NCBI GenBank assembly: GCA_028716225.1 | Contig: JAQUQE010000001.1 | Span: 219,407-283,406 of the forward strand | Direction: 5' to 3' | DNA: 64,000 nucleotides | Origin: Dehalococcoidales bacterium | Lineage (GTDB): Bacteria; Chloroflexota; Dehalococcoidia; Dehalococcoidales; UBA5760 | Shown here: in pieces, positions 1 through 64,000 of the stretch | Numbering within the stretch: position 1 is the first letter of the stretch | How the letters are laid out: each line of letters starts with the position of its first letter | Program-made: the position numbers and the translations under genes | Notes under the pieces: model-generated | What the model was told of the DNA's origin: nothing | What the model saw: only the letters and a program-made list of their open reading frames with translations | Database searches by the model: none

Positions 1-56
1 AGTTTATCAGCGGTAAGATACTGCCGGGAATAGAGGCTCTGCCGGACAGGGAATGA
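1..56 (+). CDS. pgk: Phosphoglycerate kinase, C-terminal end only (partial)
   Basis: The frame beginning at base 3 reads FISGKILPGIEALPDRE and stops with TGA at 54-56. Phosphoglycerate kinases typically end in a stretch of the form FLxGKxLPGIxAL, so I read this as the tail of pgk, which converts 1,3-bisphosphoglycerate and ADP to 3-phosphoglycerate and ATP. The stop overlaps the start of the next gene (phosphoglycerate mutase), which carries out the next glycolytic step, so translational coupling is likely. Only 17 residues are visible; the call rests on this tail and the neighbour. Confidence 0.72.
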   Translation, partial: FISGKILPGIEALPDRE

Positions 57-1267
57 TGACTATGGACAGCCTGGAATTAATGCGGAACCTAGCTCAACCC
101 TCCACCGGTAAGATTGTGCTGATGGTACTTGACGGACTAGGAGGACTGCCCCGCTCCGAAACGGGAAAAACCGAGCTGGAGACAGCGGATACGCCCAATC
201 TCGACAGGCTGGCAAAAGAAGGCACGACCGGCCTTATCGACATAGTGAGTCCGGGCATAACCCCGGGCAGCGCCGCAGGGCACCTGGCCCTGTTCGGTTA
301 CGGCCCGATCCGCTTCATTATCGGGCGGGGCGCTCTGGAAGCAGTCGGTATAGACTTCGACCTCAAGCCGGGAGACGTGGCCGCCCGGGGGAATTTCTGC
401 ACCGTCGACAAAAAAGGACTGGTTACCGACCGGCGGGCCGGCCGTATCACCAACGAAGAATGCACCAGGCTCTGCGGGCTGCTGGACGGTATGACGATAG
501 AAAACACCAGGCTCTTCGTCCGTCCGGTAAGGGAACACCGCTTCATCGTGGTATTTCGCGGCGACGGTCTCAACCCGGCTGTCAGCGATTCCGACCCGCA
601 GCAATTGGGAGTCCCCCCCAGGGCCGCCAGCGCATTGCAGCCGGGGGCAGCCAAAACAGTGAGCATTTCCAATAAATTCATCGCTCAGGCAAAGAGAATC
701 CTGGCCGGGCAGCATCCCGCCAATATGCTTCTTCTCCGCGGCTTTTCGGAAAGACCGGATTTCCCAGCCATGACCGAGATATATAAATTGAAGCCGGCGG
801 CTATCGCCGTCTACCCCATGTATCGCGGCCTGGCCAGGCTGGTGGGCATGGACATTCTGGACCCGGGAACCGGCCTCGAAGATGAACTGAAGGCACTGAA
901 AGCAAACTACTCCGCCTATGATTTCTTCTTCTTACACGTGAAAGGGACCGACAGCGCCGGTGAAGACGGCGACTTCGAACGTAAGGTCAGTGTTATCGAG
1001 GAACTCGATAGGGCATTGCCCGAACTGATAGACACCGGGCCTGATGTTCTGATAGTCACCGGAGATCACTCAACACCGGCCATACTGAAAGGGCATAGCT
1101 GGCACCCGGTACCCGTGCTCCTGCACTCCAGGTGGTGCCGCCCCGACCGGGCAATGGAATTCGGTGAGTCAGCCTGTGCTTCCGGAGGATTGGGGCGCTT
1201 CCCCGCCACCCAGGTTATGCCTCTGGCAATGGCTCATGCTCTCAAACTGAGGAAATTTGGCGCTTAG
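53..1267 (+). CDS. apgM: 2,3-bisphosphoglycerate-independent phosphoglycerate mutase, archaeal type (ApgM)
   Basis: Interconverts 3- and 2-phosphoglycerate in glycolysis/gluconeogenesis; it belongs to the metal-dependent alkaline phosphatase superfamily. The N-terminus has VLDGLGGLP with the metal-binding Asp (about residue 27), then TPNLDRLAKEG. The candidate nucleophile Ser (about residue 73) sits in GITPGSAAGH. Near the end GDHSTP and HSWHPVPVLL supply the second metal site. At 404 residues it fits the ApgM family rather than the longer GpmI form. ATG codons occur at 53, 56 and 62; the AGGG at 48-51 best suits the one at 62, so the start may be three codons later. It overlaps the end of pgk and is followed after 14 bases by tpiA, giving a pgk-apgM-tpiA glycolytic operon. 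Confidence 0.93.
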   Translation: MMTMDSLELMRNLAQPSTGKIVLMVLDGLGGLPRSETGKTELETADTPNLDRLAKEGTTGLIDIVSPGITPGSAAGHLALFGYGPIRFIIGRGALEAVGIDFDLKPGDVAARGNFCTVDKKGLVTDRRAGRITNEECTRLCGLLDGMTIENTRLFVRPVREHRFIVVFRGDGLNPAVSDSDPQQLGVPPRAASALQPGAAKTVSISNKFIAQAKRILAGQHPANMLLLRGFSERPDFPAMTEIYKLKPAAIAVYPMYRGLARLVGMDILDPGTGLEDELKALKANYSAYDFFFLHVKGTDSAGEDGDFERKVSVIEELDRALPELIDTGPDVLIVTGDHSTPAILKGHSWHPVPVLLHSRWCRPDRAMEFGESACASGGLGRFPATQVMPLAMAHALKLRKFGA

Positions 1268-1281
1268 GAGGTAGGACCAGG

Positions 1282-2040
1282 ATGCGCATCCCGATGATAG
1301 CCGGTAATTGGAAGATGAATACCACGGTAAGCGAGGCGGTAGAGCTGGTCAGCAAAATGCGCACCGGCCTTGATGAAATAGCCGGCGTCGAGAAGGTAAT
1401 CTGCCCGCCGTTCGTCTCATTAACAGCGGTAAAAGAGCTAATCAAAGGGAGCTCGATAAAATTAGGGGCGCAGAACCTGTACTTCGAGGACAAGGGCGCC
1501 TATACCGGCGAGATTTCCCCGTTAATGCTGGCCGATCTCTGTGAGTTTGTCATCATCGGCCACTCGGAGCGCAGGCAATACTTTGGCGAGAGCGGAGACA
1601 TCGTCAACAGAAAGGTCAAAGCGGCGCTGAAGGCTAACCTAAAGCCTATTCTTTGCGTCGGTGAGAAACTTGAGGAAAATGAAACCGGCAGAACCGAGGA
1701 GGTGATTGCCGAGCAGCTCAGATCGTCCCTGGCCGGAATCGATTTCCTTGACGCGGTGACGGTAGCCTACGAACCAATCTGGGCTATCGGCACAGGCAGG
1801 GCAGCCACCGGACGACAGGCAAACGACACCATTGCTTTCATCCGCATCAGTATCGCCGGACTGGGGACGAAAGAAGCCGCCGGGAAAATGCGGATTCTCT
1901 ACGGAGGCAGCGTCACCGCAGAAAACGCCGCTGAATTTATCAAGCAACCCGAGATAGACGGCGCCCTGGTCGGTGGGGCCAGCCTAAAAGCAGACCAATT
2001 CTTGAGCATCGTGACCCAGGCCAGGGCAAGCAGCGGCTAA
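1282..2040 (+). CDS. tpiA: Triosephosphate isomerase
   Basis: Cytosolic TIM-barrel enzyme interconverting dihydroxyacetone phosphate and glyceraldehyde 3-phosphate. The catalytic residues are visible: Lys11 in AGNWKMN, His94 in IIGHSERR, and Glu164 in AYEPIWAIGTG. The phosphate-binding loop follows (YGGSV and GALVGGASLK near the C-terminus). The length of 252 residues is normal. The GGAGGT at 1267-1272, overlapping the end of apgM, serves the ATG at 1282. Cotranscription with pgk and apgM is likely. The 148 bases to miaA hold no gene or clear terminator that I can see. Confidence 0.97.
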   Translation: MRIPMIAGNWKMNTTVSEAVELVSKMRTGLDEIAGVEKVICPPFVSLTAVKELIKGSSIKLGAQNLYFEDKGAYTGEISPLMLADLCEFVIIGHSERRQYFGESGDIVNRKVKAALKANLKPILCVGEKLEENETGRTEEVIAEQLRSSLAGIDFLDAVTVAYEPIWAIGTGRAATGRQANDTIAFIRISIAGLGTKEAAGKMRILYGGSVTAENAAEFIKQPEIDGALVGGASLKADQFLSIVTQARASSG

Positions 2041-2188
2041 GGCCTCTTATCGGGCTGGTCACGGGAAGAGCGCCACGATCGAATAAAGAAACACCGCCCT
2101 TACCCGCAATTGCCCGCGTGTTACAGTGCTACTTTATTATCACGAGCGGGGCAGCTTGCACAGATTTAATCATATCGAGGTTTAGAAT

Positions 2189-3169
2189 ATGAGCCATCTG
2201 GTAGCCATAGTCGGACCTACTGCCATAGGTAAAAGCAAACTGGCGATAAGACTGGCCCAGGCGTTTAACGGGGAAATAGTAAGCGCCGACAGCCGTCAGA
2301 TATATCGCTTTATGGATATCGGTACGGCCAAACCAAGCCCTGAGGAGCTATCCCTTATTCCCCACCATCTGGTCAACATCATAAACCCGGATGAAGACTT
2401 CAGTCTGGCGCAGTACCAGCGGCTGGCCTACCGCGCTATTAATGACATCCAGAAACGGGGAAAACTAGCCGTGTTAGTCGGCGGCAGCGGGCAATATGTC
2501 TGGTCGATACTGGAGGGCTGGGGAGTACCTGAGGTACCACCCGACCCGGAGTTCAGACAGAGCCTGTCGGAAAGAGCCGCCAGAGAGGGCGAAGGCAAGC
2601 TCTATCAGGAGTTGAGGGAGGTTGACCCTGACTCAGCCCGGGATATCAACCCGAATAATGTGCGCCGTGTCATCCGGGCACTAGAGGTATATCAGAGCAC
2701 CAGCATCCCATTTTCCCGGCTCAAGAGTAAGCAAAAACCGCCCTTTGAAACGATGATAATCGGTCTGACCACGGATAGGGCAGAGCTGTATCGCAGAATC
2801 GACTCAAGGGTCGACGAGATGATAGAGCAGGGGTTGATAGCCGAAGTGGACAGGCTGCTTAATATGGGCTACGGGCTCGAACTACCGGCTATGTCCAGCA
2901 TCGGCTACAAGCAAATCGGCGCCTTTCTAAACGGCGGGCTGCCCCTGGCTGCAGCAATACAGCAAATCAAGTTTGAGACCCACCGTTTCGTCAGACACCA
3001 ATACGCCTGGTTTCAACTCAAGGACAGCAGAATCAGCTGGGTTGACATCGGCAGTAATAATACCAAATCACAAATCACGGAATCATTTGCCCGTTTCACG
3101 GCAGGTACGGTAGAAACAAAACTCCTGCCAAGCCCACCCACTTCAAGAAAGGGCACACATGTTATATAA
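2189..3169 (+). CDS. miaA: tRNA dimethylallyltransferase
   Basis: Transfers a dimethylallyl group to A37 of tRNAs that read UNN codons, the first step of ms2i6A synthesis. The P-loop GPTAIGKSKLA is at residues 9-19, followed by the substrate motif SADSRQIYRFMDIGTAKPS and by VGGSGQYVWSIL. The tail contains the usual RHQYAWF-type segment (FVRHQYAWFQL). At 326 residues it is of normal length. The ATG at 2189 follows a modest GAGG. The stop lies 37 bases before the preferred start of dapF, so the two genes are probably cotranscribed. Confidence 0.96.
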   Translation: MSHLVAIVGPTAIGKSKLAIRLAQAFNGEIVSADSRQIYRFMDIGTAKPSPEELSLIPHHLVNIINPDEDFSLAQYQRLAYRAINDIQKRGKLAVLVGGSGQYVWSILEGWGVPEVPPDPEFRQSLSERAAREGEGKLYQELREVDPDSARDINPNNVRRVIRALEVYQSTSIPFSRLKSKQKPPFETMIIGLTTDRAELYRRIDSRVDEMIEQGLIAEVDRLLNMGYGLELPAMSSIGYKQIGAFLNGGLPLAAAIQQIKFETHRFVRHQYAWFQLKDSRISWVDIGSNNTKSQITESFARFTAGTVETKLLPSPPTSRKGTHVI

Positions 3170-3206
3170 TGAGTTATCCTCAAAACAGCAGGGCTGGTTC
3201 AGTAAA

Positions 3207-4079
3207 ATGGATTTCACTAAACTAGAGGGAGCCGGTAACGATTTTATGCTGGTAGAGGCCGGTGATACCAACCGTGATTGGTCGCGGCTGGCCATTGCTG
3301 TCTGCAACCGCCACTTCGGTATCGGCGCCGACGGTCTGCTGCTCCTGCTGCCGTCAGAGGCGGCCGACTTCCGGATGTGTATGTTTAATCCCGATGGCTC
3401 CGAGGCGGAAGCCTGCGGCAATGGTCTGAGGTGCCTGGTAAAATACATCATAACCAGGAAGCTGTTAGCCGGAGATAAGGCACAACAAATCTGCTATATC
3501 GAAACAAAAGACGGCGTCAGGAAGGCGATAGTAAACCGTTCGGAAGGGAAACCGCTCAGCATCCAGGTTAGTATGGGTCTGCCTAAATTTAAGGCCGGGG
3601 AAATACCGGCCGCAATAGGGGAGCGTGATCGGAAATTAGTTGACATAAAGTCTATGCTGAACTATACTATTAACCTGGATGACCGGAAACTACCCCTGAA
3701 CCTCGTTTCGATGGGAAATCCACATGCTGTCTATTTCACCGGGCAACCGGTGGCGGATTTCCCTTTAACCCGGATAGGGCCGGAGGTAGAGCATCACAGA
3801 ATATTTCCACAGCGGGTAAACTTTGAGGTCGCCCGGCTGATCGACCGGCAGCAGATAGAAGCCAGGGTATGGGAGAGGGGAGCCGGTGAGACGCTGGCCT
3901 GCGGCACAGGCGCCTGTGCAATAGCAGTAGCCGCCCGGTTAAACGGCCTCACCGATGGCAGTGTAGCGATAAAACTGTCCGGGGGCATATTGAATGTAGA
4001 ATGGGACGGCAAGGGTGAAGTATTGCTCAGCGGTCCTGCCGAAATAGTATTTACCGGCCGGTGGCCGGGCGGGGCATAG
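3207..4079 (+). CDS. dapF: Diaminopimelate epimerase
   Basis: Converts LL-diaminopimelate to meso-diaminopimelate, the precursor of lysine and, where present, of peptidoglycan. With the start at 3207 the protein begins MDFTKLEGAGNDF, the family's usual N-terminus, and is 290 residues long. The two catalytic cysteines are in EACGNGLRC (Cys70) and LACGTGACA (Cys232). An in-frame ATG at 3159 would add 16 non-conserved residues and overlap miaA by 11 bases; it has an AAAGGG upstream, so it cannot be excluded. The gene lies four bases before the LL-diaminopimelate aminotransferase gene, its direct pathway partner. Confidence 0.95.
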   Translation: MDFTKLEGAGNDFMLVEAGDTNRDWSRLAIAVCNRHFGIGADGLLLLLPSEAADFRMCMFNPDGSEAEACGNGLRCLVKYIITRKLLAGDKAQQICYIETKDGVRKAIVNRSEGKPLSIQVSMGLPKFKAGEIPAAIGERDRKLVDIKSMLNYTINLDDRKLPLNLVSMGNPHAVYFTGQPVADFPLTRIGPEVEHHRIFPQRVNFEVARLIDRQQIEARVWERGAGETLACGTGACAIAVAARLNGLTDGSVAIKLSGGILNVEWDGKGEVLLSGPAEIVFTGRWPGGA

Positions 4080-4083
4080 TGAA

Positions 4084-5247
4084 ATGAGACTATCAAAACG
4101 AATAGAGAATCTGCCGCCCTATTTATTTCGCGAGATTACGCGCAAGATTGCCGAGAAAAGGGCCAAGGGGGAAGAGGTAATCAGTTTCGCTATCGGCGAC
4201 CCGGATTTCCCCACACCAAACAACATAATCAACAGACTCTGCCAGGCAGCGCAGGACCCGGCCAACCACCAATACCCGGAGAGTGACGGTCTTCCCGAAC
4301 TACGCCGGGCGATAGCGGGATGGTACGAAAAACGCTTTGGCGTTTCTCTTGACCCGGACAAAGAAGTGCTGCCTCTTCTCGGCGCCAAAGAGGGCATTGT
4401 CCATGCCGCTCTGTGCTTTATCGATCCCGGCGATATTGCCCTGGTACCCGACCCCGGCTACCCTCCCTACGCGATGGGCACCATAATGGCCAATGGCAAG
4501 CCGTACTATATGCCTATTACGGAAGGGAACGATTTTCTTCCCGACCTGGAAATAATACCTTCCGATGTAATTAAGAAGGCTAAACTGCTCTGGATAAACT
4601 ATCCCAATAATCCCACCGGTGCCGTAGCGGAGCTCGATTTCTTCAACCATGTCGCTAAGTTTGCCAGTAATCATGATCTGGCCGTCTGTCACGACGCTCC
4701 TTACAGCGAGGTTGCCTTCGACGACTATCAACCGACTAGCTTTATGCAGGCAGAAGGCGGCAGGGAAACCGGCATCGAGTTCCATTCCCTGTCCAAAAGC
4801 TATAACATGACCGGGTGGCGGATAGGAATGGCAGTCGGTAACGCGGAGATGATAGACGCCCTGAAGAGGGTTAAATCGAACATAGACTCAGGTATTCCCC
4901 AGGCCATTCAGTACGCTGCTATCGAAGCGCTCAACGGTCCTCAGGACCTGGTTAGAAAGCAGAGCCTAAAATACCAGAGACGGCGTGACCTGGTCGTGGA
5001 TATGCTTAGCGACATCGGTCTTGAAGCCAGGCGGCCCAGAGCAGGTCTCTATATCTGGACCAAGGTTCCCAGCGGATATACCTCTCTCGAGTTTGCCAAC
5101 GCCCTGCTGGAAAAGGTGGGGGTGGTGGTTACTCCGGGCATAGGCTACGGGCAGAATGGTGAGGGCTACGTACGTCTGTCTCTGACCATTTCCGACGCTA
5201 ACCTGGTCAAAGGGTTATCGCGGTTAGCCGAATGGCGTACCCACTAA
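4084..5247 (+). CDS. dapL: LL-diaminopimelate aminotransferase
   Basis: PLP-dependent class I/II aminotransferase. The protein has FAIGDPDFPTPNNI near the N-terminus, NYPNNPTGAVA in the middle, and the PLP-lysine loop SLSKSYNMTGWRIG (Lys near residue 238). Its length of 387 residues fits the DapL2-like form. DapL converts tetrahydrodipicolinate directly to LL-diaminopimelate, bypassing the succinylated or acetylated intermediates. Sequence alone cannot fully separate it from aspartate/aromatic aminotransferases; its position right after dapF strongly supports DapL. The start is ATG 4084, five bases after the dapF stop. Confidence 0.88.
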   Translation: MRLSKRIENLPPYLFREITRKIAEKRAKGEEVISFAIGDPDFPTPNNIINRLCQAAQDPANHQYPESDGLPELRRAIAGWYEKRFGVSLDPDKEVLPLLGAKEGIVHAALCFIDPGDIALVPDPGYPPYAMGTIMANGKPYYMPITEGNDFLPDLEIIPSDVIKKAKLLWINYPNNPTGAVAELDFFNHVAKFASNHDLAVCHDAPYSEVAFDDYQPTSFMQAEGGRETGIEFHSLSKSYNMTGWRIGMAVGNAEMIDALKRVKSNIDSGIPQAIQYAAIEALNGPQDLVRKQSLKYQRRRDLVVDMLSDIGLEARRPRAGLYIWTKVPSGYTSLEFANALLEKVGVVVTPGIGYGQNGEGYVRLSLTISDANLVKGLSRLAEWRTH

Positions 5248-5294
5248 AGCAGTCTTGAGCTAGAAAAAGTAAGTTGACATAATAATCGGGGGCC

Positions 5295-6455
5295 ATTATC
5301 ACCAAGAAACCGGTTGCGACCCACGCGTCTCGGGAACGGGCATGCCTGGTAGCGGTAGCAATCAAAGAGACCGTTAACAAACAATGGCCGGTAGAAGACT
5401 CGGTAGAAGAACTGGCACAGTTAGCCAGCGCAGCCGGCGCTGACATAGTAGGCAAGCTCACCCAGCAGCTAAACGTACCGTCGAAGACATACTACCTCGG
5501 CAAAGGCAAGCTTGATGAGTTGATCGCTCTGAAGGAAAGCCTCAACTATAGCATGGTGGTCTTTGATGACGAACTGTCGCCGCTGCAGCAGCGGAACCTG
5601 GAGCAAATTCTCAAGGTAAAGGTGATTGACCGCTCCGCCTTGATCCTGGACATTTTCGCCCGGCGTGCGCAAACCAGAGAAGGTCAGTTGCAGGTAGAAC
5701 TGGCCCAGCACCAGTATCTACTGCCTCGCCTTGCCGGACAGTGGAGCCACCTGGAAAGGCTTGGCGGTGGTATCGGCACCAGGGGCCCGGGTGAATCACA
5801 GCTTGAGACAGACCGGAGACTGGTTGACCGTAAGGTCAATCACCTGAAAAAACAGATTGAATCGGTAAAGAAACACCGTAATCTGTACCGGCAGCAACGC
5901 AGACGGCAGGGTATCCCCATTGTAGCACTGGTTGGCTATACCAACGCCGGTAAAAGCACTCTGCTGAATGCCTTAACCCATTCCGATGTACTGGTCGAGG
6001 ATAAGCTCTTTGCCACCCTGGACCCGACCACCCGCAGCCTTACTCTACCCGGTAAGGGTAAGGTACTATTTACCGACACCGTCGGCTTCATACAAAAGCT
6101 GCCGCCCAGCATTGTCACTGCATTCCGGGCAACGCTGGAAGAACTGGCCGAAGCCAGTATCCTTTTGCACGTCGTCGATTTGACCTCGCCCAATGCCGCC
6201 GAGCAATGTCAGGCCGTCGAGCATATTCTAGAAGACCTCGGCCTTGCCGACAGGCCCATAATCACGGCACTGAACAAAATCGATTTACTGCTTAGCAGGG
6301 AGAAGAAATGGGACGAGCAGTCCGCCATAGACCACCTTTCCGGACAGGACCTAATAGCCAGCAAAAATACGGCACTTGTCTCGGCAGTAAAGAAATGGGG
6401 CCTTACCCGGCTCCTTGAAGTGATCCAGGATATTTTAGGCCGGATCCGGGCCTAG
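5295..6455 (+). CDS. hflX: GTPase HflX, with no standard start codon
   Basis: Ribosome-associated GTPase thought to split stalled 70S ribosomes. The N-terminal HflX domain is visible from ERACLVAVAIK through TYYLGKGKLDEL and FDDELSPLQQRNLE, then GGGIGTRGPGESQLE, then the G domain with G1 GYTNAGKST (about residue 215), G3 DTVGFIQ and G4 NKID. The conserved N-terminal domain reads open from a TAA at 5283, but the first ATG, GTG or TTG in frame is the TTG at 5520, which would remove about 75 conserved residues. Candidate starts are ATT 5295 or ATC 5298, just after GGGGG at 5288-5292. A sequencing error upstream is the alternative. The product identity is secure; the start is not. Confidence 0.93.
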   Translation: MITKKPVATHASRERACLVAVAIKETVNKQWPVEDSVEELAQLASAAGADIVGKLTQQLNVPSKTYYLGKGKLDELIALKESLNYSMVVFDDELSPLQQRNLEQILKVKVIDRSALILDIFARRAQTREGQLQVELAQHQYLLPRLAGQWSHLERLGGGIGTRGPGESQLETDRRLVDRKVNHLKKQIESVKKHRNLYRQQRRRQGIPIVALVGYTNAGKSTLLNALTHSDVLVEDKLFATLDPTTRSLTLPGKGKVLFTDTVGFIQKLPPSIVTAFRATLEELAEASILLHVVDLTSPNAAEQCQAVEHILEDLGLADRPIITALNKIDLLLSREKKWDEQSAIDHLSGQDLIASKNTALVSAVKKWGLTRLLEVIQDILGRIRA

Positions 6456-7155
6456 TTTAAGGCATCAAGAAACATGACGCTCTAGAATCAAAATCTAGGG
6501 GCCTTAAAATATTTTTTAATGGTAATCTACCTTCGGAAGCAGCATTTTAGGAATAACTCCCTGATTTTATCGTTTCATTAAGATAAGCATCGTCAAAATA
6601 TGCAGATCGTCGGAACATCCGACAAATAAAAAGGACGGAGACAATAGAAACTCAAATTCCAAATGCTTCCTTAATATCATGGGTTACAAAATAAACCCTC
6701 GCAGGAATAATCGGGAACCATTACGTCGGAGTCGGAGATAGCTGAACTGTTCGAAAGCCGTCTTGAATGGAAGAAACAGCTTGAGTGAGAAATCTACTTC
6801 TACTTCTGTTTCTGTTTATTATTATGGGCGCACAATATATGTTATGTAATCTACACGTTATAAAACAGCCATTGGGAAATACCCCAAAACAGACAAATGG
6901 CTAATTATCATCAGGGGTTAGTCTAAGATAACCTCAAAAGCCCTCTACTCTTAAATACACCATCAGGAGTAACTAACACGGTATTTTCTTTTAAGTGCAG
7001 ACGGAGAAAATGCGCCCTTGCTATCCTGTTCTCCCAACACCCCGATAAAACCTTTGTAACGCCCTCCCGAACGTTTTACCTGTCCTACCGACCCTCCGGT
7101 TACCTGGTGGTGTTATGTCAAGTTGATTTCCGCATACCCTACTGTAATACAGGTA
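6456..7155. other. Gene-free, AT-rich intergenic region
   Basis: No convincing gene is visible in these 700 bases. Base composition is clearly more AT-rich than the flanks. A weak CTAGA/TCTAG hairpin followed by an A/T run lies at about 6482-6515 and might end the hflX transcript. A 25-codon open stretch at 6711-6785, preceded by a stop and without a start, could be a remnant. A short CTTCTA-type repeat lies near 6795-6815. The interval separates convergent genes, so long untranslated ends or decayed sequence are the simplest readings. Confidence 0.5.
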
Positions 7156-8889
7156 TTACCAATAACGGGATAGCGGCCAGATCTGCTCACCGATTTCTTT
7201 CCGGGAAGAAAAATCATATGCGGTCCGACCTACCTTGAGGCAGGCCCTAGCTGGAGATACCTCGATAACCATTTCTGCATCGGGCAGCCGGCTGTGCAGA
7301 ATATTGGCAAGAAGCACGGCCTTTTCCAGGCCGTCGCCACGGCCGTAGTTCCACACCTCGTCAGGTTGAGCAAGACGCCCCGGCCCATCGTATATCGACA
7401 TCTCAGGCATCTCGCTTAATCTCCGTACTAATAGTGAGCTATCCTCAATTCCCCCGGCACCTTCAATGGAGACCGGGTTACGCTGCATAGCGGCAACCAA
7501 AAACGGCCACGGCTCCGTACGTATCAGGTCGCGGTAGGCATAGAACGCCATATTAGCGGTATCGTTACGCTCACGGATAGATTCCAACCGGTTGACGATT
7601 TCCGCGCGTGTCATGCCGAGAACGATACCCAGCGGCTCCTGCCCGGAGACGAATTCCTTCTCACTGGCATCAGGAAGCCTGGGGTCGGTATTACAGAACG
7701 CAGCCAGCCTCTCCAGAGCCACCTCCGCTTCCAGACAATCAGAAGCCAGCCGTCCCTTAAGCAGCTCCAGATCGCCCCGAGTATTACACTTGATGTTCTC
7801 CTGTCGTACCAGATCCTCAAGCTCATTAAGAACAATGCGGTGGCGTAAAGGGGTAATCTGAAATTCTTCAGCATCAATCTGGGCCATCAGTTTATCTCTG
7901 GTCCTATCGTTTATCCGGTACGGGCTGCCGTGCTCATAAGCAAATACCCTCTCGGCGCCTATGTAGTTATCCCCCCCGTGCATCGACCATCGAATCTGGA
8001 AGCATTTCTGCAAGTCGCGGCTATGCCGCAGGAAATTAACGATATTCTTGTCATCCAGCGGGGCCTTGAGATAGCTTTTCAGACGATCGGCGAAATGCGC
8101 ATAGGCCCCTTTGTCAATGGTTGCCTGGTTATAAACGGTGTGGACATAACCGGTCGGGTGGGCAACAATCGTAACCGCCTCCTTCTCCAGTGCCCGACGG
8201 GCCTGTGCCGACAATGCGGTACCGTTAAACCACATGCTCTTTGTTACCAGCCGCCGGTTGTTGGTCAGAATCCCGTCATCAACATCGATGAAGTCCTGGG
8301 AATGCAATGGCGTAGCCATCAGATAGATGTCTTCAAGCGGGATCCCGGCCACGATGAATAAAGCCGCCGCATAGAGCGCCGCCAGAGAAACACATTCCCC
8401 CGCCCCTGTCTCGTAGTTAGTTTTGTAGCGAAAGGCATCCATCGCCTCAACCGTCTCAGTCTTCCAGTACGGTATGACATTGCTATCATACTTATCCAGG
8501 CCGAAGTGAGCCCGGATGTCCATATCGAAGTAATACCGGTCACCCTCATAGCCGAACAAGGCATTAGACTTCCGGATCGTATCCTCACTGATGAAGCCGC
8601 GAAATCGCGCTATTTCACGCTCCCTGGTGGTAAGCCCCCACGTCTCCAGATCCAGGTTAAAGGTATAATTGTCCATAATATACTGCTTCAGCTTTGAGAT
8701 GCGACGGTAGGGGCTCATCTCCGCCAGCCCGGAAAACCACGGATTATCACGCCATAACCAGATACGCGGCGACATGATATTGGCCAGGACCAGGCTGTAC
8801 ATCAACTCCGGGAAAATAAACACCTCCATATCGGAAAGCGTAACAGCCGATGACCTGCGTTCCATCTCTTTCGAATTGTTTTCGGTCAT
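7156..8889 (-). CDS. Cytosolic transglutaminase-like (papain-fold) protein, function unknown
   Basis: A 577-residue protein without signal peptide or membrane segments. Around residue 165 it reads GECVSLAALYAAALFIVAG, followed by ATPLHSQDFID. A Cys at the start of a helix, then His and Asp, is the arrangement of transglutaminase-like domains, whose members include proteases and inactive binding folds. The first 150 residues (aromatic-rich, RIWLWRDNPWFSGL) and the last 250 residues are not recognisable to me. It is a single gene convergent with hflX, with the tRNA-Met gene upstream on the same strand. The triad reading is an inference from spacing. Confidence 0.72.
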   Translation of the reverse strand: MTENNSKEMERRSSAVTLSDMEVFIFPELMYSLVLANIMSPRIWLWRDNPWFSGLAEMSPYRRISKLKQYIMDNYTFNLDLETWGLTTREREIARFRGFISEDTIRKSNALFGYEGDRYYFDMDIRAHFGLDKYDSNVIPYWKTETVEAMDAFRYKTNYETGAGECVSLAALYAAALFIVAGIPLEDIYLMATPLHSQDFIDVDDGILTNNRRLVTKSMWFNGTALSAQARRALEKEAVTIVAHPTGYVHTVYNQATIDKGAYAHFADRLKSYLKAPLDDKNIVNFLRHSRDLQKCFQIRWSMHGGDNYIGAERVFAYEHGSPYRINDRTRDKLMAQIDAEEFQITPLRHRIVLNELEDLVRQENIKCNTRGDLELLKGRLASDCLEAEVALERLAAFCNTDPRLPDASEKEFVSGQEPLGIVLGMTRAEIVNRLESIRERNDTANMAFYAYRDLIRTEPWPFLVAAMQRNPVSIEGAGGIEDSSLLVRRLSEMPEMSIYDGPGRLAQPDEVWNYGRGDGLEKAVLLANILHSRLPDAEMVIEVSPARACLKVGRTAYDFSSRKEIGEQIWPLSRYW

Positions 8890-8994
8890 TTACCCTACTC
8901 TACCCAATCTGTTCTTTAATACCGATTAAATAATCACAAGAGAGAGGAGGATATCAACAAGAGGAGCCAGAAAAAACGCTAATCGCAAGGGAAG

Positions 8995-9066
8995 TGGGCT
9001 CGGTAGGGTTCGAACCTACGACCAATCGGTTATGAGCCGACCGCTCTGCCGCTGAGCTACGAGCCC
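8995..9066 (-). tRNA. tRNA-Met (anticodon CAT)
   Basis: Reads on the minus strand as a full cloverleaf: acceptor GGGCTCG/CGAGCCC, D stem GCTC/GAGC, anticodon loop CTCATAA, T loop TTCGAAC. It lacks the three G:C pairs of an initiator anticodon stem and the 1:72 mismatch, so it is an elongator; a lysidine-modified tRNA-Ile with the same anticodon is the alternative. CCA is not encoded. Confidence 0.95.
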
Positions 9067-9570
9067 CCAAAAGTCAGTGACGAATTAACCCAATAGATTG
9101 ATGGTAAATGGTAACAACAAAACCGCCTGCCAGAAAACAAGCAGTTCTCTCTAACTGAATCAGCTGCTCTCTGCTATAGTTAGATTATATTGGCTGGAGA
9201 ATTTGAAGTCAATACAGAACAGGAAGTCCGAAAGAACAAGGATGTTCGAGCCAACGTCAGCCTTCTGCTTCCTAACGGCTCTTTCTTTTGCGAACGACCA
9301 GCAGCACAACAACGAGAGCTACGATTATTGCAACACCTATCCGCCAATCCATTAACAGTCTTCTCCAATCTTCAATACTGGAACGGAGCATCATGCCCGT
9401 TCTCAGCGCCTATGACAGAATCCGTTAATGGACACTTTAACCAGTTGGACTCCCCTTGTCAAGTCTGGCGCCTGATATGGCGAGGATACACATGCTTAAT
9501 CAAAGGATACTCACCGGAAGTTTGCTTTTTAGCCCCGCTATGGCGTAAAATCTACGTGTAACTTAGCGGT
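9067..9570. other. Intergenic region between divergent tRNA genes
   Basis: About 500 bases without a convincing gene. The open frame at 9190-9561 has an atypical composition, no ribosome binding site and no recognisable motif, so I leave it out. The only signal I can support is the promoter-like pair before tRNA-Gly (9522-9551). Confidence 0.5.
9522..9551 (+). promoter_or_regulatory. Putative promoter of tRNA-Gly
   Basis: TTGCTT at 9522-9527 and TAAAAT at 9546-9551 are separated by 18 bases. Transcription would begin near 9558, some 13 bases before the mature tRNA. The -35 box is only partly conserved. Confidence 0.45.
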
Positions 9571-9645
9571 GCGGGAGTAACTCAGTGGTAGAGTTCCTGC
9601 CTTCCAAGCAGGCTGTCGCGGGTTCGAGCCCCGTCTCCCGCTCCA
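9571..9645 (+). tRNA. tRNA-Gly (anticodon TCC)
   Basis: Complete cloverleaf with acceptor GCGGGAG/CTCCCGC, anticodon loop CTTCCAA and T loop TTCGAGC. The 3' CCA is encoded at 9643-9645. Confidence 0.96.
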
Positions 9646-9752
9646 TATAAACTGCGATTTTGCTTAACTTTTTTCACCGCTCTACTCTCCCGTTTTGTAT
9701 CTGGGTAATCCGCTGTATTATGCTTTTCGACAAAGTCAGTGTTAAGGGGATA

Positions 9753-10145
9753 ATGAAACTCAAAACAGTACTAACATGCTTTGCTTTTATCGCATTAATG
9801 CCTCTCTTAGCATGCTCACCAAAATTAGAGAAAGCCACCATTACGGTCACCTGTGAGGATTTTGCTCAGAAGCAAGACATTGTTGCAGCTGCCAAAAACC
9901 CGTTTTCTGTGGGTAAATCGTTCACAGTAGCCTTATGCTCAGAGTCATCGGCAGGATTTCAGTGGCAAGAATCCGCGTTGATAGGCGACGGAGCTGTGGT
10001 ACAGCAGACTGCTTACAGGCCCGGCACCGAACAGGATGTCTGGACTTACAAGACACTTAGTCCCGGCAATACTATGCTTCAATGGAGCACCACCGACGAC
10101 AGCGTTGAGCAACGGACATTCCGCATAGCCATCGCTGTTGAATAG
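9753..10145 (+). CDS. Chagasin-like (MEROPS I42) cysteine protease inhibitor lipoprotein
   Basis: A 130-residue protein with a lipoprotein signal peptide: MKLKTVL, a hydrophobic run, then the lipobox LLAC. The mature part has the inhibitor-I42 layout: FTVALCSESSAGFQWQ corresponds to the NPTTGYxW loop of chagasin, followed by a beta-rich segment ending in TMLQWSTTDDS and RTFRIAIAV. Family members inhibit papain-like cysteine proteases; whether this one blocks foreign or self proteases is unknown. The start ATG 9753 follows AAGGGG; an upstream in-frame extension lacks both a binding site and family similarity. It lies alone between the tRNA-Gly and tRNA-Glu genes. Confidence 0.78.
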   Translation: MKLKTVLTCFAFIALMPLLACSPKLEKATITVTCEDFAQKQDIVAAAKNPFSVGKSFTVALCSESSAGFQWQESALIGDGAVVQQTAYRPGTEQDVWTYKTLSPGNTMLQWSTTDDSVEQRTFRIAIAVE

Positions 10146-10407
10146 TCTTGCCTATATTACCCCTATATTGCTTATCAAAGGATGCTACCTACCAATCCGG
10201 CATAACAGAGTCATAGCCTGCCCTTCTTAAGCAGCCCGAACAGCCGCATTCTATACGGCTTCCCCGACGAGACGTTGCCGTTTTGTGTTTAGGCTGATAT
10301 AATAACCAAGGTTGGTTTCTTAAACATCCCGAGCAAATATCTGAACCAGTACGCTCCGGGAAAGATTCGATACGATTTCTGTATCTCCAGCCATTTTTGT
10401 AGTTCGT

Positions 10408-10484
10408 GGCGCATTCGTCTAGCGGCCTAGGACACCTCCCTCTCAAGGAGGAGATCACCGGTTCGAATCCGGTATGCGCTACCA
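10408..10484 (+). tRNA. tRNA-Glu (anticodon CTC)
   Basis: Cloverleaf with acceptor GGCGCAT/ATGCGCT (one G:T pair), anticodon loop around CTC, T arm ACCGG/CCGGT with loop TTCGAAT. CCA is encoded at 10482-10484. Confidence 0.93.
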
Positions 10485-10561
10485 AACTTGACTTTTAGAG
10501 CACTCGTTTTTATAATATGCCAGTTGTTCATATCATTTAGCGAACAGCTTCGAGAGGCGGT

Positions 10562-10634
10562 GCCCGAGTAGCGCAATGGTAGCGCAACCGACTTGTAATC
10601 GGTAGGTTAGTGGGTTCGAATCCCCTCTCGGGCT
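10562..10634 (+). tRNA. tRNA-Thr (anticodon TGT)
   Basis: Acceptor GCCCGAG/CTCGGGC, anticodon stem ACCGA/TCGGT with loop CTTGTAA. CCA is not encoded. It is 21 bases before tRNA-Tyr and probably cotranscribed with it. Confidence 0.95.
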
Positions 10635-10655
10635 TAGTTCTTGGTGGTTATACGA

Positions 10656-10743
10656 GGAGGGGTGCCGGAGTGGTTAATCGGAGCAGTCTGTAAAATTGCC
10701 GCCTGAAAGGGCTACGTTGGTTCGAATCCAACCCCCTCCACCA
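10656..10743 (+). tRNA. tRNA-Tyr (anticodon GTA)
   Basis: Class II tRNA with a long variable arm: acceptor GGAGGGG/CCCCTCC, anticodon stem GCAGT/ATTGC with loop CTGTAAA, T loop TTCGAAT. CCA is encoded at 10741-10743. Confidence 0.95.
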
Positions 10744-10824
10744 TCCAATATGTGAGCCGCGATACTAAGTAGACGGAACAACCGTTCGGGAAGGGCTCAT
10801 GTATAGTCGTCCCGAAGCGGAGCT

Positions 10825-11265
10825 TCAGTGAATTCCGGGTTTCTCTTTTTCACCGGCTGTTCTGTGGCCCGGTTTTTTAGAGACCGAGGATAAGACTATT
10901 TGATCGGAATTATCCGAATCCTGCAACGCAGCCTCCAGCTTTTCCAACCGCCGGCTAATCATATAGAGGCTGCCTACCAAAAGCCTGGCGGTCCGGTTGC
11001 TTGAGCGCTGGGTATAATCCGCGATACCCCATCCTACGAAAGAGAGTCCGATGGCAAGCATGAGGAAACTGATACCGATCTGCGTGCTGGTAGCGTTCAG
11101 ACGGAGAACAAGAACATTCCAGGATAATTCAGGATTGAGGCTTACCTCCGATATCAACTCAGACAATGAAGAGTAGGTCTGATAAACCCACACAATCGCT
11201 ACCACTACGAATAATGAGCCTATCAGGACAAACCTCATTTCGCTTAATGCACGCGTTACTCGCAT
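10825..11265 (-). CDS. Small two-helix membrane protein, function unknown
   Basis: A 146-residue protein with two predicted membrane helices, about residues 11-30 (FVLIGSLFVVVAIVWVYQTY) and 62-82 (IGISFLMLAIGLSFVGWGIA), joined by an outside loop of about 30 residues. The C-terminal 65 residues are charged and probably cytoplasmic, with a short helical segment (MISRRLEKLEAALQ). I do not recognise a family. The GAGGTGA just upstream fits ATG 11265 better than the GTG at 11268. It is a single gene facing the tuf operon promoter region. Confidence 0.7.
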   Translation of the reverse strand: MRVTRALSEMRFVLIGSLFVVVAIVWVYQTYSSLSELISEVSLNPELSWNVLVLRLNATSTQIGISFLMLAIGLSFVGWGIADYTQRSSNRTARLLVGSLYMISRRLEKLEAALQDSDNSDQIVLSSVSKKPGHRTAGEKEKPGIH

Positions 11266-11632
11266 CACCAGTCACCTCACGCAATTTATCTGAATCATTC
11301 TATCACAATATATAGCAGCATTAGCGAAAAAGCAATCCTGCTCTCTAAATGTTTATCCGCTACAGCCCCCTTTAATTCATCCGAACAGAATCATGCTTGA
11401 CAAAACCATACAAAACATTCTAGTCTATACAGGTAGTTTACTGCCGTCGCTTGTGACTCACCCTCGCAATGACATCCGAGTATATAGCTGCCGGTTCAGG
11501 ACTGCGATTCTGCCAGGGCAGTTGATGTCTTTAGGACGATGTAATCACAGGTTGACTTTTCGTCTCTATTACCTTAAAATTAGCTACATCAGTTACGTGT
11601 AAAGTAAAGTTAAATTATACGTAAATAAATGT
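11266..11632. other. Intergenic region upstream of the tuf operon
   Basis: No gene is visible here; the short open frame at 11393-11602 has no binding site or protein-like features. The segment contains the start signals of the divergent membrane-protein gene (GAGGTGA near 11272) and the tuf operon promoter at 11552-11580. Confidence 0.55.
11552..11580 (+). promoter_or_regulatory. Promoter of the tRNA-Thr/tuf/ribosomal protein operon
   Basis: TTGACT at 11552-11557 and TAAAAT at 11575-11580 have the ideal 17-base spacer. Transcription would start near 11587, about 46 bases before tRNA-Thr. This is the only strong promoter I see ahead of the operon. Confidence 0.72.
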
Positions 11633-11705
11633 GCCCACATAGCTCAGCCGGTAGAGCGCATTCTTGGTAAGAATGAGGTCACCAGTTCGAATCTGGTTGT
11701 GGGCT
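11633..11705 (+). tRNA. tRNA-Thr (anticodon GGT)
   Basis: Acceptor GCCCACA/TGTGGGC, anticodon stem and loop around TTGGTAA, T arm ACCAG/CTGGT. It ends 23 bases before tuf, so the tRNA must be cut from the tuf transcript; a tRNA-Thr directly before tuf is common in bacteria. Confidence 0.96.
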
Positions 11706-11728
11706 GAGGACAAAGGGGGTTTTTGAAA

Positions 11729-12931
11729 ATGGCTAAGCAGAAGTTTGATCGCAGCAAGCCACACTGTAATGTTGGTACCATCGGTCATGTTGACCACGGC
11801 AAGACAACCTTAACTTCGGCGATAACTCTGGTGCTGTCCAAGGGAGGTACGACCGGCTATCGTTCGTTTGACAGTATCGATAACGCTCCAGAGGAGAAGG
11901 CAAGAGGGCTTACTATTGCCATTGCTCACGTAGAATACGAAACTGATAAGAGGCACTATGCCCATATTGATTGTCCCGGCCATGCTGACTTCGTTAAAAA
12001 CATGATAACGGGGGCAGCCCAGATGGATGGGGCAATACTGGTGGTCAGTGCCCCCGATGGTCCGATGCCCCAGACCAGAGAGCATGTACTGCTAGCCCGT
12101 CAGGTAGAGGTTCCCGCCATGGTGGTCGCCCTGAATAAGGTAGACATGATGGAGGACGAGGAGCTTCTGGAACTGGTGGAGATGGAAGTCCGAGAGATAC
12201 TTAGCAAACAGCAGTTCCCCGGCGATGATATCCCGATAGTAAGAGTGAGCGCCATCAAAGCGCTGGAATGCGGCTGTGGCAAGAGGGAGTGCCAGTGGTG
12301 CGGCCCTATCTGGAAGTTGATGGATGCCGTTGACAGCTATATTCCGATACCGGAGCGGCCTAAAGACCTGCCCTTCTTGATGCCGGTGGAGGATGTTTTC
12401 AGTATCAAGGGGCGTGGTACCGTAGCGACAGGAAGAGTCGAGCGTGGCGTAATTCACCCGGGAGATGAAATCGAGATAGTAGGCCTGCACCATGAGCCTA
12501 AAAAGATAGTGGCTACCAGCCTGGAGATGTTCCACAAGCTCTTGGATGATGCTGAGCCCGGTGATGCGGTGGGTATCCTGCTAAGAGGTGTAGACCGTGA
12601 GGATATTGAGCGAGGACAGGTACTGGCTAAGCCCGGTTCGATCAAGCCGCATACCGAAGCTGAGGCCGAGGTCTACGTCCTGGGTAAAGAAGAAGGCGGG
12701 CGGCACACCCCGTTCTTCAACGGATATAAGCCCCAGTTCTACATCAGAACAACTGATGTTACCGGTACTATCGGGCTACCCGAGGGGGTGGAGATGGTTA
12801 TGCCCGGTGATAATATAACAATGAAGATAAAGCTAATCTACCCGGTAGCCATGGAGAAGGGCCTACGCTTTGCTATCAGGGAGGGGGGCAGGACAGTAGG
12901 CGCCGGCACTGTCAGCCGCATCATTGAGTAA
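11729..12931 (+). CDS. tuf: Elongation factor Tu
   Basis: GTPase that delivers aminoacyl-tRNA to the ribosome. The G domain has G1 GHVDHGKT, G3 [13 protein letters not shown]4 NKVD and the effector segment EEKARGLTI; domains 2 and 3 follow with [13 protein letters not shown] and [19 protein letters not shown]. At 400 residues it is normal in size. Near the end of the G domain residues 181-191 read [11 protein letters not shown], a four-cysteine loop absent from the textbook sequences such as E. coli. The start is ATG 11729 ([12 protein letters not shown]); GGGGG at 11715-11719 is the likely binding site. Confidence 0.98.
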
Positions 12932-12933
12932 TT

Positions 12934-13101
12934 ATGGCTAAGAAATCTGAGGCGAGAATAATTATCCACCTTGCCTGTACCGAGTGCAAGGAAAGGGGAT
13001 ATACCACTACCAAGAATAAGAGGAATGATGCTCAGCGGTTAGAGTTGAGTAAGTACTGTCCCCGTTGTCGGGTACACAGGCTACATAGAGAGGTAAAATA
13101 A
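12934..13101 (+). CDS. rpmG: 50S ribosomal protein L33
   Basis: A 55-residue gene reading [18 protein letters not shown] onward. The zinc-ribbon cysteines are in CTEC (residues 15-18) and CPRC near residue 42, so it is the Zn-binding form of L33. The rest has the family pattern YTTTKNKRN and [10 protein letters not shown]. It lies two bases after tuf and four before secE; tuf-rpmG-secE-nusG is a standard bacterial order. Confidence 0.96.
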
Positions 13102-13105
13102 GACT

Positions 13106-13357
13106 GTGGCGGCTCAGAAGTATAAGACTACCGCGGTAGCGCAGCGTACCGTTACCAGCACCAAGAAGAGTTTCTCGATAACCGGGTTTTTGGGCGGTAT
13201 CGGTTCTGAACTGAAGAAGGTGGTATGGCTTTCCCGGCGTGAGGTGGTATATCTAACCGTGGTAGTGATTATTATAGCCGGTGTCGCCGGCCTGGTACTG
13301 GGAGGAGTGGATCGCGGCTTTGGTCAGTTGGTTCGTAACTTCTTCTTGGGTGGTTAG
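13106..13357 (+). CDS. secE: Preprotein translocase subunit SecE
   Basis: Small essential subunit of the SecYEG channel. The 83-residue protein has a charged, probably cytoplasmic N-terminus, the conserved amphipathic segment ELKKVVWLSRREVVYLT, and one membrane helix (VVVIIIAGVAGLVLGGV). It uses GTG 13106, with AGAGGT at the end of rpmG as the probable binding site. Its position between rpmG and nusG is canonical. Confidence 0.95.
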   Translation: MAAQKYKTTAVAQRTVTSTKKSFSITGFLGGIGSELKKVVWLSRREVVYLTVVVIIIAGVAGLVLGGVDRGFGQLVRNFFLGG

Positions 13358-13473
13358 TGATCGGCAACTACCCCGTGAGGTTGAGCGAGGTTTTTATCGT
13401 CCCAATTAGTGAATTCCGCGCCAGTTGCTGTAGTCTTGAAGTCTTTCTGAAATCTTTCTTGCGGTGAGGTCTT

Positions 13474-14007
13474 GTGGAGGAAAAGCAAAAATCCTGGTTT
13501 GTCGTCCATACCTATTCCGGGTACGAAGAACGGGTCAAGAAGAACCTGGAGCAGCGCATCAAGTTTATGGACTCTGAAGACGAGATCGCCAGGGTAGTTA
13601 TTCCTACTGAGGATGAGATTGAGGTAAAAAGCGGCCAAAAGCAAACGGTGAGCAAGAAAATACTACCCGGCTATGTCCTTGTCCAGATGGGAATGAGTGA
13701 CCAGAGCTGGAAGATAGTACGTAATACCCCCGGCGTCACCGGTTTTGTCGGCGGGGGAGATAAACCGGTCCCTCTGACCAATGAAGAGATAACCCGGATT
13801 TTGAAGCAGATGGAAGCAGAAGCACCCAAGCTGAAGATCGGTTTCCGAGAGGGAGAGAGCGTTCGTGTGACTGATGGCCCGTTCCTTGATTTTATCGGAG
13901 TGGTGGAAAGTATCAATTCAGAAAAGGGTAAGGTCAAGGTGCTTCTGTCCCTGTTTGGACGTAGTACCCCCGTTGAGCTTGATTTTCTGCAGGTAGAGAA
14001 GCTTTAA
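13474..14007 (+). CDS. nusG: Transcription termination/antitermination factor NusG
   Basis: Binds RNA polymerase and links it to Rho and the ribosome. The NGN domain shows WFVVHTYSGYEERVKKNLEQR and LPGYVLVQM, then NTPGVTGFVG; the C-terminal KOW domain reads GESVRVTDGPFLDFIGVVESI. At 177 residues it is of normal size. The start is GTG 13474, preceded by GTGAGGT. The 116-base gap after secE contains no gene. Confidence 0.97.
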   Translation: MEEKQKSWFVVHTYSGYEERVKKNLEQRIKFMDSEDEIARVVIPTEDEIEVKSGQKQTVSKKILPGYVLVQMGMSDQSWKIVRNTPGVTGFVGGGDKPVPLTNEEITRILKQMEAEAPKLKIGFREGESVRVTDGPFLDFIGVVESINSEKGKVKVLLSLFGRSTPVELDFLQVEKL

Positions 14008-14024
14008 GTTTTCAGGAGAGATAA

Positions 14025-14447
14025 ATGGCGAAAAAGGTTAAGGCCGTAGTTAAGCTGCAGATACCAGCCGGTCAGGCAAACCCTGCCCCTCCGGTGGGTC
14101 CTGCGCTAGGTCAGCACGGGATTAATATAATGGGATTCTGCAAAGAGTACAATGAGCGCACCGCCAGCCAGTCCGGTTCTATCATTCCGGTTGAGATAAC
14201 CGTCTTTGACGACCGGTCATTCACATTCATTACCAAGACACCACCCACCAGTGACCTGTTGAAAAAGGCGTTAAGCCTGGAAAAGGGGGCCGGAGCTACT
14301 GGCCGTGAGAAAGCGGGCACATTATCCCGTGACAAGCTCCGCGAAATAGCACAGCTTAAGGCGAAAGACCTGAACGCAGTCGATATTGAGGGGGCGGAGC
14401 AAATCGTTAAGGGTACCGCCCGCAGCATGGGAATTGAGGTTGAGTAG
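14025..14447 (+). CDS. rplK: 50S ribosomal protein L11
   Basis: Builds the GTPase-associated centre on 23S rRNA with L10 and L7/L12. The sequence shows [31 protein letters not shown], the N-terminal domain with its proline-rich linker, and the C-terminal RNA-binding part [22 protein letters not shown]. Length is 140 residues. AGGAGA precedes ATG 14025. Confidence 0.98.
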
Positions 14448-14449
14448 AG

Positions 14450-15163
14450 ATGGTAAGACGGAGTAAGAAGTATCAAGAAGCGGTTAAACTGCTGGACAGG
14501 CCGGAGACATATGCCCCCGGTGAAGCTATCGAACTGGCGAAGAAGATGGCCTACGCTCAATTCGATGAGAGCGTCGAACTTCACCTCAGAATGGGACTCG
14601 ACCCTAGAAACGCCACTCAGCAGGTACGAGGCGTTGCCCTGCTGCCTTACGGACTGGGTAAACAGGTGCGCGTTCTTGTCTTTGCGCAGGGAGAAGCAGA
14701 AAGAATTGCCGAGGGAGCAGGGGCAGACTTTGTCGGCAGTGATGACATTATTAAGAAGATAGAAGGCGGTTGGCTGGAATTCGACACCGCTATAGCTACC
14801 CCGGATATGATGGGCAGGGTGGGCAAGCTGGGAAAAATCTTGGGCCGCAGGGGCCTGATGCCCAACCCCAAGTCGGGGACGGTAGTAGCCGCCGAAGACC
14901 TGCCCCGGGTAATCGAGGACTCCCGTAAGGGTAGAGTCGAATTCAAACTGGATAGAACGGCCATTATCCACGTTATCCTGGGCAAGATCAGTTTCGAGGC
15001 TGATAAGCTACTGGGAAATCTGACGGCAATAGTAGAGGCCGTGGTGAAAGCCAAGCCCAGCGGCGCCAAGGGCCAGTACATCAAGTCAGCTACACTGACC
15101 ACAACTATGGGACCCGGGATAAAGCTTGACCTTAGATCAACCATTGATCTAGGTACCGGTTGA
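14450..15163 (+). CDS. rplA: 50S ribosomal protein L1
   Basis: Forms the mobile L1 stalk at the ribosomal E site and in many bacteria represses the L11-L1 mRNA. It shows SVELHLRMGLDPRNATQQVRG, GLGKQVRVLVFAQG, the signature MGRVGKLGKILGRRGLMPNPKSGTV, and KGRVEFKLDRTAIIHVILGK. Length is 237 residues. It lies two bases after rplK. Confidence 0.98.
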   Translation: MVRRSKKYQEAVKLLDRPETYAPGEAIELAKKMAYAQFDESVELHLRMGLDPRNATQQVRGVALLPYGLGKQVRVLVFAQGEAERIAEGAGADFVGSDDIIKKIEGGWLEFDTAIATPDMMGRVGKLGKILGRRGLMPNPKSGTVVAAEDLPRVIEDSRKGRVEFKLDRTAIIHVILGKISFEADKLLGNLTAIVEAVVKAKPSGAKGQYIKSATLTTTMGPGIKLDLRSTIDLGTG

Positions 15164-15352
15164 TCTTATTAGACAGTTAACAGATTAATAGTTTCCTGTG
15201 ATAGTGGGTGCCGGCAAGGCTTAAATTTTACCGCCCGCCGAGGATAAAACAAAGACTCTGGACCAGCAGCGTTTTTGCTTTAGCCCTTGTGCGGCAGGCA
15301 CAAGGGCTTTTTGTTAAGATGCGACTGGTAATAGTGAGGAGGTTAATCAGGT
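15164..15352 (+). promoter_or_regulatory. L10-leader-type region before rplJ
   Basis: A 189-base gap between rplA and rplJ in the place where bacteria carry the L10 leader, the mRNA structure bound by the L10-(L7/L12) complex for autoregulation. It ends in a strong terminator-like hairpin and then a separate binding site (GAGGAGG) for rplJ. I did not fold the whole leader; the call is from position and the terminator. Confidence 0.55.
15282..15312 (+). terminator. Rho-independent terminator or attenuator before rplJ
   Basis: Arms AGCCCTTGTG (15282-15291) and CACAAGGGCT (15299-15308) pair perfectly around a 7-base loop and are followed by TTTT. Because it stands inside an operon, 41 bases before rplJ, it probably attenuates rather than ends transcription, letting L10 and L7/L12 be tuned separately from L11 and L1. 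Confidence 0.78.
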
Positions 15353-15877
15353 ATGTCCAGGGAAAAGAAGACTGAGATTATCGATAGATTCGAAGACACT
15401 TTCTCGAGGTGCAGCGTTGGCATTTTGACTGACTACCGGGGTCTGTCGAACGCCGAAATAACCACCATACGCCGCAGGTTAGGGAATTCAAGCATCGATT
15501 ATAGAGTGGTGAAGAATACATTAGCCCGGTTTGCCGCAGAAAAAGCGGGAAAGACCAACCTGGCCAGTTCCTTTGTCGGGCCGGTAGCTATTGCCTTAGG
15601 CTACGGTGATGTAACCGAGCCAGCCAAGATTCTGACCGAATATATCATCACTTCAAAATCGACATTGACTATAAAGGGCGGCTTCTTAGGAGACCGGGTG
15701 CTTACTCCGGAAGAAGTATCGACTCTGGCCCAGTTGCCGTCAAGGGAGATACTACTGGCCAAGCTGCTCGGAGGGATGCAGGGTCCTATTGCCGGTTTAG
15801 TAAATTGTCTTAGCGCCCCTATAGCGGGGGTGATGAGAGTGTTACAGGCTAGAATTAAACAAATGGAGGGAGAATAA
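15353..15877 (+). CDS. rplJ: 50S ribosomal protein L10
   Basis: Stalk base that anchors L7/L12 dimers to 23S rRNA. It shows [42 protein letters not shown], the typical N-terminal domain, and a C-terminal helix ([12 protein letters not shown]) that binds L7/L12 N-termini. Length is 174 residues. GAGGAGG precedes ATG 15353. Its stop is one base before rplL. Confidence 0.97.
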
Positions 15878-15878
15878 G

Positions 15879-16394
15879 ATGGTAGAAGAACAGGAAGTCA
15901 AGATGGAACAGGGTGAGGTAGAGGAAAAAACAGTCAAAAAAGCAGCCAAAAAAGCGAAGGAAGAAGCGACTGTCAGCGGTCAGGGAACTGCGGCAGAGGC
16001 CAAGAAAGGGCAGAAAATGGCCGTTGAGGATATGATCGCAGCGATAAAGACTATGACGGTACTTGAGTTGTCGGAGATGGTCAAGGCCCTTGAGACTGAG
16101 TTCGGCGTTAGCGCCGCCGCTCCGGTGGTCGCTGCCGCGGCAACGACTGGAGCTGCTGCTGCTCCGGATGCCGAGGAAGAGAAAACGGAGTTCACCGTGG
16201 TCCTCAAGGATGCCGGGGCCAACCGGATTAATGTGATCAGGGCAGTACGGGAATTGACTTCCCTGGGGCTGAAAGAATCCAAGGACCTGGTGGAGAGTGC
16301 TCCTAAGCCGGTGAAGGAAGGGGTCAGCAAGGAAGAGGCTGCTGCAGCTAAAGACAAGCTGGAAGCCGCCGGGGCTACCGTCGAGGTCACATAG
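15879..16394 (+). CDS. rplL: 50S ribosomal protein L7/L12 with an N-terminal charged extension
   Basis: The multicopy stalk protein that recruits translational GTPases. Residues 47-171 are a normal L7/L12: the N-terminal dimer domain ([22 protein letters not shown]), an Ala-rich hinge, and the C-terminal domain with [19 protein letters not shown] and GLKEAK-type sequence. The first 46 residues are an extra Lys/Glu-rich segment. The ATG at 15879 lies next to the rplJ stop with GGAGGGAG just upstream. A second ATG at 16017, with AAGAAAGGG before it, would give the standard protein of 125 residues, so two forms are possible. Confidence 0.95.
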
Positions 16395-16406
16395 CGTTTA
16401 CCCGAC

Positions 16407-16436
16407 TTGCCAACAGCCTTTGACAGTGTATATAAT
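16407..16436 (+). promoter_or_regulatory. Promoter of the small membrane-protein gene at 16475
   Basis: TTGCCA at 16407-16412 and a perfect TATAAT at 16431-16436 with an 18-base spacer. Transcription would begin near 16443, separating this gene from the ribosomal operon. Confidence 0.65.
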
Positions 16437-16474
16437 CCCCAGTGATAGCTTTCACTGAAGGGAGACAGCTTATT

Positions 16475-16732
16475 ATGCATTATCCCGATAGCTTGATACT
16501 GACGATTATGGGGGGAGTGTTTGTCGCGGTCGGTGCCGGCGTCTTTTTTAAGGGCAAGATTGATGAGAAGAAGGAGTACAACGACCTCACCGACCGTACT
16601 GATATGAAGGAGTTTCTCGAGTATTCACCGGAGCAATCAAGGGCAGGAGCATTCAAACTAGGGGGCAGAATAAGCATGATTGTCGGCCTGGTTATGCTCG
16701 GAATAGTCGGCGCCCTAAGGCTCTGGGGCTAG
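16475..16732 (+). CDS. Small membrane protein, function unknown
   Basis: An 85-residue protein with two predicted helices, about residues 7-26 (LILTIMGGVFVAVGAGVFF) and 64-83 (MIVGLVMLGIVGALRLW), joined by a charged cytoplasmic-type loop (KGKIDEKKEYNDLTDRTD). I do not recognise a family. ATG 16475 follows GGGAGAC; an in-frame GTG at 16442 has no binding site and overlaps the likely transcription start. It converges with the SemiSWEET gene, overlapping by four bases. Confidence 0.65.
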   Translation: MHYPDSLILTIMGGVFVAVGAGVFFKGKIDEKKEYNDLTDRTDMKEFLEYSPEQSRAGAFKLGGRISMIVGLVMLGIVGALRLWG

Positions 16733-16992
16733 GGCCTCCTGCCGTACCTTAGTTTGGCAACCAGGAGCATAGCGACACAGCCTGTCCCAATAGCATTCCA
16801 GACAATTACCGGGGTTAGACTGAGGTAGAGACCGTAAACCAGCCAGAGACTGAGGCCAACGAGCATAAGAATGGTAAAGGCCATGCTTATCTCGTAGGCA
16901 CTCTTAAGCCGGAAGATGCGAACAAGCTGCGGTATTGTACTGGATGTTGTCAGTGCCCCGGCGATAAAGCCGAGCAGTTCTACTGAACTCAA
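16729..16992 (-). CDS. SemiSWEET-family (PQ-loop) transporter
   Basis: An 87-residue protein with three membrane helices, the half-unit of SWEET sugar transporters; family members work as dimers and move sugars down their gradient. The PQ-loop motif is STIPQLVRIFRLKSAYEIS in helix 1 and the following loop. Helix 3 carries the conserved Trp-Asn pair in VIVWNAIGTGC. Substrate cannot be assigned. It overlaps the end of the convergent gene at 16475 by four bases and lies downstream of the ComM-like gene, also on the minus strand. Confidence 0.88.
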   Translation of the reverse strand: MSSVELLGFIAGALTTSSTIPQLVRIFRLKSAYEISMAFTILMLVGLSLWLVYGLYLSLTPVIVWNAIGTGCVAMLLVAKLRYGRRP

Positions 16993-17032
16993 CGATAATT
17001 ACCTTTCCCCGTCTTTATCTCCGGACCCGGGT

Positions 17033-18556
17033 TTATAATACCACCCGCCTCGGCCGGTACTGGATAGCCTCAGCCAGGTGATGGGCCTTGATTATCCCTG
17101 CATTTTCCAGATCAGCGATGGAGCGGGCCAGTTTCAGGATGCGATGGAAGGCGCGTGCGGAGAGGTAGAGCTGCTTCATAGCTGCCTTGAGCAGGCTACG
17201 TGCCGATTCTTCTGTCTGACAAAACTCTCTTACCTCGGTTGGCATCATTTCCGCATTACAGGTTAATCCGGTTCCCCGGAAACGCTCTTTCTGTATGGCA
17301 CGAGCCGCCTTGACCCTTTCCCGTGCTTTAGTTGATTCCTCCCCCAGTCTGTCATCGGCCAGTTTCTCGTAGTCAATATGGGGCACCTCGACGAAGATGT
17401 CAATACGGTCGATGAATGGACCACTGACGCGCTTCTGATACCGGGAGACCACTGCAGGAGAACAAGTACAGGCCCGGAATGGGTCGCCGTAGAAGCCGCA
17501 AGGGCAGGGGTTCATCGCACCGACCAGCATGAAGTTAGCCGGGAAGGTCAAGCTGCCCTGGGCCCGACTGATAGTAACTACCTTGTCCTCAAGAGGCTGA
17601 CGCAGCACCTCGAGAACAGAATGACCGAATTCAGGGAGTTCATCAAGGAACAGAACCCCGCGGTGGCTGAGGCTTATTTCCCCAGGTTTTGGCCAGTGCC
17701 CGACGCCGACCAGACCGGCGTTGGAGATGGTGTAGTGAGGAGAACGGAAGGGACGCTGCCTAATCAAGGGAGTATCTGTCGGTAGTAGACCGCTGATGCT
17801 GTAGATCTTGGTAACCTCCAGTGACTCCTCAAAATTCATTGGCGGCAGTATAGATGGTAGTGTACGTGCCAGTAATGTTTTACCACTACCCGGCGGCCCC
17901 ACCATGATAAGGTTATGCCCTCCGGAGGCAGCTACCTCCAAAGCACGCTTGACATGCTCCTGTCCCTTAATGTAAGCCAGGTCAGTAGCAACGAGATGAT
18001 CAGGAACAGATTCCAGGATACCACCGGCCTGGTATTCCGGTTGTGGTATCTCTCCCCTCAAATAACCGACCAGTTGTGCCAGCGAAGCAATGGGGATAAT
18101 CTTTATCCCTTCTATCAAGGATGCTTCTTTAGCATCGGCTTCAGGGACAATAAGAGTGGTAAACCCTTTCTCGCGGGCAAGCGCAGCCATAGGCAAGACA
18201 CCATGGGTATGGCGCAGGCTACCGTCCAGCGATAACTCACCGAGGATAACGGTATGAAAAACGTCGGCCTGTATCTGTTCGGAGCTTAAAAGTATACCAA
18301 CGGCAATGGGCAAATCATAGGATGGTCCGGCCTTCTTCAGGTTAGCAGGGGCAAGGTTAACCACTATACGCCGGTTGGGAAAGCTGCAGCCGGAGTGACG
18401 TATGGCGGCGCGAACCCGCTCCCGGGCTTCCTGGACAGCAGCATCGGGCAGACCGACGATAGTAAATGAGGGCAGTCCGGGTGAGATATCCACCTCAACC
18501 TCGATAGCAGCTCCCTCCAGTCCCACAACAGCACAGCTGATTACCTTGGCCAGCAT
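17033..18556 (-). CDS. comM: YifB/ComM family magnesium-chelatase-like AAA+ ATPase
   Basis: A 507-residue protein with the N-terminal ChlI-type domain (VGLPDAAVQEARERVRAAI), Walker A GPPGSGKTLLARTLPSILPP near residue 220, Walker B VLFLDELPEF, and the C-terminal Mg-chelatase segment with NPCPCGFYGDP and RIDIFVEVPH. In naturally transformable bacteria ComM is a hexameric branch-migration helicase that helps incorporate incoming DNA; whether this organism is transformable is not shown here. The start ATG at 18556 gives a full-length product. Confidence 0.93.
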   Translation of the reverse strand: MLAKVISCAVVGLEGAAIEVEVDISPGLPSFTIVGLPDAAVQEARERVRAAIRHSGCSFPNRRIVVNLAPANLKKAGPSYDLPIAVGILLSSEQIQADVFHTVILGELSLDGSLRHTHGVLPMAALAREKGFTTLIVPEADAKEASLIEGIKIIPIASLAQLVGYLRGEIPQPEYQAGGILESVPDHLVATDLAYIKGQEHVKRALEVAASGGHNLIMVGPPGSGKTLLARTLPSILPPMNFEESLEVTKIYSISGLLPTDTPLIRQRPFRSPHYTISNAGLVGVGHWPKPGEISLSHRGVLFLDELPEFGHSVLEVLRQPLEDKVVTISRAQGSLTFPANFMLVGAMNPCPCGFYGDPFRACTCSPAVVSRYQKRVSGPFIDRIDIFVEVPHIDYEKLADDRLGEESTKARERVKAARAIQKERFRGTGLTCNAEMMPTEVREFCQTEESARSLLKAAMKQLYLSARAFHRILKLARSIADLENAGIIKAHHLAEAIQYRPRRVVL

Positions 18557-18635
18557 GACTTTTTACCTTTCCTCTTGTACGACACCCCATTGTAGCGTAA
18601 ATAGATTCGGCACGCAAAGTATAGGGCCTACCTTC

Positions 18636-18665
18636 TTGACACAACCGCGTCCTTTGCCCTATACT
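18636..18665 (+). promoter_or_regulatory. Promoter for the gene at 18736
   Basis: TTGACA at 18636-18641 and TATACT at 18660-18665 with an 18-base spacer; predicted start near 18672. It leaves a leader of about 64 bases before the ATG. Confidence 0.6.
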
Positions 18666-18735
18666 ACTTTGCCTTGATGAACAATCGACAGCTACGAGAT
18701 ACTACTATATTTTGATGAACTGCCGGAGATAATAA

Positions 18736-19086
18736 ATGACCAGCATGAGCAATGAAACAGCCCTGGTAAAAAAGCCCTGGGAGCCCGCTACGGCCGGAAC
18801 CCTGAATGTAATATCGGGTTGCTTTGGAATCGGGGGCGGGATTTATTTTGCCACAATTGGTGAACTGGATTGGGACCTTCCTGCTCTGATTATTGCTATT
18901 GTCGGAGTGGTGGGCATTTCCAGGATAGCCTTGGGGGCAATTGCTCTAATCGGAGGGATATTTGCCAGAAGGAGAAAACTCTGGGAATTAGCGCTGGCCG
19001 GCTCTATCATAGCAATACTATGCGCACCCCCGTTAGGGATACTATCCACGATATTTGTTTCAATAGGCAAGAAGGAATTCAAATAG
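18736..19086 (+). CDS. Small multi-helix membrane protein, function unknown
   Basis: A 116-residue protein with three or four hydrophobic segments: LNVISGCFGIGGGIYFAT, ALIIAIVGVVGISRIALGAIALIGGIF, and LALAGSIIAILCAPPLGILSTIFVSI, ending in GKKEFK. The pattern of an ARRRKLWELALAGS loop and a final PLGILSTIFV helix is seen in many small uncharacterised membrane proteins of actinobacteria and Chloroflexota (from memory, not checked). No catalytic residues are evident. It has its own promoter and converges with the PH-like gene. Confidence 0.65.
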   Translation: MTSMSNETALVKKPWEPATAGTLNVISGCFGIGGGIYFATIGELDWDLPALIIAIVGVVGISRIALGAIALIGGIFARRRKLWELALAGSIIAILCAPPLGILSTIFVSIGKKEFK

Positions 19087-19116
19087 ACTTTTTTCGGAGT
19101 AGCGGGTGCCTCCATC

Positions 19117-19503
19117 CTATCTCAACATATGCTCCATAATTATGTTGTGAGCCAGATGGGCTTTATCTCCACCCCGGAATTCAAAGGTCTTGGGCTCAAG
19201 CCCTATCGTCTGGATAGTAAGGGTATCACTGACAAAGAAGCCGCTTCTAATGAAAAAACCCTTGTTGTCCTCACTAGCCACTGAAGCGATAAGAGCATAA
19301 GGAATGCTCACCAAGGCCTTCTTTTTCTTCATAAACGCTTTGTCATAGAAGATTATTCTCTTATCAGTAAACCCGATAAAACCGCTACCGGCACCTTTCA
19401 AATCAAAGACAGCTCGAATGGTCTCATCCGGCAGACATATCCCCTCAATCTTCTCTAACTGATCCTTTTTGTCCACCATGATATCCGGAGCCAGCTGTAC
19501 CAT
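19117..19503 (-). CDS. Bacterial PH-like domain protein
   Basis: A 128-residue soluble protein. KIEGICLPDETIRAVFDLKGAGSGFIGFTDKRIIFYDK followed by SIPYALIASVASED and a final helix NIIMEHML fits the bacterial pleckstrin-homology-like fold, in which a TDKRIIF strand is typical. Function in bacteria is generally unknown, possibly membrane or protein binding. The start at 19503 is set by a strong GGAGGTGA spaced correctly; a longer frame extends upstream into uvrA but has no binding site and unrelated sequence. Confidence 0.75.
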   Translation of the reverse strand: MVQLAPDIMVDKKDQLEKIEGICLPDETIRAVFDLKGAGSGFIGFTDKRIIFYDKAFMKKKKALVSIPYALIASVASEDNKGFFIRSGFFVSDTLTIQTIGLEPKTFEFRGGDKAHLAHNIIMEHMLR

Positions 19504-19582
19504 TATCCAATCACCTCCAGTAAACATAAAAGTGCCAACTATGACAGTATCAACACCCCAGATTATACCACTTCTTAATAAC

Positions 19583-19611
19583 TTGTTGTGCTCCAGTTCT
19601 GATGCTACAAT
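19583..19611 (+). promoter_or_regulatory. Putative uvrA promoter
   Basis: TTGTTG at 19583-19588 and TACAAT at 19606-19611 with a 17-base spacer; start expected near 19618, close to the ATG at 19636. I see no SOS-box-like palindrome overlapping it. Confidence 0.5.
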
Positions 19612-19635
19612 GAATCCAGGCAGGAAAATAATTAT

Positions 19636-22491
19636 ATGTCGCTTGACTCCATAATCGTCAGAGGTGCTCGTGAGCATAACCTGAAGGATATCAACGTCAC
19701 TATACCGCGTGACAAGCTGGTGGTTATCACCGGCGTTTCCGGATCTGGGAAGAGCTCGCTGGCCTTCGACACTATCTATGCCGAGGGACAACGCCGTTAC
19801 GTAGAATCCCTGTCGGCTTATGCCCGCCAGTTTCTAGGGCTGATGGAAAAACCGGATGTTGACTACATTGAGGGCCTGAGCCCGGCAGTTTCCGTCGACC
19901 AGAAAGGGGTAAGTCGAAACCCACGTTCTACAATGGGCACGATAACCGAAATCTATGATTACCTACGGCTGCTTTTTGCCCGGGTCGGGCACCCCCATTG
20001 TCCCCAGTGTGGGCGGGAGATTACAGTACAGACGATACAGCAGATTGTTGACGCCATCACCGCACTCCCCGAAGACAGCCACATCATGATTCTGGCGCCT
20101 CTGGTCAGGGATCGTAAGGGAGAATACCAAGCGGTGTTTGACGATTTACGTAAAACAGGCTACGTAAGGGTACGTATCGATGGTGACATTCATGACCTGT
20201 CCGAGCAATTACATCTGGACAAGAATAAGAAGCACTCTATTGAGTCTGTGGTCGACCGGCTAGTAGTCGGCCAGAGCGGGAGTCAGGATCGCATTACCGA
20301 TTCGGTGGAAACCTCTCTTAAGCTGGGGGCCGGGGTGATCCTGGTATCGATAGTTAATGGTGAGGAGATGCTCTTCTCAGAGCACTTTGCCTGTGTTCAC
20401 TGCGGCATCAGTCTTGGTGAAATTGCTCCAAGGACATTCAGCTTCAACAGCCCCCACGGTGCCTGCCCGGAATGCAGCGGCCTGGGCTTCAAACAGGAGT
20501 TGGATCCCGACCTTATTATTCCCAATAAGGATATCTCCATCGCCGACGGGGCTATCCATCCCTATCAATCCGGGTTCTGGTATCTTGAGCAGCTTGATGA
20601 CCTAGCCCGACGGCATGATTTTTCTCTCAATAACCCGGTTAGAAGTTTAACCAAGGAGCATCTTGATCTGATACTGTACGGCGAGAAGGGTGATCTGGTA
20701 AGTTATCGCAACCGCTTCGGCCGGGTAAGGCAATATTTCACCGGTTATGAGGGTATAATTCCGCGGCTGGAACGGTTATATCGCGATACGGATTCGGACA
20801 ACTCCCGGGCAGCACTGGAACGCTATATGACAACCAGGGAGTGCCCCGTCTGTAATGGCAAGCGCCTCAAGCCGGAGTCTCTGGCGGTAACTATCGGAGG
20901 CAAGAATATTATTGAGATCAGTTCGTTATCAGTATCCCAAGCCCTCAATTGGGTAAAAGCACTCAGAGAAGGTAAGCAGCCTATCCTGAGCCAGCGTGAA
21001 CAGATGATAGCCCACCAGATTATTAAAGAGATAACGGCACGGCTGGGTTTTCTCGAAGACGTCGGTTTGGACTATCTCACATTAGACCGCCCCTCGGCCA
21101 CCTTGAGCGGTGGAGAAGCGCAACGAATTCGCCTAGCTACCCAGATCGGGAGCGGACTGATGGGCGTACTCTACATCTGTGATGAGCCAACGGTAGGTCT
21201 GCACCCCGCCGACGACTTCCGGCTGATTCAGACACTGAAGAGACTAAGAGATCTGGGCAATACGGTACTGGTTGTAGAACATGATGAGGCCATGATGCGA
21301 GCTGCCGACCATATTATTGATATGGGGCCCGGTGCCGGAGAGCATGGCGGAAGGATTATCGCCAGCGGCACCCTGCACGATATCATAAAAGCGAAAGATT
21401 CGATAACCGGCCAGTATCTTAGCGGAAAGAAGCGAATTCCCCTACCCGATCAACGCCGCCCCGGCTCCGGGGAGGAGTTGATGATAAAAGGGGCCAGACA
21501 GAATAATCTGAAGAATATTGATGTCCGTATCCCGCTGGGCAGGTTTATCTGTATTACCGGCGTGTCGGGCAGCGGCAAGAGCACCCTCATTAATACAGTC
21601 CTCTACCGGAACCTGGCGCAGACGCTTTACCGATCCAGGGAAAGAGCCGGTGATTGTGACGGCGTCTTCGGTATGGAACATATCGATAAGGTAATCAATA
21701 TCGACCAGTCGCCAATCGGACGCACTCCGCGCAGCAATCCGGCCACCTATACCGGTACCTTTACCCCTATCCGTGAGCTTTTCGCCACTGTCCCCGAGGC
21801 CCGCATGAGAGGCTATGCGCCGGGAAGGTTCTCATTCAATGTTAAGGGCGGACGCTGTGAGTCATGCCGCGGGGATGGCTTTACCCAGATTGAGATGCAG
21901 TTTTTACCCGATGTTACCGTCCCCTGTGAAGTGTGCCAGGGCAAGCGTTACAACCGTGAAGCACTGGAGATTAGATTCAAGGGTAAGAATATCGCCGAGG
22001 TGCTCGATATGACCATTGAGCAAGCCCGCTCCTTTTTTGAACACTTCCCCAAGATAAAGAACAAGCTAAGCACCCTCTGCGATGTCGGACTGGGCTATAT
22101 GTGCCTGGGCCAGCCGGCGCCGACACTATCCGGCGGTGAAGCACAACGGGTAAAGTTATCCACCGAGCTGTCAAAGCGGTCAACCGGGCGGACACTATAT
22201 ATTCTCGATGAACCGACTACCGGACTTGCCTTCGACGATGTGGCGGCACTGCTAAGGGTACTGCAGCGGCTGGTTGACGGAGGTAATACGGTGATTGTTA
22301 TCGAGCACCACCTGGATGTAATAAAGAACGCCGATTATATCATTGACCTCGGACCAGGGGCAGGCGACCACGGCGGCTACATAATCGCCAGCGGCACACC
22401 AGAGGAGGTTACGCAGCAGGCATCATCAATAACCGGACAGTATCTGGTCAAAGCATTGACCAATGGTGTAGAATATAAACTGAAAGACTGA
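19636..22491 (+). CDS. uvrA: Excinuclease ABC subunit A
   Basis: DNA-damage sensor of nucleotide excision repair; it loads UvrB at lesions. The 951-residue protein has two ABC ATPase modules: Walker [15 protein letters not shown] near residue 33 and [12 protein letters not shown] near residue 645, with signature [12 protein letters not shown] and [12 protein letters not shown], and Walker [12 protein letters not shown] and ILDEPTTGL. Zinc-binding CxxC pairs are present in both halves (CPQC, CVHCG/CPEC, CESC, CEVC). Length and layout are those of a complete UvrA. The partner uvrB is not in the window. Confidence 0.98.
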
Positions 22492-22545
22492 CTACTTCCG
22501 TCCGGCAGTACTTTCCGGTTGTTCGCGGTAAAACGGGGATGATAG

Positions 22546-23097
22546 ATGAATAGAAAAGAAGTACTCGAATCGATTAATGAGAACGTAGAGAACAAAAACC
22601 TGCTGAAACATATGCTGGCCACCGAGGCAATAATGCGGGCTCTGGCCAAGCGTCTCAGTGAGAATGAAGACGAGTGGGGGCTGACCGGGCTGCTGCATGA
22701 TATCGACGTAGAGCTTACCGATGGTGATGAGAACAGCCACAGTAAGCTGGGAGCCGACCTCGCCAGCGAACTGGGAGCCAGCAAGGAAATGGTGCACGCC
22801 ATCCTCTGTCATAATGCCGCGCATGGACTCCCCTGTGAGACAAAGCTGGATAAGGCCCTGTTCTGCGCCGACCCGCTGACCGGCCTCATTACAGCGTCGG
22901 CCCTGGTCCGGGCCGATAAAAAGCTAGCCGGGCTTGAAACCAAATCAGTACTTAAGAGATTCAAGGAAAAGGCCTTCGCCGCCGGTGCCAACAGAGAACA
23001 TATTGCATCATGCCAGGGGCTTGGCATTGAGATCGAAGAGTTTGTTTCCCTGGGGCTTAAGGCAATGCAGGACATCGCCGGTAACCTGGGCCTATGA
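22546..23097 (+). CDS. HD-domain (HDIG-type) phosphohydrolase
   Basis: A 183-residue protein: KHMLATEAIMRALAKRL supplies the first His, LTGLLHDIDVE the HD pair, and HAILCHNAAH and CADPLTGLI further metal-site residues. This is the short HD family, often annotated as a predicted hydrolase of phosphomonoesters or nucleotides; substrate unknown. GGGG before ATG 22546 at suitable distance supports the start. It follows uvrA by 54 bases and may share its transcript. Confidence 0.85.
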   Translation: MNRKEVLESINENVENKNLLKHMLATEAIMRALAKRLSENEDEWGLTGLLHDIDVELTDGDENSHSKLGADLASELGASKEMVHAILCHNAAHGLPCETKLDKALFCADPLTGLITASALVRADKKLAGLETKSVLKRFKEKAFAAGANREHIASCQGLGIEIEEFVSLGLKAMQDIAGNLGL

Positions 23098-23105
23098 TAC
23101 CGCCC

Positions 23106-25676
23106 CTAGTTAACTTCCAGTGTGGACCCGTCCGCGGTTTTCCTGACATTAATGCGGGTGGGAAAAGCATCTCTGAGTTCTTCGATATGGGTTATCACCA
23201 GTATCTTTTCAAAGTCATCCTGAATTGAGGTTATCGCTTCCTTAATCTTCTCTATACCAATGCTGTCCTGCGTACCGAAACCCTCATCAATTACCAGAGT
23301 GGGTAGTGGTGCCCCCGCCCGTCTGGCCAGTAGTCTGGACAATGCGATACGAATGGCAAAGTTAATCCGGAAGGCTTCACCACCACTGAACATTTCATAA
23401 TCTCGTGTTCCCAGCTCATCCGAAATTTTAATGTCCAGGGTCTCCACCACACTCCCCGACTTTGTCCCCCTCTGTGTTTCCATCTTAACGTGCATTCTAT
23501 TATCAGTCATATGAGACAATAATTGGTTGGTTTCCATTTCAATCTCAGGAAGAGCGCTCTCAATCAGCAATGCCTGGACTCCCCTTTTCCCAAAGGCCTG
23601 AGCCAGCTCCTGATAGATACTCCCCTCTCTTATTGCCTGGGTAAGTAATTTTTCCTTTTCCTGTAACTTTATGTCAAGTTCTCGGCAGCGCTTCAGTTTC
23701 TCTTTAAGACCCCCCAGTGCTTCCTGGGCCTGTTTCTGCAGCGCTGTCTGCGACTCATATTCTGCTTCCGCTCGGGTCAGCTCAGCGACAATCACAGGCA
23801 GTTGTGCCAGTTGTTTACTCATGACCTCCTTTTTACGGTGGTCACTTTCCAAGCTACAGCGCAGTTCACGAGACGCCTCCTTTGCCTGACCAACGGCCTC
23901 CTGTGCCTGGCTGATGAGCCTTTCTGCTTCCTCAAGCTTCTGTTTGAGCCCTCCGTACCGCTCCAAATCAACCAAGCGCCGACGTGATTCTTCATGCTGG
24001 TCAGGGCTGTAGCCCAGTGCCGCCAGTTCCTCTTCGATATGTTCCAGCGCCTGTTGCTCGACGGTAGCGAAATCCCTACTGGTCAGATGTTCTTCAATAC
24101 CGGCAAGAACTCCCCTGGTCTCCTTGAGCTTGTCGCTGGCATGTTCAGCCCGGCTGATCTCCTGACGCAGAGCTTCAACTCGACTTTGAAGGGAAACCCT
24201 GTCCCGATTTAGATCGGCCTCAAGCAGAACGATTTCCCTCTCACTCTGTTCAAGCTCCGCCTTCTTCTGCTCAAGCTCGATCCTATTCAGCTTGAGTGAC
24301 TCGACCTTCCCCTGCTTTTCACCGTTATACTTGATCTCAATCAGCTTTAAGCCATCCTCGGCAAGCTCCGTCTCGCAGAGGGGACATTTATTCCCTTCCT
24401 TAGTAAGCAGGAGGCCAAGCTTCTCCTCCATCTCCTTTATTTCACGTTCCAGGTGAATTTTGTTAGACTCCAGGTGATTCAGTCGAGTCATAAGCTCCCG
24501 GGAGACCTGCTTCTTACCCTGCAGTCCCTCTCCTCTCTCCGACAGTCGATCCAGACGCGCCTGTGTATCATACAGGTCTTGCTTTAGCGAGGGTAGGCTT
24601 TGTACAATGGTCTCCAGTTCACTCACCTGGTTCTGGGCTACAGCATGGTCTTTCAGTAGTGCCTGCCCGGCCCGGGTAATGCTCATCTCTATCTGGTGTT
24701 TGTGCTCGTTCATCATGTTGACCTGCCCCAGTTTCCGGTTAAGTTCATCAATCATTTGTTTGGCTACAGTAAAACTCCGGTAGCCTTCTTCTATTACCGG
24801 ACGTTGATCAAGCAGATCCTGATACTCCTGAATGCGTCGGAGGTGTTGTCCAATCTGCCCATCCCAGCGCTCCAGGTCCTGTGCTGTCTTATCGATATGC
24901 TCCTCCAGTTGTATCAGCTGCTGTTTCTTATTTTCCAGAGCCTCCCTTTTTTGTCTGATGCCGTCAAGACTGGCCTTCTGCCCGACCATATGCTCTTCAA
25001 TATCGGCAAGCTGCCCCGACCCGGCTTCAAATTCAGCCCGCCAAACCGGCTCCTGACTCAATTCACCGGTTATCTCTCGAATGGTGCCTTCCATCTGCTC
25101 CCTTACCATTTGATACTCTTTAGACCGGTCTTTGGCCCGCTCAGCCAGTCCATCGTAGAAAGAAAGGCCCAGGATATCAGCCAGCACCTGCTTGCGTTCG
25201 AGGGGACGTTTAACGGTAAAAGCATCGGCACGCCCCTGCAGGAGAAGGGAGCTATTGACAAAAGTCTGATAGTCCATATGCAGGATATCGATAATCGCCT
25301 GCTGGGTCTGGGTAATAGTGTTTCCGGTAATAGTACGGAAACCGTCCCCATCGGCTATCTGGAGCTCCAGGAGTGTCCTACCCTGCCCACCACTCTTCTT
25401 CGGTCGAGCGTGCCGGCGGATAATACGATACGGCTGCCCACCGATAGCGAAGTCAAACTCCACCCACATCTCAGTCTGACCCAGATGGATGAGGTCATCA
25501 TCGCTCTTGGCTCTGGTCTTCCCCCATAGCGCCCAGGTAATAGCGTCAACCAGGGTTGATTTGCCGTTGCCATTATCCCCTGATATACAGGCAGTGTGAA
25601 TACCATCAAAGGAGAGTGGCGGCACGTTATCCCGGTAGCACATGAAGTTATGTAGCGACAGCTTGATAGGAATCAT
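23106..25676 (-). CDS. sbcC: SbcC/Rad50-like exonuclease ATPase subunit
   Basis: SMC-like ATPase of the SbcCD (Rad50-Mre11) complex that processes DNA ends and hairpins. The N-terminus has HNFMCYRDNVPPLSF and Walker A GDNGNGKSTLVDAI; about 700 residues of coiled coil follow, broken by the zinc hook CPLC at residues 431-434; the C-terminus has signature MFSGGEAFRINFAIRIALS and Walker B LPTLVIDEGFGTQD. The 856 residues are typical of the shorter Rad50/SbcC forms. No sbcD/mre11 gene is adjacent: the upstream neighbour is a small membrane peptide. Confidence 0.94.
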   Translation of the reverse strand: MIPIKLSLHNFMCYRDNVPPLSFDGIHTACISGDNGNGKSTLVDAITWALWGKTRAKSDDDLIHLGQTEMWVEFDFAIGGQPYRIIRRHARPKKSGGQGRTLLELQIADGDGFRTITGNTITQTQQAIIDILHMDYQTFVNSSLLLQGRADAFTVKRPLERKQVLADILGLSFYDGLAERAKDRSKEYQMVREQMEGTIREITGELSQEPVWRAEFEAGSGQLADIEEHMVGQKASLDGIRQKREALENKKQQLIQLEEHIDKTAQDLERWDGQIGQHLRRIQEYQDLLDQRPVIEEGYRSFTVAKQMIDELNRKLGQVNMMNEHKHQIEMSITRAGQALLKDHAVAQNQVSELETIVQSLPSLKQDLYDTQARLDRLSERGEGLQGKKQVSRELMTRLNHLESNKIHLEREIKEMEEKLGLLLTKEGNKCPLCETELAEDGLKLIEIKYNGEKQGKVESLKLNRIELEQKKAELEQSEREIVLLEADLNRDRVSLQSRVEALRQEISRAEHASDKLKETRGVLAGIEEHLTSRDFATVEQQALEHIEEELAALGYSPDQHEESRRRLVDLERYGGLKQKLEEAERLISQAQEAVGQAKEASRELRCSLESDHRKKEVMSKQLAQLPVIVAELTRAEAEYESQTALQKQAQEALGGLKEKLKRCRELDIKLQEKEKLLTQAIREGSIYQELAQAFGKRGVQALLIESALPEIEMETNQLLSHMTDNRMHVKMETQRGTKSGSVVETLDIKISDELGTRDYEMFSGGEAFRINFAIRIALSRLLARRAGAPLPTLVIDEGFGTQDSIGIEKIKEAITSIQDDFEKILVITHIEELRDAFPTRINVRKTADGSTLEVN

Positions 25677-25760
25677 CGCTAAAGCCTTGACAACGCAGCT
25701 TTAGTTACGTTAAGTTTCATAGACCACTTTTCGATTTGTCTTGCCGGCCGTGGTATCTTT

Positions 25761-25907
25761 TCAACAGCCGACAAAATAGAATATTCCGATGATGATAAGG
25801 TAGATGCCGATCAGATAGGCAAGCACCCGGGGTTTGACCAAAATGACGATGCCAAAGACAATAGCGATGATAGCGGAAATGAAGCCAGGGTTTAGGCCGA
25901 TATCCAT
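25761..25907 (-). CDS. DUF3096-like small membrane protein
   Basis: A 48-residue protein, MDIGLNPGFISAIIAIVFG onward, with two membrane helices split by VKPRVLAYLIG and ending in IFYFVGC. The pattern of a helix, a (W/K)PR(L/V)L turn and a LIGIYLIIIGI helix matches the DUF3096 family of about 50 residues; function unknown. AGGGGGC lies just before the ATG at 25907, and a strong promoter (25936-25964) lies upstream, so it is an expressed gene and not a random frame. Confidence 0.8.
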   Translation of the reverse strand: MDIGLNPGFISAIIAIVFGIVILVKPRVLAYLIGIYLIIIGIFYFVGC

Positions 25908-25935
25908 GGTTGCCCCCTCGGTCAAGTGTTTTTAG

Positions 25936-25964
25936 ATTATAGATTAGTCTTCGAGTTTTGTCTA
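25936..25964 (-). promoter_or_regulatory. Promoter of the DUF3096-like gene
   Basis: On the minus strand TAGACA (25964-25959) and a perfect TATAAT (25941-25936) are 17 bases apart. Transcription would start near 25929. Confidence 0.7.
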
Positions 25965-25998
25965 TAGATAGAATTAACGGACTAATGGTTGAGGTTAA

Positions 25999-26955
25999 AT
26001 GTCTCCTTCTCGCAGTCAATTAAGCAGTGTCATCTTGATGGGAGCCAGAAAAGGGCGAAAAAGCTTTGTCTGGATTTGCAAACTGCTCATCCCTATCTCT
26101 TTCCTGGCAGTAATAATCCAGTGGAGCGGCTGGCTCTACCAGGTAATGCCTCTCCTGGACCCGATAATGCAGCTGATAAACCTTCCCGGTGCAGCCGCGT
26201 TACCTATTCTCAGCGGAATGCTCATCGGTCCTTACACCACCATTGCCATGATGTCGGTGCTTCCGTTCAGCTTAGGCCAGATGACCCTGATTGCCGTCTG
26301 TACTATGATTGCCCATAGCCTTATCATCGAGAGCGCTATCCAGCACAGGTCCGGTATCCATGCCGCCAAAATAACTCTGATCCGCATCGGTGGTGCGATT
26401 CTGGCCGTATTGATTGTTTCCCAGTTCTTTCCCAACACCGCACAAGACATTGTCATACCAGATGCTTTCACTGCCAGCGCACCTTTTACCCAGGTACTGA
26501 AGGTCTGGGGTATTGAGACGGGGTGGCTGCTTGCTAAAATATTCGGCATCGTCATGGCGGTAATGATCGGGCTGGAGTCTCTGAGATCTCTGGGCTGGGT
26601 TGAAAACCTGATCAAGGTCTTCCAGCCCGTGATGCATATCCTCGGGCTTTCCCGCCGGGCCGCCATGCTCTGGATAACCGCCGTCCTTTTCGGCGTACTG
26701 TACGGGGGTGCTGTCATCATTGAAGAAGCCGGCAGAGCAGGCTTGAGCAAGGGCGAACTGGAAGACCTTCATATCTCCATCGGCATCAACCACAGCATGA
26801 TTGAGGACCCTGCACTATACCTGGCGCTGGGACTGAATGCCTTCTGGCTGTGGATACCCAGATTAGTCACAGCAATTATCGCGGTCCAGGTATACCATGT
26901 CGTGAGATACCTTAAGGGGAAATATCTTCAATGGCAGACGACAAGAGTAGAATGA
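25999..26955 (+). CDS. Nucleoside-recognition/Gate-domain membrane protein
   Basis: A 318-residue integral membrane protein with about eight hydrophobic segments. Segments such as SGMLIGPYTTIAMMSVLPFSLGQ, LWITAVLFGVLYGGAVIIEEA and NHSMIEDPALYLALGLNAFWLWIPR recall the Gate (nucleoside recognition) domain shared by SpmA/SpmB, FeoB and concentrative nucleoside transporters, including a duplicated helix-turn with an NHS motif. Transported substrate unknown. It is a single gene between the divergent DUF3096-like gene and convergent rpoD. Confidence 0.75.
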   Translation: MSPSRSQLSSVILMGARKGRKSFVWICKLLIPISFLAVIIQWSGWLYQVMPLLDPIMQLINLPGAAALPILSGMLIGPYTTIAMMSVLPFSLGQMTLIAVCTMIAHSLIIESAIQHRSGIHAAKITLIRIGGAILAVLIVSQFFPNTAQDIVIPDAFTASAPFTQVLKVWGIETGWLLAKIFGIVMAVMIGLESLRSLGWVENLIKVFQPVMHILGLSRRAAMLWITAVLFGVLYGGAVIIEEAGRAGLSKGELEDLHISIGINHSMIEDPALYLALGLNAFWLWIPRLVTAIIAVQVYHVVRYLKGKYLQWQTTRVE

Positions 26956-26974
26956 TACAACCCGTACGGATCTC

Positions 26975-28405
26975 TCATTCCAGATAGTCCTTCAGCCGAC
27001 GGCTCCGGCTGGGGTGACGCAGCTTACGCAGCGCCTTAGCCTCAATCTGACGGATACGTTCCCTGGTTACATTAAACTCCTTACCCACCTCTTCCAGGGT
27101 ACGGCTTCTGCCATCCTCCAAACCGAATCTGAGCTGCAACACTCGCTGTTCACGGTGGGTGAGGGTACACAGTACATCATCAATCTGCTCTTTAAGCAAT
27201 TGACGGGAGGCAGACTCAGGAGGCGGCAGGGCATTGCGATCCTCAATAAAATCGCCCAGATGGCTATCATTCTCTTCACCGATAGGAGATTCCAGCGATA
27301 TCGGCAGCTGGGCTACCTTGATGATTTCCCTTACCTTTTCCGTGGGTATCTCCAGCTCGACACCGATTTCCTTGGGGGTAGCCTCCCGTCCCAACTTCTG
27401 GGCCAGGCGACGGCTCACCCTCAGCAGTCGGTTAATCGTCTCGATCATATGGACAGGAACACGAATCGTACGTGCCTGGTCAGCTATAGCACGGGTAATC
27501 GCCTGCCGAATCCACCAGGTAGCATAGGTGCTGAACTTGTAGCCACGGCGGTAATCAAACTTCTCCACAGCCTTAATCAGACCGATATTCCCCTCCTGAA
27601 TCAGGTCGAGGAGAGACATACCCCGTCCGACATGCTTTTTAGCAACACTAACTACCAAACGCAGATTGGCTTTAATCAGATGGCTCTCTGAACGTTGCGC
27701 TTCATACTGAATATTCCTTATGTGGGACCGGAATAACTGCTCATAGCCCTGAATAGACTCAATGAAATCCTTATTCTCTACCAGGCTCTCTATTTCGGAC
27801 ACGGGAGTGCCGTCTCCAATAGCCTCGATAATCTCCTTGGGCAATAAGGAGCTGTTTAGCGACAGGTTAATCAGGAGATGTTCCACCTCCGGGATCGATT
27901 TACCCGTCTGGTAAGCCACCGCCTGGATTAGTTGCTGGTCTATCTCACCGTCGATGTTATCCCGCAGTCTAGTATTAAATATAAGCTCCTCAAAGCTGCT
28001 GGTTGGCACCAAATCGACCTGCTCTAAGGCGATGCTAATAAAACTGGAAAGTTGCCCTATCTCCTTAAGCATAGTAAGTACTATCTCAACTGCCGAAGGC
28101 TGCCTTCCGTAGTTATCCAGGAATTCCTGCTCGATTTCAGCGATTCTTTTCCCCTCTGCTATCCTTCGAGACAGGGCCTGCTCATTCTTGGCAGTGAGCA
28201 GGGACACCCTGCCGATTTCATGAAGATAGATACGCACCGGATCGTCGGTAATCTCCTGCTCGTCTATTTGATGGAGCGGTAATTCCAGCTCGTCGGCTAC
28301 ATCGGGATGAAGCTCTTCGTTCAGTCTTTCATACGATGATAGGTCTTCGTCGCCATGGTCCTGAGGTGAAAAATCCTGAGTTTCGTCGGTGTTTTCCTGA
28401 TTCAT
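26975..28405 (-). CDS. rpoD: Housekeeping RNA polymerase sigma factor (RpoD/SigA)
   Basis: A 476-residue sigma-70 factor. Region 1.2 is [22 protein letters not shown]; region 2 reads [57 protein letters not shown], the hallmark of group 1 factors; region 3 follows with [13 protein letters not shown]; region 4 ends in [25 protein letters not shown]. It overlaps dnaG by four bases (ATGA), so translation is coupled; the dnaG-rpoD pair is part of the classic macromolecular synthesis operon. The TTGACA/TATAAT-like promoters in this window are what such a factor should read. Confidence 0.97.
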
Positions 28406-30189
28406 TTCTTACTCCCCTTTATACCTGCCCCTCTGCTCTTTTGGGTAAAGACCTCACCCAGCTGGGTACTGATATCTACCCCCTGCTCCTTCAGCTTGGC
28501 CAACTCGGCGGTACTGCCACCCAGTTCAGCCTCCAGAGCCAGTGCCGCCGCCCTTTTTACCTCGAGACTGCGTAGAAACCTCTCGCGCAGGCGAAGCTTA
28601 CCGTCAGTATATTTCTGCTCTATCCGGTTATCCATTAAGTCCTTCTTCAATAACAAATCAAGGTGTTCTTGAATAGCTATATCAAGCCCACCCCTCCAAG
28701 ATAGTATATCACCGCTCTGCCGCCAAGTGGTAAATATCTCCCGGTTTTCGCTGTTTTCAAAGTATTCCGGTAGCAGCTCCTGGGAACGCTTCTTCAGCTC
28801 AGGGTGCTGCAATAGGAGGGCCAGGAAATACTCCTCGAGCGGGCTGGAATAGACAGAGCGTAGCGACTGTTCCGGAACTCTTTGCCGCACTACTCCTGCC
28901 CGTGAGCCAGCCGGTGTTGGCTTGATTCGTCTTAACACGTTTTCCAGGTTACGCCCGGTAACATTGACCAGCCGAGACAACTTCTCCAGGTAGTGCCCCT
29001 GACGCACGATGTCATTCATCCCAGCAATGATGGGAAGCAGCCTGTCCGCGGCCAGTGACTTATCCCTGGCCGTACTAAGGTCGAGACCGGCGGTAATCAT
29101 ACTGAAGGTATAGTCCATAATGGGCATAGCCTTACCGAGCAGGTCCTGCCAGATCCGGGCATCTTCTTTAATGACACTGTCGGGATCTTTTCCATCCGGG
29201 AGGGCGATAACCCTTACTTCAGCACCCAGGGTATTCTCATAACCTACGCTCCTCAGCATCGCTTCCTCACCGGCAGCATCGGCATCAAGGGCTAAGATTA
29301 CGTTCCTGGTTAGTCGCTTCAAAATATTAATCTGCTTCTCGGTAACCGCAGTCCCCATTGACGCAACCACATTACTAAAGCCACACCGATGGGCGGTGAT
29401 GGCGTCCATAAAGCCTTCCACAATCACTACCGCATCCTGCTCTCTAATTGCCGGCGCCGCCAGGTCTATGCCATACAGGATACTACCCTTATCAAACACC
29501 GCCGTCTGCGGAGAGTTGAGGTATTTAGGCAACGAATCGTCAAGAGCCCTGGCGCCAAAACCGATGATGTGCCCCTTAGCATCACGTATCGGGAACATCA
29601 ACCGGTTACGAAACCGGTCATAGCTTCCCCCCGCTTCTTTCTCTGTTACCAAGCCTCCGTTAAGCAGTTCTTTCTCATTATGGCCCCGCTCCTCCAGGTA
29701 CTTTTTTAGTGCGTCCCAGCTATTCAGACTGAAGCCCAGTCGAAAGCTGACGATGGTCTCTGATGAGAGGTCTCGATCAGCGGCATATTCCCTGGCCTTC
29801 TCCGCAGCCGGTGAATTCAAAAGCAGTTCATGAAAATACCGGGCGGCAGCTTCGTTAATCTGATAAAGCTTCTCCTTCTCATCTTTGCCGACACGAGACT
29901 CGGACCTCGATGGTATACCGACCCCGACCCTTTCCCCCAGCAGGCGCAGGGCTTCTCCGAAATCAAGACCCTCCTTTTTCATAAGGAAAGAAAAGACATC
30001 ACCGCCGGTGCCGCAGGCGCCAAAGCAGTGCCAGCTCTGCTGCTCGGGATAGACAAAAAAAGAGGGGGTCTTTTCACTGTGGAACGGACATAGCCCTCTT
30101 AAGGTCCGCCCCGATTTGGTCAGTGAAGTGTACTGGCTGATGATATCAACGATGTCGACCCTTTGCTTTACCTCTTCAATGACACTCAT
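28402..30189 (-). CDS. dnaG: DNA primase
   Basis: Makes RNA primers at the replication fork. The N-terminal zinc domain has CPFH (Cys34, His37) and HCFGAC (Cys55, Cys59); here the last pair is C-x3-C where many primases have C-x2-C. The TOPRIM core shows [10 protein letters not shown] and [11 protein letters not shown]; the C-terminal helicase-binding domain follows. Length is 595 residues. GTG at 30192 directly precedes ATG 30189; I chose ATG. Downstream rpoD overlaps by four bases. Confidence 0.97.
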
Positions 30190-30246
30190 CACTAAAACCT
30201 GTTCCGTCGTCTCTCTTCAGGTTATCACTATCCAATATATATTCTA

Positions 30247-30996
30247 TCAGCTACCGACATCGATGACGAATACTGCCTGATAGGGCTTGTGGGCAACATA
30301 ACCCACCTTTTCTTTAACTATCGCCATAGTGGGATCAGCGACAATCCATATCCCACTGCTGTATTTTTTGGGCAGGAGATTGGAATGCGCCGGGTCAAAA
30401 CAGAGTATGCGGGCGTCACTACTCATTCCTAAAATATCCAGTATCGTCTTCTCCTCTTCAATGAAAGCCTCGCCGTCTCCGGAATAATAGACGAGACAGG
30501 TCATATGGTCCATTATCCAGTCGTCATCCGTATCAATACTGGCGATGGCGGCATCCAGACCAACCGATTCGTACAGGCTGGCCAGTAGAATGGCAAAATC
30601 ATCGCAGTCACCACCTCCGGCATTGATGGTCTCATGAGCGTAGGCAAAATAGTTGTGACCCTTTGGGTCGCTGACATATCTGATATTACCGGCTGCCCAC
30701 CGGTTTATTTGCCATATCTTCCAGGCTTCCGAGTTGGCCTCTATCTCATCCGGACAATCCCGAACCGCCGATACCGCGGTATTCCTGACCAGCGGGTCGG
30801 CTGACTCAACATAGTACTCGACACTCTGAGGCCGCTGCTGATCGGATTGGGACATGCTTACCGCCGGCTCCGGGGTTTTGTCATCAGGAATCCCTCTCCC
30901 CGGCAGACAGGCCGCCCCAACGAAGGCCAGCAAACCGACCAAGAAAACCAGTATAACCAGGTACGTTCCAAATAGCAACCGCCTCTTCCGTTTCAT
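30247..30996 (-). CDS. Transglutaminase-like lipoprotein
   Basis: A 249-residue exported protein: charged N-terminus KRKRR, a hydrophobic stretch, and a lipobox-like GAAC, so it is probably lipid-anchored outside the membrane. The transglutaminase-like core has RYVSDPKG, the Cys motif GGGDCDDFAILLASLYESVG, then a His in DHMTCLVYY and Asp in IVADPTM, a plausible Cys-His-Asp triad. Such domains act as peptidases or cross-linkers of cell-surface proteins; substrate unknown. It abuts dgt exactly (TGA then ATG), so it belongs to the ppsA-dgt-dnaG-rpoD transcript. Confidence 0.82.
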   Translation of the reverse strand: MKRKRRLLFGTYLVILVFLVGLLAFVGAACLPGRGIPDDKTPEPAVSMSQSDQQRPQSVEYYVESADPLVRNTAVSAVRDCPDEIEANSEAWKIWQINRWAAGNIRYVSDPKGHNYFAYAHETINAGGGDCDDFAILLASLYESVGLDAAIASIDTDDDWIMDHMTCLVYYSGDGEAFIEEEKTILDILGMSSDARILCFDPAHSNLLPKKYSSGIWIVADPTMAIVKEKVGYVAHKPYQAVFVIDVGS

Positions 30997-32040
30997 TCAG
31001 TCCTCTGCTATCTCCGCCGCCATTCTCAGGGCATAATGGTCAGTCATACCGGCGATATGATCAACCACCCTCCTTGCCATTTCATCACTATAGAGACGGT
31101 ACTCCGGCGGCAATTTGTCTTCACCCTGATTTAAGTACCGGTATAAGCGGCAAATTACCCGCCTTGCCTCCTCCGCCTCTTCTCCACTGGAGATGGGATC
31201 ATACACCCGCTCAAAGAGGAACTTACGTAGAGTATTGGTTGCCTCCTTCACTTCATGGCTCATACCGATAGCGGGATCACTTGGTACATCCGAGCCGTTG
31301 ACTGCCTGCCAGGAATACTCAATGATATCAGAGACCATAGTATTAATACGCTGCGAATGGGACAACCCTAGCACCCTGATTGCCGAGATCGGCAGATCAA
31401 CATCATTGAGAATACCCGCTCTTATCGCATCCCCGATATCGTGGTTAATATAGGCGATGATATCAGAAATCTTGCATACCTCTCCTTCCAGAGTATTTAC
31501 CCTGCCCCAATCCTTTCCCATAACCTCTGTCCTTGTCTTGGAGTGATTAACGATACCATCCCGTACTTCCCAGGTAAGATTGAGCCCCTGCCCATCATTC
31601 TCGAGCAAATCAACCACTCTCAGGCTCTGCTCGTTATGTCGGAAACCCTGGGAGTAGAGTTCATTCAGCATATCCTCACCCATGTGTCCGAACGGGGTAT
31701 GGCCCAGGTCATGCCCCAGAGCGATTGCCTCAGCCAGATCCTCATTCAGGTTCAGGGCACGAGCGATAGTACGTGCTATCTGAGAGACCTCAAGGGTATG
31801 GGTCAATCGGGTTACGTAGTGGTCGCCCAGAGGCGCAATAAATACCTGTGTCTTGTGTTTAAGGCGACGAAAGGCCTTGGAATGGATAATACGGTCACGA
31901 TCACGCTGAAAAGCGGTACGGATGGGGCAGGGATCTTCCGGCTTGAGACGACCTCGCGACTGCTTACTTTTCGCCGCATTAGGGGAAAGAGCTGCCTCTC
32001 TTTCTTCAGCAGACTGACGGATATTTAGCCGGCTAACCAT
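30997..32040 (-). CDS. dgt: Deoxyguanosinetriphosphate triphosphohydrolase-like protein
   Basis: HD-superfamily enzyme that hydrolyses dNTPs to deoxynucleoside and triphosphate. The signature FRRLKHKTQVF, then TRLTHTLEVSQIARTIARAL, and the HD motif LGHDLGHTPFGHMGE are all clear. Length 347 residues fits the type 2 Dgt subfamily, which lacks some of the E. coli protein. It overlaps the end of ppsA by a few bases and is followed immediately by the transglutaminase-like gene. Confidence 0.93.
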   Translation of the reverse strand: MVSRLNIRQSAEEREAALSPNAAKSKQSRGRLKPEDPCPIRTAFQRDRDRIIHSKAFRRLKHKTQVFIAPLGDHYVTRLTHTLEVSQIARTIARALNLNEDLAEAIALGHDLGHTPFGHMGEDMLNELYSQGFRHNEQSLRVVDLLENDGQGLNLTWEVRDGIVNHSKTRTEVMGKDWGRVNTLEGEVCKISDIIAYINHDIGDAIRAGILNDVDLPISAIRVLGLSHSQRINTMVSDIIEYSWQAVNGSDVPSDPAIGMSHEVKEATNTLRKFLFERVYDPISSGEEAEEARRVICRLYRYLNQGEDKLPPEYRLYSDEMARRVVDHIAGMTDHYALRMAAEIAED

Positions 32041-34294
32041 TAAGCTTCAGTTTTGCTTCCGCCTTGGAGATTATTTCTCTGGTAACGCCAATCATATCCG
32101 GACTTACCGAAACGGAGGTAATTCCCCATTGGACCAGCTTTTCGGTAAGGTCGGGGTATACCGATGGCGCCTGACCGCAGATAGAAGAGGTAACCCCCAT
32201 ACTATTGGTTGCCTTGATAACCTTCTCCAGGGAGAGGAGTACCGCCTCATCACGCTCATCGAATGACTGGGCCAGTACCGCATTGTCCCGATCAACACCC
32301 AGAGTAAGCTGAGTCAGGTCGTTAGAGCCGATTGATACACCGTCGATACCACAGGCAAGGAATTTCTCGATCAGAATTACGTTAGATGGCAACTCCACCA
32401 TCATCCATATCTTGAAATCGCTGGAGCGCTTCAGCCCCTCTGCTGCCATAACCTCCAGTGTCCGGGACAGCTCACTGACGGTTCGCACAAACGGAATCAT
32501 GACCCACAGGTTAGGATAGTCCTGTCGTACCTTCTTAATAGCATTCAACTCCAGTTTGAAGACATCAATGTCCTTGATGTATCGCGAAGCCCCCCGGTAA
32601 CCGAGCATCGGGTTTTCTTCGACTTCTTCGTACTCCTCCCCACCCTTAAGCGACCGGTATTCGTTGGTCTTGAAATCGTTGGTCCGGTATACTACCGGCC
32701 GGGGGTTAAAGGCTTTAGCAAAAGCCGTTATTCCATTGGCAAGTTTAGTGGTGAATTCATCACCCCTGTTCTGGCTGAGCATGTAACTGGGGTGCTCTCC
32801 GATATGGGCAACCATAAACTCGGCACGCAGCAGACCGACACCATCCACATTACGGGCCGCCACTGAATCAACCAGCTCCGGCTGGGCCAGGTTAACATAC
32901 ACCCTGGTCTTGGTCTTAATCGTTTCCTTCAGGACACCGGAAACCGAAGCGGTCTGCATTCTTCGGGCTACCTTCCCATCATAAATCTTGCCGTGCGAAC
33001 CATCCACAGTGATCACCTGGTTATCGCTTAAAGTTTCGGTAGCTTTTTCGGTACCCACGACGCAGGGAATACCCAGCTCACGGCTGATAATTGCGGCATG
33101 GGCGGTCCTGCCACCACGGTTGGTGACAATAGCAGCCGCTCTTTTCATCGCCGGTACGAAATCAGGAGTAGTCATTTCGGCAACCAGGATATCCCCTTCG
33201 GTCACCCGGTCAATCTGAGAGGCATCCGGTACTATCACTACCGGACCCGAAGCGATACCGGGACTGGCGGATACTCCTTTTAAGAGTACCGGGGCCTTTA
33301 TTTCCGGTTCAACCTCGGTGAATTCTTTCACGGTAGTTACCGGACGGGTCTGAACGATAAATATCTCTTTGCCTTCCTTAGCCCATTCGATATCCTGGGG
33401 AACTCCATAGTGCTTCTCTATCTGTTTTCCTACGCTGGCCAGTGCGGTTATATCCTGGTCGGATATTTTCTGCAGGGACCGAGTTGAGGCAGGGACCTGC
33501 ACCCAGATATTAGTTTTTTCACTACTGCGGTCAGGATTAATAATCAACTGACGGTCCTGCCGGCTCATCTTCTTTGAAATGATACTTAAGCTCTCTTTAT
33601 CGACAATGTAGAGATCCGGGTTCTCCTCTCCCGATACGATAGCTTCACCCAGACCATAGATCGCTTCGATGACAATCTCGTTGGTAACACTGGTTACCGG
33701 TTCAACAGTAAACATAACGCCGGAAGCTTCCGACTGCACCATCCTCTGTACCGGAACGGCAATACCAACCTTAAAGTGATCAAATCCCTGTTTCTCCCTG
33801 TAGAATATGGCACGGGCTTCAAAAAGGGATGCCCAACAGCTATGAACCGCAGCGATTACTCCTTTCTCATCCCCTATATTGAGATAGGTACTCTGCTGCC
33901 CGGCGAACGAAGCCTCCGGCAGGTCTTCCGCAGTTGCCGAGGAACGTACAGCGACCAGGCCACCACCTAATTTGGCATAAGCACTCTTGATCTCAGTAAC
34001 CAGCTCCGCCGGCATGGTAGCCTTAAGGATTACCTCCCGCACCTCTGCTGCCGTTTGCTGAAGTTGTTTGCTGTCATTAACATCCAGTGGCTGAAGAAGC
34101 TGGCGAATTTTATCGGTTACTCCCGTCTGCTTGAGAAAATTAAAATAGGCACTGGCGGTTACCACAAAGCCCGGGGGTACCGGGATACCGGCATTGGTCA
34201 TTTCACCCAGGTTAGCTCCCTTACCACCGACAACAGGTATATCATTCTTCGTAATCTCATTGAACCAGAGGATAGCTTTCTCACCACTGTGCAT
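32033..34294 (-). CDS. ppsA: Phosphoenolpyruvate synthase
   Basis: Makes phosphoenolpyruvate from pyruvate and ATP (gluconeogenesis). The N-terminal ATP-grasp part begins LWFNEITKNDIPVVGGKGANLGEM and contains ARAIFYREKQGF; the swivelling domain has the phospho-His motif GGRTAHAAIISRELGIPCVVG; the C-terminal PEP/pyruvate domain has NPMLGYRGASRY, ELPSNVILIEKF and GSNDLTQLTLGVDRD. The 753 residues match PpsA rather than pyruvate phosphate dikinase. AGGGGG lies ten bases before ATG 34294; TTG 34300 is the alternative. It is the first gene of the operon running to rpoD. Confidence 0.95.
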   Translation of the reverse strand: MHSGEKAILWFNEITKNDIPVVGGKGANLGEMTNAGIPVPPGFVVTASAYFNFLKQTGVTDKIRQLLQPLDVNDSKQLQQTAAEVREVILKATMPAELVTEIKSAYAKLGGGLVAVRSSATAEDLPEASFAGQQSTYLNIGDEKGVIAAVHSCWASLFEARAIFYREKQGFDHFKVGIAVPVQRMVQSEASGVMFTVEPVTSVTNEIVIEAIYGLGEAIVSGEENPDLYIVDKESLSIISKKMSRQDRQLIINPDRSSEKTNIWVQVPASTRSLQKISDQDITALASVGKQIEKHYGVPQDIEWAKEGKEIFIVQTRPVTTVKEFTEVEPEIKAPVLLKGVSASPGIASGPVVIVPDASQIDRVTEGDILVAEMTTPDFVPAMKRAAAIVTNRGGRTAHAAIISRELGIPCVVGTEKATETLSDNQVITVDGSHGKIYDGKVARRMQTASVSGVLKETIKTKTRVYVNLAQPELVDSVAARNVDGVGLLRAEFMVAHIGEHPSYMLSQNRGDEFTTKLANGITAFAKAFNPRPVVYRTNDFKTNEYRSLKGGEEYEEVEENPMLGYRGASRYIKDIDVFKLELNAIKKVRQDYPNLWVMIPFVRTVSELSRTLEVMAAEGLKRSSDFKIWMMVELPSNVILIEKFLACGIDGVSIGSNDLTQLTLGVDRDNAVLAQSFDERDEAVLLSLEKVIKATNSMGVTSSICGQAPSVYPDLTEKLVQWGITSVSVSPDMIGVTREIISKAEAKLKLNG

Positions 34295-34353
34295 AATCAA
34301 AGATCCCCCTTAATGATTAAGATAAGCTACATTAGTTTTTATTTTAGAGCTTT

Positions 34354-34362
34354 ATTATATCA
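34354..34362 (-). promoter_or_regulatory. Extended -10 promoter of the ppsA operon
   Basis: On the minus strand the bases read TGATATAAT, a TATAAT with the TG of an extended -10 element; no good -35 box lies 16-18 bases upstream. Start expected near 34347, about 50 bases before ppsA. It lies back to back with the promoter at 34374. Confidence 0.6.
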
Positions 34363-34373
34363 TATGTTTCCGG

Positions 34374-34402
34374 TTGACAGTAGTTTTGCTGAAAGGTAGA
34401 AT
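34374..34402 (+). promoter_or_regulatory. Promoter of the bifunctional-nuclease-like gene
   Basis: TTGACA at 34374-34379 and TAGAAT at 34397-34402 with the ideal 17-base spacer; start expected near 34409. The in-frame TTG inside the -35 box is therefore not a start codon. Confidence 0.8.
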
Positions 34403-34430
34403 TAGACTAGCTGAAAGGGGAGGCACGGCG

Positions 34431-34985
34431 ATGATAGAAATGACCATTGATAGCATCCGGGTCAGTCTGATGAACTACCAGCGGGTGGTAATCTTAAAGG
34501 AGAAGGATACGGAGCGTTACCTGCCTATCTGGATCGGTGCTGCCGAAGCGGATGCTATAGCGGTCAAGCTACAAAATGTTAATGTTCCGCGGCCTTTGAC
34601 TCATGATCTGTTACAATCGGTAATAGAAGTCCTGGGAGCCAGCATCAATTCCATTATCGTCAGCGACCTGAAGAACGATACGTTCTATGCCCGGATTTTA
34701 CTCAACGTGGATGGTGGTTTAATGGAGGTAGACTCCCGCCCCAGCGATGCGCTGGCTCTTGCAGTGCGTGCGGAGGTGCCTATCTATGCCGAAGAGTCGG
34801 TTCTGGATAAGGCCGGTATCTTCCTGGATAAGGAGTCCGGCAAGCCTACCTTCGGAGAAGGCGGATTAGATGATACCGAGGGTGAGAAGAAGGCAATTAG
34901 CGAAGAAGAGATGAAAAAGATGTCGGCTTTCCAGGAATTTATTAACACCCTTGACCTGGATGATTTTGATAAGCGTAAGTCTTAA
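34431..34985 (+). CDS. Bifunctional nuclease (BFN/DUF151) family protein
   Basis: A 184-residue protein: MIEMTIDSIRVSLMNYQRVVILKEKD, YLPIWIGAAEADAIAVKLQ, RPLTHDLL, and VDSRPSDALALAVRAEVPIYAEE make the BFN domain complete. Plant and Thermotoga homologues are reported to have DNase and RNase activity; in most bacteria the role is unknown. The C-terminal 45 residues form a charged tail with a helical segment (SEEEMKKMSAFQEFINTLDLDDFDKRKS) seen in family members next to UvrB/UvrC motifs. GGGGAGG sets ATG 34431. Confidence 0.9.
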   Translation: MIEMTIDSIRVSLMNYQRVVILKEKDTERYLPIWIGAAEADAIAVKLQNVNVPRPLTHDLLQSVIEVLGASINSIIVSDLKNDTFYARILLNVDGGLMEVDSRPSDALALAVRAEVPIYAEESVLDKAGIFLDKESGKPTFGEGGLDDTEGEKKAISEEEMKKMSAFQEFINTLDLDDFDKRKS

Positions 34986-35013
34986 ACCTGACTACTAACG
35001 GTGCAAATAATAC

Positions 35014-35056
35014 ATCCCCTCTCTGCTAGTTATTCCGAGCAGAGAGGGGATATTTT
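35014..35056 (+). terminator. Strong Rho-independent terminator between convergent genes
   Basis: Arms ATCCCCTCTCTGCT (35014-35027) and AGCAGAGAGGGGAT (35038-35051) pair perfectly over 14 bases, with a 10-base loop, then ATTTT. It ends the BFN-like transcript, and may also stop the convergent rpsP-khpA transcript, although the T-run on that side is poor. Confidence 0.85.
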
Positions 35057-35112
35057 CGCTTGGTAGACTACTATCCGGCCTATTCAGAATCCTGATAAAT
35101 AAAAGGTTCTTT

Positions 35113-35340
35113 TCAGAGAATTTCGAGCGATGCCCTGGTGCCTGCCTTAGCTGCTTTCACCCTTATCAAGGTTCGTATGGCGGCAGCAATTCGACCCTGT
35201 TTGCCAATAACCCTTCCTTTGTCGTCATCGGCAACCTGCAGGGTAAACTTAGCGCCCTCTTCATCGTTTTCTTCGGTAACGACCACGTCGTCAGGTGCAT
35301 TGACAATTGATTTAGCGATGTATTCTATTAGTTCCTTCAT
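35113..35340 (-). CDS. khpA: KH-domain RNA-binding protein KhpA
   Basis: A 75-residue single KH domain: [21 protein letters not shown], then [29 protein letters not shown] with the GxxG loop as GKQG. KhpA binds many RNAs, usually with KhpB, and affects cell division and translation in Gram-positive bacteria. The gene follows rpsP with a four-base ATGA overlap, the standard arrangement. Confidence 0.95.
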
Positions 35341-35606
35341 GATTTCTCCTTGACTTTCTTGAACTTTTCCATGATTCCTATTTTGGATAGCAGCCTGTTA
35401 GCAGTAACTGTCGGTCGTGCCCCCTGCCCCAGCCAGTGCAACGCTCTCTCCTCATCAATCACCACTGTCTCCGGATCGGTCAGGGGATCAAAATGCCCGA
35501 TGACTTCGATGAATGCCCCGTCGCGGGGTGCCCGAGTATCAGCAATCACCACCCGGTAACTCGGCCTCTTCTTCGCTCCTACTCGTCGTAACCTGATTTT
35601 TACCAA
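35337..35606 (-). CDS. rpsP: 30S ribosomal protein S16 (TTG start)
   Basis: Reads [29 protein letters not shown] and SDPETV-type sequence ([18 protein letters not shown]), a complete S16 of 89 residues when started at TTG 35606. The ATG at 35627 would add seven residues not found in the family, has no binding site and lies almost at the expected transcription start; the GAGGAAGG lies between the two and can only serve the TTG. Overlaps khpA by four bases. Confidence 0.95.
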
Positions 35607-35640
35607 TTGCCCAGCAACCTTCCTCATTAATATTACCCCT

Positions 35641-35670
35641 ATTATGCGCTACCAACTATTTGACTGTCAA
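35641..35670 (-). promoter_or_regulatory. Promoter of rpsP-khpA
   Basis: On the minus strand TTGACA (35670-35665) and CATAAT (35646-35641) are 18 bases apart. Start expected near 35634, 28 bases before the TTG start of rpsP. Confidence 0.7.
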
Positions 35671-35702
35671 TAGCTATGGCTGCGACTTAGCGACGGTTAC
35701 AT

Positions 35703-35732
35703 TTGCCAGTAAGTCGTTATAATAGCTATAAT
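35703..35732 (+). promoter_or_regulatory. Promoter giving a leaderless endonuclease V transcript
   Basis: TTGCCA at 35703-35708 and TATAAT at 35727-35732 have an 18-base spacer. Six bases after the -10 box comes the GTG start (35739), so transcript and reading frame should begin together. A second TATAAT overlaps at 35718-35723. Confidence 0.65.
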
Positions 35733-35738
35733 CAGAAG

Positions 35739-36443
35739 GTGAAGGTAGCAAGACTGCACAGTTGGAGAGTCAGTGCCGCTCAGGCTATTGATATCCAGCG
35801 AAGACTGGCGGGAAGAGTGTCCCGTGACGGTGAACCTGGCAGTCTCCGCTTTGTTGCCGGTGTAGACATATCGGTAAGTAGGGCACTGGGCACGGCTACG
35901 GCAGCGGTCGTCGTCTTAATATACCCCGAGCTGATAGCAGTAGAGATAAAGAAAGCCAGCGGCAGACTTACTATCCCCTACATCCCGGGATTGCTGTCGT
36001 TTCGGGAGGCTCCCCTGATTCTAGCCGCCTGCCGTAAGGTCAGCCTCACTCCCGACCTTATCCTGGTTGACGGACAGGGAATTGCCCATCCTCGGCGGGT
36101 AGGGTTAGCTTCCCACCTGGGACTTTTGCTGCGGATACCGACCGTTGGCTGTGCTAAATCACTGCTCTGCGGTAAATATACGGAGCCCGGTAATGAGCCG
36201 GGGGACTACAGCGAAATATTGGATAATGGTGAGACTATCGGAGCTGCGCTGCGCACCAGAGCCGGCGTGAAGCCTATTTATGTGTCCACGGGACACCTGA
36301 TTGGTCTCGAACCGGCTCTGTACCGGGTGCTTCAGTGCTGCCGGGGCTACCGATTACCCGAACCCACCCGTCTGGCTCACCTGGCCGCAGGCGGGAATCT
36401 GAAACCGGAAAATGATTACGGGAAGGCAGAATGCAGGAGTTAA
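35739..36443 (+). CDS. nfi: Endonuclease V (deoxyinosine endonuclease)
   Basis: Cuts DNA 3' to deoxyinosine. With GTG 35739 the protein starts VKVARLHSWRVSAAQAIDIQ and is 234 residues. Metal ligands are visible in FVAGVDISVS (Asp), FREAPLIL (Glu) and LILVDGQGIAHPRRVGLASHLG (Asp). The PYIPGLLSFRE segment is the family's wedge region. No ribosome binding site fits; the promoter suggests a leaderless message. Its end overlaps the start of prfB by 13 bases, so the two genes are coupled. Confidence 0.92.
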   Translation: MKVARLHSWRVSAAQAIDIQRRLAGRVSRDGEPGSLRFVAGVDISVSRALGTATAAVVVLIYPELIAVEIKKASGRLTIPYIPGLLSFREAPLILAACRKVSLTPDLILVDGQGIAHPRRVGLASHLGLLLRIPTVGCAKSLLCGKYTEPGNEPGDYSEILDNGETIGAALRTRAGVKPIYVSTGHLIGLEPALYRVLQCCRGYRLPEPTRLAHLAAGGNLKPENDYGKAECRS

Positions 36444-37541
36444 AGAACAAACTGGAAGATTTAAAGGCTAGAGTATCTATGGCTCTGGTGCATCTTTGAC
36501 ATTAAGGCTAAAGAGAAGGAGATTGCTCGACTGGAGAAAGAGACTGCCGAGACTGGTTTCTGGTCGGATCAGAAGAAGGCACAGGGTATGATGCAACGGC
36601 TGGCAGACAACAGGAAGCTGGTTGAGCGGTGGCGCGGGTTAGAGAAAAGGGTAGCCGATACCACGGAGCTTCTCAATCTGGTTGAGGAGGAAAGCAACGA
36701 ACAACTCGAGGGAGAAATACAGTCCGAAGTTGAAGAGATGGCTGCCCACCTGGATGAAATGGAACTCGAGCTGGCCTTTAGCAGCGAGTATGACACCAGA
36801 AATGCCATTCTGTCTATTCATGCCGGGGCGGGCGGTACCGAGTCCCAGGACTGGGCAGAGATGCTGATGAGGATGTACCTACGCTGGGCTGAGCGGCATG
36901 GCCACCGGGCGGAGATACTCGACGTCTCTCCGGGTGAAGAGGCGGGAGTGAAGAGCGTAGTTATTGAAATTACCGGCAGCTATGCTTACGGTTACCTGCA
37001 ATCGGAGCACGGGGTTCATCGTCTGGTCCGCATCTCTCCTTACGACGCTGACCGTGCCCGTCATACCTCATTCGCTATGGTTGAGGTTATGCCCGAGGCC
37101 GAGACCGATGTTGATATCAGGATAGAGCCGGATGACATCAGGGTCGATGTCTTCCGATCCAGCGGACCGGGGGGACAGCACATGCAAAAAACGAGCAGTG
37201 CCGTCAGGATAACCCATCTGCCGACGGGATTGATAGCGACTTCACAGAGCGAGCGCTCCCAGCACCAGAACAAGGAGATTGCCATGAAGCTGCTTCAGTC
37301 ACGGCTGCTGGAACTTGAGCTTAAGAAAAAAGCTGAAGAAAGAGCACGGCTGAAGGGAAAACGCATATCGGCGGGCTGGGGCAACCAGATTCGCAGCTAT
37401 GTTCTGCATCCCTACCGGATGGTAAAAGATCACCGGACGAACTATCAGACCGGTAACACCGACGACGTACTGGACGGAGGATTGGACGGACTGATAACCG
37501 CCTATCTCAGGGATAATATCGGAGGGGAAGAAGATGATTAG
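36431..37541 (+). CDS. prfB: Peptide chain release factor 2, programmed +1 frameshift
   Basis: Recognises UGA and UAA stop codons. Frame 0 starts at ATG 36431 (after GGAAGG), reads 22 codons to CTT and meets TGA at 36497-36499. A +1 shift continues as GAC ATT AAG and runs to 37541, giving 369 residues; without it no normal N-terminus exists. The catalytic GGQ is in GPGGQHMQKT (residues 247-249). The stop-recognition tripeptide, usually SPF, reads SPY (residues 202-204). The coding parts are 36431-36496 and 36498-37541. It overlaps the next gene by eight bases. Confidence 0.96.
36482..36500 (+). promoter_or_regulatory. prfB programmed frameshift site
   Basis: The slippery sequence CTTTGAC is at 36494-36500, with the in-frame TGA at 36497. 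The upstream bases CTGGTGCAT put GGTG three bases before CTT, where E. coli has AGGGGG; GGTG can still pair with the CACC of the anti-Shine-Dalgarno, though weakly. When RF2 is scarce the ribosome slips and RF2 is made. Confidence 0.92.
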
Positions 37542-38685
37542 AAAGACAGCCCCGCTGGTACTGGCTGCCTTCATGCTACTCACCCTTTTTAGTCCGGGTA
37601 TGGTCCGGGCCGGGGATGGGCCGAGGGTACTGGATAACTCGGTGCAGGCGGAGTTTCCCTACCGGATCAGTTTCAGTCTGTCGGCAGATAGTGCTGTCGA
37701 TATTACCGATATCCGTCTCTGCTACCGGGTTGACCAGACAAACTTCGCCCTGGTCAGTAGTGAAGTCTATATTGATTTTGCGCCGGCTACCAGCGTCTCT
37801 ATTGACTGGGCCCTGGAAATGCTAAGAATAGGAGGCCTTCCTCCCGGGTCCAATCTGGAATACTGGTGGACGGTAGAAGATGCCAACGGCGATAGGATAT
37901 CCACACCACCGGCCGGAATAGTGTTTGATGACAACCGCTATTCCTGGCAGAGTCTGACCGAGGGCCAGGTCACCATGTACTGGTATCAGGGAGATCAATC
38001 ATTTGCCGGGGAGTTAATGCTGGCTGCCCAGCAGGCGCTTGGACGTCTTAACGAGTATACCGCTGCCCAGCTAGAGCGGCCGGTTAAGCTCTATATCTAC
38101 GCCGATGCCCAGGATCTGCGGGGGTCGATGATCTATTCCCAGGAGTGGACGGGCGGGGTTGCCTTCACCCGCTACGGGATTATGGCTATCGGTATTGCTC
38201 CTGATAAGCTTGACTGGGGTCGGAGAGCAATCGCCCATGAGCTAACCCACCTGGTCATCCACCAGGTGACGCTCAACCCTTATAACACCATACCGACCTG
38301 GCTCGACGAGGGCCTGGCGATGCGTAGTGAAGGGCCGCTGCCGGAATCATTCCGCTCCTATCTGGATAGGGCGATAGCGGAGGGCAGCCTTATCTCGGTA
38401 CAGAGCCTGGCATCGCCGTTTTCCGCTTACACCGATAAGGCCTCCCTTTCCTACTCCCAGAGTTATAGCCTGGTTGAGTTTCTCACCGAGAGCTACGGTC
38501 AAGACAAGATGTTTGATCTGTTAAATACCTTTCAAGAAGGCAGCACCTATGACGGGGCACTGATAAAAGTATACGGCTTCGATATGGATGGTCTGGACTA
38601 TCTGTGGCAGGACTGGGTCACTCGGTCAGGGCAGCCTACTGCAGAGAACGGCCTGCATCTTGAGCTGGAAAAAGTCGCTAGTTGA
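37534..38685 (+). CDS. Exported peptidase MA-like zinc metalloprotease
   Basis: A 383-residue protein with a signal peptide (MIRKTAPLVLAAFMLLTLF, cut after about VRAG). The gluzincin motif HELTHLVIH with downstream WLDEGLA gives HExxH plus Glu, as in the peptidase-MA-like family. The first half is beta-rich (extracellular-looking), and GYDFM-type helices end the protein. It probably acts outside the cytoplasmic membrane on unknown proteins. GGAGGGG at the end of prfB sets ATG 37534. It starts a run of three exported proteins. Confidence 0.85.
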   Translation: MIRKTAPLVLAAFMLLTLFSPGMVRAGDGPRVLDNSVQAEFPYRISFSLSADSAVDITDIRLCYRVDQTNFALVSSEVYIDFAPATSVSIDWALEMLRIGGLPPGSNLEYWWTVEDANGDRISTPPAGIVFDDNRYSWQSLTEGQVTMYWYQGDQSFAGELMLAAQQALGRLNEYTAAQLERPVKLYIYADAQDLRGSMIYSQEWTGGVAFTRYGIMAIGIAPDKLDWGRRAIAHELTHLVIHQVTLNPYNTIPTWLDEGLAMRSEGPLPESFRSYLDRAIAEGSLISVQSLASPFSAYTDKASLSYSQSYSLVEFLTESYGQDKMFDLLNTFQEGSTYDGALIKVYGFDMDGLDYLWQDWVTRSGQPTAENGLHLELEKVAS

Positions 38686-39587
38686 AAGTGAGGATGAAGT
38701 CGAGACCGGTGAGAAGAATTCTTACGGTTGCCTTGATATTGGCCGGACTGCCGTTTTTGTTATCATCCTGTGCTCCCGGCATACCAGCGGATGAATACTA
38801 TCAGCTTCAGGCCGATCTGGATGCGGCAGAGCAGAAAATAGACGAAATAACAGCAGAACTGGCGCAGCTTGAAGCAGACCACCAGGAACTACAAGGCAAG
38901 TATAACAGCCTGTATAACGACTGTCAGAGCTCGCGGGACAGCTACCAGAAGCTGCTGGAGCGGCTGGAGCAGTCAGAGATGGCGGATATTTCCTGGCCGG
39001 AGCTGAAGGAATTTCTCGAGCAGGATGATACCGATAGACTGACCTACATCGGGGGCAGATTTGATTGCAGCGGCTTTGCCATCACCCTGAGAGATCATGC
39101 CACCAGGTGTGGCATCCGGTGCGCCTACGTCGAGATAAGCTTCTCCGTGGACAGCGGGCATGCCTTAAACGCCTTTGAAACAACGGATATGGGCCTGGTC
39201 TATGTCGATTGTACCGAGGCCGACATGATAGCTTATGTCAAGCTAGATGAGCCTTACGGCACAATTAGCCTGGACGGGGTAAAGTCCGAGTATATCGTCT
39301 GCAGCGGAGACCCTGCCGAGTTCTGGGGACCGCTGGACTATAAGACCCATGCCAACCCCTTTAGTTACAGCTACTATACCGACTACCAGCGACGGGTCGA
39401 GTTCTACGGCGACAGTATCGAGGCCTACAACGAGGCGGTTAGAATGTACAATCACGGCAGCGAGCAGTGGTCATACGACCAGCTGACATCGTGGCTGGAC
39501 AATATCAATGCTCTGAGAGAAGACCTGGGCACCCATTACCCTCTGGATGACGGGCAGATAAAGAACATCGAAACCTACTGGAACTAA
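38682..39587 (+). CDS. Coiled-coil lipoprotein with a transglutaminase/papain-like domain
   Basis: A 301-residue protein with lipobox LLSSC (Cys about residue 29). A coiled coil follows (residues 38-95, LDAAEQKIDEITAELAQLEADHQ). The globular part has FDCSGFAITLRDHATRCG, DSGHALNAFET and LVYVDCTE, a likely Cys-His-Asp triad of a transglutaminase-like fold. Substrate unknown. TTG 38682 overlaps the previous stop; GTG 38688 or ATG 38694 are also possible. Spacing suggests an operon with the metalloprotease. Confidence 0.78.
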   Translation: MKVRMKSRPVRRILTVALILAGLPFLLSSCAPGIPADEYYQLQADLDAAEQKIDEITAELAQLEADHQELQGKYNSLYNDCQSSRDSYQKLLERLEQSEMADISWPELKEFLEQDDTDRLTYIGGRFDCSGFAITLRDHATRCGIRCAYVEISFSVDSGHALNAFETTDMGLVYVDCTEADMIAYVKLDEPYGTISLDGVKSEYIVCSGDPAEFWGPLDYKTHANPFSYSYYTDYQRRVEFYGDSIEAYNEAVRMYNHGSEQWSYDQLTSWLDNINALREDLGTHYPLDDGQIKNIETYWN

Positions 39588-39648
39588 AGGGTCGCTCCGG
39601 GAAATACATGAACAGTGCGAAAAGAGGAAATGACTTGAGGTTATACCG

Positions 39649-41247
39649 ATGATGAAAAGAGCCGCCGTAATCTTCTCCGTTTTAGTGCTGCTAAGCCTGC
39701 TCATTACCGGCTGCTGGCCGACAGTACCGCCAACCCCGGTCTCCCCCACCCCCGAAGGGGAGACCCTCACCCTGTACGGAGTTGATCCGTCGACCCTCGA
39801 CCCGGCAGTCTCCGGAGATACGACATCTCACGAATACATCATTCAGATATACAGCGGGCTGCTCCGGCTCGGTGATGACCTGGAGCCGGTAGCGGATATC
39901 GCCCGGGAATGGCAGATCAGTGAAGACGGCACTATCTACACCTTCTCTCTCCGGGATGATGTCAGGTTTCACGATGGCAGGGAGGTAAAAGCCGGGGACT
40001 TCAAGTACTCCTGGGAAAGGGCCTGCCACCCCGCTACCGGGTCCCTGACGGCGATTACCTACCTGGGCGATATTGTCGGAGTAAGCGAGGTGCTGGCCGG
40101 TAAAGCGGAAGAAATCAGCGGCGTTAAGGTTCTTGACGACCACACCCTGGAGGTAACCATTGACGCACCCAAGTCATACTTCCTGGCCAAGCTGACCTAT
40201 CCCACTTCTTTCGTGGTTGACCGGAATAACGCGTCATCAGGGGGCGAATGGTGGCGCCGGCCCAACGGCACCGGTCCCTTCAAGCTAAAACAGTGGCAGA
40301 ATAACACCCTGCTTATTCTGGGCAGGAACGAGATCTACTACGACCAGCCGGCTCAGGTCAGCCTGGTTGTTTTCCAGCTGTATAGCGGCATACCGATGCA
40401 TATGTACGAAAAGAGCGAAATCGATGTCACCGGCGTCTCAATGTACTATATCGATAAGGTCACCGATGAACGGGGTCCCTTTTATCAGGACCTGATGGTC
40501 ACCCCCGAGTTGAGCTTTTTCTACATCGGCTTCAATACCAATAAGCCCCCGTTTGACGACGCACTCATCCGTCGTGCCTTCACACACGCTGTGGATAAGG
40601 ACAAGCTGGCCTCGCTGGTCTTCCGGAATACGGTAGAACCGGCCAGCGGTATCCTGCCTACCGGGATACCCGGCTATAACGACAGCCTGAAGGGATTGGA
40701 ATACGATGTCGAGCTGGCCCGGGAACTGATTGCCCAATCCCGATACGGCGAAGCCGCCGGCCTGCCGCCGATCACGATTACCACTTCCGGGGAGGGAGGC
40801 GGTATATCCAGCGACCTGGAGGCAATTATCTACCAGTGGCAACAGAACCTGGGCGTAGAGGTAGAGGTCAGGCAGCTGGAATCAAAACGGTTCCTCTATC
40901 ATATTAGCGAAGAGGCGGACGAGATGTTTTTCTACGGATGGGTAGCCGACTACCCTCACCCGCAGGACTTTCTCGATATCCTCTTTCGCAGCGGTGCTGA
41001 GAATAACAACGGCGGGTACAGCAATCCCGAGGTAGATAACCTGCTTGATATGGCGAACATCGAGATGGATAATGACCTGAGCCTGGCCCTGTACCGGCAG
41101 GCAGAGCAGGAGCTGGTCAACGACGCCGCCTGTCTGCCTCTGTGGTTCGGGCGAAACTACGTTCTGGTCAAGCCTTATGTCGAGGGGTATCAGCTCAACC
41201 TGCTCGGTTTGCCCTCACTAAAAAACGTCTCCGTTAGACCTCACTGA
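39649..41247 (+). CDS. Peptide/oligopeptide-type ABC transporter substrate-binding lipoprotein
   Basis: A 532-residue family 5 solute-binding protein. The lipobox is LLITGC (about residue 24), followed by a Pro/Thr linker. Signature sequences are YSGLLRLGDDLEPVADIAREWQISEDGTIYTFSLRDDVRFHDGREVKAGDFKYSWER, FNTNKPPFDDALIRRAFTHAVDKD and FYGWVADYPHPQDFLDILF. Members bind peptides, nickel or sugars; the substrate is not set by sequence. No permease or ATPase gene is nearby, so it is an orphan binding protein or works with a distant transporter. GAGG precedes ATG 39649. Confidence 0.92.
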   Translation: MMKRAAVIFSVLVLLSLLITGCWPTVPPTPVSPTPEGETLTLYGVDPSTLDPAVSGDTTSHEYIIQIYSGLLRLGDDLEPVADIAREWQISEDGTIYTFSLRDDVRFHDGREVKAGDFKYSWERACHPATGSLTAITYLGDIVGVSEVLAGKAEEISGVKVLDDHTLEVTIDAPKSYFLAKLTYPTSFVVDRNNASSGGEWWRRPNGTGPFKLKQWQNNTLLILGRNEIYYDQPAQVSLVVFQLYSGIPMHMYEKSEIDVTGVSMYYIDKVTDERGPFYQDLMVTPELSFFYIGFNTNKPPFDDALIRRAFTHAVDKDKLASLVFRNTVEPASGILPTGIPGYNDSLKGLEYDVELARELIAQSRYGEAAGLPPITITTSGEGGGISSDLEAIIYQWQQNLGVEVEVRQLESKRFLYHISEEADEMFFYGWVADYPHPQDFLDILFRSGAENNNGGYSNPEVDNLLDMANIEMDNDLSLALYRQAEQELVNDAACLPLWFGRNYVLVKPYVEGYQLNLLGLPSLKNVSVRPH

Positions 41248-41268
41248 TTTCCCGTACCATAGTGGCGG

Positions 41269-41353
41269 CGGAGGGGGTGGGATTCGAACCCACGGTCGCT
41301 TGCGCGACAACGGTTTTCAAGACCGTCACCATAGACCACTCGGACACCCCTCC
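41269..41353 (-). tRNA. tRNA-Ser (anticodon TGA)
   Basis: Minus-strand class II tRNA with acceptor GGAGGGG/CCCCTCC, anticodon loop CTTGAAA, a long variable arm (GTCGCGCAAGCGAC hairpin) and T loop TTCGAAT. CCA is not encoded. Confidence 0.96.
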
Positions 41354-41572
41354 ATGATCACACTCAGCAGTGAGACGGTTTCCTGCAATTTCTCACGCTT
41401 ACCCAGATACGAATATAGAGTTACGATCTCTTGTTGCAATATTTCTGCCGGGCTTTGCAGTCAAGGGTAAATCCCCGACAACCACTGTTTATTATACCGA
41501 TAAGCTCGATAAATTGCCATGCCTGGATCGCTTCACATTTTATGTAACATGAAACATTTACGTCCTGCCTAT

Positions 41573-41602
41573 TTGACATACAAGACATACTTGTAATACG
41601 AT
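41573..41602 (+). promoter_or_regulatory. Promoter with an internal palindrome (putative operator) for the RHH gene
   Basis: TTGACA at 41573-41578 and TACGAT at 41597-41602 (18-base spacer; TAATAC at 41594 is an alternative). The spacer holds a perfect inverted repeat, TACAAG/CTTGTA, at 41579-41584 and 41590-41595 with five bases between. Such a site is well placed for autorepression by the ribbon-helix-helix product. The ATG lies six bases after the -10 box, so the message looks leaderless. Confidence 0.6.
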
Positions 41603-41608
41603 GTAGCC

Positions 41609-41884
41609 ATGAAAGAAAGCAAGAGCAAGCCAAACATATCAATAAGGATTGACCCTGAAGCATTGCACCAAGCGAAGGTGGAAGCTATCAAAGCTAAGAA
41701 GACGTTAGGTCAATGGCTGGAGGAAGCTATCAAGGAAAAGGCAGGAGAAGAAAAGGGGAGAACAGCCGGGGAGGGAAGCGAGGTCGCTGCGGAAAATAAA
41801 GGGGTGATAAGCCAAAAAGAGAGTAAAAAGATAGATAAAGCAGCCCCACCATCGGTTATATCGTTGCTCAAGCAGAGGAGATAA
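41609..41884 (+). CDS. Ribbon-helix-helix-like DNA-binding protein
   Basis: A 91-residue protein. NISIRIDPEALHQAKVEAIKAKKTLGQWLEEAIKEKA fits the Arc/CopG fold: a short strand (SIRID) followed by two helices, with TLGQWLEEAI as the second. The remaining 45 residues are a charged, probably disordered tail ending in SVISLLKQRR. Relatives are antitoxins, plasmid partition proteins or repressors; no toxin gene is adjacent. It has a promoter with an embedded palindrome, suggesting autoregulation. No ribosome binding site is visible. Confidence 0.7.
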   Translation: MKESKSKPNISIRIDPEALHQAKVEAIKAKKTLGQWLEEAIKEKAGEEKGRTAGEGSEVAAENKGVISQKESKKIDKAAPPSVISLLKQRR

Positions 41885-41999
41885 CAGTAACGAAATCAAA
41901 TGGTAACTCTGGCGTTTTCAAAACCTTCACCATAAGACACCGTCAAATCGATTGGCTGCCACTTTATGAAAAATAAGTAAGACCTGAAATCGGTAACAC

Positions 42000-42028
42000 T
42001 TGTCATATGTCTATCATGGTGATAGAAT
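42000..42028 (+). promoter_or_regulatory. Promoter of the histidine kinase/response regulator operon
   Basis: TTGTCA at 42000-42005 and TAGAAT at 42023-42028 with a 17-base spacer; start near 42035, leader about 88 bases. A perfect dyad CTATCA/TGATAG (42011-42016 and 42020-42025) sits across the spacer and -10 box and could be an operator. Confidence 0.62.
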
Positions 42029-42122
42029 CTCGCGTAAGGAAATAACCCGTAATAACAGGCGAGATTACCTCATTCCGAGAGACGGCAAACGGTAATCGCT
42101 AGAGAATGTCAGGCAGCGCGCT

Positions 42123-43667
42123 GTGAATAAGTCCAGGAATATTAATATCACACTGGAGAAAGCGGCCCGGGAGTGGCGGGACGTTTTCGATGCCATGACC
42201 GACTTCGTCTGGATAGCGGATCCGGATTACCGGGTCCTCAGAACCAACCGCGCTATTGCCGATTTTCTGAAAATGCACCCCCGGGACATGGTCGGCAGGC
42301 ATTGCTATGATTTGCTGCATAACAGTCACGGGCCGTCACCTGAATGTCCTCACCGGAGGGCCATTGCGTCCCAAAAAACCTGCAGCGGAGAGTTATATGA
42401 ATCCCATCTCGGCATCTATCTGGAAATAACCGTCTCGCCTCTCATCGATGATAACGGAGTCATGATAGGATCGGTCCACTTAGCCCGCGACGTGACCGGA
42501 CGAAAAACCGCCCAAGCAGCACTCAAGGCCTCGGAGGAGAAGCTGAAGCTCATCTTTCAATCGACAAGCGAAGGAATTGCCTGCTCCAACCTGGACGGCA
42601 ATATCAGCGAAGCAAACGATCCGGCTCTCCGCCTGTTCGGTTATAAAAGTAAAGAAGAGATCATCGGGCACAACTTCTTCGAGTTTATTATCCCGGAAGA
42701 CCATGCCCGGGCCAGGAAAAACATCGCGATGACAATAGCCATCGGGCAGGCCACCGGCGTTGAGTATACCTTCCTGAAAAGGGATGGTACTCGATTTCCC
42801 GGCGAGTTGAACGCCAGCGTCCTTAATGATGGCAGCGGAAAACCGGCCGGTTTTGTCGCCGTTTTCAGCGACATTACCGAGCGTAAGCAGCATGAAATAG
42901 CACTGGCCAGTTCTTACCGGCATGAGCTGGAGACAAGGAGAAAGCTGGAAGAGGAAAGAGGAAGGAGAATCAAATTTACCCACTATCTGGTACATGAGCT
43001 CAAGACCCCGCTCACTCCTATGGTGGCTTCCAGCGAGATGCTGACCAGAGAAGCTAAAGAGAGGAGAATTAAGCGGTTATCCCGGAACATCTACAGCGGC
43101 ACCCTGTCCCTGGAGAAGAGGGTTAACGAACTACTTGACCTGGCCAGAATCGAGATCGGGGAAATGAAGCTGAACCTGCAGCCGGTAGACCTGACCAAGC
43201 TCATTCCTGATACCGTAGAAAAGATGAGACCAATGATGGAGGATCGCGGGCAATCGTTAAGCCTTCGTCTTCCGGTAAGCTTACCTCAAATCAGCGCCGA
43301 TCCCTACCGTCTGGAGCAGGTCCTTATGAATCTGATCGGCAACGCGTCCAAGCACACACCTGATGGCTCTTCGATAACTGTCAGCGCCAGGCGAGAAAAG
43401 AATAGGCTGGCCATCGGAGTTCAAGACGACGGACCGGGCATCAGTAGTGCGGCCCAGAAGCACCTTTTTGACCCCTATTTCCGCTCCGAAGCGGCTCAGG
43501 ATACTAAGGAGGGGCTGGGCTTAGGGCTGCCCATCACCAGGCATATCGTGGAGCTTCACGGCGGGCGAATCCGGGTCAAGAGCAAAACGGGCCAGGGCAG
43601 TACCTTCAGTTTTTCCCTGCCCCTGTCAACCGAAACGTCTCTTGAAGAGAGGGGGCAACAGGAATGA
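42123..43667 (+). CDS. Cytosolic PAS-PAS sensor histidine kinase
   Basis: A 514-residue kinase without membrane segments. PAS 1 spans about residues 18-128 and holds two cysteines (Cys61 and Cys75 in CYDLLHNSHGPSPECPH); PAS 2 about 138-255. The HisKA box is HYLVHELKTPLTPM with phospho-acceptor His291. The ATP-binding domain has NLIGNASKHTP (N box), DDGPGIS (G1) and GLGLGLPITRHIVELHGG (G2). It autophosphorylates and passes phosphate to the overlapping response regulator. The input signal is intracellular; the Cys pair suggests redox or metal sensing (inference). It starts at GTG 42123. Confidence 0.93.
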   Translation: MNKSRNINITLEKAAREWRDVFDAMTDFVWIADPDYRVLRTNRAIADFLKMHPRDMVGRHCYDLLHNSHGPSPECPHRRAIASQKTCSGELYESHLGIYLEITVSPLIDDNGVMIGSVHLARDVTGRKTAQAALKASEEKLKLIFQSTSEGIACSNLDGNISEANDPALRLFGYKSKEEIIGHNFFEFIIPEDHARARKNIAMTIAIGQATGVEYTFLKRDGTRFPGELNASVLNDGSGKPAGFVAVFSDITERKQHEIALASSYRHELETRRKLEEERGRRIKFTHYLVHELKTPLTPMVASSEMLTREAKERRIKRLSRNIYSGTLSLEKRVNELLDLARIEIGEMKLNLQPVDLTKLIPDTVEKMRPMMEDRGQSLSLRLPVSLPQISADPYRLEQVLMNLIGNASKHTPDGSSITVSARREKNRLAIGVQDDGPGISSAAQKHLFDPYFRSEAAQDTKEGLGLGLPITRHIVELHGGRIRVKSKTGQGSTFSFSLPLSTETSLEERGQQE

Positions 43668-44353
43668 AACCAAACAGCATTCTCATCATCGAAGACAACC
43701 CCGATATCGTCGAGACGATTTCCATCGCCATCGAGATGCGGTGGACTGACGTCAAGATAGTCTCTTCCGCCCGGGGCGACCAGGGCCTCGAGATGACCGA
43801 GACCGAATCGCCCGACATCGTTATTCTGGACCTGGGGCTGCCTGATATCAGCGGTTTTGAAGTACTGAAGGGTATCCGCCTTTTCTCGGATGTCCCGGTT
43901 CTAATCCTGACAGCGAGAGCGGATGAAGCCGATATCGTCAAGGGTCTGGAATGGGGTGCTGATGATTATATGGTCAAGCCGTTCAAACAGCTCGAGCTGC
44001 TGGCGAGGATTCAAGGAATAGTACGGCGTCACAAACCCCTGATTAAGGATGCTCTAAGCTGCGGGCAATTATGCCTTCAGCTCAGTCCACCGCGGGTCAC
44101 CTTGGGATCAAAGGAAATAAAGGTATCCCGCACCGAGGCACTGATTCTGGAACAGCTGATGAGGAACCCGGGCAATGTCGTCAGCTACGAGAACATTTCC
44201 CGGGCAATGTGGGGAGACGACTTTCCTGAAGCCGCCCAGAGCATCAAGGTCCACATCCGCCATCTCCGGGAAAAACTGGAGCCTGATCCCGGTCATCCCG
44301 AGATGATCATCACCAGCCCCGGAGCGGGCTATTCGCTGGCCCGACCTTCCTAG
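43664..44353 (+). CDS. OmpR/PhoB-family response regulator
   Basis: A 229-residue DNA-binding regulator. The receiver has IEDNPDIVET, phospho-Asp in DIVILDLGLPDISG, Thr/Ala in LTARADEADIV and Lys in YMVKPFKQLEL. The winged helix follows with VSRTEALILEQLMRNPGNVVSYENISRAMWG and SIKVHIRHLREKLEPDPGHPEMIITSPGAGYSL. It overlaps the kinase gene by four bases (ATGA), so they form one pair. The direct repeats 130 bases downstream (44483-44552) are a likely target. Confidence 0.96.
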   Translation: MKPNSILIIEDNPDIVETISIAIEMRWTDVKIVSSARGDQGLEMTETESPDIVILDLGLPDISGFEVLKGIRLFSDVPVLILTARADEADIVKGLEWGADDYMVKPFKQLELLARIQGIVRRHKPLIKDALSCGQLCLQLSPPRVTLGSKEIKVSRTEALILEQLMRNPGNVVSYENISRAMWGDDFPEAAQSIKVHIRHLREKLEPDPGHPEMIITSPGAGYSLARPS

Positions 44354-44482
44354 CCCGCGTTTCATTCCGCCTGGAAACCATCGAGCACAGGTTTACCCCA
44401 TTTCTGAAACCGCCGCTGCCGCACAGACACAGCAAAGCCTCGCCCCTGAAAACGCTTGCCATCGATAGGCACCCGCCCAATC

Positions 44483-44552
44483 TTAACCAAACCTTAACCG
44501 GAAGGTTAATTTTCTTAACCGCCCGCGCTCCTCCATTAACCCCGGCTTAACC
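44483..44552 (+). promoter_or_regulatory. Phased TTAACC repeat array, putative response-regulator binding site
   Basis: TTAACC occurs at 44483, 44494, 44515, 44536 and 44547, with one inverted copy (GGTTAA) at 44504. The steps are 11, 21, 21 and 11 bases, i.e. whole turns of the helix, and the array is symmetric in spacing. OmpR/PhoB-type regulators bind direct hexamers at 11-base steps; the Bacillus PhoP box (TTAACA-like repeats) is very similar. The last copies overlap the place of a -35 box for the transcript starting near 44575, which lacks a normal -35, as expected for activation. Confidence 0.7.
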
Positions 44553-44561
44553 CCAATCCGA

Positions 44562-44567
44562 TACACT
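44562..44567 (+). promoter_or_regulatory. -10 element before the surface-protein operon
   Basis: TACACT lies seven bases before the GTG at 44575. No TTGACA-like box is found 16-18 bases upstream; instead the TTAACC copies at 44536 and 44547 stand there. I read it as an activator-dependent promoter that gives a leaderless or nearly leaderless message. Confidence 0.45.
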
Positions 44568-44574
44568 GATAGAT

Positions 44575-44982
44575 GTGATTTATCTGAGAATAGCCGTCTA
44601 CAGTTCGGAAACCATTGCCGAGAGGGTCAGTAAGTGTCTCAACGGTACGGAAACCACCCTGGTTCCCATCCTGCCGGGTGTATTTGCCCGGCGAGACTTT
44701 CCCGCGCTGGACCGGCTGCTGGATGCGGACCTGATCATCATGGAAGCTGCCTCACCGGATGCGACTAATGTATGCCAGCATTTGAAGAGATTCTGGCACG
44801 TACCTCTGATCATGCTGGTTGATCAGAGTCATGTCGACTGGGAGCAGTTGTGCTGGTGCGGAGCTTCGGGGTATATTCCACTCTCGGCGGGGGAGCGGGA
44901 GTTCGACTCGCGAATTAACAGCGCTACCCAAAACCTGATCGCCAAGCTATCGGTGCCCGCGAGGGGAGAATCAAGGTTATGA
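44575..44982 (+). CDS. Degenerate receiver-like protein (pseudo-receiver)
   Basis: A 135-residue protein with the outline of a CheY-type fold: strand LRIAVYSS, helix, strand ADLIIMEAASPDA, HLKRFWHVPLIMLVDQ, and WCGASGYIPLSAG. The phospho-acceptor Asp position (usually LIxxD) reads Glu (LIIME), the acidic pair of strand 1 is missing, and the Lys after the last strand is replaced (GYIPLS). Phosphorylation is therefore unlikely; it may act as a constitutive partner or adaptor. It overlaps the signal-peptidase gene by four bases. GTG is the start. Confidence 0.65.
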   Translation: MIYLRIAVYSSETIAERVSKCLNGTETTLVPILPGVFARRDFPALDRLLDADLIIMEAASPDATNVCQHLKRFWHVPLIMLVDQSHVDWEQLCWCGASGYIPLSAGEREFDSRINSATQNLIAKLSVPARGESRL

Positions 44983-45476
44983 AGAAGATAGCCGGCCGCA
45001 TGATTATGGTGGTACTGGGCCTGATACTGGGCGGGCTGGCGTTCGTCTATTTCTCACCGGACTATGAGGTTTATGTGGTCAGGAGCGAGAGCATGACGCC
45101 GGCGATCAACATGGGGGACGTGATATTTACCGGACCGGTCGGCGGCCCGATCAAAGGGGCCGTAGGCCCCGGCACCGTGGTTACCTACCAGGGCGGGTCC
45201 GGTATGGTGACCCACCGGGTGGTATCGATTACCGGTAATGGCGTGATTACTCGGGGTGATGCCGTGGAGGAAGCCGACCCCAAGACGGTCGGCCTCGCCC
45301 AGATCAAGGGCGTCTATCTCTTCCGGATTCCCGGCTGGGGCTATGTCTGGAAGTACGCGCAGACCAGACAGGGCTGGATGCTGCTGGTGGTGCTGCCGGC
45401 CTCGATTATCATCGGGTGCCTGGCCCGGGAAATACAGAAGGAGTGGCGAAAGAGAGAGGGAACTTCCCTGCAGTGA
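44979..45476 (+). CDS. sipW: SipW-type signal peptidase I
   Basis: A 165-residue membrane protease with an N-terminal helix (MIMVVLGLILGGLAFVYF) and a C-terminal helix (WMLLVVLPASIIIGCLA). The nucleophile is in VVRSESMTPAINMGDVIF; the second box reads VTHRVVSI followed by VITRGDAVEEADP. Where most bacterial type I peptidases have a Lys, this one has His (THRVV), the ER/archaeal-like SipW class. In Bacillus SipW processes TasA and related matrix proteins. The three proteins with matching signal peptides encoded just downstream are its obvious substrates. Confidence 0.92.
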   Translation: MKKIAGRMIMVVLGLILGGLAFVYFSPDYEVYVVRSESMTPAINMGDVIFTGPVGGPIKGAVGPGTVVTYQGGSGMVTHRVVSITGNGVITRGDAVEEADPKTVGLAQIKGVYLFRIPGWGYVWKYAQTRQGWMLLVVLPASIIIGCLAREIQKEWRKREGTSLQ

Positions 45477-45652
45477 ACAAATACCTGCGCCCGCCACAGC
45501 CGGCGCTTTTTCCGGTCGATGGCTGTGGAACCGGATGAATAAGAAGATAAAAAAACAACGATAACGGAGGTAGCTCATATCAGTCAAGCCAGGATGTAAA
45601 AAGGGAACCCAAGGCAGATTCAAACACTAAATTCAAAACGGAGGAAAACAAA

Positions 45653-46387
45653 ATGAAAAGAAAGATTATCGGAATGGTTGCCGCCATCAGCGTGGTCGCG
45701 GTGCTGCTGGGCACCGGCACCTGGGCTTTCTTCAGCGACACCGAGACCAGCACTGGTAACGTATTCGAGGCCGGCACCATCGACCTGGCGATAGCCGTAG
45801 GGGAAGGGGCTAATGAGAACCCGTGGACCAGTACCATTGACGGATTGTGGGAGGACTACAAGCCCAACCAGACCGTTGCCGCCGCCCAGATAACCCTGGA
45901 GAACGTCGGCACCAACCCCATGGACGTCTGGATGAAGATTACCAAGGGCACCTGCACCGGCGGTGCGTCTGTTTATCCGCCAGCACCAGCCACACCGGTC
46001 GCCTCTTCTGAGCCGGAGTGGGTGGAAAGCGGCGATGCCAGCTATGCTGAGAAGTGCGACATTGACACCGTGATTCGCTACGAGCTTACCGTGGGTGGCA
46101 CACCTAAGATCACTTATGCTGATGACTACACCATCAGCGAAAACACCCCATTGGTAACAACTGGCATTGATACCTACTACATCTGGATTGGCAACATAGC
46201 AGCCGCTGGGACAATCACGGTAGACCAGAACTTCAAGATGGATAGCGGTACCACCAACTGGGCCCAGGGCGATACCATGCCCTTCACCATCGAGTTCTAC
46301 GCCCAGCAGAGTGAGGGTGATACCCAGCCGGTACCGCTCCCAGATGGAATGACTGAACTGGCCCTTTACGAAAGATCAACAACATAG
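45653..46387 (+). CDS. TasA/CalY-like protein with SipW-type signal peptide (1)
   Basis: A 244-residue secreted protein. The N-terminus has MKRKIIGMVAAISVVAVLLG and then GTWAFFSDTETSTGNVFEAG, the hallmark of SipW-cognate signal peptides. The mature part shows ITLENVGTNPMDVWMKI and, near the end, MPFTIEFYAQQSEGDTQP, as in TasA/camelysin proteins, which form biofilm fibres or act as proteases in Bacillus. No metalloprotease motif is seen, so a structural role is more likely. GGAGG precedes ATG 45653. The 176 bases upstream contain no gene. Confidence 0.87.
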   Translation: MKRKIIGMVAAISVVAVLLGTGTWAFFSDTETSTGNVFEAGTIDLAIAVGEGANENPWTSTIDGLWEDYKPNQTVAAAQITLENVGTNPMDVWMKITKGTCTGGASVYPPAPATPVASSEPEWVESGDASYAEKCDIDTVIRYELTVGGTPKITYADDYTISENTPLVTTGIDTYYIWIGNIAAAGTITVDQNFKMDSGTTNWAQGDTMPFTIEFYAQQSEGDTQPVPLPDGMTELALYERSTT

Positions 46388-46435
46388 CTGTAATTCAAGA
46401 ACAGGAAGTCAACCTGAAATGTTAGATCGTTTTTA

Positions 46436-46482
46436 GAGGCGGGACGGGCTGCCGGTGAAGCGCCGGCCGCTCATCTCGCCTC
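46436..46482 (+). promoter_or_regulatory. Nested hairpin between the two TasA-like genes
   Basis: An outer pair GAGGCGGG/CTCGCCTC (one mismatch) encloses an inner GCCGG/CCGGC stem. There is no T-run, so it is not a terminator; it may stabilise or separate the mRNA segments of the two genes, giving different amounts of each protein. Not folded by computation. Confidence 0.4.
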
Positions 46483-46535
46483 AGGTGGAGAGCCGACATG
46501 GTGAGTAGGAAAAGAAGCGGGCAGAGGTGCCATAG

Positions 46536-47204
46536 ATGAAGAAGTACTTGCTTCTGCTATCGTTAGCTGCTGTCCTCGTTGCGGGGGCGGCGGCCAGCGG
46601 CACCTTTGCCCTTTTCAGCGACACCGAGACGTCGGAGGGGAACGTGTTCACGGCGGGCACCATCGACCTGGCCGTGAACGAAGAGAACCCCTGGTCCAGT
46701 AAAATCGACGCCAACCTGAAGGACCTGGAGCCCGGTATGTACGATGATATTCCCGTGACACTCACCAATGTCAGTAGCAACCCCATGGACGTCTGGATGA
46801 GGGTTACCAACATCGAAACCGACGGCGGCCTGGCCACTTACCCTTCAGAAGACCCGGTGGCATCTTCACAGCCGGAGTATGAAGCTGAAGGCGGCCCCGG
46901 CAGTTGGGCGGCCATCGACGATATCGATTCCGTTATTTCGCTGGCGCTGGACCTGGGCAATCAGGTGACCGATTACGAAATTCTGTATATAGATTCAATA
47001 AAGGATAAATGGATTTACCTGGACAACCTGGGATCCCTGGGCTATCGGACAGGCAGCATCGGGTTTAAGCTCGATGCCGGTGCCGGCGACCAGTACCAGG
47101 GAGACACCATGACCTTCGACATCGAGTTCTTCGCCCAGCAGAGCGAGGGCGATACCCAGCCGGACCCGCCCGAACCAGAACTAAGCGGTTATGGGAGAAC
47201 ATAG
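46536..47204 (+). CDS. TasA/CalY-like protein with SipW-type signal peptide (2)
   Basis: A 222-residue paralogue of the protein at 45653. The signal part is MKKYLLLLSLAAVLVAGAAAS followed by GTFALFSDTETSEGNVFTAG. The mature part repeats the family features: DLEPGMYDDIPVTLTNVSSNPMDVWMRV and MTFDIEFFAQQSEGDTQP, the last nine residues being identical to those of its neighbour. Two such subunits fit a major and a minor fibre component, as with TasA and TapA or CalY in Bacillus (inference). AGAGGTG precedes the ATG. Confidence 0.87.
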   Translation: MKKYLLLLSLAAVLVAGAAASGTFALFSDTETSEGNVFTAGTIDLAVNEENPWSSKIDANLKDLEPGMYDDIPVTLTNVSSNPMDVWMRVTNIETDGGLATYPSEDPVASSQPEYEAEGGPGSWAAIDDIDSVISLALDLGNQVTDYEILYIDSIKDKWIYLDNLGSLGYRTGSIGFKLDAGAGDQYQGDTMTFDIEFFAQQSEGDTQPDPPEPELSGYGRT

Positions 47205-47250
47205 TTCATATCATGGTGAAGAGAAAACTAAAGGGAAGGAGCTACCGCAG

Positions 47251-49551
47251 GTGACCAGAAAATTGCTGCTGCTGTCACTGACCATCGCCATAACCGCGGG
47301 GATGCTGGCCAGCGGGACCTTCGCCCTTTTCCATAATACCGAGAAATCGACGGACAACCTGCTCACGGCCTGGATTGAGACCGTGAGTCACGATTACACA
47401 TGGACGGTGACCGACTGGTCGGATTTCTTCAGTGGTGCCGGCCAATACACCAGGGTGAACCTGGAATACCCGGAACAACCGGAGAACTATGACGCCTACG
47501 TTTATCTTACCGAAGACGTTGATTTCTATGCCTTCCGGGGTAACAATACTCCCGATTTCTGGCGTTACAACGAGAAAGAAGATATGTGGTACTCGGCAAC
47601 AGCCGCACCGGCTGCTATCGGCGCCGGCGGCTCGCTGTCCTATACCAAAGACCAGTATATCTACGGCATGCGTGGCAATAACACCACCGATTTCTGGCGC
47701 TACGATATCACTAACCATACCTGGGCAGTGATGGCCGCCACACCGGACGTGGTCAACGCCGGCGGGTACCTCCGCTACGGCGGCGACGGCAAGATCTATG
47801 CCTACCAGGGCGGTACGACCGCTTTCTGGGTGTACGATACCGATACCGACGCCTGGTCTACGCTGGCGCCAACTTCAGGCAGCACCGGGGCGGGCGCCAG
47901 CCTGGTCTGGACGGGGGGTAACGACATCTACGGAACACTGGGCGGCGGCAGCGCTAGCTTCTGGCGTTACAGCATATCGGGGAACTCCTGGACGGCGATG
48001 ACCGGTGATGATTATCCGACAGGAGGAATCGGAGCCGGCGCCGAGCTTTCTTATGTCAACGTGGAGTTCGTTGTCGCCGGCACTACCTATAGCTTCAACC
48101 ACATCTACGCGACACGGGGCGGCGGCAGCACCGACTTCTATCGTTACAGCCTGGACACCGGGACATGGGAGGTAAGGGACAGCACCCCGGCGGCTATTAC
48201 CAGCGGCGGCACTCTGCGCTGGGACGGCAAGGGATTCATGTTCGCTTTCCGGGGCGGTAACAGCGACGATGTCTGGCGCTACAACATACTGAGGGACGCC
48301 TGGCCCAGCGCCCTGGCGCCGACGGCCTACGATATCACCAACGGCGGGGCAATCTGCATCGACGGCAATGCGGAATATCTCTACGCCCTGCAGGGAGATA
48401 ACGATAAATTCTGGCGGTATCACATCCCTCTTGACTTCACCTGGGAGGAGATGGAATCCGCTCCGGGAACCGTCTCCAGCGGAGGGGCGCTGGCCTGCAC
48501 TGGAGCCTACATCTACGCCCTGCAGGGGAACAGCAGTACCGGCTTCTGGCAATACGATGTCGCGGCTAACTCATGGACGGCGATGGCCCCGACTCCCGCA
48601 AACGTAACCGCAGGTGGGGCGCTGGCCTGGGACGGCGGCAACTACCTCTACGCCTTCCAGGGCGGCAGCACCGCCTTCTGGTGCTATGACATATCGGGGA
48701 ACTCATGGACGACGATGACCAGCGCACCAGGCAGCATAGGCTACGGCGGGGCACTGGGCTACCGCAGCGAAAATAAGTCTGTTTACGCGCTGCGCGGCGG
48801 GAATACCACATATTTTTATCGCTTTGATACCACCACCGGTACCTGGATCAATATCTCGGCCATAGCACAGAAAACAAGGGTACCCGGAGCAGTGGGCGCC
48901 GGTGGAGCGCTGGCCTGCCCGCCCGGCAACTATCTCTACATCATGCGCGGCAACAATACCCAGAGCTTCTACCTCTTCGACATGAACGACTACGGCCCCG
49001 GTGAGGAAGGATGGTTTCATCCCGGATCGACCAATCTGGACGCCACTCCAGATAATGTGGGCACCGGCGGCGTCGGCGGCGGGGCCCTGGTCTTCGACGG
49101 ATTTTCCTTCATCTACGGCCTGCGCGGCACGAACAGCATGGACTTCTGGCGCTACAGCATACCCAACGATAGCTGGGAGACCACCGCAGAGGACCTGCCC
49201 GATTCTGCCGACGCCGGCGCCAAGATGGTGGGCTATGTCAAGGCCTACGCTACCGAAGGCTGGCGGCTTTCCGCCGTCTTCGACAGCGGCGCAAATGACA
49301 CCGACTGGCTGGTGCTGGAGTGGGACGAAACTCTACCGACCAATACCGATATTGACTTCGAGGTGCGTGCCTCCAATACCGAGTTCTACCTTAATGATAC
49401 TACGCCAGCCTGGATAGCGGTGGGCGGTAATTCTCCGGCCAATCTGTCGCTAACCGGCCGCTACGTGCAGTGGCGCGTCACCCTTAGCACCGGTAACATC
49501 ATGGTCACGCCGGAACTGTACGAGGTGAGAATGCTATATTCTACTCCCTAG
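47251..49551 (+). CDS. Large secreted repeat protein (propeller-like) with SipW-type signal peptide
   Basis: A 766-residue protein. The signal segment TRKLLLLSLTIAITAGMLAS then GTFALFHNTEKSTDN matches the SipW class. About 12 repeats of about 45 residues follow, each with the form IYALxGxxSTxFWRYDxxxNSWTxMxxxPxxVxxGGxL, which resembles kelch-type beta-propeller blades. The C-terminal 100 residues (WRLSAVFDSGANDTDWLVLEW to GRYVQWRVTLSTG) form a separate beta-sandwich-like domain. GTG 47251 is chosen for AAGGAG upstream and the clean signal peptide; ATG 47191 would overlap the previous gene. Probable role: adhesion or matrix scaffold. Confidence 0.8.
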   Translation: MTRKLLLLSLTIAITAGMLASGTFALFHNTEKSTDNLLTAWIETVSHDYTWTVTDWSDFFSGAGQYTRVNLEYPEQPENYDAYVYLTEDVDFYAFRGNNTPDFWRYNEKEDMWYSATAAPAAIGAGGSLSYTKDQYIYGMRGNNTTDFWRYDITNHTWAVMAATPDVVNAGGYLRYGGDGKIYAYQGGTTAFWVYDTDTDAWSTLAPTSGSTGAGASLVWTGGNDIYGTLGGGSASFWRYSISGNSWTAMTGDDYPTGGIGAGAELSYVNVEFVVAGTTYSFNHIYATRGGGSTDFYRYSLDTGTWEVRDSTPAAITSGGTLRWDGKGFMFAFRGGNSDDVWRYNILRDAWPSALAPTAYDITNGGAICIDGNAEYLYALQGDNDKFWRYHIPLDFTWEEMESAPGTVSSGGALACTGAYIYALQGNSSTGFWQYDVAANSWTAMAPTPANVTAGGALAWDGGNYLYAFQGGSTAFWCYDISGNSWTTMTSAPGSIGYGGALGYRSENKSVYALRGGNTTYFYRFDTTTGTWINISAIAQKTRVPGAVGAGGALACPPGNYLYIMRGNNTQSFYLFDMNDYGPGEEGWFHPGSTNLDATPDNVGTGGVGGGALVFDGFSFIYGLRGTNSMDFWRYSIPNDSWETTAEDLPDSADAGAKMVGYVKAYATEGWRLSAVFDSGANDTDWLVLEWDETLPTNTDIDFEVRASNTEFYLNDTTPAWIAVGGNSPANLSLTGRYVQWRVTLSTGNIMVTPELYEVRMLYSTP
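47521..49245 (+). repeat. About twelve ~45-residue tandem repeats inside the gene
   Basis: Each unit begins near (I/L)YA(L/F)xG and contains FW(R/C)YD, a conserved Trp 7-9 residues on, and a G(A/G)GGxL end. Spacing is regular except in units 4, 10 and 11, which carry insertions. Twelve blades would suit two six-bladed propellers; the number is counted by eye. Confidence 0.7.
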
Positions 49552-49574
49552 AGGGTGCAGAATACGGGACTTAA

Positions 49575-51176
49575 GTGATGATAAAGATGTTGAGACACAG
49601 GTTTAAGCCGGAGCAGCATCCGGCGGCGCTGAAACGGGTGCTGGCAGCGGTTCTGCTGGCGGGAATAGCCTGGGGAGGGCTGCTCCCGTCGGCGGCCTAC
49701 GCCCAGGACCCGGTTGAGCTCGAGCTGGGCGGCACCGGGGCAATCCCCTGGGCAATAACCGATGTTATGCCCTGCGACAGCGGCAGCCAGACCGTTACCC
49801 TGCACAACGCCGGCACCGCCGACGGCACGCTCTCTCTCTGGATAAGCGATATCTCCGACGAAGAGTACTCACAGCCGGAATCGGAGACCGGCGACACCGC
49901 GGAGCCGGGCGAACTGGGGCAAAACCTGCTCTTTGACCTGGCCGCTAGCAGCGGCCTGAGCACCAACATCACCATGCCGGCGACCATCTACGGCCTGCCC
50001 CAGAGCGCCGCCGACGCCAATTACGTCCGAATTGCACTGAACTCCGGCGCCACGGTTACCCTGGACTGGCAGTGGCAGCTGCCCTGCGGCACCGGCAACG
50101 ATGCCCAGGGGGACCGGCTGAGCTTCGCGATTAACTACTCTCTCGAAGAAATACCCGTTCCTGAGCCCAAGGCACCGAAAAAGTGGGGCACGTCCGATCA
50201 CGGCAACCTGGTCCTGGATATTTTCGGCAGGCTATATTCGGTGACCATCGACAGGTTCTACGGTACGGTATTCGGCTCATACCTCTTCTCCAGCGAAGAT
50301 AATACGATACTGCTGGGAATAGACCGTTTTACCTCAATACTCTGCGGCGACACCCCGGGCTACGGAAACATGGTGACCACGCTGGTGGTTAACATCGCCC
50401 AGGATCCCCCAGCGCCGGCACCCGGTATGGCGATAATAGGCCCGGTCTATAACATCACCGGATATACCGGCGGCCGACAGGGGTCACCCTGCCCGCAGGT
50501 AAACTTCAGCAAACCGGTCGTCCTCTCGCTGCAATACGACCCGGATAGCCTGCCCGACAACACCAGCGGCGTTTATCTCTGCTACTACGACGCAGCTAAC
50601 GGGGAATGGGTGGAACTGTCCCCCGCTGCCGGACCGGCTCAGCCGGGATTTGTCAGCGGCCTCCTGACCCACCTGACCTCTTTCGCGGTGGTCGCCCGTA
50701 CCGGCGAGGAGGCAGCACCGGAGCCACCATCACCGAACACGTCGTCACCGGTAGTACAGTACCCGGAACCGGCACCAACCCGTTTCACAGTCCGTGATTT
50801 GTCCGTGATTCCCAACCAGGAGTTCGTCCGTATCGGCTCCATCCCCCTGATGATCGAGACGGGTAAGAGCGCCACGGCAGTGGCCAGAGTAGCCAACGAC
50901 GGCAGACAGAGCGGCAGCTACGAAGCCGTCCTGAAGCTTAACGACATAGTGGAATTTGAGACTGCGGTCCGGTTGGAGCCCGGGCAGGTCCGGGAGGTTG
51001 TTTTCAACCTGTCGGGCGGCAGAGACGGCACCAACACCGTCCGGATAGAGAATCTAGAAAAGGAATTCACCGCGTCACGATGGTACAACTGGCCGGTAAT
51101 TGCCGGTATGGCTACCGCCCTGGTCTTCATTATACTGGGCATCTACCGCCTGGCTAAACGACGATCAAGACAGTAG
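49575..51176 (+). CDS. Membrane-anchored surface protein with TasA-like and CARDB-like domains
   Basis: A 533-residue protein: signal peptide (LAAVLLAGIAWGGLLPSAAYA), then a TasA-like beta domain (SQTVTLHNAGTADGTLSLWISDISDEE, GELGQNLLFDLA), a middle domain with YDPDSLPDNTSGVYLCYYDAANGEWVEL, a Pro-rich linker, a CARDB-like domain (GKSATAVARVANDGRQSGSYEAVLKLNDIVEFETAVRLEPGQ) and a final membrane helix (WPVIAGMATALVFIILGIYRL) with a basic tail. It probably anchors or assembles the secreted proteins encoded upstream. GTG 49575 directly precedes ATG 49578. Confidence 0.78.
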   Translation: MMIKMLRHRFKPEQHPAALKRVLAAVLLAGIAWGGLLPSAAYAQDPVELELGGTGAIPWAITDVMPCDSGSQTVTLHNAGTADGTLSLWISDISDEEYSQPESETGDTAEPGELGQNLLFDLAASSGLSTNITMPATIYGLPQSAADANYVRIALNSGATVTLDWQWQLPCGTGNDAQGDRLSFAINYSLEEIPVPEPKAPKKWGTSDHGNLVLDIFGRLYSVTIDRFYGTVFGSYLFSSEDNTILLGIDRFTSILCGDTPGYGNMVTTLVVNIAQDPPAPAPGMAIIGPVYNITGYTGGRQGSPCPQVNFSKPVVLSLQYDPDSLPDNTSGVYLCYYDAANGEWVELSPAAGPAQPGFVSGLLTHLTSFAVVARTGEEAAPEPPSPNTSSPVVQYPEPAPTRFTVRDLSVIPNQEFVRIGSIPLMIETGKSATAVARVANDGRQSGSYEAVLKLNDIVEFETAVRLEPGQVREVVFNLSGGRDGTNTVRIENLEKEFTASRWYNWPVIAGMATALVFIILGIYRLAKRRSRQ

Positions 51177-51224
51177 CATAATCAGGCTAACCTTCTTCAA
51201 AACAATTCAGTATCCTTAGATTAC

Positions 51225-51638
51225 CTAATCCTCGGGAATACCCAGCCCCCACCCGCAGACAGGGCAGTTGATACTCTTAATCAGATACCGGCTGGTCGGA
51301 CAGCCTTCATCCGTAGCTTCCTCGAACGCCAGTACTACCTCATCGATCCTCTTCCGGGTCAGGTGAACGAAGGTCCCGCAGCGAGGGCAGAGGACATACT
51401 TCTTCCTTCCTTTGATCAGAACGCCCGACTCCGGCACCGGCTCACGGGGCGACAGTAGCTTATTCAGCCGGTCGATCTCGCTTTCTATTTCGGACAGCCG
51501 CCCGCCCTTCCCAGGTACCTGGCCTTCAAGGATATCCTTTTTCATATCGTGCAGATGCTCCCAGCGCTCAATGATTGCCAGCCGCTCCCGCTCGGTCTTA
51601 TCCTCCAACCCCTCCGGGATGATATCTTCGTGCTCCAA
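51225..51638 (-). CDS. Zinc-ribbon protein, function unknown
   Basis: A 137-residue protein. The first 65 residues are charged and helical, possibly coiled (KTERERLAIIERWEHLHDMKKD, LSEIESEIDRLNKLL). The C-terminal half has two CxxC pairs, CPRC and CPVC, separated by about 42 residues, which would bind one zinc. No family is recognised. It lies downstream of serS on the same strand, separated by 56 bases. Confidence 0.7.
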   Translation of the reverse strand: MEHEDIIPEGLEDKTERERLAIIERWEHLHDMKKDILEGQVPGKGGRLSEIESEIDRLNKLLSPREPVPESGVLIKGRKKYVLCPRCGTFVHLTRKRIDEVVLAFEEATDEGCPTSRYLIKSINCPVCGWGLGIPED

Positions 51639-51694
51639 TTGCCACCTCCTGAATACAAAGGACTATCCGGCCAATCCGCCCGATAAAATTAAAG

Positions 51695-52933
51695 CTATTT
51701 AATCACCTCGGCACCGACATAAGGACGCAAAACCTCGGGAACGGTGATGGTGCCGTCGGCATTCTGGTAGTTTTCCATTACGGAGATAAGCACCCTGGGC
51801 AAAGCCAACCCCGAACCGTTCAGGGTATGCACGAACTGCGGTCTGGCATCAGGGGCAGAACGGTAGCGAATGTTGGTCCGCCGCGCCTGAAAATCACCGC
51901 AATTGGAGCAGGAGCTGACCTCCAGCCATTCGCCGCAGCCGGGTGCCCACATCTCGACATCATAGGACCTGGTAGAGGAAAATCCCAGATCGGCCGTGCA
52001 GAGCTCCACGATGCGGTAGGGCAGTCCCAGCTTCCGGCAGATATCCTCGGCGTTGCCGACCATCTTCTCCAGCTCATCGTTGGAGGTGGCGGGTTCGGTA
52101 AGCTTGTACATCTCCACCTTATCGAACTGGTGTCCCCGCTTGATACCACGGGTATCTTTGCCCGCCGACATCCTCTCCCGACGGAAACAGGCGGTATAGG
52201 CCACGTAGTAGAGGGGCAGCGTACCCGGCGTTATTATTTCGTCACGGTGCAGGTTGGTAATGGGCACCTCGGCGGTAGGGACAAACCAGAGGTCGTCTTC
52301 ATCATCGTGATACAGGTTGTCGGCGAATTTGGGCAGGTTGCCCGAGCCGAAGAGACACTGCTTCTTAACCATATAAGGCGGGTATACCTCCTGATAGCCG
52401 TGCTCCCTGGTGTGGATATCGAGCATAAAGGAGATCAGGGCTCTCTGCAGCCGGGCACCCATACCCTTAAGCACATAGAAACGGGTGCCGGACAGCTTAA
52501 CCCCCCACTCAAAGCTGATGATACCCAGCGATTCAGCCAGCTCCCAGTGCGGCTTGGGCGGAAAGGGAGTGTTCTTTATCTCTCCCCAGGAACGTATCAC
52601 GGCATTGTCTTCTTCGCTACTGCCTACCGGCACCGTTGCCTGGGGGACATTGGGCACCTGCAAAAGGAGTTCATTAAGCTGGCTGTCCAGGCTACGTACC
52701 TCCTCCTCCAGCCCCCTTATCCGGCCTCGCAGATCGCGTCCCTCGTCCGCCGAGGTCTGCTTCTTACGTGCCGAATCTTTCCTATCCCGTCTCAGTTCTT
52801 CCAGTTCTCCTACCTTCTTACGGCGCTCGGCATCGACCTCGAGGATTGCCTCCAGCGAAGTACTGTCCCGGCGGTGGGCAATCGCCTCCCTGATGAGGTC
52901 TGTATTCTCACGGATAAACTTTATGTCAAGCAT
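51695..52933 (-). CDS. serS: Seryl-tRNA synthetase
   Basis: Class II synthetase charging tRNA-Ser. The N-terminal helical arm spans about residues 25-100 (EVDAERRKKVGELEELRRDR). Motif 2 is FRRERMSAGKDTRGIKRGHQFDKVEMYKLT; motif 3 is NGSGLALPRVLISVMENYQ. Length 412 residues. It follows lysS by 33 bases. ATG 52933 is preceded by GGAAGGG. Confidence 0.97.
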   Translation of the reverse strand: MLDIKFIRENTDLIREAIAHRRDSTSLEAILEVDAERRKKVGELEELRRDRKDSARKKQTSADEGRDLRGRIRGLEEEVRSLDSQLNELLLQVPNVPQATVPVGSSEEDNAVIRSWGEIKNTPFPPKPHWELAESLGIISFEWGVKLSGTRFYVLKGMGARLQRALISFMLDIHTREHGYQEVYPPYMVKKQCLFGSGNLPKFADNLYHDDEDDLWFVPTAEVPITNLHRDEIITPGTLPLYYVAYTACFRRERMSAGKDTRGIKRGHQFDKVEMYKLTEPATSNDELEKMVGNAEDICRKLGLPYRIVELCTADLGFSSTRSYDVEMWAPGCGEWLEVSSCSNCGDFQARRTNIRYRSAPDARPQFVHTLNGSGLALPRVLISVMENYQNADGTITVPEVLRPYVGAEVIK

Positions 52934-52966
52934 ACCACTCCCCTTCCAGAGAGGCCTTTCCTCCCG

Positions 52967-54481
52967 TTAAGCTTCTTGTATCTCCTTCTTATCTACGCTT
53001 TTCTCTTTAAGCTGGGGGAACAGGATGACCTGGCGGATCGATGTCTGACCGGTGAGCAGCATGACCAGACGGTCGATGCCGACCCCCAGTCCGCCGGTAG
53101 GCGGCATGCCGTACTCCAGAGCGAGCAGGAAGTCTTCATCAATAGCTTCCTCTATTTCACCCTCCGCCCGGCGGCTCTTTTGCTGCTCGATAAAGCGCTT
53201 CCTCTGCTCGAACGGGTCGTTGAGCTCGGTAAATGCGTTGGCAATCTCCATGCCGCCGGCAAAGGCCTCGAAACGCTCTACCAGGTGCTCGTCGTCGGGC
53301 TTAAGCTTGGCCAGAGGCGACATATCAACCGGATGGTGCAAAAGAAAGGTCGGCTGCACGAGGTGCGGTTCGACGAAGTTTGACAGCAGCTCGTCGATCA
53401 GCCTCCCCCGGTCCTTCTCCGGGTCGGCCTCCATTCCCATAGCCAGCATCCTGGCCCGCAGCGAGGCGGCGTCGGGGTATTCCTTAAAGTCGATACCGGC
53501 GCGTTCGATGATTGCCTGGCGCAGCTCGACGCGCTGCCAGGGAGGCTTAAAGCTGATGGTATTCTCCCCGAACCTTACCGCATCCGTGTCCAGCACCTGC
53601 TGGCTGACCTGGTATACCATCTCCTCCAGCATCATCATGACATCGTTATAGTCGGCATAGGCCTGGTAGCTTTCCAGCATGGTGAACTCGGGGTTATGTT
53701 TCGTGGAGAGACCCTCATTACGAAAGATACGCCCCAGCTCATAGACCCGATCGAAACCACCGACAATCAACCTCTTCAGATAGAGCTCAAGGGCGATGCG
53801 CAGATATAAGTCGCGGCCGAGGGCGTGTTGATGAGTAACGAACGGCTGGGCGAGCGCACCACCTGCCGAAGGCTGCAGCACCGGCGTTTCCACCTCAATA
53901 AAACCCCGCTGGTTCAAGAACTGCCGAATTGCGGTAATAATAAGGCTGCGTTTCAAAAAAATATCCCTGGCCTCATTATTGGCAATCAGGTCGAGGTAGC
54001 GCTGCCGGTATCGTGTGTCGATGTCGCTCAGTCCATGCCACTTCTCCGGCAGGGGCTGCAGCGATTTAGCCAGCATGGTGATTTCTTTTACCTCAATACT
54101 GGCTTCTCCGGTCCGGGTACGAAACGGTCTGCCGTGCGCCCCGACGATATCACCGATATCGAGGTCCTTCTTAAGCAGCCTGAGGCTGTCCTCACTGAGA
54201 ATATTCCGGTGGCAGTAGAGCTGGATTTTTCCCGAGCCGTCACGCAAATCAAGAAAGGAGACCTTACCCATCGGCCGGTGCGACATGATCCGCCCGGCAA
54301 CACGAACTTCAATCGCATTTTCTTCAGCCGGGTTCTTCTCTATACCCTCGAGCAGGGCAACAGCCTGCTCCGTGGTATGACTGCGCTGATAGCGGTGGGG
54401 GTAGGGATTGATACCGGCCTCACAAAGCCTCTCCAGCTTTTCCAGTCGCTGCTGGTTGATACGGTCTGCTCTTGATGTCAT
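52967..54481 (-). CDS. lysS: Lysyl-tRNA synthetase, class II
   Basis: The N-terminal OB-fold binds the anticodon (VRVAGRIMSHRPMGKVSFLDLRDGSGKIQLY). The catalytic core has RQRYLDLI, FIEVETPVLQPSAGGALAQPF, FRNEGLSTKHNPEFTMLESYQAYADYNDVM and motif 3 GGLGVGIDRLVMLLTGQTSIRQVILFP. Length 504 residues is normal. It lies upstream of serS in the same direction. Confidence 0.97.
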   Translation of the reverse strand: MTSRADRINQQRLEKLERLCEAGINPYPHRYQRSHTTEQAVALLEGIEKNPAEENAIEVRVAGRIMSHRPMGKVSFLDLRDGSGKIQLYCHRNILSEDSLRLLKKDLDIGDIVGAHGRPFRTRTGEASIEVKEITMLAKSLQPLPEKWHGLSDIDTRYRQRYLDLIANNEARDIFLKRSLIITAIRQFLNQRGFIEVETPVLQPSAGGALAQPFVTHQHALGRDLYLRIALELYLKRLIVGGFDRVYELGRIFRNEGLSTKHNPEFTMLESYQAYADYNDVMMMLEEMVYQVSQQVLDTDAVRFGENTISFKPPWQRVELRQAIIERAGIDFKEYPDAASLRARMLAMGMEADPEKDRGRLIDELLSNFVEPHLVQPTFLLHHPVDMSPLAKLKPDDEHLVERFEAFAGGMEIANAFTELNDPFEQRKRFIEQQKSRRAEGEIEEAIDEDFLLALEYGMPPTGGLGVGIDRLVMLLTGQTSIRQVILFPQLKEKSVDKKEIQEA

Positions 54482-54593
54482 CTCTTACTCTATCCTCACA
54501 TAATTGGTGCTATGAAACGGTAGCTCTTAAGCGGAATTATGTCTTAATGGTTATTATATGAGTTCCGAACGTCATAGTAAAGCAGATTCTACA

Positions 54594-55349
54594 CTACCCT
54601 TTCAGCGTATCCAGCCAGGCGGTTGACTTGACCTCCCGCTCCAGCAGGTAGTGTAGATACCCCCTCATGATTCCCTCTAACTCGCGGGACAGATCACGGT
54701 CTATCTTCAGTTTTTCGGCTGTGGCAAGGTCGTTATCCTGCAGCCACCTTAATACCTTGATGGCGTTTACCGATATGCGATGGGCCGGGAGCTGACTGTT
54801 TGAGCAACCCGGGCACAGCACGCCGCCGGCAGGGGCAGAGAAGTAGTTGGGCACCGGTTCCAGAGGCAGGCGGCAGGAGATACAGCAGCCGAGCTGAGGC
54901 CGGTAGCCGACCAGACTGAGCAGGTGTAGCTCAAAGGAACGCAAGATCACCTCGCTGTTACTCTTCAGGCAGAGGCTCCGCATCGTCTCCAGCAGCAGCT
55001 GGAAGAGGGGCTGGTTCTCAACACTATCGGCGGTGAACTGGTTGATCAGTTCGATAGCATAAAGGGCATAGGAAGTGAGCTCCAAATCGCTTTTCAGGGG
55101 GAGGAAGCTGTCTATCGTCTGGCTGCCGGTTACCGTATCCAGGTTGCGTCCCCGGGCCAGTGAGACCGTACTGTAGGTCAGGAGCTCAAGGTGACCCGCC
55201 ATCTTGCTCCTGGGGCGCCGCACCCCCTTGGCCACACCCTGAATCTTGCCCAGATGGGGAGTATAGAAGGTCAGGATTCTATCCGCCTCACCGAGCTTGA
55301 CCTTCTTGATAATAATGGCTTCGGTCTGGTAGTTCCGCGGCTTGGACAA
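54594..55349 (-). CDS. recO: DNA repair protein RecO
   Basis: Works with RecF and RecR to load RecA on SSB-coated single strands. The N-terminal OB-fold reads TEAIIIKKVKLGEADRILTFYTPHLGKIQGVAKGVRRPRSKMAGHLELLT. A zinc site is visible in CCISCRLPL and GVLCPGC. Length 251 residues. It uses TTG 55349 with AGGAG ten bases upstream. It lies 47 bases after recR. Confidence 0.93.
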   Translation of the reverse strand: MSKPRNYQTEAIIIKKVKLGEADRILTFYTPHLGKIQGVAKGVRRPRSKMAGHLELLTYSTVSLARGRNLDTVTGSQTIDSFLPLKSDLELTSYALYAIELINQFTADSVENQPLFQLLLETMRSLCLKSNSEVILRSFELHLLSLVGYRPQLGCCISCRLPLEPVPNYFSAPAGGVLCPGCSNSQLPAHRISVNAIKVLRWLQDNDLATAEKLKIDRDLSRELEGIMRGYLHYLLEREVKSTAWLDTLKG

Positions 55350-55396
55350 AGAGGCTGTGCTCCTTCGGGCTACTATATAGGGACCGGCACTAAGGG

Positions 55397-56008
55397 CTAG
55401 ATATCCTGTCGTCCTTCAATAGCCCGGGTCAGGGTAACATCGTCGGCGTATTCCAGTTCGGTGCCGAAAGGCAATCCCCTAGCCAGACGGGTAACCCTGA
55501 TACCCAGGGGCGAGATAACCTTCTTGAGATAAAGGGCAGTCTGCTCCCCCTCGAGATTGGTATTGGTTGCCATAATGACCTCGCTTATCGAGCCGTTCTG
55601 CAGCCGGTTGAGCAACTCGGTAATCCGTATGTCTTTAGCACCTACTCCCTCGGTAGGCGAGATAGCGCCATGGAGGACATGGTAGAGTCCATGATAGATT
55701 CCGGTGTGCTCCAGGGCCAGAATATCCTGCGGCTGTTCAATAATACAGACCTGAGTGCGATCGCGCCGGTCGTCACAACAGATACTACAGGGATCAGTCT
55801 CGGTAACATTAAAGCAAACTGAGCAGAGCCGGGTCTCCTTTTTCACCGACAGGATGGCATCAGCCAGCAGGGCGGATTGCTCTTCAGGGGCACGCAGGAT
55901 ATGATAGGCGATTCTCTGAGCGCTCTTCACCCCGATACCGGGCAGCTTATTAAGCTCACGGATAAGCCTGGCTACTGCGCCAACGCCGGGTGATGATTCT
56001 CGATCCAT
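55397..56008 (-). CDS. recR: Recombination protein RecR
   Basis: A 203-residue RecR: helix-hairpin-helix [17 protein letters not shown], the zinc finger CSVC...CSIC (residues about 57-75), the Toprim core [31 protein letters not shown], and the Walker-like tail [40 protein letters not shown] precedes ATG 56008. The dnaX-ybaB-recR order is conserved in bacteria; recO follows here too. Confidence 0.97.
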
Positions 56009-56065
56009 ACTTTCTCCCTTTCTCTCCCTTAAAGAGGGGCCGGTTCTTGATTACGCAATACGGGT

Positions 56066-56371
56066 TTAAAAAAGACCGGGCATCTTAAGGCCGCCGGTGA
56101 GGCTCTTTAACTTGCTGGCGGCAGCCTTCTGTGATTTAGTCAGGGCTTCACTTACTGCTTTCACTACCAGTTCTTCCAGAACCCCCGCTTTATCAGGATC
56201 GATTACCCCGGGTGAGATTGTAATCGATTTTATCTTTTGCTGTCCGTCGGCCGTTACCTTAACGGCGCCCTTGCCTGAACTGGCTTCGACGATGGTATTA
56301 CTCAGCTCTTCCTGAATCTTGTCCATCCTTGCTTTGAGTTCTCGGGCCTGATTCATTTGAGATAGGTTCAT
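56066..56371 (-). CDS. ybaB: YbaB/EbfC nucleoid-associated protein
   Basis: A 101-residue DNA-binding protein of the YbaB/EbfC family: QMNQARELKARMDKIQEELSN, VKVTADGQQKIKSITISPGVI, LVVKAVSEALTKSQ and a Gly/Leu-rich end. It binds DNA as a dimer. The gene overlaps the end of dnaX by four bases, in the usual dnaX-ybaB-recR cluster. Confidence 0.93.
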   Translation of the reverse strand: MNLSQMNQARELKARMDKIQEELSNTIVEASSGKGAVKVTADGQQKIKSITISPGVIDPDKAGVLEELVVKAVSEALTKSQKAAASKLKSLTGGLKMPGLF

Positions 56372-57999
56372 TTCTCCTCCGCGTCAATAATTTGTGCTCC
56401 CATATTCAATACCGCCTCCACCAGGTGGTTATCTTCCGGCTGGTAGATACAGTCTACCCGGCAGGGATGACCGACAAAACTACTGATAATCTTTTCCGCC
56501 ACCTGCCGGTTTTGCGGTTTTTCCATATTATCCTTGTGGATGGGGAACTTAAAAGCCAGCACTACGGTATCGTCGCTAAATGACACCGGCCTGCCGGAGC
56601 TTCTAAGAAAGGCAACTGCCGGGGTTTTCTGGGTATCCGCCGGGGCATTCTCGATGATCCGCTTCCAGTTCTGCCTCAGGAATTCAAGCTCACTGCCCGG
56701 TTCGGGCGGAGCAACCGGAGTTCCCTCCGATGGCGGCGGGACTTCAACTGCGCCTGGCCCGGCTTCCGGTTGGGCGGGCGACGGCGAAGCGACCTCAGCC
56801 GCCCCGGTTTTAGCTGATGACGGCTCAGTGGGAACAGGAACCTGGGGAGGCGAAGATACGCCAGCCGGCTTTTGCACTTTAGGTCGAGCTTGTTTTGCCT
56901 GAATCTTGGGCGCCTCCTCTGGTGTCAGGACACAGTCAACCAGCGCCAGCTCCAGCGGCAGTGTAGAGTAGCTATCGAAACCGCCGGACTCCAGTTGACC
57001 GAATAGTTTGACCGCCTTCAGTATCTGTGGTAGTGAGGCCTTAAGTGCTATCTCCTTTAGTTCTGCCAAGTCCTCACCAGGGAGATCAATATCATCGCCG
57101 GCACCAGTCTTGACCAGCAGCAGTGCCCTGAGGTACTCCACCAGCTCCCGGTTAAACGGTCGCAGGTCCAGCCCGTTGCCGCTGATGCTGTGTATCGTCC
57201 TGATTCCAGCAGCAATATCATTATCCATGATGTGCTTCAGCATCTCTCCGGCCCGCCGGTCCCCGCTGATACCAAGGGTAGCCTGAGCCTGCGGAAGACC
57301 TATTTCGGTACCGTAATAGGTGATAAGCTGCTCCAGAATATTTTCGGCATCACGCAGGCTGCCGGTAGCGCTCCTGGCGATAAGCCGCAGCGTCTCCGGT
57401 TTGACCTCAACGCCTTCCGAACTGCAGATGTGGCCTAGCCGGGAGACGACATCAGACTGGGCGATACGGCGGAAATCGAAGTGCTGGCACCGGGATAGAA
57501 CCGTGGGCAGGACCTTATGAGCCTCGGTAGTAGCCAGGACAAAGATTACATGGGGCGGCGGCTCCTCCAACGTCTTTAAGAGAGCATTAGAGGCGCTGGT
57601 ACTGAGCATATGGACTTCGTCTATGATATATACCTTGTAACGGGCTTCACCGGGAGTATAGTTGGCTCTCTCACGCAAGTCACGAATGTTATCAACACCG
57701 GTGTTGCTGGCAGCATCAATCTCGATAACATCCAGCGCTCTGCCTTCGGTTATCGCCCGGCACATCGAACAATTATTGCACGGTTCATCCTGCCCGTTAG
57801 TGCTCAGGCAATTGACCGCCTTAGCCAGGATACGCCCGGTGCTGGTCTTACCGGTGCCCCGCGGGCCACAGAAGAGATAGGCATGGGCAACCCGGCTGCT
57901 CTTCAGGGCATTAAGCAACGTGCGAGTCACCTGCTCCTGACCGACTACCTCCGCCAGGGTCTGCGGCCGCCACTTACGATAAAAAACTTGAGAAGCCAT
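56368..57999 (-). CDS. dnaX: DNA polymerase III subunits gamma/tau
   Basis: Clamp-loader ATPase of 543 residues. Walker A is GPRGTGKTSTGRILAKAVNC; the zinc-binding cysteines are in CLSTNGQDEPCNNCSMC; Walker B/DEAH-type motif is IDEVHMLSTSA; sensor 1 is VLATTEAHKVLPTVLSRC. The last 170 residues are a Pro/Ala-rich linker and a tau-like end. I see no obvious A-rich slippage site. ATG 57999 has no Shine-Dalgarno sequence and lies about 10 bases from a -10 box, so its message may be nearly leaderless. Confidence 0.96.
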   Translation of the reverse strand: MASQVFYRKWRPQTLAEVVGQEQVTRTLLNALKSSRVAHAYLFCGPRGTGKTSTGRILAKAVNCLSTNGQDEPCNNCSMCRAITEGRALDVIEIDAASNTGVDNIRDLRERANYTPGEARYKVYIIDEVHMLSTSASNALLKTLEEPPPHVIFVLATTEAHKVLPTVLSRCQHFDFRRIAQSDVVSRLGHICSSEGVEVKPETLRLIARSATGSLRDAENILEQLITYYGTEIGLPQAQATLGISGDRRAGEMLKHIMDNDIAAGIRTIHSISGNGLDLRPFNRELVEYLRALLLVKTGAGDDIDLPGEDLAELKEIALKASLPQILKAVKLFGQLESGGFDSYSTLPLELALVDCVLTPEEAPKIQAKQARPKVQKPAGVSSPPQVPVPTEPSSAKTGAAEVASPSPAQPEAGPGAVEVPPPSEGTPVAPPEPGSELEFLRQNWKRIIENAPADTQKTPAVAFLRSSGRPVSFSDDTVVLAFKFPIHKDNMEKPQNRQVAEKIISSFVGHPCRVDCIYQPEDNHLVEAVLNMGAQIIDAEEK

Positions 58000-58009
58000 A
58001 GCTTATGCT

Positions 58010-58040
58010 ATTATACCCTATGACACTGTCTGGTTGCCAA
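58010..58040 (-). promoter_or_regulatory. Putative dnaX promoter
   Basis: On the minus strand TTGGCA (58040-58035) and a perfect TATAAT (58015-58010) are separated by 19 bases, one or two more than ideal. Start expected near 58003, four bases from the ATG of dnaX. Confidence 0.5.
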
Positions 58041-58096
58041 GACCTCTCGAAGCAATCGCAATCGGGATGATTGCCCGGTTTCTGAAAAAACTCGCC

Positions 58097-58133
58097 AAAA
58101 AAGATATCCCTCTTAATTAATAAGAGGGATATC
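58097..58133 (-). terminator. Terminator of the first tubulin-like gene
   Basis: Arms GATATCCCTCTTA (58103-58115) and TAAGAGGGATATC (58121-58133) pair perfectly around five bases. On the minus strand the stem is followed at once by six T residues (58102-58097). It lies 25 bases after the stop of the gene at 58158 and isolates it from dnaX. Confidence 0.88.
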
Positions 58134-58157
58134 ATGGGTAAACATTCCCACTACCGG

Positions 58158-59330
58158 TTATAACAGCGATGGGATATCTTTTGCGGCATCGTCAATATCT
58201 TGGAGCTTACAGGCCGCCTCTTCTCTCTTCCTCCGAATCTCTTCGATAACCGTAGTTGAGAGAGCGTAGTAGCTCTTTATCTTTGTTGAAGTATCGAGCT
58301 CCGATAGTATCACGGTGACGTCCAGAACGCCCTTCTGCCTGGGGTAGTCACCGCTGCGTATTATCGCCTTCGGGGCGATGTCTCTCATGTAATCGCCGAG
58401 CTCCTTAACCAGATCCATATTCATTTCCCTGGCCGGTGCGGAAAGAAGATAGAGGGCACGGTTGGCATCCTGGGGATTACAGGCAAGCGAAAGCTCACTC
58501 AGGGCCTCATCCATAGCCTGTATTCCCTTGTGGGTCTCGGTACTCTTATCCCTGAAGTTCCGTGTCTGCCGGAACGGTCTGATCATAGAAAGGGGTGATT
58601 TACCATAGCCGATTACCGTCCAGCCCGATACGGTCTGCAGGATATCCCCGGCGTCAAGCGTCTTCGCTCCGATGTTCTTTCGTTTTTTCTCCTCGCCGGC
58701 ACAGAGCAGATTATAGAACGGCTCCACTATCAGCGCGTTGATGGCAGCAATATTGTTTCTGATTGAAGAGTCCTTACGAATATACCGCTGGTTATCGACA
58801 AGAATCACCGCATCGGCCACCGCGTTGACCGATTTCAGGCAGGTGGCAGTATTATAAATAGTCCTCTCTTCGTTGTTTTCTTCGTGCTCAAACGGCAGGA
58901 TAATAAGGTTATAGACCGGTTTATCCGCATAGCGCTCCTTGATCAGTTTGGTCACTACCGGAATTGAGCCGGAGCCGGTGCCGCCGGCGGAACTGGCCAC
59001 CAGCAAGAAGGCATCCGACTCCAGAAAGCGCGGAGTAACCCTTATCGCGTCGACAATCTTATCGCTATCCTCTTTGGCTATCTCAGCCCCCAGCTCATTA
59101 ATCTTGCCGACTCCGTGGCCGCCGGTCCGGCGCCCACCGATAAGAATTCTATGCTTATAATCGGACTTGATTGCCTGCAGGCCGCTTAAGTCAGCCGAGT
59201 CCGAGTTTACCGCGAAGGCACCGGTCACTATCTCTATGCCCCGATTGCTGCGTGCGCGAGCGTTCAAGCGGGCAAACTCATCGGCAACTCTACCGCCACA
59301 TTGTCCAAAACCAATAACTACTAATTTCAT
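58158..59330 (-). CDS. FtsZ/tubulin-like GTPase, paralogue 1
   Basis: A 390-residue protein of the tubulin/FtsZ superfamily but not canonical FtsZ. Residues 1-12 read MKLVVIGFGQCGG (the T1 glycine loop), the tubulin signature GGTGSG is at 116-121, and the T7 catalytic loop shows LDAGD (225-229), keeping the two Asp of FtsZ (NLDFAD). NELGAE and YNTATCLKS are shared with its paralogue. The C-terminal domain is followed by a charged helix and the tail KDIPSLL. It should bind GTP and polymerise; role unknown (membrane remodelling or positioning are guesses). A strong promoter and terminator make it a single-gene unit. Confidence 0.86.
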   Translation of the reverse strand: MKLVVIGFGQCGGRVADEFARLNARARSNRGIEIVTGAFAVNSDSADLSGLQAIKSDYKHRILIGGRRTGGHGVGKINELGAEIAKEDSDKIVDAIRVTPRFLESDAFLLVASSAGGTGSGSIPVVTKLIKERYADKPVYNLIILPFEHEENNEERTIYNTATCLKSVNAVADAVILVDNQRYIRKDSSIRNNIAAINALIVEPFYNLLCAGEEKKRKNIGAKTLDAGDILQTVSGWTVIGYGKSPLSMIRPFRQTRNFRDKSTETHKGIQAMDEALSELSLACNPQDANRALYLLSAPAREMNMDLVKELGDYMRDIAPKAIIRSGDYPRQKGVLDVTVILSELDTSTKIKSYYALSTTVIEEIRRKREEAACKLQDIDDAAKDIPSLL

Positions 59331-59359
59331 TTCCTATCTCCGGCGTCAATAGTTTCACC

Positions 59360-59389
59360 ATTTTAGTCATACTCGCCGTACAATGTCAA
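59360..59389 (-). promoter_or_regulatory. Promoter of tubulin-like gene 1
   Basis: On the minus strand TTGACA (59389-59384) and TAAAAT (59365-59360) with an 18-base spacer; start near 59353, 23 bases before the ATG. The second tubulin-like gene has the same two boxes. Confidence 0.72.
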
Positions 59390-59581
59390 TTACTATATCG
59401 GGTGAGATGCCTATTCGGCCAAAATAGCTTGAGCAGCGGTAGTCCTGTACATTGGTATATATTGCAAAACTAATTGACCTATCATAAAATAGGGAATACG
59501 CAACAAGAAGAGAACTCATCCACATTGCCGGAATGTCATGTTGTTATTCTTAATCAAAGTCTTTAGGGGTTGTTAAGAGGT

Positions 59582-61057
59582 ATGGAAGACGGAACCGGAG
59601 CAATTGATAAGGCGGTGGCTAGGGCAGAAACACTGAGTAAATCGGCTATCGAAGCTGCCGAGGCAACGATAAGGATAGCTCAAGAAGCGATTGCCAGAGC
59701 TGAGGAATTAGGCAAATCAACCAGGAAAGCAGCCGAGGAAGGGACCCGATCGTCCAAAAAGGCGGTAGCCAAGGCAGAAAAGGTAGCCAAGGAAGCTGAA
59801 GAATCTACCGAAGCATCGTCTAAGGCTTTCACAGAAGCAATAGCCAGAGCCGAGGAAACGGTCGAGTCAACGAGAGATGCCCTCAAGAACCTGACCAAGA
59901 CCTTTGAGGCCTCGGTTACTCAAGCGGAGAGAACGGTTAAGGAAGCCAAGGAAGCTGCTGAGGCATCAATCAAAGAGTCCACGGAAAAGATGAACCGGGC
60001 CGAGAGGGCCAGTGCCGCCGCCAGGGAGATTGCGGAAGAGGCCAGAAATATCTCCCGCCAAGCGATAACCAAGGTAGAAGAGGTAGAGAAGCTAGCCAGG
60101 AAATTTTCCGAGGAAGCGATTAAAGCTTCCCGCAAGGCGGTGGACGAGGCGGAGAAGGCCAGTAAAGCACTCGAAGAGTCTACCGCAATATCGACCAGGG
60201 GTTTTGATAAAGCGATAAGCAGTGCCGAAGAAACGACCAAATGGTCGCAGGAGACTATCGAGACAGCTAGCGCTACCTTCGACAGGACTATTACCGGTGC
60301 CGAAGGGGTACGCGAAAAAGCTAAGGAATCCGTTGAGCTGATGAGAAAGTCCTCACAAGAAGCGGTAGCCAGAGCCGATAAACTAAGCAAAGAGGTTCAA
60401 GAGACGGCTGATTTAGCGAAACGAAACACTAATGAAGCTGTCAGCGCGGTGATAGCCAGAGCCGAGGAAATAATCAAAGAGGTTCGGGAAATTGCCGAGT
60501 CATCGACCGCTGCTTCCCGGGAAGCTTTGAACATGGTAGAGGAGACGGGTAAAATGGCCAGGGAGGCGGCCAACGAAGCAGCTCGGTTATCCAAGGAGGC
60601 AATAGCCAAGGCAGAGGAGATAGGTAGAGGGGCCAGAGAGGCAGCCGAGGCAGCGAAGCGCGAGGCACAGCAGGCATCCGAAATGGCCAGACAGGCAGCC
60701 AAAGAGGCCGCCGAGACTTCAATCAGAGCATTCGAGGCGGCGATTAATCGGGGTGTGGAAACCACTCGATTTTCAGAGGAGAGGCACAGACCGGCACCAA
60801 GCCGTTCCGAGGAGCAAGACAAACCGGTGGAGAAACCTGCCGAAGCACCGCTGAGTCAGATTGAAAAATCTATCGAGACCTCAATAAGCCGCACCACCGG
60901 GAAAAACAAGGAAGCGGAGCCAGTCGAAGAGGCACAATCAGAGCAGAGTAAAGAAGAAGCCGAGAGAGAGTCGGCGAGGATCGTAGACAAACGCCTCGAG
61001 TTCCTGGCCAGGATGTATGCCACTAAGAAAGAGAAACTCAGTAAGGAGGAGGAATAA
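59582..61057 (+). CDS. Long Ala/Glu/Lys-rich helical repeat protein
   Basis: A 491-residue protein almost wholly predicted as amphipathic helix. Irregular repeats of 11-22 residues recur, such as EAIARAEELGKSTRKAAEE and AIARAEETVESTRDALKN, with Ala at the small face and Glu/Lys outside, recalling apolipoprotein-like or LEA-like coils. No signal peptide, membrane helix or enzyme motif. The tail is charged and Pro-containing (about residues 385-430), followed by a final helix. ATG 59582 is preferred; TTG 59570 is in frame too. It is divergent from tubulin-like gene 1 and 95 bases before a second coiled-coil gene. Confidence 0.78.
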   Translation: MEDGTGAIDKAVARAETLSKSAIEAAEATIRIAQEAIARAEELGKSTRKAAEEGTRSSKKAVAKAEKVAKEAEESTEASSKAFTEAIARAEETVESTRDALKNLTKTFEASVTQAERTVKEAKEAAEASIKESTEKMNRAERASAAAREIAEEARNISRQAITKVEEVEKLARKFSEEAIKASRKAVDEAEKASKALEESTAISTRGFDKAISSAEETTKWSQETIETASATFDRTITGAEGVREKAKESVELMRKSSQEAVARADKLSKEVQETADLAKRNTNEAVSAVIARAEEIIKEVREIAESSTAASREALNMVEETGKMAREAANEAARLSKEAIAKAEEIGRGAREAAEAAKREAQQASEMARQAAKEAAETSIRAFEAAINRGVETTRFSEERHRPAPSRSEEQDKPVEKPAEAPLSQIEKSIETSISRTTGKNKEAEPVEEAQSEQSKEEAERESARIVDKRLEFLARMYATKKEKLSKEEE

Positions 61058-61152
61058 AGGGCTGAAAATATGCAGTTTCTTAAAATAAGTCCCTACTCTT
61101 CCGTAACAGTAAAAGTACTCGTAACAAAACAGAGCGAAGGAGGACCAGATTA

Positions 61153-61692
61153 ATGAATCAAGGAGCGCAAACTCCCAAAGACCGTGAGCAAGCGGAGAAA
61201 ACAGCGAAACAGGTGAAACAACAGGCGGCACCACCTGAAAACGCTCAGGAACGCCCGGCAACATCCTTGAGTGAGATCCTGGGGCGGGCAGAAAAAGCAT
61301 ACGCTGCCTATATGGAAGCACAAAAGGAAGTAACCACAGCCTACCGGGTAAGCGAACTGGAAGCAGAAAAGACCTACAAAGACACCGAGCAGCAAGCGAG
61401 GAATGCCTGTAATGCAAGCATCAAACAGGCATTCAAGAGCCGTGACGAGGTAATCGAGAAAGCCATGAAGTCACGCGATGAGGCCAAAGCTCAGGCTGAG
61501 ATGGCCTATAGGGCTGCCATGGATCAGGCGGAAAAGACCTACAAGGATAAAGAACTAACGGCACATGGCGCCTTTGACGAGGATGTAAGTTCGGCCATGA
61601 AGACCTGTGAAACGACTATAGCTCAAGCCTGGAAAAAACGCGGGGAGATTATCGAACAAGCCTGGAACATCTATAACAAGGCCGCCGGGTGA
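61153..61692 (+). CDS. Coiled-coil protein with internal repeats
   Basis: A 179-residue helical protein. After a polar N-terminus (35 residues with several Pro) comes a repeat containing AEKAYAAYMEAQKEV, AEKTYKDTEQQARNACNAS, AEKTYKDKELTAHGAF and ending AWNIYNKAAG; the unit AEKTYKD occurs twice, 66 residues apart. Function unknown. The strong GGAGGA before ATG 61153 shows it is translated. It is the partner of the helical protein at 59582 and convergent with tubulin-like gene 2, 64 bases away. Confidence 0.78.
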   Translation: MNQGAQTPKDREQAEKTAKQVKQQAAPPENAQERPATSLSEILGRAEKAYAAYMEAQKEVTTAYRVSELEAEKTYKDTEQQARNACNASIKQAFKSRDEVIEKAMKSRDEAKAQAEMAYRAAMDQAEKTYKDKELTAHGAFDEDVSSAMKTCETTIAQAWKKRGEIIEQAWNIYNKAAG

Positions 61693-61756
61693 AGCACAAA
61701 GCAAGGTGAGTCCTACTCAATTACTGCAACTGGTATTTAACCGAGCGTCCGGTCAA

Positions 61757-62920
61757 TCAGAGGAGGGAGGGGATATCCTTAAAGGCATCAGCGAGGTCGC
61801 TGTGCTCGATCTCTATTCCTTCCCTCTTTCTCCTGATGGTAGCAATGAGGTCAATAGTCTGGGTAAAGTAGTCAACAATTTTCTTCATCCCGCTGAACTC
61901 GGAGAGAATTACCGTAACATTCAGTGAGCCTTTCTCCCTGGGGTAATCACCGGTTCGAATAATGGCCTCCGGTGCGATACGCTTCATATGAGTACCGATA
62001 TCCTTCACCAGACTCATATCCATATCCTTAGCCGGTGCCGAGATCAGGTATAACCCCCTGCCGGCATCCGCCGGATTGCATCTTACCGATAACTCGCTGA
62101 TAGCATTATTTATCAACTGAACCCCCTTCTGCCCTTCCGCCATCTTATCCCGAAAATCGAAGAGGTTTTTCATTCTTCCCGGCTGGGATCTACTGTAGCC
62201 TATTACAGTCCAGCCAGCCAGAGTCTGTATTATATCACCGGCATCGAGTATCCGGGAACCGATATACTGAGGCCTGGTTTCTTCGCCGGCGCAGAGAAGA
62301 TTATAGAACGGCTCCGCTATCAACGAGTTAATCTTGGACAGGTTGCCTCTGATCGAGTAGTTTTTGCTAATGTACCTCTGATTATCAACAACGAATACGG
62401 CATCAGCCACCAGATAGGCAGATTTGAGACAGGTAGCAGCATTATAAATAGTCCTCCCTTCGGTTTCCTCCTCGTGCTGAAAGGGAAGGACTATCAGGTT
62501 ATAGAGTGGTTTTTCAACGTAGCGCTCTTTCAGTTTCTGTGTTATCGTGGCTATTGCCCCGGAGCCGGTACCGCCGGCAGCTCCGGCAATGAGCAGGAAG
62601 GCATCTGTTTCAGCAAATTGCGGCGTTTCCTTGAGGGCATCAATAATTTTGTCGCCATCATCTCGAGCAACCTCGGCACCCAGCTCGTTAATCTTACCCA
62701 CACCGTGCCCGCCGGTCTTATTACCGCCAATAAGCACCCGGTGCTGATAATCAGGCCTGATGGTAACCAATCCGCTTAAATCAGCCACATCGGTGTTAAC
62801 CGCAAACACACCGGTGATGATATTAATCTTGCGCTCCAAACGAGCCTTTATACCCAACCGGGCAAACTCATCGGCAATCCTGCCGCCGCACTGTCCGAAA
62901 CCGATAACCAGTAATTTCAT
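61757..62920 (-). CDS. FtsZ/tubulin-like GTPase, paralogue 2
   Basis: A 387-residue close paralogue of the protein at 58158; most positions agree by eye in the GTPase half. It keeps MKLLVIGFGQCGG, GGTGSG, the LDAGD catalytic loop and the C-terminal tail KDIPSLL. Differences cluster in the C-terminal domain and in surface loops, as expected for subunits that interact or have split roles. Two paralogues so close together suggest a hetero-polymer or two related filaments. It is separately promoted, on the same strand as paralogue 1, with the two coiled-coil genes in between. Confidence 0.86.
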   Translation of the reverse strand: MKLLVIGFGQCGGRIADEFARLGIKARLERKINIITGVFAVNTDVADLSGLVTIRPDYQHRVLIGGNKTGGHGVGKINELGAEVARDDGDKIIDALKETPQFAETDAFLLIAGAAGGTGSGAIATITQKLKERYVEKPLYNLIVLPFQHEEETEGRTIYNAATCLKSAYLVADAVFVVDNQRYISKNYSIRGNLSKINSLIAEPFYNLLCAGEETRPQYIGSRILDAGDIIQTLAGWTVIGYSRSQPGRMKNLFDFRDKMAEGQKGVQLINNAISELSVRCNPADAGRGLYLISAPAKDMDMSLVKDIGTHMKRIAPEAIIRTGDYPREKGSLNVTVILSEFSGMKKIVDYFTQTIDLIATIRRKREGIEIEHSDLADAFKDIPSLL

Positions 62921-62955
62921 TTTCGCTACTCTTCCAATATAGAAACAGGTTTTCT

Positions 62956-62986
62956 ATTTTAGACATACCGGGGGTAATGATGTCAA
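62956..62986 (-). promoter_or_regulatory. Promoter of tubulin-like gene 2
   Basis: On the minus strand TTGACA (62986-62981) and TAAAAT (62961-62956), spacer 19. The same boxes as paralogue 1, with one base more between them; start near 62949. Confidence 0.6.
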
Positions 62987-63017
62987 TTTAGAGACGGTTT
63001 AACAACCATATTAACAA

Positions 63018-64000
<983 letters not shown>

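Follow-up and report, generated by a model that had tools for sequence, protein, structure and literature searches.

A CetZ-like tubulin paralogue and its convergent helical-repeat genes in Dehalococcoidia

Layout of the locus and genome setting

In the window (the whole 64,000-nucleotide stretch of DNA analysed), two tubulin genes on the minus strand, tub1 and tub2, enclose two plus-strand genes for helical proteins, cc1 and cc2 (Table 1). The order tub1, cc1, cc2, tub2 given in the initial annotation is exact in both coordinates and strands. The four genes do not form one transcription unit, because tub1 lies on the strand opposite to cc1 and cc2 and has its own terminator-like hairpin. The promoter boxes said to be common to the two tubulins are present, with TTGACA followed by TAAAAT upstream of both at gaps of 18 and 19 nt; the tub2 pair was read from the sequence, the range of the scan being 16-18. 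These boxes are matches to a consensus and are promoter-like only. For cc1, the ATG is a better start than the upstream TTG that the open reading frame reaches, because the near-identical relative at L119 begins there.

The source genome (2.64 Mb in 156 contigs, 96% complete) encodes four members of the tubulin superfamily: a canonical FtsZ adjoining FtsA, tub1, tub2, and a divergent CetZ-like protein on another contig. The tub2 protein is 99% identical to its counterpart in the Dehalococcoidia MAG UBA5760, which marks the source organism as an uncultured member of Dehalococcoidales.

Table 1. Features of the four-gene block and its flanks, in window coordinates
Feature	Positions	Strand	Basis or remark
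dnaX	56368-57999	-	one flank of the four-gene block
Terminator-like hairpin downstream of tub1, 13-bp stem and T run	58103..58133	-	sequence scan
tub1 (TubA), CetZ-like tubulin, 390 aa	58158..59330	-	PF00091 E 1e-32; CetZ_C E 1e-15; CetZ1 4b46 E 1e-45; TubA group in tree; dnaX neighbour
TubA C-terminal peptide DIPSLL	58161..58178	-	resembles FtsZ C-terminal peptide
TubA T7 catalytic loop LDAGD	58644..58658	-	intact
TubA T4 GTP loop GGTGSG	58968..58985	-	intact
Promoter-like site of tub1, TTGACA-18-TAAAAT	59360..59389	-	11/12 consensus matches
Promoter-like site of cc1, TTGCAA-17-TAAAAT	59462..59490	+	9/12 consensus matches
cc1, helical rod protein, 491 aa from ATG 59582; ORF reaches TTG 59570	59582..61057	+	27 orthologues adjoining TubB; no hydrophobic segment
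cc1 body, about fifteen 25-residue repeats	59618..60772	+	lag-25 identity 0.26 vs 0.12 in shuffles
cc1 C-terminal motif RLEFLARMY	60992..61018	+	27/27 orthologues; 0/10800 shuffled tails
cc2, helical rod protein, 179 aa, 11-residue repeats	61153..61692	+	in 17/28 TubB loci; predicted single helix
cc2 conserved motif AYAAY	61297..61311	+	invariant columns A49 Y50 A52 Y53
tub2 (TubB), CetZ-like tubulin, 387 aa	61757..62920	-	domain matches, fold match, TubB clade 100/98
TubB C-terminal peptide DIPSLL	61760..61777	-	resembles FtsZ C-terminal peptide
TubB T7 catalytic loop LDAGD	62234..62248	-	D-[AGS]-G-D in 28/28 TubB
TubB T4 GTP loop GGTGSG	62558..62575	-	kept in 28/28 TubB
gap	63018 onward	-	other flank of the four-gene block

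Two CetZ-like paralogues

The tub1 and tub2 proteins are 63% identical, and both keep the T4 and T7 loops that had been read from the sequence at the outset. Both score above the Pfam cut-offs for the tubulin GTPase domain (PF00091; 114 and 108 bits, cut-off 33) and for CetZ_C (58 and 50 bits, cut-off 21.6), and both fall well short of the FtsZ equivalog TIGR00065 (65 and 55 bits, cut-off 295). The solved structures closest to tub1 by sequence are those of Haloferax CetZ1 (4b46, E 1e-45) and CetZ2 (4b45), followed by 3zid, and the top fold matches of a tub2 model (pLDDT 74, pTM 0.78) are CetZ1, CetZ2 and Methanosaeta CetZ (4b46, 4b45, 3zid). Classed by sequence, the two proteins are CetZ-like, and neither FtsZ nor FtsZl of Makarova and Koonin. 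The label tubulin/FtsZ-like in the initial annotation is thus right as to tubulin paralogues and imprecise as to FtsZ, since Pfam and the structures point to CetZ.

A quick tree of 122 proteins and a careful one of 76 were built, in which a long branch separates the Dehalococcoidia proteins from haloarchaeal CetZ, with few archaeal rows included. The phylogeny, one of the checks proposed at the start, divides the tub1/tub2 pair into two paralogues, TubA and TubB. TubB, which comprises tub2 and its orthologues, is a single clade (support 100/98), and the partner label changes once on the tree.

Both proteins end in a peptide that resembles the C-terminal peptide of FtsZ. The FtsZ of the same genome carries ELDVPSFLRRP, and DIPSLL is similar to its DVPSFLR (FtsZ pattern D-[IV]-P-x-F-L-R) but shorter. 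Tails in this group are DIPSLL or a variant of it. Among CetZ-like proteins, such an FtsZ-like tail is found in 97 of the 102 whose GTP loop is intact and in 0 of the 14 that lack an intact loop; the sequences counted are related to each other, which makes the p value a nominal one.

The helical rod proteins

The repeats of cc1 have the rough consensus ARAEELSKEAREAAEEAIKSSTEAI. Their 25-residue period (25/7) has a power of 46, compared to at most 6.9 in 2000 shuffles, and the hydrophobic period is 3.57-3.59 (25/7 = 3.57). Across the cc1 family the body ranges from 425 to 900 aa. The C-terminal motif takes the family form R[LM]xxLxxM[YFL], and its R, L and M are the sole invariant columns of the family alignment. 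A match of cc1 to BORCS6 was dismissed, as it lies under the curated cut-off and is typical for an Ala/Glu-rich helix. Tubulin subunits are spaced by ~43 A, and the cc1 repeat length (~37 A per 25 residues) does not fit this spacing. A tail-anchored Ala-rich family also gives a weak score with the cc1 profile; it has no C-terminal motif, is located elsewhere and is separate from cc1.

The hydrophobic period of cc2 is mostly 3.62-3.67 (~3.65), and its predicted structure is one 140-residue helix (residues 39-178, pLDDT mostly >90). Conserved positions besides the AYAAY motif are Y64, Y75, R163 and the C-terminal W171. No known fold or family was found for cc2 in Pfam or PDB.

The coiled-coil label first given to both proteins does not hold, since the repeats are of 25 residues in cc1 and 11 in cc2 and there is no 3.5 period. 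Power at 3.5 is near background, which rules out a heptad coiled coil. No membrane segment was found in cc1 or cc2 by hydropathy (the 19-residue maximum of the cc1 family is 0.94), and a membrane-spanning partner was ruled out on the same ground. Both proteins are soluble and charged by sequence. Helices of LEA group 3 and of the synuclein type also have 11-residue repeats, and with the period of 3.65 in cc2 and the charged, soluble character of both proteins, cc1 and cc2 might be stress or hydration (LEA-like) proteins or membrane-coating amphipathic helices, mere neighbours of the tubulins. This is improbable, since the Ala-rich apolar faces predicted from the sequence would be poor at membrane insertion, the terminal motif of cc1 is invariant, and the linkage to one tubulin clade outlasts changed flanks, as described below.

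Linkage of TubB to the rod genes

A convergent helical-repeat gene lies at the 3' end of the tubulin in all 28 TubB loci, and in none of the ~85 other tubulin loci examined. This gene is cc1 in 27 loci and cc2 in the one that stands at a contig edge, where only cc2 is visible; altogether cc2 is present in 17 of the 28. The initial annotation had let its proposal hang on the helical genes co-occurring with the tubulins elsewhere, and for tub2 they do so at every TubB locus.

Of 25 non-redundant TubB loci, 11 have gap, TubA or dnaX as a neighbour; the remaining 14 have different flanking genes, and TubB and cc1 are still convergent there. The pair occurs in several of the order's families and also in f54, a second family within the class. 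TubA is mostly solitary, between gap and dnaX. Because TubA usually stands alone there, the conserved unit is TubB with the rod genes. The gene-order survey thus finds the rods following TubB and, in most lineages, not TubA, and the four genes described at first as a compact unit hold together as far as the rod genes and tub2 are concerned, while tub1 elsewhere mostly has no rods.

The four-gene block recurs (the window, L035/G156, L119-L122, L124 and L126, some of these being near-identical or duplicate records), and at L125 one 711-aa cc1 occupies the gap between the tubulins. The pattern goes far beyond what chance would give, since the block recurs in other MAGs and the 25-residue period of cc1 beats the shuffles. 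TubB with cc1 forms the conserved core, and the four genes together are one of the arrangements in which it occurs. TubA is the second, more often solitary paralogue, which shares the TubB block here.

An order-wide scan of 156 genomes places at least 46 of 72 cc2 genes within 1 kb of a CetZ_C match among the matches listed, 45 of the 46 being convergent, and over half of the remaining cc2 genes adjoin a tubulin once their regions are inspected. Some cc1 or cc2 genes have no adjoining tubulin (L207, L210, L211, L213, L215), and neither does a second cc2-like family (L238-L241, L245).

It is highly likely that the association of TubB and cc1 is real and functional. The TubB and rod genes are convergent and not co-transcribed, as would suit a frozen convergent block in which the pair hitchhikes without function, but the persistence of the pair through changed flanks and across families, including f54, makes that reading very doubtful.

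A partition (TubZRC-like) or phage-spindle-like element, in which a tubulin filament moves DNA, is also hard to credit. DNA movement is a third known use of prokaryotic tubulins, and elsewhere in Dehalococcoidia (L075, L077) a related tubulin converges on a terminase-like gene. However, direct or inverted repeats are absent from two of the three intergenic gaps, upstream of tub2 there is no more than a single 10-bp pair and an imperfect hairpin, the block has no HTH adaptor, and the site is chromosomal, adjoining gap/dnaX. A partition system was rejected as the gaps hold no iterons, and a phage origin as phage records and PHROGs gave nothing for the tubulin, and PHROGs nothing for cc1. A defence system was likewise set aside, with no meaningful PADLOC match.

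Distribution and missing wall enzymes

Of 156 Dehalococcoidales genomes, 129 have CetZ_C; it was found in 67 of 294 genomes drawn from the class and in 22 of 301 drawn from the phylum, all 22 of them within the class. CetZ is commonly termed archaea-specific (PMC9856176, PMC11621097); despite this label, CetZ-like tubulins are widespread within a class of Bacteria. PMC9871819 noted CetZ-like sequences in Dehalococcoidia in 2023, in one sentence, as having C-termini similar to CetZ_C, and these are very probably the same proteins as here. For the TubA/TubB split, the cc1/cc2 partner module, the FtsZ-like tail and the wall-enzyme link, no description was found in the open-licence literature, which is not proof of absence. 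The system had been put forward as undescribed, and within that literature this stands for the partner genes and not for the CetZ-like sequences.

Two canonical FtsZ and two CetZ-like genes are present in each of three genomes that measure 1.36-1.52 Mb and have 19-28 reductive dehalogenase matches apiece. These genomes are almost certainly Dehalococcoides, the genus employed in chlorinated-solvent clean-up. Their TubB is accompanied by cc1 and not by cc2. Gene numbering (a gene near 540 kb) suggests that the Dehalococcoides TubA is probably DET0589. DET0589 and DET0636 are annotated as FtsZ, have reported transcripts, and belong to one respiration- and growth-related expression network (PMC5102406).

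FtsW/RodA is absent from 33 of 34 CetZ-positive genomes sampled in the class, compared to 12 of 23 CetZ-negative ones, a statistic that ignores relatedness. The lone CetZ-positive genome with FtsW/RodA (G229) is a draft. Roughly one in two of the CetZ-negative genomes sampled is without FtsW/RodA as well (11 of the 23 have it), which counts against a wall link. Dehalogenimonas lacks peptidoglycan synthesis (PMC13390414), and judging from their genes, Dehalococcoidia that carry CetZ-like genes appear to have no peptidoglycan wall. CetZ-like genes are nearly confined to genomes that lack FtsW/RodA, which suggests that wall loss and tubulin scaffolds coincide in both domains.

A possible filament scaffold

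TubB and cc1, often with cc2, may constitute a conserved CetZ-like tubulin partner module whose tethered filaments act as a scaffold in shape or division, a reading that we hold at about an even chance. The intact T4 and T7 loops and the fold suggest that TubB, alone or with TubA, would polymerise with GTP, forming protofilaments in which each subunit completes the GTP site of its neighbour with its T7 loop. The DIPSLL tail may dock these filaments on an adaptor at the membrane; FtsA, encoded beside FtsZ in the genome, is the most likely candidate, and SepF was not found. The cc1 rod (~55 nm if fully extended) and the cc2 helix (~21 nm) could crosslink, space or stabilise filaments, with the invariant C-terminal motif of cc1 as the putative tubulin contact. 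Cells that have no peptidoglycan sacculus would in this way possess an internal scaffold serving shape or division.

Several points count against such a partnership. Linkage is association, not contact, and interacting partners are not usually encoded convergently. Some cc1 and cc2 genes have no tubulin neighbour, the Dehalococcoides TubB loci have no cc2, and Ala-rich repeats could serve other purposes. A broader version of the scaffold, put forward tentatively as something that may well not hold, is a bacterial tubulin cytoskeleton with dedicated rod proteins (compare microtubule-associated proteins), coupled to the membrane via the FtsZ-like tail, that partly replaces wall mechanics in Dehalococcoidia lacking peptidoglycan.

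It is possible, if rather unlikely, that TubA and TubB are instead accessory division tubulins, which would join an FtsA-anchored Z-ring by their tails and add constriction force, as in archaeal two-FtsZ systems, with cc1 and cc2 as Zap/EzrA-type ring organisers. The likeness of the tail to the FtsZ peptide, the presence of FtsA without a detected SepF in the source genome, the replication and repair genes in the TubA neighbourhood and the shared expression network of DET0589 and DET0636 (PMC5102406) fit such a role. Yet the tail match is short, canonical FtsZ is retained, in two copies in Dehalococcoides, and Haloferax CetZ1 acts in shape and motility (PMC11621097). For the partner module, dedicated genes beside one paralogue, not seen described for CetZ, make binding partners of CetZ filaments directly testable.

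Comparison with known tubulin systems

TubZ/TubRC shares the superfamily with the proteins described here. It differs in that no TubR-like gene and no iterons accompany the present block, which is chromosomal.

FtsZl1 and FtsZl2 resemble TubA and TubB as FtsZ-superfamily paralogues in non-division gene contexts (PMC2875224). The operons of FtsZl1 contain vWA, kinase and GTPase genes, and the protein has a coiled-coil domain and no identifiable T6-H7 region (PMC2875224). In contrast, the present block has no vWA, GTPase or kinase genes, and T7 is intact. The initial annotation was correct that the gene set is unlike the FtsZl1/FtsZl2 contexts.

FtsZ has the fold and the T4 and T7 loops in common with both paralogues, and its DVPSFLR tail is similar to DIPSLL but longer. 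It is distinguished by the TIGR00065 scores (65 and 55 against 295) and by canonical FtsZ being a separate gene adjoining ftsA.

CetZ is like the present proteins in having GTPase and CetZ_C domains, both above cut-off here, with CetZ1, CetZ2 and Methanosaeta CetZ as top structures, and in occurring as several paralogues alongside FtsZ. The Dehalococcoidia CetZ-like sequences of PMC9871819 come without a description of the paralogue split, partners, tail or wall link in the accessible part of that paper. Archaeal cetZ neighbourhoods contain cofactor, epimerase and type IV pilus genes (PMC9856176). Unlike haloarchaeal CetZ, the proteins described here have a bacterial host and lie across a long branch, they carry an FtsZ-like tail where the three haloarchaeal CetZ compared have a GELDxLF-type tail, and they are encoded with dedicated helical partner genes.

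Convergence of TubB and its helical partner

TubB and the gene for its helical rod partner, usually cc1, are convergent in all 28 TubB loci, and the gap between their 3' ends is mostly 5-118 nt. Functional partners seldom keep a convergent orientation. The TubB arrangement may be due to termination shared by the two genes or to antisense control.

Other CetZ-like tubulins in Dehalococcoidia

In families f24, f54, f66 and f74 of the class, the gene for a related CetZ-like tubulin repeatedly faces a gene of 450-480 aa in convergent orientation. Both examples of the latter that were scanned encode a product similar to the large subunit of phage terminase (Terminase_6C, PHROG terminase).

A degenerate CetZ-like tubulin paralogue, 369 aa long, no longer has its C-terminal tail or the GGTGSG loop. 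Most of its seven loci have a gene of ~456 aa immediately downstream; the L076 copy of that gene looks like an AAA ATPase of the RarA/MgsA type.

The divergent fourth tubulin of the window's own genome (L074) has an intact GTP loop and the tail DIPRLA, and histidine kinase and response regulator genes lie upstream of it.

Long Ala-rich helical proteins (L225, L227, L233, L229-L237) form a separate family, with a hydrophobic, transmembrane-like C-terminal segment in 4/4 sequences read. Dehalococcoides has two paralogues adjoining thrS-infC-rplT, and in L227 the gene follows a CetZ-like tubulin of a third type.

Tubulin-associated features and loci
Feature	Location	Remark
Gap between cc2 and tub2 3' ends	window 61692-61757	convergent genes
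Fourth CetZ-like tubulin (L074)	G000:C5:119608-120690	divergent; same genome as window
CetZ-like tubulin convergent with 450-480 aa gene	L075:6923-8293; L077:4270-5715	
Loci similar to L075/L077	L090, L095, L103, L104, L105, L110, L112	
Degenerate 369-aa CetZ-like tubulins	L076, L081, L083, L096, L111, L112, L090	

Some Dehalococcoidia tubulins (L005, L007, L009, L014; families f59 and f22) have far higher CetZ_C scores, at 106-138 bits. They lack the FtsZ-like tail and lie closer to archaeal CetZ in the tree; tubulins of this type are possibly separate transfers.
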